Assembly (NCBI GenBank): GCA_019054805.1
Contig: JAHQIY010000012.1
Location: 1,178,001-1,242,000, forward strand
DNA: 64,000 nucleotides
Source of the DNA: Brachionus manjavacas
Taxonomy: Eukaryota > Rotifera > Eurotatoria > Ploima > Brachionidae
Direction of reading: 5' to 3'
This document shows, piece after piece, positions 1-64,000 of this stretch; within the stretch, counting starts at the first letter, position 1; the number at the start of each line of letters is the position of its first letter. The notes below the pieces were generated by a model. The model was not told where the DNA came from. It was given only the letters and a program-made list of their open reading frames with translations, and did not search any database. The translations under genes were made by a program, and so were the position numbers.

Positions 1-1240
1 GAACAAGATAATAAAAATTCATCGTCAAATTCACTTTCTTTACACTCGAGAAAGGTTAAAAAAGTAACCATTGTAATTGAACAAATTTCAAACACAGAAT
101 CTACCAAATAACCATGTTGAGTCTTGGCATCGCCAGATTCAATTAGACACTAGATAACATTTAATTGTTCCGAAAGTTCAGGAGAGAGCAAAATAAAGTA
201 GATTCAGATAAGCTTAGAAACAAAAACGGTAAACAATTTAAACCAAAAAAAGACAAACATGAGACTAATTTGAGAATTTTTCGATTAGTGACAAATTATA
301 AAAGTGAGAATATTGAAGCATTTTTAGAAGGTTTATGTAATAAATTACTAATTGATCAAGAAAAAAATTGAAATAAAATTAATTAGACTATTTATTTATT
401 GTCTGATTTTTTTTATTTTGTCTTCTTTATTTTGTATTAGTATCAATTCCCTTTTCGACTAAAGTCTTACAGTTTCTTTTATTGTCAAAAAAAAATATAT
501 GACTTTAAACTTGTTTTAATCAAATCAATGGTAAAAGGAGTTTTATTACTCAGCGTTATTTCAAATTAAATAAAGCGTGCTATACCGCAGAATTGTGAAA
601 AACAAGTCTAAAAAAAAAAAAAAAGAGTTTGAAAAATTGCATAAAAAGAAATATAAAAAAAATTAGAGCTATTTTATGTATAGTATTAAAAAATAAAAAT
701 AAATATAAGTTTAAGATTTCTTTAAGTGAACTTTAAGATTTCAAAGCTTTTCTTCGCTATTGATCCACGATCCTTCGAGTCAAATATTTTCTTCAACACC
801 CCCACTTGCTCGTCCTCTCTCTCACATCTTATTTCGTCCTTTATCATATATTTTTTCATTGCACATGCTTTTGCTGTGTTCGTGCCTGGGTTAAAGTCCA
901 ATATGTTTGTTATTTTGTATATCTCGCTCACAATATCGTTAATTCTATATTATACAATAAAATTTTTTTTTCAATATTTTGTCTTTCTATGTAATGTCAC
1001 ACTGCCATAGAAGTATCCAAGACCACATTTTTGTAATAAGCCAATTGATTTTCAATGGATTTAATAAAAAAATGACTAGTACAATATTTTGTGATCTAAA
1101 GAAATCGTTTGATATCTTACTAAAATAGCAAAAGAACCCTAGTTTCGGGAATTAAAAGAATTTAGCTAAATTTTTCTAATCGAATTTTTTCGAAACTCAA
1201 ATCATTTAGAGCCGGTTTTCAATAAGGGATCTGCCTTTCA
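1..1240. other. Mostly non-coding AT-rich DNA, possible truncated 3' coding tail
   Basis: Frame 1 is open from base 1 to a TAA at 109-111 and reads as a Ser/Asn/Lys-rich tail, so it could be the last residues of a gene starting outside the window; with 36 codons this cannot be settled. Short open frames at 165-371 (+, Lys/Asn-rich) and 722-931 (-, charged, helical-looking) have no family I recognise. Around 1020-1110 a frame reads like a very decayed reverse-transcriptase block ending in a DLKKSFDIL-like stretch, which fits the LINE fragment that follows. No convincing gene is seen. Confidence 0.3.
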
Positions 1241-1254
1241 CTTAAAATCTTCAA

Positions 1255-2060
1255 ATTATATCTAAAAGAAATTGCAAGATGGCTTTTCGAATGGAAAATG
1301 AAAATTTCTATTGAAAAGTTATTTGATCATGATTACATGATCTTTGAGAAAAAAAAGTTGAAATCAATCTTGACCTTAAAATTAATGGGAACAATTTAAA
1401 TAATTATTATTATTATTATTATGATTTATTGATTTACGCATCATAGGCAAAAAATAAAAAATAAAAAAAATTAAAAAGAAAAGTTGTTTCTTCGAATTCT
1501 ACACAATTTGAACAATAAAAATAAGCAATTCACAAATTTGAAAAAATTTAAAATAATTTATAAATAATGAGGAAATAATCGAATTCTTAGACAACACAAT
1601 GGACTCAAAACTTACTTTTGGTCCAATGGTAAATGGATTATAAGAGTGCTTTAATTCAAGACTTAATATAATAAAATATCTCTCAAATAAAAAATGGAGT
1701 TCAAAACCAAAAACATTTGGTAATCTTTACAAATCTTTGATAGAATCAATCTTGGATTATTCTTTTCCTTGTTTAAATTCATTCTCAGAAATTAACATCA
1801 AAAAAATTCAAGTAATGCAAAATTCATACCCACTCAAATATTTTGCACCAAGAGGCCTTCAATAAACTTAAACATCTAAAAGTCCCAAATCGGCTTCTTG
1901 AGTTGAGTGAGAGATATGTCAGGAGCAGAGTCATTATGTTCCACTGATCTTCAGACTGTTGGAAGAATAGAGAGAACGTTTTGAATCAAGATTGATCCAA
2001 CTCTATTGTGTAATTGCTCCCTAACAGTTTCTTCTTTTTTTCCTCAACTATCAAATATTT
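1255..2060 (+). mobile_element. Non-LTR retrotransposon (LINE family A) fragment, 3' half of reverse transcriptase
   Basis: The sequence matches, in order, the thumb and C-terminal part of the LINE open frame at 41525-43030: the WLFEWKMKISIEK block, then SNKKW, LYKSLIESILDYSFPCLNS, and the final blocks near 1900-2010. Stops and frameshifts are frequent. An AT-rich insert with an ATT run interrupts it at about 1400-1590, and a short deletion lies near 1822. It is a dead 5'-truncated copy. Confidence 0.75.
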
Positions 2061-3100
2061 AAGCATGTCTAACCTCTAGCTATTTCAGCTTGACGTTTTT
2101 GATTTTTTTTTCATTATTTAATCCTTTATATTTTAAAGGGTGATATTTATTGTATCATCAAATATCTAAAATTTATCATCAAAAAATTGAGTAAATAACA
2201 TCAAAATTCCAGTCATGGACAAAATTCGATATTTACCGATTATTCGATTATTCAACTATTAAATGATTGTTAAATTTTCAAATAATTTCCGGTAGAATTT
2301 TAAACAAACTGGGGATTGAATGGGGTCTGGGCCGCAGCCCCGGTTTAGGGAATCCGGTTAATTAGAAGTAAAGAGAGATCTTAATAAATTTATTCTGAAT
2401 TATTTACCCGAAAAGCTGAATAATCGAATAATCGAATAGTCATTCAGTTGAAAAATTAGTTGAAATTAAATATATTTGAATTGTTGAATAATTGTATTTA
2501 AAAAAATATTGTCCATATTTTGGTAAATTATTCTGAACAGCAATATAATATAAAATGTTTGCATTTTTAGCATTTTGAATATCTTGGACAATCATATAAA
2601 ATTCTCGTATTATTATAACCAATTATTTTTATTTACATCAGCTGGTATTATATGCTTTCATTATTTACAAAATCATCGAAATATTTTCTAATTTTTTTCA
2701 TATTCAAATCTTGGGCTTTTTTGAACTAACTATTGATTTAATTTGAATTGTGAATTGAAAGATGTAGATTGAAAATAAAATATACAATTATTTGCTTACA
2801 AAACTACTGTTATAATGATTTATAAATCATTGTAAAATTCCATAATTTTTACAAAAAATAACGTATTGCTGATTGATTTCAAAGTAATTTAATTTTGAAG
2901 TAAAATTTTAATTAAATGCTTTATTTAATTATTAGTGTAATTTTTTTTTGATTTAGAGAAAAAAAAATTGATGCATCATAAATTAAGTTATTTCTATTTG
3001 TTGTTAAAAAAATATTTTTGACGACAAAAATTTAATTTTGATGATAAATTTGAGTAAAATTTTGATGCCAAATTCTGATTTATTTCATGATGAAAATATT
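2061..3100. other. AT-rich DNA with a small imperfect inverted repeat
   Basis: No gene seen. Near 2232-2260 the motif gattattcgattattca recurs in reverse complement near 2416-2440 (gaataatcgaataatcgaa), with a GC-richer centre at 2310-2360. This looks like a short non-autonomous inverted-repeat element, but its ends are unclear. The rest is simple AT-rich sequence. Confidence 0.35.
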
Positions 3101-3814
3101 GGCAATGTGAAATATTAGTACAAAAATTACAGCACAAAAAGTAAAAACGCTATAATTTTTTTTCTAATTGTGTAAAAATGGTTCTGTAAACAGTACAATA
3201 TTGTACAAATTTTTTAGAAACAAATACCAAGCTCTGCAAAAACTCTGCAATTTATGGCAATGTGAAAAATTAGTACAAAAATTACAGGACAAAAAGTAAA
3301 AACGCTATAATTTTTTTTCTAATTGTGCAAAAATGGTTCTGTAAACAGTACAATATTGTACAAATTTTTTAGAAACGAATACCAAGCTCTGCGAAAACTC
3401 TGCATTTTTCTGTAAAATGCACACCATCAAAAAATATATGATTAATATCTGCAATAAATTGCAGAGTTTTCGCAGAGCTTGGTATTCGTTTCTAAAAAAT
3501 TTGTACAATATTGTACTGTTTACAGAACCATTTTTGCACAATTAGAAAAAAAATTATAGCGTTTTTACTTTTTGTACTGTAATTTTTGTACCAATATTTC
3601 ACATTGCCCAATTTATTGCATATATTAATCATATATTTTTTGATGGTGTGCATTTTACAGAAAAATGCAGAGTTTTTGCAGTGCTTGGTATTCGTTTCTA
3701 AAAAATTTGTACAATATTGTACTGTTTACAGAACCATTTTTACACAATTAGAAAAAAAATTATAGCGTTTTTACTTTTTGTACTGTAATTTTTGTACTAA
3801 TATTTCACATTGCC
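3101..3814. mobile_element. Fold-back (long-TIR) non-autonomous DNA transposon with 8-bp target duplication
   Basis: The element begins GGCAATGTGA and ends with its reverse complement. Its arms are built from about 150-bp units containing ctgtaaacagtacaatattg, aaaacgctataat and accaagctctgc. Two units lie in forward order (from 3101 and from about 3254) and two in reverse (from about 3463 and 3660), so the whole can fold into a long hairpin. The direct repeat aaaatatt occurs at 3093-3100 and at 3815-3822, an exact 8-bp target-site duplication. An open frame at 3305-3541 is a by-product of the arms. No transposase is encoded; 8-bp duplications suit hAT or Merlin-type mobilisation. Confidence 0.85.
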
Positions 3815-4004
3815 AAAATATTTGCTCCCTATTTTAAATTTCACTTTTTACATAGTCTCCAAGGCGTTCATCCAAATAAATACAATGAATCCGAAAAAAA
3901 TTTTGAGTGAAAAATCAGACACGTGATGGTAGTGTTTATTTTTGTTTAATTAAAAAAAAAAATTAATTTAAAACGGAAAAAAAAAGTAATCTAAACTCTA
4001 TAAT

Positions 4005-5533
4005 TTAAAGCAGCATACTAGCCGGGTTCTCCATATACTTTTTAAATTGTTCTAACCATTTGGCTCCGACGGCGCCATCGACCACTCTGTGATCTGCAGA
4101 CAAAGTCACACTCATAAAAGTGGCCACCCTTTGCCTAAATAAATAAATTTTTAAATAAAAGCCCTCTCTCTCTGTTATATTTTTTACCCATTTTTGTCAT
4201 CAGGAACAAGCCGTCTATCGGCGCCGCCAACAGCTAGGATACACGACTGTGGCGGATTAATCACCGCCGAGAACGACTTTATTCCAAACATGCCCAAATT
4301 CGAAATTGTAAAAGTTCCACCCATGAACTCGTGTGGCTGCAGTTTGTTTTCCTTTGCCTTCTTGGCCAAGCTGGTCACGTCAAAGTTAATGCTCGACAGT
4401 CCCTTCTGGTCCGCATTGAACACAATGGGCGTTATTAGACCATTGGGTGTAGCTACAGCCACGTTTATGTCAACGTTGTTGTACTTGCGGATGAATGTGT
4501 CCATCCATGCCGAATTGGCCTCGGGCACTTTTTTGCAAGCAAGAGCCGATGCTTTGACCACAAAGTCATTTATTGAGATTTTTATGCTTTCTGCGGCCAA
4601 TTGCTCATTCAGATCTTTTCTTACCTTGAGCACATTTTCCAAGTCCACATCGATGGTCAAGTAGTAGTGGGGCACAGTTTGTTTTGATTGAGTGAGACGC
4701 TTGGCAGTGACAGCACGGTAGTTGTTGATATCCAAGTCTTGGTAGGAGAGCTCAGCAGCTGGTCGTGCAGGAACAGCCTTTGGAGATTCGACCACATAGC
4801 TCTGAACGTCCTGAGCTCTCACTTGGCCGTCGGGACCGCTTCCTGTCACCAAAGACAAGTCGATGCTTCGCTCAGCAGCTAGTTTTTTGGCCAAAGGAGT
4901 GGCGAAGACTCGTTCAGCTGATTTGCTGCTCGGTTGAGCTTGTGGCGCGGGAGAAGGAGACGGTGGTGGTGGCGGCGGTGGCGGTGTCTGATTTTGGGTG
5001 TGAGCTGGCTGGGGAGCTTCGGCTTTGGCTTGTTCGGCCACAGGTTGAGGCGCCGAGGCCGATTCAGCCTCTGGTTTGTAGTCGGCAAAGGCGCTGATCT
5101 GGGATTGATCGGTGACCATGATGCACAGCAGAGTTCTAAGCGGCAAGTCTTTGCTCTTTTCTGGAACGAGTATTTTGGCTATGTAGCCTTCGTCGGTGGC
5201 CTCGAGACCCATTGTTGCTTTGTCGGTCTCGATTTCGGCGATCAGATCTCCTTCCATGACATGGTCGCCCTCCTTTTTGGCCCACTTGGCCAGCGTGCCC
5301 TGCTCCATGGTCGGCGATAGTGCCGGCAGAACAATTTTTGTGTGCTCCGGAAACGAGACCAAAAATCGTTTGCTTATGTTGAAGCTGTTAAGAAAAGTTA
5401 ACTTTGGTGATGATGGCTTGGAAACGATTGTACTAAGGCGCACTAGTCGAGACATTGAATAGGATCTTTGTGGCATCAAACTAAGCAGACTAGTGAGCCG
5501 TTTGCTCGACGTGGACACCAAAGCGCGCTGCAT
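4005..5533 (-). CDS. DLAT: Pyruvate dehydrogenase complex E2, dihydrolipoamide acetyltransferase
   Basis: Core E2 subunit of the mitochondrial pyruvate dehydrogenase complex; it transfers the acetyl group from lipoamide to CoA. Two exons: 5533-4188 and 4134-4005, joined across a 53-bp GT..AG intron in phase 2, giving 491 residues. In order: a basic Ser/Arg-rich mitochondrial presequence (about 1-60); one lipoyl domain (about 65-142) with the lipoylated lysine in IETDKATM (about residue 105); an Ala/Pro linker with a run of eight prolines (about 150-207); the peripheral-subunit-binding domain (about 209-245); and the CoA acyltransferase domain to the end. The catalytic motif DHRVVDG (His about 464) is in the second exon, so that exon is essential. 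Mammalian DLAT has two lipoyl domains; this copy has one. E3BP is an alternative, but it lacks the catalytic histidine seen here. Confidence 0.96.
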
Positions 5534-5767
5534 TTTTGCTCGATTATCTAAAATTAAAATAATAGATACTTTGATCTAAATTTTATGTTATAACTAGTTT
5601 AAATTTTGTTGGAATAAAACAACAAATTTGCAGCTTTACTTTAGCATGCTTGCTGTATAGAAAATTTATTGTGCTTGCCTTCAACAATGCATTATTATAT
5701 GTAATTTTTAGCTTGCCACTTTCAAAAAGCATAGCTTAAATGACAAATACTTAAGTGGTTTAGTTGG

Positions 5768-6300
5768 GCCACCCTCCTATTTTTGTTGTTGACCGGGCTT
5801 GGGACCGGCTATGGCATAGTTATGGCCAAAAGAAGACTGTGGGACGTTCATCAATGAACAAGGCCACTCAACCGAGCACAATGCTGCGATCTCGACCCTG
5901 CTCACGACTAGCTTGGAACCACAAACCAAGCATATTCTCGCCTATGGCAGAATACTTAACTTTGTCTTCTTTTAATTGTGAATTTTTTTAGACTTGTCTA
6001 AGATGCTTCTTTTTTCAAATGGTCAAAATATGATTAAATGTTCAATGTTGCTTTCTTTTTTTGAAAATTGTTCAAAACCTAATTCACTCATTACGAAAAA
6101 CTTGTGATTGTTTTAAAAAAGGGTCAGTTTTTAAATTTAAAGTGAATGATCTCTATTGTAGTAATAGTCTGAATAATTGCAACAACTTTGAATATTGAAT
6201 ATAATGTATTACGTAATTGAAGCACTGTACATCAAATAAATGATGTTTGTTCAAATTTCAATGAGCGTTTTGCTTAAAACAGTAATACTAACAATTGCTA
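5768..6300 (+). repeat. Interspersed repeat R, copy 1, with downstream duplicated flank
   Basis: A GC-rich core starting gccaccctcc and running to about 5960 stands out from the AT-rich surroundings, followed by an AT-rich tail to ttcttttttcaaa near 6018. It recurs at 10529-10781, 12066-12320 and, inverted, 31007-31259, nearly identical in the core. The core has an open frame on this strand, but the frame is not obviously coding. From about 6020 to 6300 the sequence matches 12320-12600, and around 6073-6150 it also resembles the upstream region of the LRR gene at 6852-6925, including the reverse complement of its start codon context. So this block carries a decapitated LRR gene start. Confidence 0.8.
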
Positions 6301-6354
6301 TTTTTTTTTTTTTTTTTTTTTTAATGAATAAAATTTTTTTAAAAAAATAAAAAA

Positions 6355-6870
6355 TTATGTTTTAACAGATTTTAGATTGTGTAAGTGATCAAAGGCATCT
6401 TTTGATAATTTTTCAATTGGATTACCAAATAAATCAAGAGTTATTAGATTATTTAATCCGGAAAATGTTGAACTTGTAATTTCTTTTATTTTATTTAGAG
6501 ACAAATCCAGACTTTTTAGGTTTTTCATGTTCTCAAACGCACCATCATGTATTTTTTCTAAATTGGTATCAGAAATTGCTAGGAACTTAATATTTTTAAA
6601 ATGAGCCAAAGACTCTTTAGAAATTTCAGTCAAGAAAATACTGTTTAAATTAAGTTCTACCAAATTTTCAAAGTCTTTGAAGTAAGAAGGCTCATAGCTT
6701 AGAGAAAACGAGGAAATAGAAAGACGCTTGATTAATTTGAATTTTGAAAAAAAATGATCGGGCAATTCATAAACTTGCATTAAGATAAAATCACATTCCT
6801 CAATTAAATCTACATTAACCACAGTATCCATTACGTCAAAGTCTACATCGTCAAAACCTAATTCACTCAT
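6355..6870 (-). CDS. Small leucine-rich-repeat protein
   Basis: A single-exon frame of 171 residues. From about residue 45 it holds five or six leucine-rich repeats of about 24 residues with the LxxLxLxxNxI pattern, for example MKNLKSLDLSLNKIKEI and LNNLITLDLFGNPIEKL. There is no signal peptide, membrane segment or C-terminal cap, so it is either a short intracellular LRR protein or the surviving part of a larger receptor-like gene. The start (MSELGF) is chosen because this start and its upstream DNA are also duplicated near 6073-6095 and 12375. A partial second copy lies at 12662-16670. LRR repeats do not give a specific function. Confidence 0.6.
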   Translation of the reverse strand: MSELGFDDVDFDVMDTVVNVDLIEECDFILMQVYELPDHFFSKFKLIKRLSISSFSLSYEPSYFKDFENLVELNLNSIFLTEISKESLAHFKNIKFLAISDTNLEKIHDGAFENMKNLKSLDLSLNKIKEITSSTFSGLNNLITLDLFGNPIEKLSKDAFDHLHNLKSVKT

Positions 6871-7326
6871 TACGTAACACTTGTGATTGTTTTAAAAAAG
6901 GGTCAGCTTTTAAATTTGAAGAGCAAGTGTTCTAATGTTGTAAAAATTATTATCAGGAGTAGTTCCTGCGGTATAATGATTTATGCCAGCGGAAAATTTG
7001 CGCTTGCCATTAAGGCTATTGTCGAAATGATTAAAACAAGTTTTATTGTTTCCGAATGTAAAATTGAATTTAATGTATTACGTAATCAAACAAATTTTGA
7101 TTATTTTGTTTTTTTGGATTGTTTTGTTCAATTGAAAATGAGCACAATAAAAAAAGTAAAAAAATTACTTATTAATTAATTTATTTATTCAAAAGATGGC
7201 CTAATAGGCATTAAATGTAAAAAAAAAAAATAAAAAATTAAGATTAAAAATATTACTAATTTAAATAGCAATTAAGAGGAAAAAAAAGCAAAAAAATTAA
7301 TCAATTTCCAACTTTTTTTCCTTCAG
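6871..7326. other. LRR upstream region and AT-rich spacer
   Basis: The first 70 bases duplicate the block near 6075-6150 (cttgtgattgttttaaaaaagggtcag), so they are probably the LRR promoter or 5' untranslated region. A 98-codon frame on the plus strand (6883-7179) has no recognisable features. The rest is simple AT-rich sequence. Confidence 0.35.
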
Positions 7327-8214
7327 TGGTGTTCCGGATTTAGTAATTTACGATAATTTACGTAAAAATAGTAAATTTGCCGAATTTTACGTAAAATATT
7401 GTAAATTTACGTAAATTTACTTGATTTAACTAAAATTTCATAAAACCTGAGAACAAGAATTGCTCCAGTAACAGATGAACCATAGTTTACTAAAGCGACT
7501 AGACCCGAAAAAGTATGTTTTCTTCTTATAAAATTTTGAGTTTAGTGATTAAACGTTTGGTGCATTTAAACAAAAACTTAATTAATGAAAAATGGACAAT
7601 AGAGCGTAGTTAATTTTTTAGACTACAAATATTATCTTTAAGGATCATCATATCACAAACCCGAAGTCAAAATTTGTTTTAATTTAAAAACAAAAAACTA
7701 AGCTTTTCATGCTTGCAATTCTAATTTAAAATTATTTTTTTTTGAAACTGAAAAAAAAATTTGAAACATAGCACTTTTTCAATTTTATTTCAACATTGGA
7801 TATATTTTGTAATTCAAACACAAAAAATTAAACCAGATATTAATTAAAGGAATTGAAAATCAAGAAGGTCGGTCAAACAATTAAAAAGCATTAAAACTAT
7901 TTTAAATATTTTTTTTAACGTAAAAAATGTAAATAAAAAATTTTTTCAAATTAATTTAAAATTTCTAATTTTTTACTATTTTTTACCATTAAATTGATTA
8001 CATTTTACCAAAATTTACGTAAATTATGGTAGGTTTTTTTTTCATAATTTTGAATATAAATATTGAAGGATAAAAAATATTCATTTTTTTTTTAAAAAGA
8101 GCCAAATTATTTCAATTTTTTTTACATATATTTACGTTTTTTTACATTTGTAAATTTACGTTAATTTACAATATTTTACGTAAAATTCGGTAAATTACTA
8201 AATCCGGAACACCA
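7327..8214. mobile_element. Non-autonomous DNA transposon with 24-bp terminal inverted repeats
   Basis: The ends are an exact 24-bp inverted repeat: tggtgttccggatttagtaa at 7327 onward and its complement ending at 8214. Inside each end the motif tttacgtaaatt recurs several times in both orientations (7350-7430 and 7985-8190), so the subterminal regions can pair as well. The 888-bp body has no open frame worth calling. I could not find a clear target duplication. A related tttacgtaaatttt motif appears near 37540. Confidence 0.75.
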
Positions 8215-8545
8215 ACACTACTTTTTTATTTTTTTAAATTTGTTCAATTAAAATTCAGTTTTCTATTAACGATGGATGAAAACTATTTTGTTGATCTAAT
8301 TAATACATTATTTTTCCCATAATTTTCACATTAAGTTCCGAAATAGGACAAGAGTATCCAGTAACGAACCCTGAGGCTAGGCTCACCAAAATTATGCTCT
8401 TAAGTCCTCAGACTTTGAACTAAAAGAACGAAGGAGAGAGGTAACTTATCTTCAATATTTCACTATTACGACTATTAAAGCTATCTTAAATATTGCTATT
8501 TTAAGCGATTCCTGTCCTTGGTTTACCCCCAGATTAAAATTTTTT
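8215..8545. other. AT-rich spacer with a possible coding relic
   Basis: From about 8390 to 8520 a plus-strand frame reads through KERRREVTYLQYF-like residues, which faintly resembles the C-terminal region of LINE reverse transcriptases. It is too short to assign. Nothing else is seen. Confidence 0.2.
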
Positions 8546-8839
8546 GCAGAGTCAGAAAACGGACAAAATTCTGAACAAATTTTTGAGCTCATTTTTTTAA
8601 ATTTTTGACCCAAAAAAAGTAAATTTTAATAAAAAAAATTGAAATTTTTAATTTTAACTAATTTATTAAAAAAATACATAGTCACATTTTAGAAGTCATT
8701 ATTTCTCTACATAAAAGAAGTGAATTTTTTTAAAAAAATCTACACTTTTTGGCCAAAATCTATGGATTTAAAAGTCAAAAATTAAAAAAAAAGAGTTTAA
8801 AAATTTGTTCAGAATGTTGTCCGGTTTCTGATTCTGCCT
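8546..8839. mobile_element. MITE-like inverted repeat of about 294 bp
   Basis: The left arm (gcagagtcagaaaacggaca, 8546-8590) is the near-exact reverse complement of 8794-8839, each about 42 bp and differing at a few positions. The internal region is AT-rich without an open frame. Poly-T and poly-A runs flank the arms, which hides any target duplication. Confidence 0.7.
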
Positions 8840-9307
8840 AAAAAAAAATAATCTAATTATTTATTTTCGGGTGAAAACTCCAAAAATTTTCGTCTCCGTC
8901 AATTTTAATGGTCAAAACTTATTTTTTAAAAACAAATGAATACACCATTTTGTAGCTTAGAAAAAGAGCTTTAAGAATCTGTATAATAATAATCAAATAT
9001 GGTTACAAATCATTAGATTTTTAGAACTAAAAGGATACAACTAATAATTTTGGTGCCATGCTTTGAGAGGGGGTAGCCAAAAAAATTTTTTCTTAAGCCC
9101 CCCTAAAAAATCGGCTTTCCTAGATTTCCGTATGTGCAGAATAAAAATTTGTGATCGAAAAAGTCAAATTCAGATAGTGCTGTAGTTTTGACCTGCGCGA
9201 ACCTTACATGTGTTATTATTTTTTTAATAAAATTTTTTAATCTTAATAAATTAAATAAAGACGTTTGATTTTTAAAGAATTTATTTAAAAAAAAATTAAT
9301 TCAAGAT
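8840..9307. other. Spacer, nothing recognised
   Basis: AT-rich DNA with one slightly GC-richer patch at 9050-9130 (gagggggtagcc). I see no open frame, repeat partner or RNA motif in it. Confidence 0.3.
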
Positions 9308-9889
9308 TTAATCTTTATTTTTAACAGCAACATAATTACTTGAATCCAAAACCTGTTTTTGAATTAGAATTTCAAAAGCGTCTCTGAGTCGCTTGAAAAT
9401 TTCCTTCAAAACATTGCTGTCCAGTTTGTACCCGAGACTAATTTTGTAAAGAACGTCCTGAAAAACGTGTGACACATCATCGACAATTTTATTAAAAGTC
9501 TCTCCGAATTGCATCCAAAACAAAACTAAATTCTTTTGCTCATCCTCTGTTAAGTTCTTGATTTGCTCGGTCACTTCATTCTCTTGTTGTTTGAGCAAAT
9601 CTTTGATCTTGGCAAAGTATTCTTGGATTTTTTTTTGATTTTTCGCAGTCATTTCAGATGAAGAAATTTCACTGGGCTCATTTTCATTTGCAGGACTGAC
9701 CATCTGGTTCCAAAAGTAAGAAATGCTTTCGTATAAACTTCTAGGAAGGTACTTAAGCCGGTCGAATTTAGAAGAAAATTCTTGGGCTCTTTTAAGAACC
9801 AGTCTTAGTGTTTCATTTTGGTTAACATAGCTTACAGTTATTGTTCTAGTCTTGTCGGCTTTACAATTCATTTTTGTTGAGAAAATCAA
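9308..9889 (-). CDS. Uncharacterised helical protein, member of a divergent paralogue pair
   Basis: A single-exon frame of 193 residues, or 187 if the second Met is used. No signal peptide or membrane segment. It is rich in Lys, Glu, Gln and hydrophobics with a helical pattern; residues about 85-150 look like amphipathic helices. The stretch from LTEDEQKNLVLFW to about residue 150 aligns without gaps with LSIRHQREVVKFW onward in the neighbouring gene on the other strand: both have an Ile/Leu-Gln-Val-Phe-Trp core followed by an F..I...S helix. I do not recognise the family. The gene is separated from its paralogue's start by only 106 bp, so the two probably share a promoter. Confidence 0.6.
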   Translation of the reverse strand: MIFSTKMNCKADKTRTITVSYVNQNETLRLVLKRAQEFSSKFDRLKYLPRSLYESISYFWNQMVSPANENEPSEISSSEMTAKNQKKIQEYFAKIKDLLKQQENEVTEQIKNLTEDEQKNLVLFWMQFGETFNKIVDDVSHVFQDVLYKISLGYKLDSNVLKEIFKRLRDAFEILIQKQVLDSSNYVAVKNKD

Positions 9890-9995
9890 AGATTCGAAGA
9901 GCTTAAATATTCAGGGTTTACATCGAAGCACTCGTGTTTTGGTGGATATAAAGAGAGAAAGAGAGAGAGAGAATTTTTTTCAGTTGATTTTAAAA
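9890..9995. promoter_or_regulatory. Probable bidirectional promoter with a GA-repeat tract
   Basis: The 106 bp between the two divergent starts include a purine tract (agagagaaagagagagagag) at about 9951-9972, followed by tttttttcag just before the plus-strand start. GA tracts are typical binding sites of GAGA-type factors in animals. The tttttttcag could instead be a splice acceptor for a 5' untranslated exon or for trans-splicing. Confidence 0.4.
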
Positions 9996-10448
9996 ATGGA
10001 GGAAATTTTCTCAGGCCTAGAGTTTGAATGCAATTTATTAAAGTCTCTAATGCAAGACTCAAATCTTAGCTCGACGCAAATTGTGGAAAATTTCGCCGAA
10101 AATTTGTTCCAAGAAATTCAAAATACCAATAATAGTCTCAGTGAATACATGTCTGTTCAGGACAGCTGTAGAGTTATTGGTGAGACATTTAAAAGAATGA
10201 AGAACAGCTTGGAAAGGACCGAAGCACAAGTAGTAGCTGAGATACCAAAGCTGTCGATAAGGCATCAGAGGGAAGTGGTGAAATTTTGGAGCCATGCAAG
10301 TAAATTTTTCGAACGAATTATTGGCATGATAAGCGAAGCGTATTCGTGGCTAGTGAAAAATGTGAGAAATGGTCTAAGATGGGTGAAAAGTAAAATCACA
10401 ACAATTTATGATTATCTTGTATCTCTATTCAATTTTTTGAATTATTAA
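9996..10448 (+). CDS. Uncharacterised helical protein, second member of the divergent pair
   Basis: The frame is open from about 9852, but ATG 9996 (MEEIFSGLEFE) is the better start: the region before it is GA-repeat and a pyrimidine tract ending in cag. The product is 150 residues, acidic at the start and basic and hydrophobic at the end (WLVKNVRNGLRWVKSK and a final YDYLVSLFNFLNY), so it may bind membranes through an amphipathic C-terminal helix. Residues about 64-125 align without gaps with about 88-150 of the neighbour. The mixture of conserved core and diverged ends suggests an old duplication. Function unknown. Confidence 0.6.
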   Translation: MEEIFSGLEFECNLLKSLMQDSNLSSTQIVENFAENLFQEIQNTNNSLSEYMSVQDSCRVIGETFKRMKNSLERTEAQVVAEIPKLSIRHQREVVKFWSHASKFFERIIGMISEAYSWLVKNVRNGLRWVKSKITTIYDYLVSLFNFLNY

Positions 10449-10528
10449 ATTAAATTTTTTTAAAATTGTTAAGTACCGAATTTTTTTTATTAATTAATAA
10501 AATTTTCTTTTTTAAAAGTTTTTATTCA

Positions 10529-10781
10529 GCCACCCTCCTATTTTTTGTTGTTGACCGGGCTTGGGACCGGCTATGGCATAGTTATGGCCAAAAGAAGACT
10601 GTGGGACGTTCATCAATGAACAAGGCCACTCAACCGAGCACAATGCTGCGATCTCGACCCTGCTCACGACTAGCTTGGAACCACAAACCAAGCATATTCT
10701 CGCCTATGGGAGAATACTTAACTTTGTCTTCTTTTAATTGTGAATTTTTTTAGACTTGTCTTAGATGCTTCTTTTTTCAAA
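10529..10781 (+). repeat. Interspersed repeat R, copy 2
   Basis: Same unit as at 5768, from gccaccctcc to tgcttcttttttcaaa, differing at only a few bases. Unlike copies 1 and 3, it lacks the duplicated LRR flank, so its edges help define the repeat itself at about 250 bp. It lies 165 bp beyond the 3' end of SLC25A16. Confidence 0.85.
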
Positions 10782-10946
10782 GTTTTACGTAATAGACTGA
10801 AATTTTTTTGATAATTAAAACGATAAGTGAAAATATATATTTCTCCAAGTTCAAAGTAGAAATTGATTTTCTTTACATAAAGACATAACTTATGTCTTAT
10901 TATTTTAATGTAGATAATAAAGGAAACTTTTCTGAAAATAATTTAT

Positions 10947-11942
10947 TTATGAAATTTTAACAAATTCCCCTGTTTTTAATCCAAAAAATTTTTTACTCAA
11001 TTCGTAAAAACAAAATGAAGTGGAAACCATTGGAACGGCTCTAAGATAATTGAGGGTTATGCCCCGATAGAGGCCCTTAACAACTCCATATTTTGAATAC
11101 ACATACTTAAAGGTGTCTATGATGCCCATTTTGGTGTTGGCTTCCGATATCATGTTACTTAATTGCATGTGTCGCCGCACTACGTCTAGAGGATATGTGA
11201 TAGTCTGAGCGATTATACCAGTACAAGCACCACATAGCAATTTTCCAACCACTGTCAACTCATAATAGCTGTGTGAATCACTTTTTGAGTTTTTGTGGCC
11301 GCCTGAATTAGTCAAATATTTGTAGTGTTTTTTTAGAACAAATTTTTTGATGTGCTCAAAAGAGGAAAAAGAAATTCCAGCATATGGAACCATGCCCATA
11401 ATGGTGATCAAATAGCCGCGATAGTATGACTTGATGCTCTTACTCTCTGAGTAAATTTTTACTAAAGCATCCAGAATTCCTTTATAAACGTGTTCTCCTT
11501 TGAATTGAAATGCAAGTCGAGATCGAACTACATCCAAAGGATATGTGCAACTAACTGCAGTTATACCAGCCAGACTTCCACATGCCAGACTGTTGAGCAC
11601 ATTATTGGACTTGTGTTTGAACAATTTCTTGTTAAGCGACTTGAAAGTCTCGTAGGATGTGAATTGAAGAGCTGCGTAGGGAAATATGCGGATCATTTGT
11701 GCGCCGTTTCCTTTATACAACGCTAGAAAGCCTTCTATTTGGTATATGCGATAGAAGGACTCGAAAATGCCGAAGCCATCGTAATGTTTTGAGTGAGCTT
11801 GTTTTAAAATTTTAACTCTATCAATGGGAGCAACTAGGGTCTTTGCCACAGAGCCAGCAATGCCTCCGGACACAAACGTTCTCCAATTGAAATGCTTAAA
11901 TACCGACGAGTTTTGATTATCTGTAGATGCCATTCCAACCAA
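10947..11942 (-). CDS. SLC25A16: Mitochondrial solute carrier, SLC25A16-like
   Basis: Inner-membrane carrier of 331 residues in one exon, the usual length for SLC25. Three tandem repeats each carry the signature: PIDRVKILKQ (first), YPLDVVRSRLA (second) and YPLDVVRRHMQL (third). The stretches LVAPIDRVK, GFLALYKGNGAQMIRIFPYA and RLAFQFKGEHVYKGI resemble SLC25A16 (Graves disease carrier homologue) and its relative SLC25A42, carriers linked to CoA or adenine nucleotide transport. A Ser/His-rich insertion (about 215-228) separates repeats 2 and 3. Start: Met1 or the nearby Met4. Copies of repeat R flank the gene on both sides. Confidence 0.9.
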   Translation of the reverse strand: MVGMASTDNQNSSVFKHFNWRTFVSGGIAGSVAKTLVAPIDRVKILKQAHSKHYDGFGIFESFYRIYQIEGFLALYKGNGAQMIRIFPYAALQFTSYETFKSLNKKLFKHKSNNVLNSLACGSLAGITAVSCTYPLDVVRSRLAFQFKGEHVYKGILDALVKIYSESKSIKSYYRGYLITIMGMVPYAGISFSSFEHIKKFVLKKHYKYLTNSGGHKNSKSDSHSYYELTVVGKLLCGACTGIIAQTITYPLDVVRRHMQLSNMISEANTKMGIIDTFKYVYSKYGVVKGLYRGITLNYLRAVPMVSTSFCFYELSKKFFGLKTGEFVKIS

Positions 11943-12065
11943 CTCGAAACAAAAACCTATTTCATTATTTTTAATTTATAAATTTATGAAGTTAAATAAA
12001 TTATTTAAAGCAAGCTTTTTTTTTTTGTTAACTTATTTTAGTCTTCGCAAGGATAAAAATATTCA

Positions 12066-12749
12066 GCCACCCTCCTATTTTTTGTTGTTGACCGGGCTTG
12101 GGACCGGCTATGGCATAGTTATGGCCAAAAGAAGACTGTGGGACGTTCATCAATGAACAAGGCCACTCAACCGAGCACAATGCTGCGATCTCGACCCTGC
12201 TCACGACTAGCTTGGAACCACAAACCAAGCATATTCTCGCCTATGGCAGAATACTTAACTTTGTCTTCTTTTAATTGTGAATTTTTTTAGACTTGTCTAA
12301 GATGCTTCTTTTTTCAAATGGTCAAAATATGATTAAATGTTCAATGTTGCTTTCTTTTTTTGAAAATTGTTCAAAACCTAATTCACTCATTACGAAAAAC
12401 TTGTGATTGTTTTAAAAAAGGGTCAGTTTTTAAATTTAAAGTGAATGATCTCTATTGTAGTAATAGTCTGAATAATTGCAACAACTTTGAATATTGCATA
12501 TAATGTATTACGTAATTGAAGCACTGTACATCAAATAAATGATGTTTGTTCAAATTTCAATGAGCGTTTTGCTTAAAACAGTAATACTAACAATTACTAT
12601 TTTTTTTTATTTTTTTTTTTATTTTTTATTTTTAATGAATAAAATTTTTTTAAAAAAATAAAAAATTATGTTTTAACAGATTTTAGATTGTGTAAGTGAT
12701 CAAAGGCATCTTTTGATAATTTTTCAAATGGATTACCAAATAAATCAAG
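12066..12749 (+). repeat. Segmental duplication: repeat R copy 3 plus LRR flank
   Basis: This block matches 5768-6441 nearly base for base: first the R unit, then the decapitated LRR start, then the end of the LRR gene up to aaataaatcaag at 12738-12749. Differences are a longer poly-T/A tract near 12600-12640 and scattered substitutions. At 12750 the match to the first copy stops abruptly and resumes at 13542, which marks an insertion. Confidence 0.88.
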
Positions 12750-13541
12750 ATCTACATTAACATTCTTCAATTCAATAAAATTCATTATTAGATTTGTCAT
12801 CACCAAGTCCTTAAAATTAACATAACAAAAAAAGAAAATTTCGTTAAAGCTGATTTTACTTTTTCTGGTATTTGTAACCTTAAGCATGTGAAACATTTGT
12901 CATAATTGCACAAGTCTCTTTATTTGAAAATTTAAAATTTTTTAAATTTTTAATTTAGAATTTACTCTAAATAAGAAATAATGGACTTTGAAATGAACTG
13001 ATTTGTGATAACTAGCTTTCCAATATAGTTGTCACCGAAAAAACGGTTTTGTTGGTATTCTCTGGCAATAAGAAAACAAAATTGCGCACTGGATGAGCCA
13101 TCAGGTGCAGACCGGGATTGAAGATTGCCAAAATGGATTTTATCTATTATGCTGAAAAACTTTTCTTGTTGAATTTTTTGTTTTTGGTTTATTTTTTCAT
13201 TTTGTTTTGATTCTTCGATGATTTTAGTGATTTTGTTTTTCAATTCTAAGTAATAGTTTTGAATAGAAGTTTGTGATTTTTTGTCCATTTTTATTAAAAA
13301 TTAAATTTTAAATTTTTGAAAAAATAAAATAAAATTCTTCTTAAAATAGAAATATTAAAATAATTAGTTTATTTTTAAAACAAATTTTCAAAATATTCAA
13401 AATCTTCAAAGTGATCTAACGTTTGATAAATTATTATTAATTATTAATTATTATTATTATTTTCATTTTTATGAATCATCTCATAGTACCAGGATCAGAG
13501 CATAAATTTTGTGAAATTAAAAATCAAATAAATAAATCAAG
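12750..13541. other. 792-bp insertion in the LRR copy, bounded by a 12-bp direct repeat
   Basis: The words aaataaatcaag at 12738-12749 and 13530-13541 flank this segment, as a target-site duplication would. Compared with the intact LRR gene, removing one word and the segment restores continuity. The segment has no inverted ends, but its 3' side ends in aaataaataaatcaag, which could be the tail of a retroposed copy. It contains the small minus-strand frame at 12962-13288. Confidence 0.6.
12962..13288 (-). CDS. Hypothetical 108-residue protein inside the insertion
   Basis: A minus-strand frame whose N-terminal half is Lys/Gln/Glu-rich and coiled-coil-like (KNKITKIIEESKQNEKINQK), followed by a less biased part ending ISYLE. 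No recognised domain. It lies wholly in the inserted segment, so it may be a cargo or host-gene fragment rather than a resident gene. Confidence 0.3.
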   Translation of the reverse strand: MDKKSQTSIQNYYLELKNKITKIIEESKQNEKINQKQKIQQEKFFSIIDKIHFGNLQSRSAPDGSSSAQFCFLIAREYQQNRFFGDNYIGKLVITNQFISKSIISYLE

Positions 13542-13557
13542 AGCTATTAGATTATTT

Positions 13558-16500
13558 CAGACTTGTACAAAAGTCACGAAAAAAAGTCTCAACAAGTCAT
13601 TAAAAAGTCAAAGTCAAGAATTTGACTTTAAAAATTTAAAAAGTACAAGTCTTGACTTTGTAACTTTAAAGTTATTATTAATTTATTTAAAGAAATTAAT
13701 TATTGATTAAAAAATATATTACGTTACAATTTTCACTCATTTTTAATTTTCATTTTGAGTTCAATTTATTTAGCTTATATCAGAATATAAAAGATAGGGA
13801 AGTACGGCTTTATAATTGCGAGTAAGATTATTTGACTTAATACTCGAACGTGCGTTCATCGAACAGTTTTTTTTAAATTAGCATTTTATAATCAAAAAGT
13901 TAGCGTCTATTAAGCCAAAAATTGTCACTATAAATAAAAGAGATTTACTAAAATATTGCTTATTTATAAAATTGGTATTTACTATTTCTTTTTTAATTTT
14001 CTATAAAATTGAGCTTTGATTATTATTTATTTATTCTTATCTTATTTAACTTTAGAGAATTTTAAACACGATTTTAAAAATAAAAATGAATATTGATATT
14101 CAAATTAAGAAATATGAAATTTTGAAGACTTGTTTTACGGATTTTACAGTCGAAAGTAAACATTTAAATAATAATAATAATTTTTTTATAAATTCTTTTG
14201 AACAGAAAACAATGAAAAAATCATTGTTTCAAGATCTGGTGTGTGTATCACTTGCAAAATCAAAATTACTGACATAAAGACCAATACATTGAATTTAATA
14301 CGACACACGAAAAAATGTAATCTACAGTATTATAAAGAATTCAATCAGAAAAAGAATAGAAGAAAACAAGTTTGCGAAACTGACAAAAAAAAGAAATTAA
14401 ATCAAGAAAACATAACTTTCTTTATATTTAAATATCTAATTATCGGATGTAGCTTGCCATTTCGACTAGGAGAAAGTGATGGTAATTAGAATTTTTTTCT
14501 TATTTTGTAAAATTAAGTTGATTTTTTTAAACTTTTAATTATGCTCCTAATTTTATTGATTATTATTGCAACCTTAATAACTAAATTGATCTTATTATTA
14601 AAATTTAGGTCTCAAATGTTCATGTCTTTGGTTTGTGACAAATGGAAACCATGTACAAGGACGTCATTAAATAAGCTTCAAAGAGAAGCTTACAAAACCT
14701 TATGTTTCGTTTTAAAGCAAAATTTAGAATGTGCAAGATTTTTATCGCTAACAGTAGATATTTGGTCTGATAGAAGATTAAGATCTTTTCGGGGAGTGAC
14801 TGCTGATTTTATTGATAGCGAATTTAAATTCAAGACGTTAGTAATTGCATGTAAAAATATCAAAGATTGCACTGGCTTTAATATTAAAAAAGAGTTGGAT
14901 AAAATTCTAGACCAATTTAATATAAAGTATTTTAGCTGTTTAAACATTGAAAATAAATTAATTTACTTGATTAAACAGAGAAAAAATTGTTAAAATTGTT
15001 ACAGATAATGGCTCGAGTATGGTAAAATTTGGAAAACTAAATGATTTAGGTAATAAATAAATACCTTTTGACTAACTCGAACTTTAGTTTATTAAATTTA
15101 ATTAAAAATTCTAAAACATTGAAATTTTTAATTTTTTATAATTTAGTTGGTGACTATGAATTCAGTCTAGAAGAGATTGAATCAAGCCAAAATAATTACG
15201 GTTCCTCAGAAGAAGATGATGATGAATTAACAAGTTCAGATGAAGAGGAAACAAATTCAAATTTAATCGATACTTTTTGCGAATTTATCCCAAACGAAAA
15301 AACTCATTCACGCTGTTTCGCTCATTCATTTCAACTTGTGGTAAAAAATAGCTTGAAATAAATTAATAATATTCGGAAGCTCCTCTCTAAATGTTACAAA
15401 ATATCAGCAAAATATCGGCAAAAAAAGGTTTTTGCAAATTTTTTGGAAGAAAAGAATTACAATGCCATAACCAAACCAATTAAAATTCGATGGAACAGTT
15501 AAATCGAATGTTTAAAATCAATTTGTAGAATAAAGTTGAACGATCTAAATGAAGGTCTCGAAAAAATTGAATCCAGGAATATTTCTTTGACTCAAAATGA
15601 CTATTAGACATTGTGAATATCCTAGAGCCTTTCGAATATGTTTCAAATAAGATACAAGGTAATAAATATTTAAAATCGTATCGTTTTTTAAATTAATTTA
15701 AATATAAAAAGGTGAAAACTATTATACAATAAGCTTAGTTCTCCCTAGTTTGTTTCAGCTAATTAATGATCTCAAACAATATGAACCTAAAAACAAGAAT
15801 CTTTTAGCATTTAGACAAGAATTAGAATCTCAATTGAGATTTCGTTTTAAGTCAATATTTGTAAATATCGAAAATCCATCTACTTTAGATGAAAACGGAA
15901 AAGATTTTTCACCCTATATATCATCCTTTTTAGACCCATTTTTTAAAAATGAGTGGATATTGAGTGTCGATATAGACGAGGTAAAAAAATTTAGAATTTT
16001 AAATAAATTCAAAAACCAACTCATTCAAGAATTTTCAAAAATGAGAACTAAAATTAAAATGTAGCGTCGAACAATGATGATTTCAATTTAACGTTAATGA
16101 ATCTCAGGCTAGAGAGCACACTTCTTCAAGTTCAAATAGACGGCCTTTAAGTACAATCAGCAATGAATCCGATTCAAGCGTCCTAAAATCACCATTAAAA
16201 CGAGGGAAATTTTTTAGTTTCGCAAAAAAAACCCGAGTACTGAAGGTGTGCAATCTAACGATCAAGAATGACAGTAAAAAATTTAGAAAAACTACACTTT
16301 AGCGGTGTAATTTTGATCTTTTATAGATTAAAGTTAAAACTATACATTTTTTAAATAAAAGTTATCTTTAAGTTAAATAAAAAATTCCTAAAATTCTTAA
16401 TTACTTTATTTTGATAAAATATATGAAATTAAATAAGTAGATGAAATGAAAATATTTTTTTATTAATAATATTTCTTAATCAATAATTAATTTCTTTAAA

Positions 16501-16577
16501 TAAATTAAAAATAACTTTAAAGTTACTAAGTCAAGACTTTGACTTGACTTAAGACTTGTGACTTTTAAACAACTCTG
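13558..16577 (+). mobile_element. hAT-superfamily DNA transposon, 3020 bp, with exact 8-bp target duplication
   Basis: The ends are imperfect inverted repeats: CAGACTTGTACAAAAGTCA at the left and, on the other strand, CAGAGTTGTTTAAAAGTCA at the right, the CAGxxTTG form typical of hAT elements. Inside both ends the words gactt/aagtc and a longer block (aagttattattaatttattt at the left, complementary to 16483-16520) pair. The host word gattattt occurs at 13550-13557 and 16578-16585, a perfect 8-bp duplication as hAT transposases make. Deleting the element and one duplicate rejoins the LRR reading frame region, which confirms the boundaries. Confidence 0.96.
14086..16064 (+). pseudogene. hAT transposase, interrupted
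   Basis: Pieces in order: a BED-type zinc finger near 14230-14320 (CITCK...LIRHTKKC); the start of the RNase H-like domain with SLTVDIWSDRRLRSFRG (first catalytic Asp) at about 14745-14800; KIVTDNGSSMVKF (second Asp) near 14990-15030; RCFAHSFQLVVKNSL near 15310; RWNS near 15490; and LDPFFKNEW near 15930. Short introns at about 14480-14608 (GT..AG) and before 14965 are plausible. In-frame stops follow KNSLK and RWNS, and the C-terminal dimerisation segment is not seen. The copy is probably recently dead. Confidence 0.8.
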
Positions 16578-16670
16578 GATTATTTAATCCGGAAAATGTT
16601 TAACTTGAACTAATTTCTTTTATTTTATTTAGAGACAAATCCAGACTTTCTAGTTTTTTCATATTCTGAG

Positions 16671-17216
16671 TTTTCAAAGCTTATCAATAGTTTGTTTTTC
16701 ATTAATTTTTTGAAAAATAAAGTTTGGTTCATTTAAAATTTTTATCAAAAAAATTTAATGAAAAATTAAATTTTTTTATTTTTAAATTAGTTTTTTATTT
16801 TTCTTATTTTTTGTGTAAATTTTTTTATTTTTTATTTGTATTTAATTTTTGCATTCAGTTTGTTTTTGTGGTACAAAAACAACAGTAAACTTGTTTAAAC
16901 TTTTTTAAACTTTCTCAAATGTCTAAAAAAAGTCGTGTTCAGCACTCTTTTCTAGGTTTAAGTGATAATCTCAACTTAAAAATTTATGAAAACAGAATAT
17001 TCTCGAATACATATTTAGTAATGTCGAACACTAATCAAAAAACAGGTTGGCAGGATTCATTGTTTTCCTGACTAGTGGAGGAATACATAGAAAGTTTCGA
17101 ATCAAGATATATTGAACACCCGACTCCATTGTGTAATTGCTTCGTAACTATTTCCTCTATTTTTCCTGAAGCTTCAACTATGAAAACATATGTCACATAT
17201 AACACTCTAGGACAAT
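16671..17216 (+). mobile_element. AT-rich spacer and start of a LINE family A 3' fragment
   Basis: From about 17050 the frame reads WQDSLF, then SGGIHRKFRIKIY in one frame and VEEYIESFESRYIEHPTPLC in the next. These are the last residues of the LINE open frame seen at 35463-36101. The preceding 380 bp are AT-rich with no gene. The fragment continues after the MITE at 17217-17364. Confidence 0.6.
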
Positions 17217-17364
17217 ATATGGCAAGTTTTTTTTTCTATTTAACTTTTTTGAAATTTTGAAATTACGTTGTTCATTAAAAGTCAATACTTAAGCATGTTA
17301 AATTTGAAATATAATTACGCAATTAATTTTAGAAATGTAAAATAGGAAAAAAAACTTGCCATAT
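17217..17364. mobile_element. MITE family M1, copy 1, inserted in a LINE
   Basis: The palindromic ends atatggcaagttttttttt and its complement ending cttgccatat enclose about 145 bp. The same family, with the internal words taacatgctta and aatttcaaaaaa in related copies, occurs at 30062-30190 and 44468-44625. The LINE tail resumes after it (ttctgaaggagctctagctc at about 17430), so the MITE landed in an existing LINE. Confidence 0.8.
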
Positions 17365-17485
17365 GCCTTTTAAATTTTCTTCCCATTCTATTCTAGCTTA
17401 TTAACTTAATTTTAATTTTTTTTTTAGATTATTCTGAAGGAGCTCTAGCTCGGTACAGAAAACAAATAAATAAACAAAATGAATA
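17365..17485 (+). mobile_element. LINE family A 3' terminus
   Basis: The words gaaggagctctagctcggta and cagaaaacaaataaataaac mark the 3' untranslated end and short-repeat tail of family A. The same tail closes the copies at 36290, 43010 and, inverted, 36785, 39125, 39540, 46880 and 58190. This tail is the best diagnostic of the family in the window. Confidence 0.8.
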
Positions 17486-17558
17486 AATAATCGTTCAAAA
17501 TTAACAAGTCTAAGTCCGGACTTGAATTTGGGACTTAAAAAGAACTCTGGGAAAAAAT

Positions 17559-18228
17559 CAGACTTGTTTATAAGTCACAGTTTTTAGGCTAAGTCACAAA
17601 AATTTAAGTCAAAGTTTTTACTTGAACTAAATTATTTTTTATAATTAAAAATCATAAAAATCGTAAAATGTTAAAAAATTAAATTCTATTTCTTTACACC
17701 TATTTATACACCTATCACCTATTTATAAATGAGCGTTATTCAAAGAAATATATTTTTTGTCTGAAGGCTGAACCTTATGCATAAATGCGGTATATTTACA
17801 TTTCGACAAGTAAATTTGGAAAAAATAGTTTTCGACAACTTAATTTCGACAAATAAAAATAAAGAAAATTAATTTTCGAATAATATGTATTCGACAAAAC
17901 TTGACAAGATTTTTTTTGCATGTGTTTTTTTATTTTATTTTATTATGGATGATTTAGTTAACTCAATTAATAACTTAAGCCTTGTAACATTATTTTGGAA
18001 GAACGCATAAATCAAATTTTAAATAATTATAATGATCAAGATATTTATCAAAACTTAACTAATTTATCTAAATTAATTCAAAGTAGCAGATTCCATAAAT
18101 GCAGATAACTCTGACCGATATAATTTTAAGATTATGGTTTATTTAGAAATTTATTTCATTAAAAAAAAAATTTTAGTCATTGACTTGACTTGACTTAAGA
18201 CTTCTGACTTAAAAACAAGTCCGGAAAA
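17559..18228. mobile_element. Non-autonomous hAT-like element related to the 13558 transposon
   Basis: It starts CAGACTTGTTTATAAGTCAC and ends with gacttaaaaacaagtccgg, near-complements of each other. Both ends are packed with aagtc/gactt words as in the autonomous copy at 13558-16577. The inside is AT-rich with no transposase. The flanks are A/T runs, so the target duplication cannot be read. A further fragment of the same family ends just before it at about 17500-17548. Confidence 0.6.
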
Positions 18229-18359
18229 AATTTAAAAGAATTTAAAAATAAAATATAAAGAAAAATGCAATAGATAAATTTTAAAAAAAAGAGTGACAGC
18301 TAACAAATTTTAAAATTAGAGTTTAGAAAGCAAAGAACAAGTAATAAGTTGGCAAATTC

Positions 18360-18615
18360 TTGATTCAAAATATTCTTCCACAAGTCTTACCACAAATGAA
18401 AAAGCATGACTTAGTCTTGTCCTTACATATCTCTCATTCAAATAAAAATGCCGCTTTGAGGTTGTTAGTAGTTTGAGTTAATTGAAAACTTCATGGTGCA
18501 TAATATCGGAGGGACATCAAGTTCTAGACTTAAGATAGATCTAAATGCTGAGTTTTGAATAATTTGTAATTTTTTAATGTAATTTTCTGATAAAGAATTC
18601 AAATAGAACAAAATT
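18360..18615 (-). mobile_element. LINE family A fragment
   Basis: On the minus strand it matches the C-terminal part of the family A protein, from the region encoding LNSLSE.. through SIRS..KLD to LFE..ERYVR. It is heavily mutated and lacks the 3' tail. It lies about 180 bp upstream of WBP11. Confidence 0.65.
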
Positions 18616-18798
18616 TGCCCAAATTTGTAAAACTTTCACTGTAAAACAAATAAAATTTGATAAAAATAAATTTTTTAAATAATGTTCAAGCCCAAATGTA
18701 AAATTAATTTTGTTAATCAAAAAAAAAAAATAAAAATAAAAATAATATTTATACAAGTTCACAAGCGAAAAGTATGAATAAGTAATTATACAAAAAAA

Positions 18799-19941
18799 AT
18801 GGGTAAAAGATCAACAAGCAGTACCAAATCGGGTAAATTCATGAACCCAACTGACCAGGCTCGAAAGCAAGAGAGGCGAAAAGAGCTAAAAAAGAATAAA
18901 CTACAGCGAAAATTAGTGCGCGAATCAGTCATTAAACAAAAAGACCCGAAGCAAATTTTGGCCAGTTTAGACGACTTGGACCGGCTCGAATATGACCCCA
19001 ACACACCACCACCCTACTCTACCATTGTTATCCAAGAAAAGCGCAGAAAACTCAAATCCGAGCTGAGGCAAATAATCAACTACTTTAGCAAGGAGGACCC
19101 TAAATTGTCCTATGAACTCAGACAAATGGAAAGCGACTATGACAAAAGATCACAAGAGCAAAAAATCTTCCACCAGTCCATTCTACAGGCCAAAAAGGTC
19201 AAAGTTGATGACATACCTTTACCAGACACAGACCAGCCAGCAGATCCGACGCCATTTCTCTTCCCCTTCGGAATGCCACCTCCCCCACCGGTCACAACTA
19301 ACACTCCAAAAAGTATCCTCAAATCAAATGAATTTGTTATGCCCAAATTTCCCAAAGAACCACCAGGACCCCCGTCGGGACCACCGCCCGACTTGTCAGA
19401 GTTTCATCTTGACGATGACGAATTTGAACTTGGTCTTACTGTGCATGATAAAATTCCCAGCGATGACAGGAGTAAGAAAATTCGCTTTGCTCCAGAACCA
19501 GTTCACCCTGTTTCATCAATTGTGCCGCCACCACCGCCACCAGTCATTCCTGCCTATGCCCCACCAGCTCAGCTCAAACAACCAGTCTACAGTCCAGCGT
19601 TACAGGCCAAAATACAGCAGCAAGCACAACTGGTCAAACAACAGATTTATCAGCAGAGTTTACAGCAGCAGAGTTTACAGCAGCAGAGTCAGACCGGAGG
19701 CCAGTTGACCATTGAAGCTAAGCCTGTGCTGCGTAACAAGGCAGCTGAAGTGACAAAATTTGTGCCCACTAGTGTAATTGTAAAAAGACCGGGCCAAGAG
19801 CAGCCAAAACACGAACACACACGGCCTTACGACTACACATCCCACTACGAAACTCCAAAACAAACTGCCCCAAGCAGTTCCACTAAATCAACTGATGCCG
19901 CATACGAGGAATTCATGAAAGAAGTTTCTGGATTGTTATAA
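18799..19941 (+). CDS. WBP11: WW domain-binding protein 11 (splicing factor)
   Basis: A single-exon protein of 380 residues. The N-terminus MGRRSTSS-like (here MGKRSTSSTKSGKFMNPTDQ) followed by ARKQERRKELKKNKLQRK is the strongly conserved start of WBP11/NPWBP, and the Lys/Arg-rich part also serves as nuclear signal. A coiled-coil region with KEDPKLSYELRQMESDYDK follows, then IPLPD, proline-rich WW ligands (FGMPPPPPVT, PPGPPSGPPPDLSEF, IVPPPPPPVIP), a Gln-rich repeat (QQSLQQQSLQQQS) and a C-terminal AYEEFMKEVSGLL block typical of the family. In animals the protein binds PQBP1 and other WW proteins, acts in pre-mRNA splicing and binds PP1. It is shorter than the human form (about 640), chiefly in the proline-rich part. 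A poly(A) signal aataaa lies near 19982. Confidence 0.95.
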   Translation: MGKRSTSSTKSGKFMNPTDQARKQERRKELKKNKLQRKLVRESVIKQKDPKQILASLDDLDRLEYDPNTPPPYSTIVIQEKRRKLKSELRQIINYFSKEDPKLSYELRQMESDYDKRSQEQKIFHQSILQAKKVKVDDIPLPDTDQPADPTPFLFPFGMPPPPPVTTNTPKSILKSNEFVMPKFPKEPPGPPSGPPPDLSEFHLDDDEFELGLTVHDKIPSDDRSKKIRFAPEPVHPVSSIVPPPPPPVIPAYAPPAQLKQPVYSPALQAKIQQQAQLVKQQIYQQSLQQQSLQQQSQTGGQLTIEAKPVLRNKAAEVTKFVPTSVIVKRPGQEQPKHEHTRPYDYTSHYETPKQTAPSSSTKSTDAAYEEFMKEVSGLL

Positions 19942-20758
19942 GATTTTTTTTATTCTAAATTTAACTGTTGTATTTTGTATGATAATAAAAAATTTTAAAT
20001 GATAACTACTTTTTAAAAGTGAATAAACAGCAAAAAATAATTTTAAAAAAATTAAATTTTTACATTGTGAAAAACTGAAGTGAAATTTAAAATCAAGTTT
20101 TTTAAGGAATAGAAACAATTTTTTTGATCGCATTCCTGAATTTTTTTTATATAACTTTTATTAATGGTCTTTATTTATTTTTGAATAAAATACCTAACCA
20201 TTAAATTAAATTTTGTGTTTCATAATACATCTTTGGTAGGTTTTATTAAGTTTTTTATCGAAAATATTAAGCGTCTTTAAAAATTACCGCTTTTTAGATT
20301 TTAGTCTTGTGATTTTATCAAATTAACTCATTCATTAGGCTTTTGAACTTAATTTGAAACAATTTTTGACACTGAATAAATTTTAGTTAAATTAAAAATT
20401 TCCTTAAAAAATCATTAAAAAATCATCAAAATTTTTATGATTTTATGAGCAAACTTTTTTGCGAAAATATTATTAGGAATATTTTCCTCAGAAAATCATC
20501 AAAGTTTTATGATTTTATCAGGAAACTTTTCGAAAAAAGAAATTGCAGATATTTTCCTTTGACAATCATTAAAAAATCATTTAAATTTTGTGCAAAAAAT
20601 TATGAAAATTTTTTTCACATTTAATTTTTGAATTTTCTAAAATAATGTTTTTTTTCTATATATAAATATTGAGAATAATTTAAAACAACTTTAAATGTTA
20701 ATGATCTTACTGTTGCTAATGTTTTACCAAATAATTATATTAAGGGTATATTATTTTA
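19942..20758. other. Spacer after WBP11 with a degenerate tandem duplication
   Basis: No gene. The word aaaatcatcaaa.ttttatgattttat with aaactttt after it occurs at about 20421 and 20495, an imperfect 75-bp tandem duplication. A third weaker copy starts near 20560. The remainder is AT-rich. Confidence 0.4.
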
Positions 20759-20965
20759 GTCAAATTTTTCAAAGGTATGTCAAATTTAAAAAAATTATTT
20801 TGTCAAATTTTATTCGATAATTTGTCAAATTTTAATATGTCAAATTAAAAATAAGAACGTCAAATATTATGTTTTTTTGTCAAATTTATTAAAGAAATGT
20901 CAAATTAGAAAGTATCAAATTTTTTTGATAACAGTCAAATTTTCGTCAAAAAAAAAGTCAAATAT
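20759..20965. repeat. Quasi-periodic gtcaaa array
   Basis: The word gtcaaa occurs at 20759, 20779, 20802, 20824, 20839, 20859, 20879, 20899, 20934, 20945 and 20957. Most steps are 20-23 bp, with AT-rich filler between. It sits about 100 bp from the 3' end of a Mutator-type transposase remnant, so it may be that element's subterminal region. Similar looser gtcaatt arrays flank debris at 61500-61680 and 62400-62460. Confidence 0.7.
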
Positions 20966-21049
20966 TCAACAAAAAAAAGAGAAAAATATTCAAAAAAAAA
21001 GTTAATTTATTTAAATGTAAAAGGTTAAACTTACTTTGCCAATGCTTTA

Positions 21050-21480
21050 GTTATTTTTTTGGGTCTCCCAGCACTTGCGACTTGACCCAAAGTTAGATAC
21101 CAAGATTCTTTAGGAAACTAGTCAAATAGACGTTCACGATAAGCAATCCCGATGATGTGCTTGCACATGTAATGTTTGAACCATGATGGACATGTACATG
21201 TGCTAAGCTTCCAATTATCTTTGTTTAATTGTACGATGCGTAGTTCTTGAAAAGTTTCAAGAAATTGCTGGAAATTGTCCCATTCGCATTTATTTACTAA
21301 CTGAAGAAATTTTTTACAGCGATCTCTGTCGAAAACATTTGGTTCTAGTTCGTTTGATTATATTTTATTTTTTTTTAAAAAATTATTTACAGTTGTAAAA
21401 TCTAAACTTTTAAAAAGAATTCCCTTACACAGACCCAAAGAACCGTTCTTGGAACTCAATTTTTTCATTTTAATTGAGTG
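21050..21480 (-). pseudogene. Mutator-like (MULE) transposase C-terminus with SWIM zinc finger
   Basis: On the minus strand a frame from about 21360 to 21119 reads LQLVNKCEWDNFQQFLETFQ and then CTCPSWFKHYMCKH, the CxC...CxH SWIM finger that ends MULE transposases, followed by IIGIAYRERLFD and a stop. A basic GRPKK tail follows in another frame near 21075-21060. The DDE catalytic part is not seen. Confidence 0.7.
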
Positions 21481-21686
21481 CAACAAAAGATTCCACTTTT
21501 GTTTAATTTGATTTTTTGCTTCATTTTTGAAATTTTACACCTTTGTTTAATCAATTTGAAAATAAAATTTAAAAATTTAACTTAATGGGATTAAATGATT
21601 TTGATTGCACCATCTTCCATTAATTCTTGGATTGTAAAGAATTTGCCCAAATTTTATTTTGGATAATTCTATTAATCTTTTATCGT

Positions 21687-21893
21687 TTAACTGTGGTTGT
21701 TGGAATAAATTCTTCCTTTTTCTTTTAAATTTTCATTATTATAAATAAAATAAACTTTTAAAAATCTAAATAATGTTGAATATTTTGTATGGCCAAATAT
21801 ACATAAGGAAACTATATGGTAAAAACAATTCCTGTCTCCAGGAGTTTGTGGGTAAATATTCTGTCTTGAATGCCAGATAAAGTAAATTTTCAA
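21687..21893 (-). pseudogene. OTU-like cysteine protease fragment from a transposon
   Basis: The 68-residue frame contains PGDRNCFYHIVSLCIFGHTK, close to the OTU active-site block (GDGNCLFRAIS...G), with the catalytic Cys kept and the preceding Gly changed to Arg. The histidine block is absent. OTU domains are carried by some Helitron/Helentron and MULE elements, and remnants of both types flank it. It is too short to be a host deubiquitinase. Confidence 0.45.
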
Positions 21894-22269
21894 TTCGGTT
21901 CTCTATTTTAAAAGCTAAATTAAACAAATTTTTTTCTCATGGTAGCTTCTCTATGAGTTGCTGAATAAATAAGCTGTTTGGGGAAAAAAATTTGTTTATT
22001 TCCTTCCTTTTGTTAGAAATATTGAGCATTGAATTATTGAAATAAAAATTTTTGATATTTAAGTGCTTGCTCCTGATAAATTTGTTAATTGCTCCTAATT
22101 ATAAAATAAAAAATAAATAAAAAATTTTAAAAAAAAATTTGATTCACCTTCAAAATCGATTATTTCATCTTGCATGATAAAATTTTTATTTTTAGTTTGA
22201 ATAATTAGTAGAAAAATCTTGGCTTAAATTTATTGTTGAATTATACTGTTGGACTGATAAAATATAAAT

Positions 22270-22720
22270 TTTCTTGAAATTTTTGGATTTAGATAAGACT
22301 CAAGTCCACTCATAGCTTGGTTTTTCTCAATGTATTCTAATAGTTGAACAATCTGCTAATCAGCTATTATCGAATATTCATTAAATTGCTTAATAAGTAG
22401 ATCTTTTATTTTTTTTGCACTCGAAAGCGCAACAAATGCTTGACAATAAATTGAATTCACTGAATTTTATGAATAGTCTGGGCTGTGGCATCAAATATGG
22501 GAAATTGAATTGGATAAGTTATCATTCCACTTTTGTTTAATTTGATTTTTGCTTCATTTTTGAAATAGCTACCAATTTTCCACCTTCAAGCCTTACTACC
22601 ATTGTTTTATCATTACTATCCACATATATGCCCAGTGCTCCATTTACTAACCCGCTTTCAACTTCTATATTTTTAGTAATCATTATTGGATTCTAAGGAT
22701 ATATTTATAACATTCTCTCT
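22270..22720 (-). pseudogene. Pif1/Helitron-type helicase C-terminus, decayed
   Basis: On the minus strand, in broken frames: MITKNIEVESGLVNGALG, the NxD/E..xGLVNGxxG block of Pif1 and Helitron helicases; then ATAQTIHKIQ (helicase TIHKxQG motif); then QAFVALSSAKKIKDLLI (VALSR motif region). Stops lie between the pieces. Since the host Pif1 gene would be intact, a Helitron relic is more likely. A 42-44 bp segment of it (gattccacttttgtttaatt onward) also occurs at 21491-21534. Confidence 0.6.
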
Positions 22721-22804
22721 AAACATCCAGGAACTTTGTCTGGTTAACTGAGTCTAAAATTTAGCTAAACAAAGTTGTTAACCAAATAGCTTCTCTTTAT
22801 TGAG

Positions 22805-23130
22805 ATCAATATCAGAGTGGTTAATGAATGGAACGCCCTGCCTGCCTCCGTCGTCAACGCCACCTCGGTAAACCAGTTCAAGAACCGATACGACGTCTTC
22901 CGGTCTTGTACCCAAACTACCGTTCCATAGGCACCACAAACAATTTTATTATTTATTCGTTCTATTGCAAAAATTATTTAACTTTTTTTAACCCTAAAAT
23001 TTTTATTGTATATTTCTATCAGTGTTTTATCTCATTATGTGCAACGAGCTACCATAGGCGACCTCTCATGTAGGACGCCTCCGCAAGCTAGCCTTGCTGT
23101 AGCTTTTTTATAATAATAACAATATTGGAA
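22805..23130 (+). mobile_element. LINE family B 3' end (CR1-like C-terminus and tail)
   Basis: The frame VVNEWNALPASVVNATSVNQ FKNRYD matches the RxxNxWNxLPxxVVxAxSxxxFK pattern at the end of CR1/jockey-like reverse transcriptases. Its GC content is clearly higher than its surroundings. The 3' untranslated part (gtgcaacgagctaccatagg ... cgcctccgcaagct) is repeated inverted at 39235-39345. It is therefore a second LINE family distinct from A. Confidence 0.75.
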
Positions 23131-23830
23131 TAAACTCGATTTTTTTTGTTAAACTAGTAATTTAATTTTTCAATCAAATGTTAAGATCTTTATTGCTTAA
23201 AACACAAAAAAATTTATTTTATGGCCATTAAATTGTTTATACATAGGTACTGGGATTATGGCCATTTATACATTTATAGAACCACAGGGTAATTTGCAAG
23301 GATTTAGGGTAGGTCTTACCATCTTCCTTTGTTTTATATGATTTAAAAAAGATTAGAGTAAGCTTTTCATTTAGAATAAAAATTTTGATTCTAAATGCAA
23401 ATGTTCTCAAAATCCAAATCGTTAAGAAATGGGTTAGCATTTAATAATTAATAAACTGAATTGAAAATGAATATTTTTTTTGGAACATTTTATACAAGCT
23501 TGGCAAAGGAGCGAAATCTCGAGCCAATATTTATTTATTTAAATAAAGACGTTTATCATCATCACCAAGAAAATATTTTTGGTATTGGAAAAAAATTTGA
23601 TGAAAATGATGAATAGCTAAAATAAAAATAAAATCTGAGAGCAAAAACTCCTATAGCTCTTTGACGTATTTTGTGCCTTGAAAATAAATCAATACGTTCC
23701 AAAGACTGATATTTAATTTACTTTTTTTATAATTGTTACCTGAAAAAATCGAAATTATTTTTATTATTTATTTAAAAAAATTTTTTGCTAGGTTACACTG
23801 AACAAAATAAGCATTTATTAATAAATTGCC
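23131..23830. other. Upstream region of the calpain-like gene
   Basis: AT-rich DNA with no recognised gene or repeat partner; presumably it contains the calpain-like promoter and 5' untranslated region. A 67-codon minus frame at 23237-23440 has no features. Confidence 0.3.
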
Positions 23831-26800
23831 ATGATCAGACCATTTTTAAACCAAGACTTTAATTCACTTAAATCCGAGGTTTTGGCTGAAGGCCGCCTTT
23901 TTGAGGATGAAAAATTTCCATCTAACCACATTAGCATTTACCGGAACAAAGATTTCACTGAGCAAAAAATCGAATGGAAGCGACCAAGCGAATTGTTTGC
24001 CGAACCAAAATTTTTCCTTGATTCCATTCAAGCTGCTGATCTAAATCATGGTCTAATAAAAAATTGTCAGCTTATTGATTCCATTCCGACTCTACTGAAC
24101 AATAGAGACAATTTTTACCGAACTATTCCTGATGATCAAAATTTTTCAGAGTCCAGCTATGCAGGAATATTTCACTTCAGATTCTGGCTGAACGGGCAAT
24201 GGGTTGATGTAGTGGTAGACGATCGCCTACCAGTTGGTGAACAAAATCAACTTTTATTCTGTAACAATAGAGTTAATAAAAATGAGATGTATGCACCTTT
24301 GTTGGAAAAGGCTTATGCTAAATTTAAGGTGTGCTATGAATTCTTAAGTGGCTTGATTCTGCCTGAAATTTTATTGGACTTGACAGGTGCAGTGGCCGAG
24401 CAGTACAATTTAACCCGGTGTCTTCCGACCCAAGAGTCTGATCGCTATCTTTGTCCAAATAGATTATGGGAAATTTTGTGCAAATACTCAAGTTTAAATT
24501 CTCTTTTTACTTGTTCAGCAAGCTTAAAGCCAAATCAGAGGATGGATCAACTTTTAAGCCTAGGAATCCATGGAGAAAAAGAGTACACAATAAGCAAAAT
24601 TTATGAAATACTTAAATTAGACGAACAATTCAATGCTTTTAGAGACCTTAAAGGCCCAAAACCTCAATATGAAATTCAAAGAGTCAAAATCTTATTGTAA
24701 ATATTTTTTTTTGACAATTTACCTATTTTTTGAAATTTTTTCACATAAAAAATAAGCTCTGCTGTTTTATATTAGGGAGTCTAACATTAAATGGTTAAAT
24801 CAAGTGTCAGAATAAAAGTCTAACAAAAGCCATTAGTACTTGAATTTACAATGAGATTAAAATATCATAAATTTACCATTTTTTGAAGTTTATCTTCTCA
24901 CAAATTAATTGAAATTGAAATAATTTTCTTAGAATTTCGATGTAAAAATTTTTAAAAATTCAATTTTTTTTTATTTTACAATAATAATATTATGTATGAC
25001 ATAGCTTTTTTACCACATTGGTTTTACAAGAATGCCTGGATAAAAAATGCCACGATACCATAATACTACTACAAATGATAGTATATCTTCTTTGAGAAAT
25101 TTCAAATTTTTTTCGACTAACTGTGCACAATAATTAGTACAATATGAAAAATATAAAAATTTTAAATTTTGCTCTCTTTTAATTCATTCTAAACTTGTTA
25201 GATAAAAATTGATAATCGATATGATTAAGTAATGTTTTAAAGCAGACAAAAATTGATTAAAATTCATAGCAAATATTCTGATTGCACCGATAGAATTTCA
25301 ATTTAAATGATGAATTAAAACTTTTCTTATGTCGATCTTGTCTAGCATGTTTAGACTTTTCAAAAAAAAAATTGCTTAATTTGTGTTTAGAAAGCAAAAA
25401 AAATAAACTGAAACATTCTTCTAATATTTCAATTTTTTTTTTTAATCTAGTTTTTCTTTCATCAATTTCTGCTCCATTCTTTCAAGACCAAAAGCTAAAA
25501 GAAGATTTGGAGAGCGCGAGTTTTTTTTTAGTTCAGATTCTTTAGATGATTATGCTCTCTTTGCTTTGTAATTTTTTTATCTCCATATTATTAAGTGTAT
25601 AATTTTCATATCCATATATTAAGACAGACCTGACAATTACTAAATACAGATCGATTTTATTTTCACTTTTAGTTTTTGATTTTCAGTTTGGAGATGTTTA
25701 ATTAATGCAATCGCTTTAAAAGCTGATTTTATACGATTTTCAATTTGGTCTTTGCCAAGGTATTCTATGTTTACAACAATGTTTATCTCTTCATTCTACA
25801 TCCTAGTTTTTTTCTTAAATTTTTTTCCCAAATTATATGAATTGCGTTTTGTCTGCATTAAATTTTATTTCATTTCTAATTCCAAATCTTTCGCAGATAT
25901 CTAGTGCTTCCTGAAGTTCTTTGATGTTTGACATAAGCTATGTAACTTGGTGCCCAGATTTTTTGATTCTATTTCATTAATAAGATCTTCGACGTATTGA
26001 AAAAAGCTTAGACGATAGAGGACCATCTTGTTTAACTCCTAAGGTCGTTCTGAATAATGAGCTCATTTTTTTCGGTTCATTCCTAAGGCCATTGGGTAGT
26101 TATAATAATTTTTTAGGCATATCCAGATTTTAAGTTGGGTTTTATCAATTAATTTTTCAAAAGGATCTTCCTGATCATTTTATTAAAAGCCTTGCTTGCG
26201 TCTATATGTTTCTATTTTTTTTTGATAAGATGATTTATTGTTTTAAAACAGAAAAAATTGCATGAAAAAAGAGCTTTTTTACTCAAATCCAAGTTGATTC
26301 TCAGGATGAGTGGTTGTAATTAATAAGCATGATTTTTTCGAATATATTCGATATCACATCAGATACTGTAATTGGTCTAATATTGTTGGTGTAATAAATT
26401 GTTTTTTTTATCTTTAGTAATTGGTACTATTTTCTCAATGTTGAAAAGACTTGGGTCTGTATTGATGTTAGGCTAATTTCACCCAGACATTTCAGTACTC
26501 TAAGCCTCAATTGATGAAGTGCCATTCTCGTAAACTTTCCCTTTAAATATAGACCAAAAATCTTCAATAGGTCTTGCTTCAGACAAATTTTCAGGGTTGT
26601 GCAACTTTTCTTTAAAAATAATAAAAACAGCAGCTTTTAAAGTAATCTTTGGCATGGATTAAAATAAGGTTCCGACTGCAAAACGTCCACAATATCTTAG
26701 GATTCGATTTTTGACTTCAAATTCGTAATCTGAAAAAAACAATGCTTAATAAAAATAAACTTTAAAGAAAATAAATGATTTCAATAAAAATTGAGAAAAT

Positions 26801-28262
26801 ATCCTCTTTTTCAATTGATTTTTTAGGCTCAAAAACTTATTCAGAAAAACCGAATGGTAAAAAATTTATTTTCTTTAATTCAAGTATATTAAGTATTATA
26901 ATTTTAAAATAATTAAAAATTATTTTTTGTAAGGATTTAATTTGTTAAGGTTCCGGCAATGCAAAACGTCCACATGGTTTTACTTTTTCAAAATTTTGTT
27001 CAGAATTCTCTCTAGTTTCAGAATTTGTATATCTCATTTGGGGTCAGAGGGTCCTATGGGATTGGTTACAAAAAAAACAAAAAAATGGGTAAAATTTCGG
27101 CTTTTTTTGAATAAATCTCGAGCTTAATTTTTTTTTTGAAGAAAAAAAAAATATTTTCTAGTAGAAAATTTTTTTCTCTACAAGATGGTATGTGATTTAT
27201 ATATCTTTTGAATATGTTTGCAAAAGATATTCTCATCGGACCGAAGCATACTTTTGACAATTAAAAAACTCTGTAGCGGAAAAATTCTTTTTTCAACATA
27301 AGGTACTTGAATTAAAGAAAATAATTTTTTTACCATCATAAGGTTTTTCTGAATAAGTTTTTAATTTCGAAGATGACAATAAAATATTATAAAATAAAAA
27401 GAGTTAAATTTATTTATCAAATTAATTAAAGATAAAAATTTTATTTTTTGACATTAGAATTCAAAACCCTGTTGGCAAAGATGAGATCTACAAAGGAAAA
27501 TGGAAAGCAGATTCTGTAGAATGGATGCAATTTGATTCCAAAATAGTTGAAATTCTTTCCGCTGACAAGTCTCAAAGTCCTAATCAGTTTTTAATGGATT
27601 ATGATGAATTTTTCAATAATTTTACCACGATGAACATATTTCATCCCAATAATGCAAATTCACAGTCTGGTTTTAAGTTTAGCCAAATACACAATGAATG
27701 GGTTGCGGGAGTAAATTCGGGAGGATGTGGCTATTATCCGGCAGTTTATTGGACTAATCCTCAACACGAATTTATTATTCCGACATCAGTAAAGCATTCA
27801 ATGGGCTTAATATCGATCATTCAAAAAGATGATCCAGAGACTCGAATTAGTCAGAGTGAGACATTTTTGGCTAATTCGGAACAAATTGGATTTCATGTCT
27901 ATGCAATTAAACCAAATGCAGTTAAGAATTCTATGGGAAATTATGAAAAGCCGGATATGAAGAGGGTGGCTACGATCAAATCTTTTAAGAGACAGAGACA
28001 AGTGGCAAAAAGAGTTTTTCTGCCTCCAAGCAAATATATAATTATGCCATGTACTTATGACAAGGATAAGAGTGCAAAGTACTTGTTACAATACTATTTT
28101 GATATACCAGATAAATATGAAAACAAGGAGTCTGATGACCAAAAAGATAACAGTAAAGATCTTTATGAAAAATGGTATTTTGAAGGAATGAGTGACAAAG
28201 ATATTGAAAATTTAACTAGAAAAGCTCAGTCTGCTACTTCGGCTGCATGTTCAATTATGTAA
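23831..28262 (+). CDS. Catalytically degenerate calpain-like protein with C-terminal CaaX box
   Basis: Two exons, 23831-24696 and 27458-28262, joined in phase 2 across a 2761-bp GT..AG intron, give 556 residues. The first exon covers a CysPc-type domain: EWKRPSELF, then the active-site region in which the usual GDCWLLA reads KNCQLID (Cys kept, Trp lost), then FRFWLNGQWVDVVVDDRLPV and YAPLLEKAYAKF. The usual GHAY histidine block reads HGEKEYTI, so the catalytic His is missing. Across the junction ILLIQNPVG keeps the catalytic Asn, but the following Trp is Val. The second exon holds the C2-like calpain domain (NEWVAGVNSGGC, YWTNPQHEF). There are no EF hands. The last four residues, CSIM, form a CaaX prenylation motif. 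It resembles known non-peptidase calpain homologues. Confidence 0.88.
25560..26260 (-). mobile_element. LINE family C reverse-transcriptase fragment in calpain intron
   Basis: On the minus strand: GVKQDGPLSS (the GVrQGcplS block), FNADKTQFI, NIEYLGKDQIENRIKSAFKA and IVRSVLIYGYENYTL, the order found in the palm, thumb and C-terminal region of RTE/CR1-like elements. Frameshifts and stops show it is dead. Its sequence differs from families A and B. Confidence 0.7.
26640..27365. mobile_element. Inverted-repeat element in the calpain intron
   Basis: About 57 bp at 26828-26886 (aaaacttattcagaaaaacc then ttattttctttaattcaagt) is nearly exactly complementary to 27299-27365. Two direct copies of ggttccg...gcaaaacgtccaca lie at about 26668 and 26949. 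The pair would fold in the pre-mRNA close to the 3' splice site (27456-27457). It looks like a MITE inserted beside a small duplication. Confidence 0.65.
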
Positions 28263-29485
28263 TCTTTTAAAGATCAACTCGAATTTTTTATTTAATATAA
28301 AAATATCTAAAAAATCGAAAATTGATTGAATTTTTTTATTCTTTTGCCTAATTTCAAATTTAAATAAAATTTAAAATTTTTGAGTCTTATAATCCTGAAT
28401 ACCAATTCATCGTTTTTCATATTCAAATTCAAAATAAGGTAAATAATTTGATTATAAAAATAAAATAAACTAATTCAAGTAACTTTGAAAAATTATTACG
28501 ATGTCTAACAAACAAAGGCTTACTCTTAAATAAAAGTCCTATATGTTTGAAATTTTATTAATAAGAAAGGTGAGCTGTAAAAACAATTTAAAAAAGTTAA
28601 ACCAAATATGTCATATCATTAGTTGATGTCTTGAATAATTTATCAACTAGAGCTTATTAGAATTCATTTTACCTTATTTGGCAATTAATAAATATATCTT
28701 TATTCGTTTTAAGGATCGTGTCACGTACTTGATTTCATATAATATAATCAACTCTTTTTTTATTATTATAGATCATTTTATCATTAAATTAAGAATTAGT
28801 TGTAACAATCTTTCTATTCTCTAATATTACATTACAAATATGTCAAAATATTTTTTTTTAAAATGGTAATCAACACATAAAAATTCTTTTTAGCTTTACT
28901 AAATGCGTTTTTAATTTTTTTAATTGATTTCATTTTGATTTCTGTGATCTTAACTTTTAATGAAAAATTTTTTTTATTAAAATTATTTTCACTTTCAAGA
29001 TTCTTAAATTTTCATTCAGTCAATTCAAGTATCGCTACGATGCCTTAGTGACCGGTCACCAAGTTTTTACCACATAACAATTTTAATTTTAATTTAATTT
29101 GAAAGATTGAGCTAAAGAATGGTATTATAAACTTTCATTCAAAAATTCCAATAAATAATTTTTATTCTTAATCAAAATATGGATTTTGCACTACAGGTTT
29201 TTCTGTTAGTTTTAAAAGGTAAAATAAACAATGTTTCAATTAACAGTCCAATTCAAACGATCAAATAAATAAATAAATAGATAAATTTAATTTTTAATAT
29301 TTTCAAGTAGATAGATTATTTTTTAATCTAATTGAATGTTTATTTCGAATTGAAAATATCACCACCTAATTTAAATTTATTTAAGAAGAGATTACTGAAT
29401 TTTAACATTTAAATAGAAGAAATTTACAAGCTTGAATAAAATTTCTTTAAATTAATTAATCTGTAAATTAACTGTCTCGATATGC
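28263..29485. other. Spacer after the calpain-like gene
   Basis: AT-rich DNA. Apart from probable 3' untranslated sequence just after the stop, I find no gene, repeat partner or RNA motif. Confidence 0.3.
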
Positions 29486-29489
29486 AATT

Positions 29490-29720
29490 CCTTTGATACA
29501 TGTGCTTGCACATGTAACGTTTAAACCACAATGGACCATCAAACCAACCATTCACCGAAAAATTTATCCATGTAGTCTCAAAATAGGAAGACAACTATTA
29601 AATAATTATTTATTTTTTTTAATGACAAATCCTTATTAATAGCTTTAATTTACAATAAATTAATTTAATTCACAATTATTTATTTTAAGTTGCAAATATA
29701 TAATATAATTGACAAGCAAG
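29490..29720 (-). mobile_element. MULE SWIM remnant and a shared AT-rich repeat
   Basis: On the minus strand 29560-29500 reads PLWFKRYMCKHMY, the core of the SWIM finger seen at 21119-21360; nothing else of the transposase remains. From 29627 to 29718 about 90 bp (aatccttatta ... aatataattga.aagca) match 62282-62395, so that stretch is a repeat in its own right, perhaps a terminal region of the same element type. Confidence 0.5.
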
Positions 29721-30061
29721 TTCAATACTTAAATACTTTTCACATGTCACCTATTACAATTTATCAATTTTTAATTTTCTTTTTTATATTTTAACTTATA
29801 CTTAGATATTTGGTGCAACTCTGGATGCTGCACTATGTTGCAATTACAGAGCTGAGTTTATAACTTTAGAAAAAAATGTTAATCAATTTTTTACATTTTT
29901 TTTTCTTTTTATCATTATGTACTAAATTCACAAGACCTTTTATTTTTAGCTTGGTTTCTTTTGAATTTTACATATTAAAGAAAATTATAGATATTTTCTA
30001 TGTCAAATTTGGGAAATATTTTAATGAACTCAATAAAGTGTATATTTACAAGAGACCAACA

Positions 30062-30190
30062 TGACAAGTTTTTTTTTCTATTTTACATTTTTAGAAATAA
30101 TTTCGTATTCTACAAATTTTAACATGCTTAAGTATTGAGTTTAAATTAAACAAAATTTCAAAAAAGTAAAATAGAAAAAAAAACTTTAAA
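30062..30190. mobile_element. MITE family M1, copy 2
   Basis: Starts gacaagtttttttttctatt and ends with complementary aaaatagaaaaaaaaac. Internal words attttaacatgcttaagtat and aatttcaaaaaagt match the copy at 44468-44625. No coding content. Confidence 0.75.
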
Positions 30191-30199
30191 TTTCTTCTT

Positions 30200-30640
30200 C
30201 TATCAGAATTTGTGGTCTGTTTGGGACTTTTAGGTATCATCTGCCAACTTATATCCGTTTTAAGACAAACATATGAAAAAAGGTGTTTTTTCCGCGCTAT
30301 TTCCGAGAAATGTAATCGGAATGAGCTGAAACAAAGAAGATATTATTTATTAGGAAGGTCAAAACAGATACCAGAAACGTGTCTCTTTTTCTAATTCTCT
30401 TAGAAGACAAAACACTTTTTAAAATTAACTTTATAACACTTTTTAAAATTCAAAAACAAATCAAAAAGTAATTTAATTAGACTGTTTGCCCAAAGTTATT
30501 TATAAATTGTTTATAAATAAACAAAAGTATATAGTCATTCTATTGTGATATAATGCTGTCTATAGTGCGTAATGTGAATTAGGCACTCCGTTAGAAAACT
30601 GACAACAACATACTACTACTTCATTATTACAACAGTAAAA
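30200..30640. other. Unassigned stretch with a short open frame
   Basis: A 60-codon plus frame (30212-30394) reads GLLGIICQLISVLRQTYEKR then a basic part; it is hydrophobic at the start but too short to name. Copies of cactttttaaaattaact make a small tandem at 30411-30450. Nothing else is seen. Confidence 0.25.
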
Positions 30641-31259
30641 CACATGCGCTTCAAATTTCAAAACTGACCATTTTTTCAAACAATCACAAGTGTTACGTAA
30701 TAATCGAAATAGGGTTTGTTTGATTACGTAACTCTTTTCTAAAAAAAGAAAGCAACATTAAACATTTAATCATATTTTGACCATTTGAAAAAAGAAGCAT
30801 CTTAGAGTCTTAAAAAAATTCAAAATTAAAAGAAGACAAAGCTAAGTTAAGATATTAATTATGAGTTTATGCAAAGAAAATCAATTTGTATTTTGACTTT
30901 TCGTTTTTTCTTATTTCAAAAACTAGAAATCAAAAATTTTTCAATCGATTACGTAACACTTTACTAAAATAAAAAGCATCATTAAACATTGAATCATATT
31001 TGACCATTTGAAAAAAGAAGCATCTAAAGCGAGTCTTAAAAAAATTCACAATTAAAAGAAGACAAAGTTAAGTATTCTGCCATAGGCGAGAATATGCTTG
31101 GTTTGTGGTTCCAAGCTAGTCGTGAGCAGGGTCGAGATCGCAGCATTGTGCTCGGTTGAGTGGCCTTGTTCATTGATGAACGTCCCACAGTCTTCTTTTG
31201 GCCATAACTATGCCATAGCCGGTCCCAAGCCCGGTCAACAACAAAAATAGGAGGGTGGC
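30640..31259 (-). repeat. Interspersed repeat R, inverted copy 4, with tandem flank
   Basis: 31007-31259 is the full R unit on the minus strand, with the core nearly identical to the plus-strand copies. Its AT-rich tail region (tttgaaaaaagaagcatct, agaagacaaag) is repeated at about 30716-30845. Further out (30640-30715) the duplicated LRR upstream block can be recognised (tcacaagtgttacgtaat). So the same R plus LRR-upstream combination that occurs at 5768 and 12066 sits here in inverse orientation, 18 kb away and 0.26 kb upstream of PPP2R3C. Confidence 0.8.
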
Positions 31260-31517
31260 ACATTGACTTAAAATAATCTGGCTTGTAAATACTGCGCTTG
31301 TAGCTAAGCCCTTGACCACTTCTAATCGCTCTTCTAAATTCCACTGCTAATACTTAAGACAAATAAAGCTTAAACAGTAAAAAAATGCAAATTTAAAATT
31401 TAAACATAAATTATTAAGTCCAAGCAAACATAATTAATTAAACTGGTTGCTTTCAAAATAATTTGCATTTTTGAATATTTCAATTTAATACGTTCGCTGC
31501 TTACACAGTCGGTTCAA

Positions 31518-32909
31518 ATGGATTTGATGAAACAAAAACTCACCAAATACCTAGACAAAAAGCACTATATACGCGACGAGCAAAGCCTGGTGGCAGCCGA
31601 CGTGAGCGAATTCCTCAAATTGTACCCAAAAGCAGCTGAAAGCCAGCAAGCTCACAACTACCATCAAATACCGAAGTTTTTCAATCCATTGCCGCACGAA
31701 GATGACCTGATGCAGCAGCGTCTGCGAGAAGAGGCGCGAGCTTTGTTTCTGCAGAAAAAGAACCGCGAGTTGCTAAGCAACGACGAGCTCGAGAACCTGA
31801 GGGCCCTCCTCGAGCAACACATAACCAGGCCCATAGTCGCCGACGAAATCCTCATCGACTACCAAAATTTTCGCAAGGTCGGCTCGCTGGTCGGCGACAA
31901 GTGCAAGCAGTTTTTCACGCCATCAGTCTTCGCCAAGCTGTACGAGTCGGACCCGGACGGCCGCATATCCATCAACCAATTCCTGGGCTATGTGACCAAA
32001 AAGTTTTGGCTGCACCAGACCCGCATCGGCCTCAGCTTGTACGACGGCGCCGGCCTCGGCTACCTCAAAGAGTCCGACCTCGAAAACTACATTTTCGAGC
32101 TCATACCCACCCTGCCCCAGCTGGAAATTCTCGAAAAGTCCTTCTACTCGTTCTATGTGTGCACTGCGGTGCGCAAATTCTTCTTTTTTCTTGACCCGCT
32201 GCGCACAGGAAAAGTGAAGATAACCGAAATTCTGGCGAGCGGCTTCCTGGACCAGCTGATCGAGCTGCGCGACGAGGAGCTCAGCAAGGAGCATCTGGAG
32301 ACGAACTGGTTCTCGGCGCAGTCAGCGCTCAGGGTGTACGGCCAGTACTTGAATTTGGACGAGGACCACAACGGCATGCTTAGCAAGCAGGAGTTGTCGC
32401 GGTACGGCAGCGGCACTTTGACCGATGTCTTTTTGGACCGAGTGTTCCAGGAGTGCGTGACGTACAGTGGCGAAATGGACTACAAGTCGTATCTTGACTT
32501 TGTGCTGGCTCTGGAGAACCGGTCGGAGCCGCAAGCGCTCCAGTATTTGTTCAGAATACTGGACATAAAGCAGAAGGGCCACTTGAACCCCTTTGACATA
32601 AACTATTTCTTTCGCGCCATCCAAAAGCAGCTCAAGAAGTTCGGCCACGAGCCCGTCAACCTGCGCGACATTCAGGACGAGATCTACGACATGGTGAAGC
32701 CGGCCCATCCGCTCAAGATCACTCTGCTCGACTTGATAAACAGCGGTCATGGCGAAACGGTCACCAACATTTTGATTGATTTGAACAGCTTTTGGTCGCA
32801 CGAGAACCGGGAGAGTCTGGTGGTTGAGCCGAGCAATCCGAATGCGGCAAGTCAGGAGGCCGAGAACGAGCCCGCTTCAAACCACACGTCTGATCACTCA
32901 TCCAAATAA
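31518..32909 (+). CDS. PPP2R3C: PP2A regulatory subunit B'' gamma
   Basis: A single-exon protein of 463 residues, close to the 453 of human PPP2R3C (G5PR). It targets protein phosphatase 2A, and in vertebrates also PP5, and is linked to lymphocyte survival and centriolar functions. Family stretches include IPKFFNPLP, EEARALFLQKKNRELLSNDEL, IDYQNFRKVG, LNLDEDHNGMLSKQELSRYG (a canonical EF-hand loop with D, D, N, G, S and E ligand positions), and VFQECVTY.GEMDYKSYLDF. The C-terminus is Ser/Asn/Glu-rich. Its GC content is far above its surroundings and it has no intron, unlike vertebrate orthologues; this may reflect retroposition or intron loss. A poly(A) signal (aataaa) lies near 32955. Confidence 0.96.
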   Translation: MDLMKQKLTKYLDKKHYIRDEQSLVAADVSEFLKLYPKAAESQQAHNYHQIPKFFNPLPHEDDLMQQRLREEARALFLQKKNRELLSNDELENLRALLEQHITRPIVADEILIDYQNFRKVGSLVGDKCKQFFTPSVFAKLYESDPDGRISINQFLGYVTKKFWLHQTRIGLSLYDGAGLGYLKESDLENYIFELIPTLPQLEILEKSFYSFYVCTAVRKFFFFLDPLRTGKVKITEILASGFLDQLIELRDEELSKEHLETNWFSAQSALRVYGQYLNLDEDHNGMLSKQELSRYGSGTLTDVFLDRVFQECVTYSGEMDYKSYLDFVLALENRSEPQALQYLFRILDIKQKGHLNPFDINYFFRAIQKQLKKFGHEPVNLRDIQDEIYDMVKPAHPLKITLLDLINSGHGETVTNILIDLNSFWSHENRESLVVEPSNPNAASQEAENEPASNHTSDHSSK

Positions 32910-33085
32910 AATTTTTTATCTAAATTTTTTTATTAATTATTTTACTATTTAAAGAATAAAATTTTTTTTATAAAAATTATTTGTAATTTTGTGTCAAAAA
33001 CACTGGCGGCTTGTTGCTAAGCTGTCTGAGAAAAATTTTAGACTTAGACAATTTTTTTTATTTCTGTTTTTTTTTAGGTTTTTTG

Positions 33086-36000
33086 ATGGCAAAAAATTAT
33101 CAGTTAATTCACAGAATTTCTTCATGTAAATCTCAGTCGACAAATGTATATAAAGCCGTGTCGCTTGCCAGCCGAGACTATTATACTGTTAAAATAACAG
33201 ATTTTGATGATTTAGCCGATCCGGACATTACTTTGGTAAGCAAATGATGCATTTTTTTCCCTTCTATTTGGTTTAAATATTTTGGCTTGGCATAGGATTA
33301 ATTATGATAGGTAAAAAATTTTGTGATCCAATGTTCACAAGATTTGTGAACATTAAATGATCACTGGGTTCGTGATCTCCTCAAGATCACTAAACTGGTG
33401 ATCACAAAATTTGTGATCATATTTTTTTAAAAAAGTTAACAACAAAATTAAATTAAATAGTTTATTGAATTATGTGATCTCTAAGTAAATTTAGTGATCA
33501 TTGATTCGATTAAGTGATCAATGATTCAATTTAGTTATCAATTAAATTTTTGACAAAAAAAGTAAAATAAAAATATCAATGTTAAAAAAAAATAAACATG
33601 AATTTAATGCATCTTCGACTTGTGTAACTTTACTCCTTTATCATTCTTAAACATCTTTTTACAAATTGGACACTGAGTGGGATTTTCATGCTTACTTAGC
33701 GCTTGTTTGACAGCCAATTCCGTTTCATCTGAACATTTGGGTTCAGTTAAAGACTCTTTTTCATAAACCAAAGACCTTATTTTAGCTGGATTTAAATTTA
33801 AATTCTTTAACTTAGAATCAATACACTTAATTTTTTCTTCAACTGACGGATTAAATTTATCATTAATGACTCATCGATTTCGACTATTTTTCCATTTCCG
33901 CCTAATGTCAAATTTGATTTTTCAACCGAAACCGAACATAAATGTCGAAGAGTTTTAAAAAGATTGCCAATTATTTCTTCACATAGTTTTTCATTAAAGT
34001 TTAATTCAATAATTGATTGTGATTTACGAACAGTAAGTTGTGCTGCCCAACATTTTATAAGAGCTAAAATTAACTTAGCTGGTTTCTTGAACAAACTAAA
34101 AAATGAACCATCGTATATGGATTTAAATGTACCACAACGAGTACAACGCCATGTTAAAATTAAGTTTTTAGAATCGCTTGATCTCTTTCTTAATCTTAAG
34201 CTTAAATCACTACCATATTTAGAACAATTAGCTTTATCACATTGTTTGTTAAAAACAACTAACCCAAGATTTCTTAGCTTATTGAAAGTTTTAAAATCCT
34301 CTGATTCTTCTAACTGCATTTTATAATACAAATTTTTTAATTTTGTTTTAGATTTGTATAGCTTCTTTACTCTTTTTTGTTTTCTATATATATGCAAGAT
34401 TTTTATATTTAATCTTCATGCTTTTTTAAATTACACACATTGCCAAAAAAATATTCTTGAATAAAATAAAAAATTTGGTAATCAGTTGTTAAATTTTGTG
34501 ATCATTAATTTAGTTGTGTGATCATGCTTTAAGTTTGGTGATCTAGCCGTATTTACAATTGATCACACATTTTGTGATCACCAGTTTAGTGATCTTGAGG
34601 AGATCACGAACCCAGTGATCATTGAATGTTCACAAATCTTGTGAACATTGGATCACAAAATTAGATTGACCCGAAAAAAGACAAAACACTATTTTAAAAT
34701 ATTTTTACTAGATAAAGAAATTATTTGATAGACAAGAAAATGAAAAAAACTATAAAAAATAAATGTGTACTTAATTTTTTCTTCTTTTATTGCGCGACTC
34801 ATGAACATGTTCAGCATCAATTTGATTATTGTTTGAAGCAGCTCTTTTTTTGATTGAGTGGTTTGAGCATCGTTGACACTTTTTTTTTGGTCTACCACGA
34901 CCATGTTTGTTTCTACACCAGCAGGAATTCTTAATTCAACGTGGTTTATTTCCTCTTCGTTTTCATAAATGATTTCTGCTGTATTGTTTATTTGAATTCT
35001 GGTTGCTTATTTACCGGTACATATAGATAGACTTCATTCGTATCTTTATCGCTAGAACCACTGACAGATACATCATTTCTCAATTGTTTTAGTAAGAGGA
35101 CTTGAAGTTAATTAATAAAATTATCTAGCATTTTAATTTTTTTCTCTATGAATGTGCCTTTTAATTCTACTAGTTAACAATTTTATCTAGGTGTTATATT
35201 TATTATCTAGCAAAAAATTTTTTTTACATCTATACATTTAATCTAGTAAGTTCATCTTTTTATTTAGTATGACAATGCTCTGTAATTAGTCCTCTTCTAT
35301 TTAGTATTTTTATTAACGAAAAGAAACAAAACGAATAGCTAATAGTCCCTGCTCTTGGCAGATGATTTTGATACTTTTTTTATTTTTAATAAGAGGAGAA
35401 ATCTTGAGAACACGATAAATAAGTACCTAACAGAACTTGAAAAGTGACTTTTCAAATGGAAGATGAAAATTTCAGTTGAAAAGTCTTGCTACATGATTAT
35501 TTCAAAAAATTCAAAAGAAAAAACTGATCTCGATCTAAAAATCTATAAAAATAGCCTAAGTCGCCATAATCAAGTAAAGTTTCTTGGGATTTTGTTTGAC
35601 TCAAAATTAAACTCCACTCCCATGGTAGATGAAATTAAAAAGCGGTGTAATTCAAGGCTAAACTTAATAAAATACCTATCAAATAAAAAATGGGGTCTTG
35701 ATTTTAAGACATTAGGAAATCTTTATAAATCTTTAATTGGCACAATTTTAGACTATTCTTTCCCATGTTTGAATTCTATTTCTGATACTAACTTGAAAAC
35801 AATTCAAGTTATTCAAAATGCAGCAGTACCGTCTATTTTAAAACTAAAATATGACACTTCATCTAACATTATCCATCATCAGGCCTTAAATAAACTTAAA
35901 CTTCATACTGTCACGAATCGACTTTTTGAATTGAGTGAAAGATATTCCGGGAAAGGACTGATTAATTCTGTTCCTCTGGTGGTCAAATTAGTTAGTGAAT

Positions 36001-39000
36001 ACAAAGCAGGTTATGAATCAAGGGTCATAGCTTATCCGACTCCATTGTATAATTGCTACCTAGCCATCTCTTCTTATACAGCTGAATCTTCAAATACTTA
36101 ATCATGAACAATCTGTCACTTTCTGTTTCAATTAATCCTTTTTCCTTCTATATTTAAACATATTTTATTTATTTAATATATTAATTAATCTTTTGATTTT
36201 TCTTTTTAAAGTTTATTTTATTTTTATTTTTAATTTTTAATTTATACTTTTTTTTTTCTAAAGGAGCTCTTGCTCGGTACAGATAAACAAATAAATAAAA
36301 ATAAAATTTGTTTTGGCTTAAATTAATTGGGGGCGACGAAAAAGATGAAAATTAAATTATCTACGGTTTTTTAGCAGATTACTTCCATAGTAAATCCGCA
36401 TCAGTTTCCTCATCAACGACTGATGCTAGGGTAGATTGTGTTTGGCACTTATTTAACTGTCACATTATTAATTTAAGATTTTAATTAAATAGTCAAATAA
36501 AATACTGTTTATTCGAATATGGTTTTTATTTTATTAATATAATTAATAAAAGATGATTAAATGTCATTTAAAAAAAAAAGTGAAATTTAAAATAGTATAA
36601 TCATACAGCGGGGATTTGATCATTGGAAAATTTAATTAAAAAATTTCAAAAGACAAAAAAGAACTTTTTATTAGAAATTGACTTTTTATCATTTTTCTTT
36701 AATAATTTTACAAGTTTTTATTGAATTCTTCGAAAAAAAAAGTAAAAATTAAACAAAATTGAACTTCAATAATATTCTGATAATATTTTTTATTTATTTA
36801 TTTGTTTTCTGTACCCAGCTAGAGCTCCTTCATAATAAATTACAAAAAAAAATTAGATTAAATAAGATCAAATAAAGTAAATGATCACCTATTATTTTTG
36901 TAGGAGTTAAAATATTTCGTATTTAATTTTACTTCTAAACCAGCTAATTAATAAACTGATAAAATATTTTTATTAATTGCTTAAGGGTCATCAAGACTTG
37001 AGTTTAAAACACACAATAAAAATAAAAAAACAAAATAATTAAAAACTGATTTTTCTAATAATTTATTTTTTTAATTCTTTGTGCTGCACCAAATGCAAAA
37101 TAAATAAAAAATATTTTTCTATGAGATTTACTTTGGTGCATTTTTTTAGTTTTTTTTATTGATGCTTAAAAGGAGCAAAAAGATTAGTTTTATGTGTTAA
37201 ATATTTTATTAAAAAAATTAATAAAATGGTTTAAAGCGAATTGTTGATTGATTAGTGTTAAATTTTTCGATTAAATTTCTTCTTGTTCTTCTTTGTTTAA
37301 GGGTACTTAGTTTCAGATTTCTAAGGCTTTCCACAATTCTCCAATTAGTGTTCAATGCAAAATCACTTTAATTCATATTCATTTTATATATTTAATTTTT
37401 TTTTCAAAAATGAGCAAACTTGTGGATCAAATTCTAAATTAAATCTGACAATATTTTTAAAAGAAAACTTAAAATAGTCAATTTTTTTTTAAATTTGCAA
37501 AAAATTCTTTTTTTTGGACTTTTGAAATTTTACTATTTTTTACGTAAATTTTCGTTATCAAAAAATTCCAAAGATCTAATCACCACTGAATAAAATTGCT
37601 TTGATAAAGCTTTCTACATGACCTTCCTGGGCTGAGTATTTGGTTGAGTGGCAGTGTATACGCTGGATCATAAAAATCTAACAAGATTGATTTCTTGACT
37701 ATTTGCTATGCCTATAGTATTTTTGCAAATTTAATTCATAGTTGTTTTGGTTGATTTGTTAAACTAATTCCATTGTGTAACCACTTTATTTTAAAAAAAA
37801 ACATACTTGGATAATTTCTTTTAAAAAATGTCACTTACTTTTTTACAGTTTTCTTGAAAAATTCAGATTTTTTAGTAATTTTAATTTTAAAATTAATTAT
37901 ATGAACTTTCAGATTTTTTTGTTGAAAAATTTGGCAAATTTTCGTAGAAAAATGTAAAAAATTGGTTAAATTTATTTAACCTTTTTATGTCTACAAGCAA
38001 ACACAGATAATTACAAAAAAAATACGGAGACATATATTTTGTAGTGCTTTAAATGTTTACAACTGCTTTCTAATCCAAAGTGTATTTATATTTGGTTAAA
38101 TTCTTTGTTGGAACAAATATTTGACCAAAATCTGTGCTCTAACTCTCAAGTTGAGTTTATCCGTTCTAGGTGTCACGATAGAGTGAATCTAGTTAAGTCT
38201 TGGAAACTAAGTAAATAAACAATCTTAGCAATCTATAACGCACTTATAGGTTCCATTTTAGACATTTTCGTATTTCCGGAACAAACATGCAAAAACAACA
38301 GGTACTTCAGAATACTTCCTTTAAGTCAATTTATCACTGAACATTTGACAAACGGTCTATTCAGTTTTTTAGTCTTCTCGGAGACCAGAAAATTGACATA
38401 ATCGAAACTTAGGAAATTAGGAAGACTTAGGAATCTACTGAATAGGTGCATTATAAATAGTTTAATGAGAAAAAATCCATTGATCACTCCACTTATATAA
38501 AACTTTATTAATGTCTTCATTGGAAGCTCAATCCCCAAATCCAAAACCGCCTTGTGCCAAGTCTCAAAAGAACTGTTACAATGTGCAATTGACTTTTTAT
38601 GATACAGTATGTCTAGAAAATTTTGAGGTTTTTTTTTATTATGGTTTTTTTCTGAGAAGCCGTGCGGCTAAATAAAAAAATTATATTTTTTTGTTAGAAT
38701 TTTATTTAGAAAAATTTTTTTATCGGAAAAGTACAAAAACCGAAATCAAAAAATAGCAAAAAAAAAGAAAGGTTTATTTTTTATCAAAAAAAATTTCTAC
38801 AAAATTTAGAACATAATATTTTTGTTGTAAATAAAGAATGTAACTAGATCATCTGTGAAAAGCAAATAGTATTCATTATTTTTTTTGTTTCTTTTGGGGA
38901 TGCCATTTATAAATATACTAAATAAAAGAGGACTAATTATGAGCCTTGAGGGACACCTGTAGTTATTTGGTTTTCTTGGCTCAGGTGGTCATTCACATTT

Positions 39001-42000
39001 ACCCTAAAGGTCCTAGAGTCTAAAAAGGGTCTAATCCAGTTAGTAAAGTAATGAGGTGGATACATTTTAATCAATTCAAAATGTAAACTTTGATTATTTT
39101 TGATTAATTATTATTTTATTTTTATTTATTTGTTTTCTGTACGGAGCTAGGGCTTCTTCAGAATAAATTTAAAAAAATCAAAATAAAGTAAATAAGCTAA
39201 AAAAAAATAAAGGTTAAGAAGACATAGATTGTTACATGTGGCACATGTTTACATGTAATAATAATAAAGAGCTGCAACAAGCAAGCTTGTGGAGATGGCT
39301 TACTCGGAAGCCATTTATGGTAGCTTATTGCGCAAAAATCGAGAGATAAATTAAGGAACCACAATAAAAGCTACAGAGACGAAACTGAGGTACATGACGA
39401 ATATGAGAGATTATACAGATTGATGAGTTCAGTAGATTTAAAGTAATTCAAAAGTTTTGTCATTAAAAATTGCAGAGATGAGTAATTATAGTTTACAATT
39501 GATTAAGAAAAAATAATTTATAGAGAAATTACATTATTATTTATATTTATTTGTTTTATTTGTGCCGAGCTAGAGCTCTTTCAAATAAAAAACAATAAAA
39601 TAATAATTAAAATTAAGATAAAATAAAAGAAAAATGTAAAGAAAAAATATAAGAAAATTGAAATAAGTTAAAATATAATACATTGACAATTAAAATTAAT
39701 AAATTGTAAGAGGTGACATGTGAAAAGTATTTAAGTATTGAACAGTTCAGGAAAGAAAGAAGAAATAGTAAGATAGCAGTTACAAAATGGAGTTGGGTAT
39801 TCAACATACCTTGATTCAAAACCCGCTTTATATTCATCAACCAGCTTGACAACCAATGGAACAGAATGATGCAGTCCTCAAGCTACATATCTTTCGCTCA
39901 GTTCAAAAAGTCGATTCGAGACAGTTAAAACTTTAAGTTTATTAAAGGCCTCATGATGCAAAATATTGAAAGAAGTATCATATTTTAGTTTAAGTATAAA
40001 ACGAACTGCTGAGTTTTGTAAGACTTGAATTTTTTTAATGTTTGTCTCCGAAAATGAATTCAGACACGGAAAAGAGTAATCAATTAGAAATTCGATTAAA
40101 GATTTATATAGGTTTCCTAGTCTGCAACAATTAAGACCCCACTTTTTGCTTGACAATATTTTTATTAAGTTCAACCATTAACTACAGACCGTGAACACTG
40201 TTTTATTTTGAATTTTGAATTGGGGTAAAGGTGAATTTTGAATCAAATTGTATACCTTAAAACTTTATTTCCTTTTGACTCTCAATTTTATTTTCAATTA
40301 ATTTTATTTAATTTAATTTTAAGTCAATATTTTCCTTTTAATATTTGGTGAAGACAATCAAACAAGACTTTACAACAGATATTTTCATCTTCCACATGAA
40401 GAGCCATTTTTCTAGTTCGTCTAAGTATTTGTTTATCTTATTTTCTAGATTTCCTTTTTTCCAAAAAATATAAAATGTAACCAAGTCATCAGCAAAAAGA
40501 AGAGAGTATTCACTATTTGTTTTATTTCTTTTAGGAATATCATTGATAAAAATACTAAAAAGTAATTGAGGAACACCTGCAGTAATGGTGTTCATCACTT
40601 ATGTGACCATTTACATTTACTTTAAATGATCTTGAGTCTAAAAACGAATTAATCCAATGTATTAGGTAAGAGGGAAGGTTCATTTTTATTAGTTTATAAA
40701 TGAGACCATCATGCCAGACCCTATCGAACGCTTTGGAGATATCAAAAAATAGGGAACAAACTTTCTTCTTTCTATTAAATGATTCTACAATTTTTTGAAT
40801 AAGGAAGAAGAGATTATCAGCGGTTCGTCGATTTTTTCTAAAACCTGATTGCTCCTGAATTAGTAATGAGTTTTGTTCTAAATAACTATATAATCTTGAG
40901 TAGACGATACGTTCTAAAAGTTTTCCTAGACAGCTTGTCATACTGATTGATCGCTAGTTAGCTGGGTCTTGTGTTAAAATTGACTTTTTAGGTATCATAG
41001 TAATGTAAGCAGATTTCCATGCATTCGGTATTTTACTTTCTCTTAGACTTAAACTAAAAAGATACATAATGTCTTTTAGAATACTTTGAGGTACATTTTT
41101 TAACATAAAGTTATGAATTTGGTCTGGTCCCGAAGCTGCTTGCTCTTTTAACCTTTATATCGCTGATGTAATGTCTTTAGTGCTAATAGGCTCGTCAAGT
41201 TTACATTGATTTAAATTTGACGAGCTTGCTACAGATATCACTTAAGATTAAAAAGAACATTACAGGTAAAGAAAAAGATAAATAGAAAATAATTTACAGA
41301 AAAAAAAAGTTACAATTATAAATGTAGATAGAAAATTTCGAATAAATAGTAACAATATTGAAAATAGATGATGAGGCTTAATTCAGGTTTCAGGAAAAAA
41401 TGAGGAAATAGTAAGGTATAATAATAAATAATATCTTATTTTCAGCTTTAACACTTGATAAATTCAAGTATACAAGTGTAAAATCAAAGTGTAATTATAA
41501 ATTTTACCAAGTTTTAAATTTTGAATGTTAATTGCAAGTGTAACAATTACACTTAACCCAAGGTTGAGTTTGGAACAAGGTAATGTCCCTAAAACCTGGA
41601 AAATAGCTTGTATAACTATGATCCCAAAGAAATCTCCTCCCACTCAGGACCCTTCTGACTATCGTCCTATTAGTATGACAAGTTGCCTTGGTTTATTACT
41701 TGAACGTATTATTTATACAAGAATATACCATTTCCTTGAAAGAAATAACCTACTTATAAATGAGCCATCAGGATTTAGAAAACATAGGCGCACAGCGGAT
41801 AATCTTTATTTTCTTATACAAAAAGTAGTAGAATCTTTTAATAGAAAGAAAAAAGTCTGCTGTTTATATTTTGACATTTCTAAAGCTTTTGATAGAGTTT
41901 GGCACGATGCACTAATTTGTAAGCTAATTAAAACTAATCTTCCTGCTTATCTTATTTACTGGATCAGATCATTTCTCAATTCCAGATCTTTTATAGTAAA

Positions 42001-45000
42001 AGTAAACGGACATTTGAGTGACCAGTACTTAATTAAAGCAGGGGTTCCACAAGGATCAATAATTAGTCCGCTTCTTTCCAGCTTTTTCATTAATGACATA
42101 CCTAAAAGAAATAAGACCAATAGCCAATACTCTCTTCTTTTTGCAGATGACTTAGCTACCTTTTTTGTTTTTAAAAAGAAAGGAAATCTCGAGAGTTTAA
42201 TTAATAAGTACTTAAAAGAAATTGAAAAATGGCTTTTCAAATGGAAAATGAAAATGTCAGTTGAAAATTCATGTTACATGATCTGTGAAAAAAACTCTAG
42301 AGAAAAAACTAATCTTGATCTAAAATTATATGAGAACAGTTTAAATCTAAAAGAAAAAGTTAAGTTCTTAGGAATTACATTAGACTCAAAACTTACATTT
42401 AGTTTAATGGTGGATGAGATAAAGGAGCGCTGTAACACAAGACTAAATATTATTAAATATCTATCGAATAAAAAATGGGGCCTTTAACCCAAAACTTTAG
42501 GGAATCTATACAAATCCTTAATAAGATCAATTCTCGATTATTCTTTTCCTTGTTTAAATTCACTCACAGAAACCAACATTAAAAAAATACAAGTGATTCA
42601 AAATTCAGCAATTAGATCCATCTTGAAACTAAAATATGATAATCCCTCCAAGATAATGCATCATGAGGCATATAATAAACTTTAATTACTAACAGTCTCA
42701 AATCGACTTTTCGAATTGAGTGAGATACATGTTAGGGCAGGACTGAGTCATTCTATTCCATTGTTTGTAAGTGGAGGAATATAAACAAAGTTTCGAATCA
42801 AGATATATTGAATATCCAACTCGATTGTGTAATTGCTACCTTACTATTTCTTCTTTTTTACCTTGAAAAATCAGACATTTAAAAATATGTATCCTGTTAT
42901 TCTCTATATCAATATATCTAATTTTAATTTTCTTCTTTTTTAACTTATTTTATTTTATTTTTTTTTTTTTAATCTGAAGGAGCCTAAGCTCGATACAGAT
43001 ATACAAATAAAAAATAAATAAAAATAAATTGTCTATTTGCAAATCTAATTTATGGACTTATTTAAATTTTCATTTAGAAAACTTCAAAAAAAAAAAAAAC
43101 AAGCTATATAATTTTAAAAATTAAAAATACTCAAAATTTTTTGAATTTTTTTTTGTCTGAATTTTGTGAAAATTTTTGCTAAGATTCAAACTTGAAAAAA
43201 CTAGTTCTATTCGTTTTTCATTCTACAAGTTTTGAATAAAATATTTTTTTGTGCACTATAAAGAATGAAATTTCGCGAATCCGCCACATTCGTCACAGTA
43301 ATATATTGCCATTGTTAAGTTGTTTTGTCCAAGATTGTCAAATTTGGTCCATATATCCTCACATCCAATACGGCTCGTGTCGTGACATTCTCAACGCCAT
43401 CCGAGACTACTACTTGAACAATGTGGAAAACGAGCCCAATGCTAGTATAGTATCGGACCGAGCCGACGAGCAAATACGTCTCTGTTTCAACGAACAATCG
43501 CTCCAGCCAATTATAAAATCAGTGTTGCTAGCGCTAGACTATTTACACTCTAAACACATAATCCATCGTTGCATATGTCCAGAGAATTTGTTCATCACTC
43601 ATTCAGGCCACGTGTACCTCGGCGGCATGGGCTTCTCTGTTTCGCTGATCGACAACGGCTTTTTGAACAAACGACTACACGACTATCCCTCTAGAATAGA
43701 GAACTACGTTAACTACTTAAGTCCAGAGATACTACAACAAAATCTAGTCGGATACAACACTAAATCAGATATATACAGTCTTGGGGTGACTATATGCGAG
43801 CTGGCCAACGGCACTCATCCGTTTACTGGATGCGAAAAAGTTCAGGTATTACTTTTAACGTGGCATGAGCATTTCATGGCACCGACTTGTTTTTTGTCTT
43901 CTCCGATTAGCTTCATGTTCTTTATTTTTACCATAGATGCTGTTCGAAAAACTAGTGGGATACGACATTGGTCTGTGGGACCGAAGCATTCTAACACCAG
44001 AAAGTAAGAACACGTTTGTATCAGGTATTGAGTGCTTATACTAACTCCCAATAAGTTTTAAATTGTAGAAGGATCAAACTTTGTCTTATAGGTTTTTTCA
44101 CAGGCCATCATTTTGGGTGTAAAAAAATCTGAAGCCTAATGTTGTGAACTTTTTTAACTGTTTCCCTATGTTTCTATTAACAGAACAAGGTTTTACCCGT
44201 GGCTCCGCTGTCGGAATAATGAAAAAAAAAGAGGATTTTTTTTTTGATTATTTAATTAATTGACAATTTTTTTTATTATATTGAAAAAATTGAAAATTGA
44301 TATTAAAACAAATTAAATAATTAAATTAAATGTCTGTAAGAACACCATTTGCTGTAAGAAAAACTTGAATGATTGAACTTCGATGAATTTTCATCAAAAA
44401 TTCTTTTTTTTATATCCTTTTATGTTGATTTTTATATGAATTTTATTTTTTAGTTTTTGAAAATTTATATATTTGGCAAGTTTTTTTTTCTATTTTACAT
44501 TTCTAAAAATAATTGCGTGATTACATTTCAAATTTTAACATGCTTAGGTATTTACATTTTATGAAACAAAGTAAATTCAAAATTTCAAAAAAGTTGAATG
44601 GAAAAGTGGCAATTTTAATTTTTTAGGAGAATAAAAAAATTGACATTTTCAGTTTATGATTTAAAGTAAAAACTCAATTTTTATTTTTTCTTCAACTTTA
44701 CAATATGTAAAAATTTCGTGAACACTTTCCTAACATGTGGCTGAAAAGAAGGCTATCGTCTTTCGGAACTGCCCAGGGTATCCACCCAAATTATTTTTTT
44801 AATAAAAAAATAAAATAGATATATATATAGATATATAGAGAATAAAAAATAATAAAAAGAGTGTGAAAAAAAGGAAAAAGAAAAGACAATTAATTAAACA
44901 GCTTTTTTTTGACTCAGCTTTTCTCTTTTTTCAAATAGTTGACTTTTTATTATTATTATATTATATTTATTTGAGGGAAACCCTCAGGCTACTCAGAATG

Positions 45001-48000
45001 GAACAAAGTCTTTCTTTTTAGCCTAATGATTATTAAAAAAGGATCAAAAATTGTTTAAATGTGTTTCGAGTAAATTAGTAGACTTAGTTGACTTATGTTT
45101 GAAGAAATCATCATAAATATTTTTTTAATATGCCTTTGAGGTTAAATCATTAAACAACAATAATAACTATTCCTGTTAAAAATAATAATAACAACTCTCT
45201 TTTGAAGCTTCGAGATTATATTTTTCTTCAAATTGTTCCTAACTCTCAAAAAATCTTCGATCTTTTAATGTCGCTTTTTCTTTGATATTATTGTTCAATC
45301 TTATAATATTTTCCTTATCAGAACTAGTGTTGGGATCCGTACAAGCGGACACTTAACCGGCCAAAATTTTCAGAAACCTTGACCGTGTCCACATTAACCG
45401 GACAACCTTTAAGCGGGCGGTCATTTGGCCGGTCAGCTAGGCGGTCTATTTTTAGACGTTTTTCACCCATCGGTACATCTTTTGCTGCTGCTGCTGGTTT
45501 GACATATTTTAATCTAATTGCAAGACCGACAAAATTTTTGCACATGTAATGCTTGAAAAAAGTTGGACAAGTGCATTTACCTTGTTTCCAATTGACTATC
45601 ATATCATCTCTATTTGGCAGAGTCACGGTCCAAACAGCGAATACTGGTCTATAATTTGTTTGTCATTGTTTGAATTTTCATTTGACCATTAGCTAAGCTT
45701 ATCTCTATAAGCTAATGCACGCGCACTACTGAGACTAAAGGCGGGCTTTAACCGTGTATTTATTTTCCTCACGCACCGCACTGTCATTGCTAAATAGATG
45801 TGCTAATGGCATTCAATTCAAGCAGTCTTTTTTTCTTGTCTTTTTTATCATTTTAATTAAAATAATAATCGTTACTATTATATTACCGATAAATTATTTA
45901 TTATACCGAACATGTCATTAAAATACTGATTGACACTTTTAATAACTGATCTAACGGATTAAAAATACTGATCATTTAAGTTATTTACTTTAGTTTTTAA
46001 AAAATACTGATTATAGGCCGCATGTTAAAGCGTCATTTATTTTGATTAAACGTCAATAAAATTAATGTAAACTAAATGTATTAATTGTCATTAAAAAGAT
46101 TAAATGTAACTTAAATATATTAATTGTCATAGTCAAAATGGTAACTCATATCAATGAACCATGGCTCGAATCTTACGATTCCAATAATTTTATGGGGAAT
46201 CGGGGGGTTATGAAGATATTCATGAGGCTTTCGACGAATAAATCGAAGCTCAAGACAACTTAAGGAACACTTTAATTGAAACTGAGGTAGAAGGAGGTAA
46301 TAATGAGACTACCCTAGCAGCAAATTCCTACAATAACGCTGTTATCCCATTTAATAATGTGGAAGCATATAATTGGTGTTGATTAAAGCCAAGGATTATT
46401 CGAGTCCTTTCCAGCTGAAGCTTGCGACATACCTTTAGGAAAATAAAGAAGAGTAGGACGACCAAAATAGGAATTTATTGATCTTATTATTATTATTTTT
46501 ATGATTAAAATTTTTTTTTTATGACTCTTTACTTTATAACATTTAATTTTATTATGTGATAACTAATTACTTAAAATGACAACTATTACTTTTAATTTAC
46601 GATTCATACATTAAATTGACTAATTTTTATGTTGACTAATTAATATAAATAAATGACGATTTGATCTTTTTTTAATTGACGTTTAATCAAAATAAACGAC
46701 ACTTTAATATATTTTCTTATATATATTATACTAGTAAATTTTGCTGAACTAAATATTTAAAATACTGATCATTTAAATACAAGCCATTAACTTGTCACAT
46801 CATATCATCTGATATTCTGATATCAAAGTTGCATCAGATATCAAGGTCTGCTAAATTTTCAGAAAACTCTCATAAAACCTCTCAATTATTTATTTATTTT
46901 TTTATTTATTTGTATATCTGTATCGAGCTAAGGCTCCTTCAGATTAAAAAAAAAAACAAAAAAAAACAAAAAAAAATAAAGTTTAAAATAAGAAAAGAAA
47001 TATATATAAAAAAAAAAAAAATAAAATAAGTTAAAATAGAAGAAAATTAAAATTAGATATATTGATATAGAGAATAACAGGATACATATTTTTAAATGTC
47101 TGATTTTTCAAGGTAAAAAAGAAGTAATAGTAAGGTAGCAATTACACAATCGAGTTGGATATTCAATATATCTTGATTCGAAACTTTGTTTGTATTCCTC
47201 TACTAGTCTGACAAACAATGGAATAGAATGACTCAGTCCTGCCCTAACATGTATCTCACTCAATTCGAAAAGTCGATTTGAGACTGTTAGTAATTAAAGT
47301 TTATTAAATGCCTCATGATGCATTATTTTGGAGGGAGTATCATATTTTAGTTTCAAGATGGATCCAACTGCTGAATTTTGAATCACTTGTATTTTTTTAA
47401 TGTTGGTTTCTGTGAGTGAATTTAAACAAGGAAAAGAATAATCGAGAATTGATCCTTTTAAGAATTTGTATAGATTCCCTAATGTTTTGGGTTAAAGGCC
47501 CCATTTTTTATTCGATAGATATTTAATAATATTTAGTCTTGAGTTACAGCGCTCTTTTATCTCATCCACCATTTAACTAAATGTAAGTTTTGAGTCTAAT
47601 GTAATTCCTAAGAACTTAACTTTTTCTTTTAGATTTAAACTGTTTTCATATAATGTTAGGTCAAGATTAGTTTTTTTTTCTCGAGTTTTTTTCAATGATA
47701 GTGGATCTCTCTATATAGCATTTTTCATTGCTCAATTATATCAATATTTTCCATATCAGAACTCATGTGAACTCATGTTTTAATTAATCATTAATTAAAT
47801 TGTTAATTAACAGTAGCAGGATACAATTTTATGTTTATACCCCACAATATATATAAATATAAAATTTTTGTGTATGTAATAATTGATCATTATTTCCAAT
47901 TATATTTTATTTCAATAAAGCTTTTGTTACCTTTCTTGGTGTCCTCACTTGCGTTTCTCACCAATCGGCACATCTTTTGCTTCTAGTGTTGTAAGACCTG

Positions 48001-51000
48001 GCTGCAAGACCGACTAAATGATAATAAATGTTTGCACATGTACCGCTTAAAAATGTAGGACAGTTGCATTTATCTTCTTTCTATCACAGTCAAGATTCAA
48101 ATAGTGAAAGCTCTCTTTATAGATTGACTAAAAGTGTTTCGACATATTTCTTAAACTTCACTTGCCTTTGATTGTTCACCAGCTGGATCGTAGTATTCAA
48201 TTGTAGTTTCTAACACGCTCGAGGTCACTACTTTATCACCTTTTGCCCATTGATAGTTGATTTTACAGTTGATTTTTTTTAGTCAATTTGCTGATGATTA
48301 AATGAACTGTTTGTCATTGTTTGTGTGTTCATTTGATCATTTTGTCACTGTCCAGAGGCACTGTTCCAACAATACGTCCTCTGAGTGTATAAATAAATTA
48401 ATTAATTCACTTTTTATAATAATTGTTAAATCCTAGTAAAATTTTAGTGAAAGCATTATAAAATAATTGACAAGTTTTAATAACTTCACGGGGCCTTAAT
48501 GTTGATATTTCATTTAAATACTGTTTAATGGCCTCTATTTCTTATGCTATGAAAAAGTGACAAAAATTAAAAAAAAAAATTTTAGTTTACATTGATGTAA
48601 TTTGATATTCATAATAGTGAAACAAAAAAAAAGAAACAATATTCCAAAAATATTTCAAATAAAATAAGAAATTTTTAATTTAGTTTTTTGTTAATAACTA
48701 AAAATATCGATTATTTTTATTAAAAAAGAATGTTATCTTTTTGATTTTAATATAGAATTTTCAACTTCTTTGAAATCGTTTATGTTAGAGAAGTTTTTTA
48801 AAGCTTCTAGAGTCTGCAAGAACCCGAGCGAAAGTCAAAATCTTAAGAAGAATAAAAAGTGAAATTACCTTGATTAATTGATCCTGTGTCCAAGAGACAA
48901 AAAAAATCATCACTATGATCGAATCTGATTATTTATTTGTTTGGTCGGTATTAAAAAAATTTTATTGATTTTTGTTAAAAAAATTCAGCTTTCAATTTTA
49001 TCAATAGAGAGATTTAGAGAGTTCCCTGAGCATAGAAAACTACAAACAACAGAACTATTTAATTAAAGCTCAATAATTATAGTGATTGGTAAGCATGCTT
49101 TTTATACCATAAAAATTATATGCTTAATTAGCTTATAATTTTAAATTTTAGACTCTGGGGTAGAGTCTATAATTTTCCTGAATGGAACTAAAAATAATTT
49201 TTTCTTTTTATAATTCTCTGTATAAATTTATTTGTATATTAAAATTGAAACAACTGTCGGATTCACTTAGAAGTTAATGATAGTGATGATAAACTCAACA
49301 TTTCAATTTTAAGAGTTTATTATAAGATATTAAAATTAACATTTAATCAAAAGTCAAACTTTAAAGTCAGATTCGTTAAAAGTTCAAGACAAAGTCAGAC
49401 TTTGACTTGAGTCCACTCAAGTCAACTTAATTATTTTCAGGCTATAACATTAGACCTCATCATTCTATATTAGCACCATATTACAGAAAATTAACAATGA
49501 TAAAATTTAATTTAAAAAAATTGAAATTCGAGGACTAAATTTTATTTAAAACAAAATTTTAAAAATTTTTTTTAGTTTTATTCAAAGTCCAGACTTATAA
49601 AATAGAATTTTTAAATTTTAGTCTCTGTCGGACTAAAAGATTTTTAAAAAAATTTACTAATTACTAATTAAAATTATAAGCTAATTAAGCATATAATTTT
49701 TATGGTATAAAAAGCATGCTTACCAATCACTATAATTATTGAGCTTTAATTAAATAGTTCTGTTGTTTGTAGTTTTCTATGCTCAGGGAACTCTCTAAAT
49801 CTCTCTATTGATAAAATTGAAAGCTGAATTTTTTTAACAAAAAATCAAAAAAATTTTTAAAAAAATTTTTAGTTTTAGTCAAAGTCCAGACTTGACTTTG
49901 ACTTCATGACTTTGACTTTCGACCAACTCTGATATAAATGTTTCATGCTTCACCAGTTTTGAAAAATAAATTAATTAAAAAAAATTTCCTCAACCCATTG
50001 ATAAAATTTATTTTTAAATTGAAATTTATCAACTGAAATTCTTTTAAATTATTTTAGTAACAGTAGTAATAGTAGTAAGTTATGCTGTGGAGAAACAAAC
50101 CCGAGCAGTGGCGCCAGTAGATATCCTGTTTTTACAGTCTTTGTCCATTAATTGTAACTTCCTAAGTTGATCTTAAAATAATTTTTCATTAGATAAATGA
50201 TTTTATTTTTAAATATGTTTGTTTTTGTAATGCTTCGAGTTGCCACATCAACTGCGTTCCAGTTTCCGGTTGTCCGAATAGTAAAGAAATTGTAACGGAC
50301 GGCACAGTTTTGCACAAGCTGTATTTCAATTGATAGTTGTCCTCTCCTAGTACCACCTGCAGGACTGTCCGAATTATTTTAGGCTAGTATTTGGTTGCCA
50401 TATATGAGATAAAGTCTATCTCGTCCATGTTGAATTTTGTGAAGCTGAATAAGATCTCCCCATCTGCCTCTGTCTTCTAAAGTTGTCCAGCCCAAATCCC
50501 CTCGCCCTTCAATGTAAGGCTTTGACTTAAGCTCTGGAACTAATTTCGAAAATTTTCTTTAAACCCTTTCAAAAATTGTATTCGAAAGTGTTTGCCCGTT
50601 CAAAGTGTAGTCATTACATGCATTATTTGTACCAATGTGCATGACCACGCACTTATTTTGATTTTAGCTCATTTTCCAGTCACAGTCCACTTTGCCAAAT
50701 AAATTCCTCTCTTGATTGCTAAGTTTAAATTTTTTAATTTAACTTTAAAAAAAATATAAGTTATTTAATATAATAAATAGGTCTCAGATTTTTTTAGAGA
50801 AATTTTATTTTAAATTTGCAAAAATTAAATTAGCTTTTTTTTATTTAATAGATAAATTTTATTCAAATAATAGCTGCCGTAATCACTTGGAAAAAGATCA
50901 TGCAAATAGCCTGTGTTTTTCAGTATTTTGTCGCCTTGAACTATTTTAAGCAACTAAGCATGGATGTCTGGTCATAAATGCTGCTTTAATATCCAAGAAC

Positions 51001-52046
51001 CTAAAAATAGAGGCCGGAATTCTCTTTTTTTTTACAGAATTTTTTTCTAGATTTCTAATAAAAATATTTAAGTCTAGCTATATATCAGATTTTAGAACGT
51101 TTTTCAATTTAAAAAATTTATTTAAATAAACCCGATTTCGGTGGCAAAGAGTTAGTTAATCAATAATTTTAGTAAAAGAAAAATTTATTAATTATCAAGC
51201 TCAATTAATTCTTGCTTCAGCTTTTCTTTTCTTCTTTGCTCATCAACTTAAATGGGATCCCAAAAAATAAGTTAATTTTTTCAGCATAAATTTTTTTTTC
51301 AACCACCATCAACCAAACTGTGTTTGTATATGAAAATAGACGGGGAAAATATTTTTAGAAAATTAAAAAAATTAAAAAGATATTTACATATTTTTTTAAA
51401 ATATATAAATTTGTAATAGATAATCTTTATTTTTTAAAATCTTATTTAAATCCCTCTTATTCAAATGATGTGATATTATTTTTTTTACATCCCTTCTTAG
51501 TTTAAATCTGAGTTGTTCAAAAGTCATAGAGTAAAAAAATTAATTTGACTAAGGCAAAAAGCCTTAAAACTGTAATTTTTCAAAAGATTATTTCTTTTAA
51601 AAATTTTACAACTTTTAGGCTTGATTATTTGACTTGACTTTTTTGACTTTTGCACCAGTCCGGTTTAAATTATCAATTTAAGGTCTGGCTTGCTTAGTTA
51701 AATGTTTAAAAGCCTAAAATGAAATTTTGTGTTTTAAGTTTGCGCTAGTGAAAATCCGCAGGTGATTGCCCAGGTTCAGAGACGGTGCTTTAGTGAAAAG
51801 TTTCGGAATTTTGTGGATTTGTGCGTTCTTAAAAACTACGAGTTTAGGGCGAGTACGCAGCAGTTGTTGCATCATTCGTATCTTAAAAAAATGAAGTTGA
51901 GTTCGTGTCTGGGCACATTTCAGATGAGCATTGTGAGCGATGGCTTGGTCGAGTTACAAAAAAAAGTTCACAAGTGTCAAAATATTGAGCAGCATACTCC
52001 GAACAATATTCAATCAAACAAAAATTTCATCTGGAATTTTGATTAA
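33086..52046 (+). CDS. STRAD: STE20-related adaptor pseudokinase (STRAD)
   Basis: Allosteric activator of the LKB1 kinase in the LKB1-STRAD-MO25 complex. Exons: 33086-33235, 43264-43845, 43937-44003 and 51739-52046; phases 0, 0, 1 agree and give 368 residues. Kinase landmarks are degenerate: no glycine-rich loop (RISSCKSQSTNVYKA), HRD reads HRC (HIIHRCICPENLFI) and DFG reads GGM (VYLGGMGF). STRAD-type blocks are strong: LSPEILQQNLVGYNTKSDIY, GVTICELANGTHPF and FVDLCVLKNYEFRASTQQLL. The final residues IWNFD correspond to the WEF tail that docks on MO25. A pyrimidine tract ending ttag precedes exon 1, so a 5' untranslated exon or trans-splicing is possible. Introns of 10.0 and 7.7 kb are full of transposons. 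A poly(A) signal lies near 52129. Confidence 0.92.
33317..34662. mobile_element. Merlin-like (IS1016/ISXO2-type) DNA transposon with >100-bp inverted ends
   Basis: The ends aattttgtgatccaatgttc (33317) and its complement (ending 34662) continue for over 100 bp and share gatcactgggttcgtgatct and ctcctcaagatcactaaact. The ends are dense in the palindromic word tgatcac/gtgatca. A minus-strand transposase frame lies between them. I could not read a convincing target duplication. It lies in STRAD intron 1. Confidence 0.85.
33628..34397 (-). pseudogene. Merlin-type transposase, frameshifted, with a C2H2 finger tail
   Basis: The 196-residue frame (34397-33807) shows a Cys cluster (CDKANCSKYG), WRCTRCGTFKSIYDGSFF (the zinc-ribbon region of ISXO2/IS1595 transposases) and GGNGKIVEIDESLM with the first catalytic Asp. 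It then stops. A shifted frame continues (NPSVEEKIKCIDSKLK ...) and ends with CPICKKMFKNDKGVKLHKSKMH-like residues, a C2H2 zinc finger, to a stop near 33628. The rest of the DDE core is missing, so the copy is a deletion derivative. Confidence 0.65.
34663..35275. other. Unassigned decayed coding sequence in STRAD intron 1
   Basis: Minus-strand frames near 35170-34690 have coding-like pieces (NNTAEIIYENEEEINHVELR, GRGRPKKKCQRC) broken by stops. The GRPKK word resembles the tail of MULE transposases, but there is no SWIM finger nearby. I do not assign it. Confidence 0.25.
35276..36300 (+). mobile_element. LINE family A, 3' half
   Basis: Starts in the palm domain in broken frames (FSIFIN, then the LADD region mutated), continues as a 212-residue open frame from 35463 (MKISVEKSCYMI, VKFLGILFDSKL, SNKKWGLDFKTLGNLYKSL) and ends with the family tail ggagctcttgctcggtacag near 36265 followed by aaataaataaa. 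The long open stretch suggests a relatively young insertion, but the 5' part is missing. Confidence 0.85.
36301..38094. other. AT-rich intron DNA with a lone LINE tail
   Basis: At 36785-36840 the inverted family A tail (gttttctgtacccagctaga) stands almost alone, an extremely 5'-truncated insertion on the minus strand. Near 37530-37550 a tttttacgtaaattttcg word recalls the element at 7327. The rest is AT-rich and unassigned. Confidence 0.4.
38095..38580 (+). mobile_element. LINE fragment, diverged relative of family A
   Basis: Broken plus-strand frames read RCHDRVNLVKS, TILAIYNALIGSILDI, and later NRCIINSLMRKNPLITPLI. These match in order the thumb and C-terminal blocks of family A (RCNSRLNLIKY, LYKSLIGTILDYSFP, RYSGKGLINSVPLV), but with much lower similarity, so this is an older family or copy. 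Confidence 0.55.
38850..39190 (-). mobile_element. LINE family A fragments (palm domain) and tail, minus strand
   Basis: 38876-39075 on the minus strand encodes the NWIRPFLDSRTFRVNVNDHL, TGVPQG and ADD region of the reverse transcriptase (the ADD motif mutated to TDD). At 39120-39170 a separate inverted 3' tail (gttttctgtacggagctagg) follows, belonging to another truncated insertion. Confidence 0.7.
39235..39345 (-). mobile_element. LINE family B 3' tail
   Basis: On the minus strand this matches 23035-23125: gcgcaataagctaccata, cttccgagtaagccat, ccacaagcttgcttgttgcagct. Only the tail is present. It confirms that family B is repeated in the genome and defines its 3' end. Confidence 0.7.
39535..41260 (-). 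mobile_element. LINE family A, near-complete reverse transcriptase, minus strand
   Basis: From 41240 downwards: RT fingers (SGPDQIHNFMLKNVPQSILK, IPKKSILTQDPANYR), then MTSCLGKLLERIVYSRL, GFRKNRRTADNLFFLIQK, FFDISKAFDRVWHD, GVPQ, and the intact catalytic SLLFADDLVTFY, then SSKKWGLNCCRLGNLYKSL to ELSERYVA, and the tail at 39540-39585. Frameshifts split it into several frames. It is oriented head-to-head with the copy at 41525, with about 260 bp between. Confidence 0.88.
41525..43030 (+). mobile_element. LINE family A, reverse transcriptase open for 320 codons
   Basis: The frame contains the non-LTR RT blocks in order: PKTWKIACITMIPKKSPPTQ, DYRPISMTSCLG, GFRKHRRTADNLYFLIQK, YFDISKAFDRVWHD, GVPQGSIISPLLSS and catalytic LLFADDLATFF, then VKFLGITLDSKL and SNKKWGL. 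A stop follows at 42486, after which the same frame continues with further stops to the tail ggagcctaagctcgatacag near 42985. The endonuclease domain is absent. It is inserted just upstream of STRAD exon 2. Confidence 0.92.
44468..44625. mobile_element. MITE family M1, copy 3, in STRAD intron 3
   Basis: Starts ggcaagtttttttttctatt at 44474 and ends in diverged aaaagtggcaatttt. The centre has aattttaacatgcttaggta and caaaatttcaaaaaagttg as in the copy at 30062. Confidence 0.75.
44730..45040. mobile_element. LINE family D 3' tails, two in opposite orientation
   Basis: ggctgaaaagaaggctatcg (plus, about 44741) and, inverted, ggctaaaaagaaagactttg (minus, 45022-44990) share the same layout: a ctgaaaagaagg word, then cattctga/ttcggaact, then a small CCC...GGG hairpin and a short AT tail. 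Similar words recur at 58075-58115 and 58610-58680. No coding part remains. Confidence 0.5.
45324..45640 (-). pseudogene. MULE transposase C-terminus with SWIM finger
   Basis: The frame reads VNWKQGKCTCPTFFKHYMCKN followed by FVGLAIRLKYVKPAAAAKDVPMGEKR. This is the SWIM finger with its final His changed to Asn, and the basic tail of Mutator-like transposases. The later residues (RLADRPNDRPLKGC) come from a simple-sequence-like stretch. No DDE core. Confidence 0.7.
46020..46710. mobile_element. Inverted-repeat element with decayed internal frame
   Basis: Near 46031-46055 gcgtcatttattttgattaa acgtcaat is the complement of 46676-46704. The internal part (46140-46460) has a higher GC content and coding-like texture, and ends in a word like GRPK (agtaggacgaccaaaa), so it may be a deletion derivative of a MULE. 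The direct word aaaatactgatcattt lies outside both arms (about 45967 and 46757). Confidence 0.5.
46880..47693 (-). mobile_element. LINE family A 3' half, minus strand, near-identical inverse of 42285-43030
   Basis: It runs from the tail (tatctgtatcgagctaaggc) to the region encoding KTNLDL.LYENSLNLKEKV. It shares with the plus-strand copy at 41525 not only high identity but also the same in-frame stop in ggcctttaacccaaaac, so the two come from one defective source. The pair brackets STRAD exons 2 and 3. Confidence 0.88.
47930..48300 (-). pseudogene. MULE transposase C-terminus, decayed
   Basis: Pieces on the minus strand: NYQWAKGDKVVTSSVLETTI, then a broken SWIM region with CNCPTF and TCAN, then EAKDVPIGEKRK, the same tail as at 45324. 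It is a second copy of that MULE family with more damage. Confidence 0.6.
48301..48955. other. AT-rich intron DNA
   Basis: No gene or repeat partner recognised in this part of STRAD intron 3. Confidence 0.3.
48956..49860. mobile_element. Large inverted-repeat element (about 190-bp arms) with nested hAT debris
   Basis: The arm at 48956-49145 (ctctctaaatctctc complement, gtaagcatgctttttatacc, ttatatgcttaattagctta) is the near-perfect reverse complement of 49663-49850. The 520-bp centre and right flank include aagtc/gactt-rich words like the hAT ends at 13558, such as gtcagactttgacttgagtc near 49402 and actttgactttcgaccaact near 49912. So a hAT-type fragment appears nested in, or adjacent to, the foldback. 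Confidence 0.75.
50040..50700 (-). mobile_element. LINE family E, 3' part
   Basis: On the minus strand: DWKMS, NKCVVMHIGTNN, YTLNGQTL, then GWTTLEDRGRWGDLIQLHKI and NFFTIRTTGNWNAVDVATRS. These are the typical ending blocks of CR1-like reverse transcriptases (rRRxRGDLIxxyK, FFxxRxxxxWNxLP). A few stops. Higher GC than surroundings. Related to but different from the fragment at 55650. Confidence 0.75.
50701..51738. other. End of STRAD intron 3
   Basis: AT-rich; around 51600-51665 gacttgacttttttgactttt and accagtccgg look like the end of another hAT-family remnant. The pyrimidine-rich acceptor tgtgttttaag is used for exon 4. Confidence 0.4.
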
Positions 52047-53344
52047 TTAATTTTAAAATTTTTAATTTTTTTTAGAATAGTTAGATATATTTTTTTCTCA
52101 TGTACTCCTTCTATCTTTTATAATCTCAATAAAGAATACATTTTTAAATTTTTTTGTTCGGTCTCTTTTAGACTAGAGGTGTAAAAACTTCCACTTCCTG
52201 CTTTTTAGAAATTGGACTAAAGTTCGTCTGTTCACAATTTGATTCACAAATTCTTTTTCGACTTATCACAATAATGGACTTATGGAATAATCTGAATTTT
52301 TCAAGAAATGGCAAGATTTTTTTAATTATGCGACAATTTGCTACTTAATAGAAAATTTTTAATTAAATGAATCAGATAAATAATTCTGAACAAGCCACAG
52401 ATCACAAATCAACCAAGTTAAAAATAAAATACATTAAGATTGAATAATGCTTTTTTTCGTCTTAATTGGGACATTTTTCATTAGCCAACCTTTTAAGTTT
52501 GAATTAAAGAATCTAAAATAAATTAGAAATTAAAATAAAATTTTTGAAATATTTTTTATTTTATTAAAACTAAAATTTAAAGTGAATTTTGAACTTCCCT
52601 TAAAAAAAAAAAAAATGTGTCTATTTTCACAAGAAAGGAAACCGAGTTAAATATCTTAAAACTGATTTAAATTTTTTTTTTATTAAATATAATAAAAAAA
52701 TTACCGAAAGTAAAATTAAAAAAAATTCTTGCCATTTATTTCAGTAAATACCAATTTGGTGATGTAAAAATAATAGAACATTAAAAACAAAATAAACAAT
52801 GCTAAAATTATTCTTAGTAATTTTCCAACAAGTCAACTTTTATTTTCATAGTGCTTAGTCATTGAATTATGAGTTATCCAAAATGATTAATATTTTTAAC
52901 TCTTTTTATTTTCCAAGCTTGGGCATTTTTTCATTTTATTTTAGATTTAAATTTCATTAACTAAAATTTTAAGTTTAAGTATTTCAAAAATTGAAAATAG
53001 ATAAATTTGTGCCAAAAAAAAATTTAAAACTAAAAAAAAATTATTCCATAGTTACCTGATACATTTTTTAAAAAAAGTCTTCAAAACTTTTTAGTCTTCG
53101 AAAGGATTTAAGATATTTAAAGTAATTTTTTATTTAAAAAAAATTGTAAAAATTTTAATATTGGGGCCATCTAAAAAAAAATAAAAAAAGTTTAATGCAT
53201 TTATCTTAATTTTTTAATTATGAAAAAAAATAATTAGAGAAAAATCAATATTTTTGCAGTCTGTAAAATTGAGACTAAAAAATTTATTTTTTATTTGACC
53301 AAAATTCTAAAATACATCTAAAATATAGAAATTATTAAAGCATA
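52047..53344. other. Spacer between STRAD and GGPS1
   Basis: Apart from the STRAD poly(A) signal and presumably the GGPS1 promoter, I see only AT-rich DNA without repeats I can pair. Confidence 0.3.
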
Positions 53345-54378
53345 ATGGAACCATTTAATTATGACAGTAAACTCCTCGAACCATTGACTTATTTGAGCTC
53401 GATTCCAGGCAAAAAAATACGCACCAAACTTATACAGGTATTTACAGAAAAAATTAAAAAAAAATTTCTTTTAATTTCTAATTTAAGTCTTTTAATCACT
53501 GGCTGAACATACCTGAAGATAAGCTGAGCGTTATTTGTGAAATAATTGAACTATTACACAATTCAAGTCTGCTCATAGACGACATTGAGGACCATTCAGA
53601 GCTTCGGCGTGGTCTGCCTGCGGCACACAAAGTCTTCGGTGTTCCGTTGACCATTAACTGTGCCAATTTAGCCTATTTCCAAGCACTCAGAAAATGCATC
53701 GATTTGGGAGAGCCGAAAATCGTGCCAATATTCTCTGGTAAATTAAAATGACAATCAAAGGTCAAAAAAAATTTCAACTTGAATAGATCAGTTGATAGAG
53801 TTGCATCGGGGACAAGGAATGGACATTTGGTTCAGGGATAATTACCAATGTCCTAGTGAGGAAGAATATTTTGATTTGATTAGGAAAAGTATTTGAAAAA
53901 GTTTTATTTAAAAAAGTTAAATTTTAAAAATAAAGAAACTGGAGGATTATTTAAATTAGCAGTTTTGTTGATGAAATGTTATAGCAGCGATAGCAGGGAT
54001 TTTGACACTTTGATTGAGCCTATTGGAATGTTCTTTCAGATCAGAGATGATTTGGCCAATTTGACGTCAAAAGAATACTCAGATAGCAAGAGTTTTTGCG
54101 AGGATTTGACCGAGGGAAAGTTTTCCTATCCGATTGTCAAATATTTTCAAAAAGAGGACAATTCAGAGCGGATGATGGAGATTTTAAAACAAAGGACTAG
54201 TGATGTTGAAGTAAAAAAAGAAGCCATTTGCATGCTGGAAAAAAAGGGATGCTTTAAAATGACCAATTTGAGATTGAAAGAATTGAAAAGAGTTATATTT
54301 GATGAAATTAAAAAATATGGCGGGAATCAAAATTTAGAGATGCTGTTTAATCATTTGAGCAAAATAGTCGACAAATAA
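53345..54378 (+). CDS. GGPS1: Geranylgeranyl diphosphate synthase
   Basis: Condenses farnesyl and isopentenyl diphosphate to geranylgeranyl diphosphate for protein prenylation. Exons 53345-53437, 53488-53737, 53787-53888 and 53936-54378 (introns of 50, 49 and 47 bp, GT..AG, phases 0, 1, 1) give 295 residues, close to human GGPS1 at 300. Both aspartate-rich motifs are intact: LLIDDIEDHSELRRG (first, DDxxD) and FFQIRDDLANLTSKEYSD (second). Other family blocks: GKKIRTKLIQSFNHWL, LHRGQGMDIWFRDNYQCP, KTGGLFKLAVLLMK and FCEDLTEGKFSYP. A poly(A) signal lies near 54410. It should supply the lipid for geranylgeranylated proteins. Confidence 0.97.
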
Positions 54379-54662
54379 TTTTTTTTTTAATTTTCTTCTA
54401 AAGCCGTTTGAATAAAAAATTATCTATGAATATTTGATTTTTTTATTAAAAAAGTATGTGGACTTGGGAATGAAAAGTGGCTGAGTAGAATATTTATCAA
54501 AAAAACTGTTATAATTTATTTAAATGATTAAAAAAGTTTAAAAGAAAAAAATTTACTAAAAAAAATGAAAAAATTTATTTTGTTTTGGTCAATTTTTTTA
54601 AAAATAGTCGGTAAGACTAAAAAATTAATAATTTAGTAAGAGTTTTTTTGTAATTTCTTAAG
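54379..54662 (+). other. Chitinase upstream region with candidate signal-peptide exon
   Basis: ATG 54566 opens a frame that reads MKKFILFWSIFLK and then a stop, while a donor gtaaga at 54611 would join perfectly in phase 1 to the chitinase exon at 54663 if one base were added in the T7A4 run at 54594-54604. So a signal-peptide exon is likely, but it is one base out of frame as given. Confidence 0.45.
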
Positions 54663-57600
54663 TTTGCGATGAAAAGTTGTTTGTGTGCTACTACACTAAT
54701 TGGGCCCAGTATAGACCACAAGGTGGTAAATATATGCCAGAGCAAATAAATGCCAGTCTTTGCACTCACATTGTGTTTGCTTTTGCCAAAGTGGTTGATG
54801 ACCGACTGGTCGCATACGAGTGGAATGATGAAGATACAGAATGGAGCAAGGGGTTGTACAGCAAGACAATTGACCTGAAGAAGCAGAATCCTCGCCTCAA
54901 GGTGTTGATTGGTGTTGGTGGTTGGAATCATGGACCAGAGGCCTTTAGTGTGATGGTTCACGATATTCAAAAGAGAGAAAAGTTTGTTCGCCATTGTGTC
55001 AATTTCATCAAAAGAAACAGATTCGATGGTCTTGACTTGGACTGGGAGTATCCGGGATCAAGAGAAGGATCAAGACCAACTGACAAACAATTGTTTACTA
55101 TTTTAGTCAAAGAATTGAGAGAAGCATTTGAACCATTTGGCTTTTTGTTGACAGCAGCAGTAGCAGCTGGTCATGAGAATATTATCAAAGCTTATGAAAT
55201 TGATAAACTAGCGCAGTAAGTTTAAAATTATTATTCATTTATTTTTTTAATTAGCTCCTTTTTTTCAATCAATTACAATTTTTTTATTGACTGTTAAATT
55301 TTTCTTGAAATTTTGTTTACCTGTTATTTATATTAAAAAGATCACTGAATTATTTATGCGTTTTAGATTATTTAATCTTTTACTTATTTACAATTTGAAT
55401 AAATTTTTTAAATTTCAAAGAAATTGAAAAAAAAATTCGTAGAAAAAATTCTTTTTAAATATCATTAAGTAAAGTGGGCTATTTTGGCACTTCTAAATGT
55501 AAATATTTTAATCAAAAAGAGAAAAATTGAAAGATTTATGTCTAACATTTGTTTTCCTTATACATTTTTTTTTTTATTAAATAATCTTGACAATTTTTTA
55601 TTCTGAAAATTCAGATTAAAAACTGAAAATAATTGTATTGTATATACCTATGCTGATGCCACGGAATTTCTTTGTGACATTAAAATTAGTGCTTTTTTCA
55701 ACCAATTCTCTTCCATGCATGAACTTGTATAATTGAATTAAATCACCTTTTTTTCTTCTTTCCACCAGATTTGGAATGTTCAAAGCCTTCAATTTACTTT
55801 TATGCGGTTTTTTTCTAATTGAGGAAACAAATTTCGTAGCTCCACGTTGAATTCTTTCAACACTCTCACAGTCACATAAATTTCTTAAATTTCAAACAAA
55901 TTGAAAAAAAATCGTAGAAAAAATTCTTTTTAAATATCATTAAGTTAGGTGGGCAATTTTGGCACTTCCAAATGTAAATATTTTAATCAAAAAGAGAAAA
56001 ATAGAAAGACTTGTGTCTAACATTTGTTTTCCTTTTACATTTTTTTTTTTATTAAATAAATAATCTTGACAACTATTAATACTGAATGTTTAGATTAAAA
56101 ACTGAAAATAATATTAGTTTGAAGTGTGTCACAAACATTTTTTTTTTATAAATTTCTCATTTATATTTTTACATGTAAAATTCACTATTTAAAAACTTAA
56201 TTTTTTTTGGATGAAGATACAATACATAAATTCTTGATAAAAAAATAATAAAAACTTTTGACTCATTTAAACTGAGTCAACATACTTTTTCATTTTTATT
56301 CTAATGTAATTTTATATAATAAATAATAAAATATCTTTTAAGTTTAATTTTAAATTCGTTTATATCATTTGGTTGAGCTGTTTCTTTTGGAAAATTGTTA
56401 ATGTTATTTTTTTAATGATTTTATTTTTACAAGTAGCATGTTATAAATTCTAATTTCATTTAAGATAATAGACTAAAGACAAAAATTCTGATTTATTTTA
56501 ATTTGAACCAAAAAAATTTATTAAATATAAACATATGAATATGCCAACCAGCCTGGATTTTTTCAAGGACGTCAGCAAACCTCACCACAAATTTAGATAA
56601 AACCATCACTAATTTAGTAATTAAATCAATTTTTCATTTAAAAAAGTTTTAATTTTTAACAAAATCAGTAAAAAAATCAAATACAGTGTAAATGCCAAAT
56701 GTTGAGTTAAATTGAGTTGAAGAAAATCCTAGTCTGCGATTACTCATTTCAATTTATCTTAATTTTTTTTCTATAATTTATTTCAACTTTGTTAAAAACA
56801 AATAAATTATAAAAAAATATTCACTACTTTCATTTTAAAAGAAAAAAGCCTGGCAGTAGTTCAAAATAAATCAATTAAAATAGCCAATTTATAATATAGC
56901 TTGTCAAAAAATAAAAATAGCAAATGAAATAGCTAATTAAGCCATTTTTTTAATTAATAAATAAATGAGAAAATATTACCTGTATTTTTAAAATATTTAA
57001 TTTCTGTCTATTTTTTTTTAATTTAGTTTATGTCTTATTTATTTATTTATGTCCAATATATTTAATTGAGGAAAAAACGTATAAAATATTTACAAATTGT
57101 TTATTTTATTAAAAAGAACATTTTTTTTAAACAAAGATATTTTGAAACATTAAACAAAAAATTTTAAATAATCAATTTTCCTACTGTCTAACTAAAGAAC
57201 CTCTTGCTTTCGACTTACGATCTTCTTTAGCCTTCTGTTCAATCGCTTCACGTATTTATTTTGAAGGTATTGTTACCAACTTTAAGTTTACTGCTAAAGC
57301 TATAATATGAAAACAATAATAATTTTTCATATAATATACACAACTACATTTACACCTCAACGAGTTCTTAATATTCTAGAATAAGTCAAATTTTGCTTTA
57401 CTATAATCATTAATCATTACGCCCCGTCTTTCATCTTACAAAACGCTTTCACTTTTTTTTATTGATTACAAGTCCCCTGTGTACTTTAATTAAATTATTT
57501 TCAATTTTTATCTTTTCGTGGCGTAAACTATCAATTACTAAAATTAGAGCATAAAATTTTTGAGTATGGCTGCGTAAAGATAAAATATTTTAATAGTAGA

Positions 57601-59291
57601 ATTGTCTTACTACAGATAATTATTTTAGAAAAAAAAAAATCGGGAGGGAGATAAAATATCTTAGAAGGGATTAAATGACTATAAAAAGAGAATTAAGTGC
57701 AAAATTTTATTTTTAAAATAATTAAAAAAACAAATGAAAAAAGTGATATAGATTAAATAGTGATTAAGATTTAGAGCCAGATTTACAATTTTTGCAAGGC
57801 CAATATTTTTTCAAAGAATATATTTATACACGATTTGTGAAAAAACAAATTACATGTATTACAAGTCAAGTGATTTTGATTAGTTGGTGGACATGGTAGT
57901 TTTTAGAGCAATTAGATTTTATTTATTTGTTTATCTGTAAACTTTAATTCAAAATTCTATTTAAAAATATTCATAATTATTGTATTCGTTTTTAAAATTA
58001 TGCTCAACTAAAATTAATTTTTTCTTAATTTATTCGTATTATAAATTATAAAACAAAATATTATTTACATTGGGCTGAAAAGAAGGACTTTGATCCATTC
58101 TGAGCTGATCCGAATCTGTTTTAAAAAATTTTTCTTTAAAATTTTTTTTTACATTTTCAAATAATAAAGAATTAATTAAAAAAATTAATTAATTTGTTTA
58201 TCTGTATCGAGGTAATGCTCCTTCAGAATAAAAAAAAAAAAAAAAAAACTGAAATTAAATAAAGTTAAATATGGTAAAATAGAATAAAAAAAAAAGGATA
58301 AAAAAAAAATAAATAAATAAAAAAAAAGGATAAAAAAAAAAATAAATAAATAAAAAAAAAGGATAAATAAGTCAAAAGAAAATTAAGAACGATATTTTTA
58401 AATAACTAGAGTTAAGACATGTTTAAATGTTAGGTTAGATTAATTTCAGTTTAGTTTTATAAGAGTACTTATTAAGATTCAAAGAGTACTTTTTAGATTT
58501 TGAACAAGACTAAACTTTTCTTATCTTTTATTAATCTGTAAATAAGTTTATGTACAAAAATTTTTATCTGTATCTTTTTAATTGTATTAAACATTTTTAT
58601 AATCGCATGCGGGTTGAAAAGATGGTTTTAGACCATTCTGAACTTCCCAAGGGCCACGGCCCTTAAATTATTATTTAAATAAATAAAAAAAAATAAATTA
58701 TTAAGATTCAATAAATGACTGTTTTCTAATTAATTTGTCAATTAGAAGGGTTAGAGATTAGGGGGTTATTTTATTAATACCAAAATTCAAAGTAATCAAT
58801 TAATTATCTTTTTGTACTTTCTTGTGAAAGATATTTTATCTTCAAAAAATTTACCTTACTAGGCAGAGATAATTATCTGTTCTAAGACAATTCTGCGCAA
58901 AGATATTTTATCATTATGCAGCCATACTCAAATTTTTTGCTTCAAAAAATGAAATCATTGAATAGAAAAAGAAGTGTTGAAAAAGCTATTCTGAACACGC
59001 TATTTTTCAACCCTTGATAAAGCAATTGCGAACAAGCTTTTTTACAAAAAAAACGAGAAAGGCACTTTTGACGAGCTTAATTGAATAATTTATTTTAAAC
59101 AAAGCTATTTTGATATAAAGCCGCGCGGAACTACTTGTTTCAATTTTTTAAATTTTTCTGAATAAAATTTATCATTTTCGATTTCAATATTTTTTTTTCA
59201 ATAAATTCACATAAAATGAAAATCAAATAGGAATTTACTATACCTAAGAAAGTTAAATAGCAATGAGATTTGTTTGGATAATTAAAAAATA

Positions 59292-59378
<87 letters not shown>

Positions 59379-62300
59379 CTACGGTGGGCTATCACACCAA
59401 ACTCTCATTTGCTATTGACTATCGCGACGAATTGATTTTGTCAGCCATTTTCTTAAACAAGTTCTTTGAAGCCGCTTTGACTACTTCAGGAGGCAATCTG
59501 TTTCAGTTGTCTACAACAGTTGTAAAATATGAAATGCTCTCGTCAGTTGTTTGGCCATTCTGTGTTGGTACCCGCTTATATTCCTCACTCGACCAGAACA
59601 GATCGAATCACAAAGTTTGTTTGGATTGTGCCAATTTACTTTAGTTAAACTAATAGCATTAGTAATATTCGACTAGATCACCTCTTTCTCCTATCTTTTT
59701 CAGTATTCTGAGTCCCGACTTTTATAATCTCGTCTCATATGATAAATGCTTTTGACCAATTTTGTTGCTCATTTTGGTACCTTCTCGAACACTAATATGT
59801 CCTTTTTGGTGTACGGACACCAAGCAGCTTACTCGAGATGAAGTCTTGCAAATTCAATGTAAACCTTCTTGAACGTAGCAATTGACCATGACTTGAATGC
59901 TTTGGGTAATTGTCCTAGTACCATATTAGCTCTTTTAGCTGCAACCGAAACTTGCATACTTCATTTAAGATTTGAACTTATCATTATACCTAAATCGCAT
60001 TCGCTACTTGTCTTACTCATTTCTTATCCATTCATTTTCAAAATAATATCGAAGTACTTGTTGTGGAATACCTTAAACTTGCATCTATCAACATTGAAAT
60101 CCATCATCCAGTATTTAGATGAAAAAAAATTAATTGATTAAAACTATTTACTTTATCAGTTAAGTCGTTTATATAATTAATAAAAAGTATGGGTTCTAAA
60201 ACAACTCTTGTGGTACACCACATGAGACTTGAGTTGAGGTAAATACTGGGTTCTCTATTGCTACACTCTGTTTTCGACGAGTAAGAAATGGTTTTATCCA
60301 ATTGACTATTTTATTATCAAAATTTTTTTAATTTAAGTGAGAGTCTCGATTGGAATTAGATTTAAAATTTTTATTTGAGTCATTTATTTTTTTAGAGAAC
60401 TATTATTCCTTTTTTATAAGCAATTTTGAATAATTCAAAAGAAATTTAACTTCAATTAAGTAGAGAAATCGGACCGAAACGAATGCATAATGCAGGTCGG
60501 GTTAGTCTCTGGATGTTCTCTTACCATAATAATAATAATAATTTCAGATCAGAAACGATCTGCAATTATAAACAATTAATTGATTGAAAAATTCAATTAA
60601 CTTTATTTTTCCATTAAAAATTTGTTTGTGAATTATTTTTTTCTAAATATTTTTTATCTCTTGCAAAAGGGCACTAAATTTCTGCTTCACCAAATAATTA
60701 TTAAATACTTCACTGAAATAAATCACCAAAAATAATAAAAAATGAACCAAATAAATATGTTCTTCACCAAATCAATTTTATTTCACAAAAAAATACTTTT
60801 TTTTCACCAAATTTATTAATTATTTTAAACCAAAAAAATATTTAAATATGTAAAAATAGTGAAATTTAAAAAAATGAGAAATTGTTGTCGTTCATGTGTT
60901 ACTCAAGTGCCGGTATGGAGAAAAAAAGAAATAAAGAATCATTAGAAAAAATTTAGCTACATTTGAAAGCTGATTTGATCATTATCTTGTCTCGATGTAA
61001 CCTCGAATTTGACTCGATTTTGTTCGGCAGAAAAAATATTTTTACGAATTATACAATCGAATGATAAATAATAGACTTAACTCAAGCTAATTAATTTTTT
61101 ATAAATGAAAGACAGCATAGGCATCATGATGAAGTTTATTGTTATTAATAATAATAATAATTATAATAAATATTTTTTAAACAAGCGATTTAAAGAAAAA
61201 AAGAACAAAATTTAAAAAATTTTTAAATTTAGTGAAACTTTTACGATTATTTAAATTGGATCTCTTTGTTAAATACTTTTATTTTGTGATGGATTTGAAT
61301 GTTTTTATGTTGAAAAGATAGATACATTGCCAATTACTATTATTTCATACTAGTTAATATTGCTACTAGTTCATTACATTTCAGGTAGATTTAAGTAAAA
61401 TTATAATAAAAGAAAACTTTTTTAAAAATTAAGTAAAATAAAAATAAATTTTTTTTAATTTTTTTAAATATCAGTTTTATTAATTTTTGATAAGGACAAA
61501 ATGATTTTGTCAATTAATATAAATAAATATCAATTAAAAAAGAAATATTTGTCAATTAAAACTAGATAATTCGTCAGTTATACTAGAGTCAATTTGAAAA
61601 AATAAACGTCATTTAAATAAATGTTTTGTTAATTGTTTTTTATTTTTGTCAATTTAAAAAATATCTGTCACTGTAATATGAAAGAAAATATAAAAATAGA
61701 ATTTAAATATGGAAATGTTTTAGCTCCTTATTTTGGTTTATTTGTGACATTAAAATTTGGAGTTCTTGGTTAAAAACGTTCTCATGTACAATTTGTTGTT
61801 CGCTTGATCCTTCCAGTTTGATTAAAAAATCTTGAAATTTATTCCAGTTGATTTTTGAGATTATTTTTTTCTCCTTTTGAGGTTCAATATCCTTAAAAAC
61901 AGTGATTGTTGGTTGGTGATCGCTTATATCAGAGTCAAGAACTTGATATGAGTCGAAATATTTTAGGAATGAGTTCGAAGTGATCGAAAGATCGATGATG
62001 CTGTTACTTCTAGGGTATGTAGGTTTATCAGAGTTTAAAATATGCATATTCAGGTCATTTATTAGATTAAAAACAATTTCACCTTTTGAGTTTGAATTTT
62101 TGCAGTTCCAGGCTTGATGTTTGGCGTTTAAATCCCCGATTATTAAAAAATTTGTGAATTTCGAATAAATATACTGGAAAATCTCTTGGTTTAATTTAGT
62201 GTATTTAGTGTAATTTAGTATATTTAAAAAATGAAGACAATAATAAAAAATTAATTGTAATTTATTTTTTTTATTAGCAAATAATCCTTATTAAATGATT

Positions 62301-64000
62301 AAATTCACAAAAACTTGATTTAATTGACTAAAATTAAATTAAATTATAAATTAATTATTTTAAGTTACAAATATTTAATATAATTGAAAAGCAGGGATTG
62401 ACGAAATTAAATTGACAAAAAAACTAAATGACATTAATCTAAAATAATTGACAGTTTCTCTCCCTGTCTTATGATAAAATGTCTCTAAAATTTTTAAATA
62501 AAAAAAAAATTATCTAATATTTTTTTGAAATTTCTGAAATTAAATTAGAATAGTCGATTTTAAATTTATTTTTAAAAAGTTTAATTTAGCTTGAAAAAAT
62601 TATTTTTTATTTTCTCTGATTAAATAATTAGATAAATTTGAATTTTTCTTAATTCTTAATTCTGATAAAATTTTAATTTCAAAAAAAAAAAAATTTATCT
62701 TTAAATTTGCGACATTAAATTGGAAAATTTAAATTTAAATTTAAAAACTTTAATTTAGCTTTAAAAAATTTAAATAAATTTTTATAAATAAAAATTAAAA
62801 AATCATTTAAGGTACTTTGACTTCATTTGCTTGATGGCATATGTAAGTTTTTTCTTCTAATTAAATGATAAAAAGAACAAGTTTTAAAATTTTTCTAAAA
62901 AATATTTCTCTTTCAGGATTTTCATGGCTCTTGGGAAGAAACAATTGATCACAATTCTCCTCTATATTCACGCAAGAGTGAATACAGAGATGCAAGCTAT
63001 TTGAATGTCGATTGGGCTGTCAATTATTGGCTCAAGAGTGGATTTCCCAGAGAAAAGTTTGTGCTCGGTTTGGCTACATATGGTCGACCATTCAAGCTCA
63101 AAGATTCGAAAAGACATGAGCCAGGCGATCTGAATGATGGAGCGGGCACTCCTGGAAAAGTAACAATGAAAAATAATTTAATTTTTTTTTCAAAGAAATC
63201 AATTAAAATTTAAATAAATTTTAAACAAATTTTAAATAAAGTTTACAAGAGAAAAAGGATTTTTGAGCTACTATGAAATATGCAAAAAAATTCTGAGCGA
63301 GGGATGGACCAAGAAATGGAGCGATGAACAAATGGTTCCGTATGCGCATGGTGAAAATGAATGGGTTGGATATGAAGATGTTGACAGCTTAAGAATTAAG
63401 GCCAGGTACATAAATGAGATGGGTCTGGCTGGTGCTATGGTATGGAGTCTCAGTCTGGATGACTTTAGTGGAGCATTTTGCAATGAAGGGAAATATCCTC
63501 TTATTAATGCTATTCGAAAAGAACTCACAAATCAACAAAATGAAAATAACGATGACAAAGTGATCCGTGTAAATCATGAAGATCAAATTATAAAATACAA
63601 TGAAAAAAACAATGACATAGATGATAGGAAAATTATTTATCCTCAAGTTAATAATTACAAGACAGATAATTTTGATCAGCAACCATCGATAGAAAATTTA
63701 AATGAATTAAATGTTGGCTTGGAAGACTCAGATAGAACAGACAATGTTTTTCCTTATTTAAATATAAAATCAAATGATATGAATTATCAAAAGGTAAGTG
63801 AAAATTTAGATCTGATTAGAAATGTTGAAGAAGAGAAAAAAAAGTTGTTTGTGTGCTACTACACTAATTGGGCCCAGTATAGACCACAAGGTGGTAAATA
63901 TATGCCAGAGCAAATAAATGCCAGTCTTTGCACTCACATTGTGTTTGCTTTTGCCAAAGTGGTTGATGACCGACTGGTCGCATACGAGTGGAATGATGAA
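54663..64000 (+). CDS. Multi-domain GH18 chitinase, continuing beyond the window
   Basis: Secreted family 18 glycosyl hydrolase cleaving chitin. Exons: 54663-55215, 62812-62842 (31 bp), 62917-63159 and 63242 to beyond 64000; phases agree. The first GH18 domain starts LFVCYYTNWAQYRP and has the catalytic FDGLDLDWEYPG (DxxDxDxE), then LMAY|DFHGSWE across the tiny exon, KFVLGLATYGRPFKL and MVWSLSLDDFSGAFC. All key residues are present. An Asn/Asp-rich linker of about 105 residues (about 63520-63835) leads straight into a second domain whose first 54 residues are identical, at DNA level too, to the first. A perfect donor word gtaagt at 63794 is open in frame, so alternative splicing before the second domain is possible. 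The N-terminal exon is uncertain. Intron 1 (7.6 kb) is full of repeats. Confidence 0.93.
55408..56115. repeat. 225-bp direct repeat flanking a LINE fragment
   Basis: 55408-55633 and 55886-56115 are about 90% identical (aaattctttttaaatatcat, ttttggcacttc, gtctaacatttgttttcctt). The 250 bp between them is the LINE fragment of the next entry. This is either a tandem duplication of a LINE-containing segment or a small element with direct ends. Confidence 0.8.
55645..55890 (-). mobile_element. LINE family F, C-terminal fragment
   Basis: Minus strand: CESVERIQRGATKFVSSIRK, then LKALNIPNLVERRKKGDLIQ and LYKFMHGRELVEKS. These match the iQRRATKLV...LxxLxLxxLxxRRxRGDLIxxYK signature of CR1-like elements with no stop over about 75 codons. 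Confidence 0.78.
56116..57179. other. AT-rich intron DNA
   Basis: No gene, clear repeat or RNA recognised in this part of chitinase intron 1. Confidence 0.3.
57180..57460 (-). pseudogene. MULE transposase C-terminus with SWIM finger, second family
   Basis: Minus strand: LRCKCSCVYYMKNYYCFHII, an intact CxC...CxH SWIM finger, then ALAVNLKLVTIPSK, a stop, and IREAIEQKAKEDRKSKARGS. The sequence differs from the family at 45324 and 47930. Only the tail of the transposase is present. Confidence 0.65.
57550..58950. mobile_element. Long-TIR element with LINE tails inside
   Basis: 57558-57640 (gagtatggctgcgtaaagat, agaattgtcttactacagat) is closely complementary to 58845-58935 (agacaattctgc, gcagccatactc). 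Between the arms lie an inverted family A LINE tail (58190-58235), two family D tails (58075-58115, 58610-58690) and aaggataaaaaaaa-type tandem repeats (58280-58370). No transposase. The outer ends start at about gagtatggctg. Confidence 0.65.
59288..59378. repeat. AAT microsatellite
   Basis: About 30 uninterrupted units of aat/taa over some 90 bp; it ends directly at the LINE fragment that starts at 59384, so it may be that element's 3' tail on the minus strand. Confidence 0.95.
59384..60330 (-). mobile_element. LINE family G reverse transcriptase, decayed
   Basis: On the minus strand from 60300: RKQSVAIENP, VSCGVPQ, ILFINYINDL (the GPiLFLIYINDL block), then FNVDKCKF (mutated), CDLGIMISSNLK and AAKRANMVLGQ near 60010-59910, and further C-terminal blocks to 59400. 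Stops are frequent, and the catalytic FADD is not recognisable. The AAT run next to it is probably its tail. Confidence 0.72.
60331..61489. other. AT-rich intron DNA with caccaaa words
   Basis: Between 60685 and 60830 caccaaa recurs five times with AT filler. No gene or repeat partner is seen elsewhere. Confidence 0.3.
61490..62480. mobile_element. Element with gtcaatt-rich ends, invaded by a LINE
   Basis: At 61510-61670 gtcaatt or gtcatt words recur every 20-50 bp, and at 62395-62460 the complementary aattgac words recur, forming loose inverted ends. 62282-62395 matches 29627-29718. In the middle is the LINE endonuclease fragment. The pattern recalls the array at 20759. Confidence 0.45.
61703..62200 (-). 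mobile_element. LINE endonuclease (EEP) domain fragment
   Basis: Open without stops for about 160 codons on the minus strand: QEIFQYIYSKFTNFLIIGDL NAKHQAWNC, then MHILNSDKPTYPRSNSIIDL and DSDISDHQPTITVF. GDLNAKH and SDHQP are catalytic blocks of apurinic-like endonucleases of jockey/CR1 type LINEs. It is the only endonuclease domain in the window; the RT that should follow is absent. Confidence 0.82.
62481..62811. other. End of chitinase intron 1
   Basis: AT-rich; two imperfect copies of aaatt.gaatttt.atttaaa.. words and then the acceptor aatcatttaag before the 31-bp exon. Confidence 0.35.

Follow-up and report, generated by a model that had tools for sequence, protein, structure and literature searches.

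Three chitinase-type domains arranged in tandem within a single gene are about 98-100% identical to one another in their exons, linkers and adjoining intron ends, while the long intron that splits each domain has an interior unrelated to the other two. Among the histories considered here, recent ectopic gene conversion within an older three-domain array fits best, and we regard it as the probable one. The window, that is, the whole stretch of 64,000 nucleotides that was analysed, corresponds to C12:1178001-1242000 in a 114-Mb genome assembly of 61 contigs. Contig C12 has a length of 3,355,919 bases, and the last base of the window is contig base 1,242,000; coordinates above 64000 extend the window numbering past that end.

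Within the window, bases 54672-54832 and 63840-64000 are exactly alike (161/161 bases). The first-pass annotation had already recognized this identity and had placed the first copy one base too early, at 54671-54831. Chance is ruled out as its source, since the longest exact repeat in five dinucleotide-Markov sequences of the window's length was 17 or 18 bases. The repeat measures only 161 bp because the window stops there, and the identity runs on in the contig, as the annotation had expected of a copy leaving the window. A third copy of the 161 bp is found at C12:1251033, and a relative with 72% identity is present on contig C5. The annotation was also right that the sequences preceding the two copies differ: an apparent signal-peptide exon and the end of an intron lie ahead of the first copy, a coding linker ahead of the second. 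It had set two outcomes against its own reading, a single GH18 domain and an assembly collapse at 63840. The contig continues past this point with three domains whose intron interiors differ, so that an assembly end or collapse there is rejected as the main cause. Its tandem GH18 domains of near-identical DNA are there, in the number of three instead of two.

A single gene model in the contig, with GT-AG introns, accommodates an apparent signal peptide, three GH18 domains and a CBM14 domain (Table 1). Three stretches in each of the three domains match Pfam PF00704 above cut-off (five exons were rechecked), and the C-terminal tail contains the CBM14 match (Pfam, E 5e-10). The catalytic motif of GH18 enzymes is DxxDxDxE, and it is present in all three domains (3/3) as FDGLDLDWE. 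The best match of domain 1 among 52 PDB matches, which include entries named group II chitinase, is chitotriosidase. The gene apparently encodes a secreted animal-type chitinase with three tandem GH18 catalytic domains and a C-terminal CBM14, and all three domains are predicted to be produced and active. An animal source is suggested by the introns together with the GH18-CBM14 architecture; a bdelloid spliced-leader pattern, with up to one mismatch allowed, gave no match. As the assembly stands, unmended, an A-run in linker 2 lacks one of the A's present in linker 1, and the reading frame breaks ahead of domain 3, which may be real or a base-calling error. When 269 bp of linker were searched genome-wide, two occurrences were obtained, both inside this gene.

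Table 1. Coordinates of the features of the three-domain gene (window numbering, extended past 64000).
Feature	Position	Strand	Basis or remark
Exon 1 with an apparent signal peptide on visual inspection (MKKFILFWSIFLKIV...)	54565-54610	+	has ATG and GT donor; reading frame continues into exon 2
Exon 2, with FDGLDLDWE and the exact repeat 54672-54832; N-terminal half of GH18 domain 1	54663-55215	+	Pfam PF00704, E 5.4e-45
Domain 1 intron, 7,596 bp	55216-62811	+	only first ~660 bp and last ~200 bp match domain 2 intron
Block A1, gene-specific intron sequence	55399-55633		1/235 substitutions vs unit 2
Block L1, 241 bp, read as LINE end	55634-55874		99% shared with unit 2
Block B1, second copy of block A, read as older resident	55876-56112		17/233 sites from A1
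Dispersed repeat, interior 1	59404-60116		best ~80-81% identical to relatives scored; query positions 15-727 from 59390
Open stretch with LINE-type endonuclease domain, interior 1	61706-62287	-	PF14529, E 2e-17
Exon 3, domain 1	62812-62842	+	gene model
Exon 4, C-terminal part of domain 1	62917-63159	+	gene model, Pfam
Exon 5: domain 1 end, intronless linker of ~111 residues (333 bp), N-terminal half of domain 2	63242-64383	+	window part to 64000
Second 161-bp copy, domain 2 start	63840-64000	+	identity goes on past window
Later exons of domain 2	72006-72036, 72111-72353, 72436-73576		gene model; last has domain 2 end, 332-bp linker and N-terminal half of domain 3
Final exons: domain 3 end and C-terminal tail	82884-82914, 82989-83231, 83314-83898		gene model

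The likeness of the three units extends well beyond what they encode. Over 1,083 coding bases, units 1 and 2 differ at eight sites (three synonymous and five amino-acid changes, pS 0.014), units 1 and 3 at five (four synonymous and one amino-acid change, pS 0.019), and units 2 and 3 at nine (five synonymous and four amino-acid changes, pS 0.023). The comparison of synonymous differences, which the first-pass annotation had proposed, thus returns few of them (pS 0.014-0.023 among the three domains). The exons of the N-terminal half differ between units at 1-3 of 544 sites, and the linkers at one of 332 sites with one gap. For the exons of the C-terminal half, 8-11 differences are counted over 702 sites, short intron pieces included. 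In the long intron, the first ~660 bp differ between units 1 and 2 at 2/658 sites and three one-base gaps, and the part of this 5' end retained in unit 3 shows no difference from the other units (0/131 and 0/132 sites). At the 3' end of the intron, 3-4 of 198 sites differ, with two indels against unit 1, and a longer match between units 1 and 3 reaches 97.3% over 1,056 bp, gaps counted. That introns and synonymous sites are so alike speaks against a simple explanation by constraint on the protein. Near-identical tracts, coding and non-coding alike, are set within diverged sequence, a pattern expected of intragenic concerted evolution by gene conversion.

Stretches of 161 bp and more without a single difference could also be produced by an assembly in which the reads of one unit polished the others, or in which a repeat was expanded or collapsed, and the one-base difference in the A-run of linker 2 that breaks the frame resembles a homopolymer error. 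We nevertheless consider an artefact of this kind very improbable, because every copy is tied to its place by an adjoining interior of 6-8 kb that is unrelated to the others, and the unit-specific substitutions persist, at 5, 8 and 9 of the 1,083 sites. Moreover, the 60 kb that were read contain no N. At individual bases, assembly or polishing may still have had an effect.

The long intron interrupts each domain at the same codon and measures 7,596, 7,622 and 9,307 bp in domains 1, 2 and 3, respectively. The first-domain intron of 7.6 kb that had been annotated is borne out, and past position 64000 the second domain is likewise split at this site, by an intron of nearly equal length with different contents. 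Between the three interiors (6,580, 6,367 and 8,084 bp) blastn with words of 9 and 11 detected no long collinear homology, only short pieces. The largest piece shared, 297 bp common to interiors 1 and 3, was considered as a sign of a common intron and set aside as a dispersed repeat with 40 matches in the genome. Recent tandem duplication of a whole unit would leave the units identical throughout, introns included, while here the interiors are unrelated.

The contents of the interiors give some indication of their age, based on searches of parts of each, with 40 candidates scored per search. In the 2.9 kb searched of interior 1, which also carries the dispersed repeat and the endonuclease stretch of Table 1, short repeats reach 84-91% at best against the relatives scored. 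In the 3.6 kb searched of interior 2, one repeat is 80-87% identical to many places and a second 82-92%; a reverse-transcriptase match there is below the Pfam cut-off (22.5 vs 29.6 bits), so the term LINE is for interior 2 a presumptive one. As the repeats in these searched parts are at best 80-92% identical to their relatives, they look older than the identity of the exons. Interior 3, of which 1.8 kb were searched, holds a DDE transposon that is 97-98% identical to three other places; it spans ~3.1 kb and has inverted ends of 531 bp that are 99% identical (L007:7193 to L008:290). On this sequence evidence, interiors 1 and 2 seem to predate the identity of the exons, while interior 3 was partly refilled in recent time. 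Conversion is favoured over plain recent tandem duplication for two reasons: the interiors are unrelated, and two of them, in the parts that were searched, carry older-looking remnants of transposons. Thus, of the three origins offered by the first-pass annotation, recent gene conversion is the one preferred, recent duplication in its plain tandem form is less favoured, and an assembly repeat is unlikely.

The main rival to conversion is a recent tandem triplication of the domain unit, followed by replacement or filling of the intron interiors through transposons and deletions; we judge it unlikely, with several observations in its favour. The young transposon with inverted ends in interior 3 indicates that intron contents do turn over, and introns 1 and 2 are nearly equal in length (7,596 and 7,622 bp). 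Against it stand the interiors, which retain no long collinear homology, and, as far as interiors 1 and 2 were searched, transposon remnants that seem older than the exon identity. A further difficulty comes from the beginning of intron 1, where block A occurs twice. This block has four matches in the genome, all within this gene, which rules out the idea that it is a dispersed repeat. The order in unit 1 is A1, then 241 bp common to unit 2, then B1. A1 differs from its counterpart A2 in unit 2 at 1/235 sites, whereas its neighbour B1 differs from A1 at 17/233 (Fisher p 5e-5) and is therefore ~7% diverged, a disparity between adjacent blocks that does not sit well with triplication. The 241-bp piece, L1, is taken for a LINE end, since a reading frame on the minus strand of unit 2 continues from it into a dispersed repeat. 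We read B1 as the resident, and A1 with the 241 bp that follow as a tract that would have been copied from unit 2 and rejoined ahead of it.

A second joint is found in unit 3, where the 3' intron flank before the exons of the C-terminal half is duplicated (joined-piece positions 32183-32495 and from 32536 on). An older resident flank was considered here as well, on differences of 7.0% (21/302) and 9.6% (13/136), but these end-to-end comparisons included non-homologous ends; in the clean overlap the flank differs from the exon-adjacent copy at 2/101 sites. The flank thus marks a joint and carries no difference in age, and one of the two joints with duplicated flanks has a clearly older resident.

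Under conversion, the array would predate the identity that its exons now show. A block made up of a C-terminal half, the linker, the next N-terminal half and the adjoining intron ends would have been copied recently between units, presumably by repair synthesis that used another unit as template, with a direction of copying that we infer. Copying would have halted at the non-homologous intron interiors, or slightly within them, and in intron 1 a non-homologous joining would have put the copied tract next to the older resident block, which stayed in place. In the joined piece, the 5' intron match of units 1 and 2 extends to 5874/15043 and that of units 1 and 3 to 5346/23708; the latter end is partly due to deletion, as 55 bp of block A follow it. 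The intron end common to units 1 and 2 could instead reflect shared descent.

The copying may also have taken place more than once. Substitution sites among the three units amount to 3/676 on the N side vs 19/900 on the C side (p 0.004), and in one aligned block pair to 4/1,008 vs 12/900 (p 0.04), an unevenness of divergence that, in the aligned DNA, suggests more than a single event. On the C side, by contrast, every unit has the same number of private differences (7, 7 and 7, the third with two indels counted as one event each). Such an even distribution is also expected from near-simultaneous triplication and speaks in its favour. A descent of unit 3 as a mosaic of units 1 and 2 is unsupported, the sites being evenly private.

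Another conceivable route starts from a gene with fewer domains, two divergent haplotypes of which would have undergone unequal exchange, so that the interiors would be former alleles. A single step of this kind would give both identical exons and different intron contents. Alleles with unrelated 6-kb introns between flanks ~99% identical would, however, be unusual, and we give this route hardly any credence.

Genome-wide, 98 stretches match PF00704, and 10 further GH18 regions, a subset of all, were compared for pairs above 90 bp. At C1:7773390-7778666, two GH18 units have three near-identical segments in common, 437, 359 and 722 bp long and 99.3, 96.1 and 99.9% identical, respectively, and the sequence between these segments sits at different places in the two units. 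By its sequence layout this array may show a similar pattern, with insertions after a plain duplication as the alternative. At C1:11572001-11600000, three GH18 blocks of 3.3-4 kb are 97.8-98.7% identical, one of them inverted; a recent whole-block duplication at another GH18 locus is a point in favour of triplication in the gene studied here. In the other eight regions, no near-identical pair of GH18 stretches above 90 bp was found, and the few short pairs present fall outside the GH18 matches, one of them overlapping a tRNA.

Some features outside the chitinase gene were also recorded. Rfam RAGATH-11 matches four times, at 5834-5952, 10596-10715, 12133-12251 (-) and 31075-31193 (+), with 91.9-94 bits against a gathering score of 79.4. 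All four lie inside one repeat, with 95-99% identity between its aligned pieces, which are ~250-685 bp long; there was no RAGATH-11 match in 14 other stretches (138 kb), and a literature search on RAGATH-11 found no paper. A cluster of direct and inverted repeats of ~150-360 bp, with 91-97% identity, occupies window positions 3093-3823. Elsewhere in the assembly, C21:120555-121901 (-) belongs to an intron-less run of bacterial-type oxidase genes, which we take to be cyo-like. The largest oxidase subunit is at most 58% identical, in the best segment, to 80 of the 216 relatives obtained in a pattern scan of prokaryote genomes, and the run, as sequenced, suggests an undescribed bacterial associate or a contaminant in the assembly.

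In its architecture, the gene recalls the insect group II chitinase Cht10, which combines several GH18 domains and a chitin-binding domain in one protein. The domains of Cht10 are clearly different from one another, whereas those described here differ at 1-5 of 361 residues. Repeats homogenised within one gene are known from abalone VERL, where ~22 internal repeats evolve in concert and repeats 3-22 are >95% identical in nucleotide sequence (PMC2704960). The two genes are alike in having tandem domains inside one gene; unlike the ~22 VERL repeats, there are three enzyme domains here, each split by an intron of 7.6-9.3 kb with an unrelated interior. Near identity of paralogues is likewise ascribed to gene conversion for gibbon opsins (PMC3213168) and Siglec-11/16 (PMC5701461). 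The near-identical paralogous sequence is common to these cases and ours, and the exchange described there is between duplicated genes, whereas here it would be between domains of one gene. Among the titles listed in a literature search, none concerned homogenised GH18 domains within one gene, which is no proof of absence from print. Since intragenic concerted evolution is already known from abalone VERL, the chitinase represents a further case of a known process and not a new process.

What is unusual in this gene is that an exon block is kept alike across unrelated intron interiors of 6-8 kb. As three copies of the block are each framed by an unrelated interior, the ends of the tracts can be read directly, and the gene offers a compact natural record of exchange tracts. 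It also carries a warning for this genome, where counting or dating domains by their chitinase exons alone would be misleading. More broadly, and only tentatively, multi-domain chitinases of this animal may have their domains homogenised repeatedly within the gene. One-sided ectopic repair would reach across long non-homologous introns, copy the exon blocks and leave an older intron flank next to the new one as a scar, a process that might extend to more than one GH18 array of the genome.
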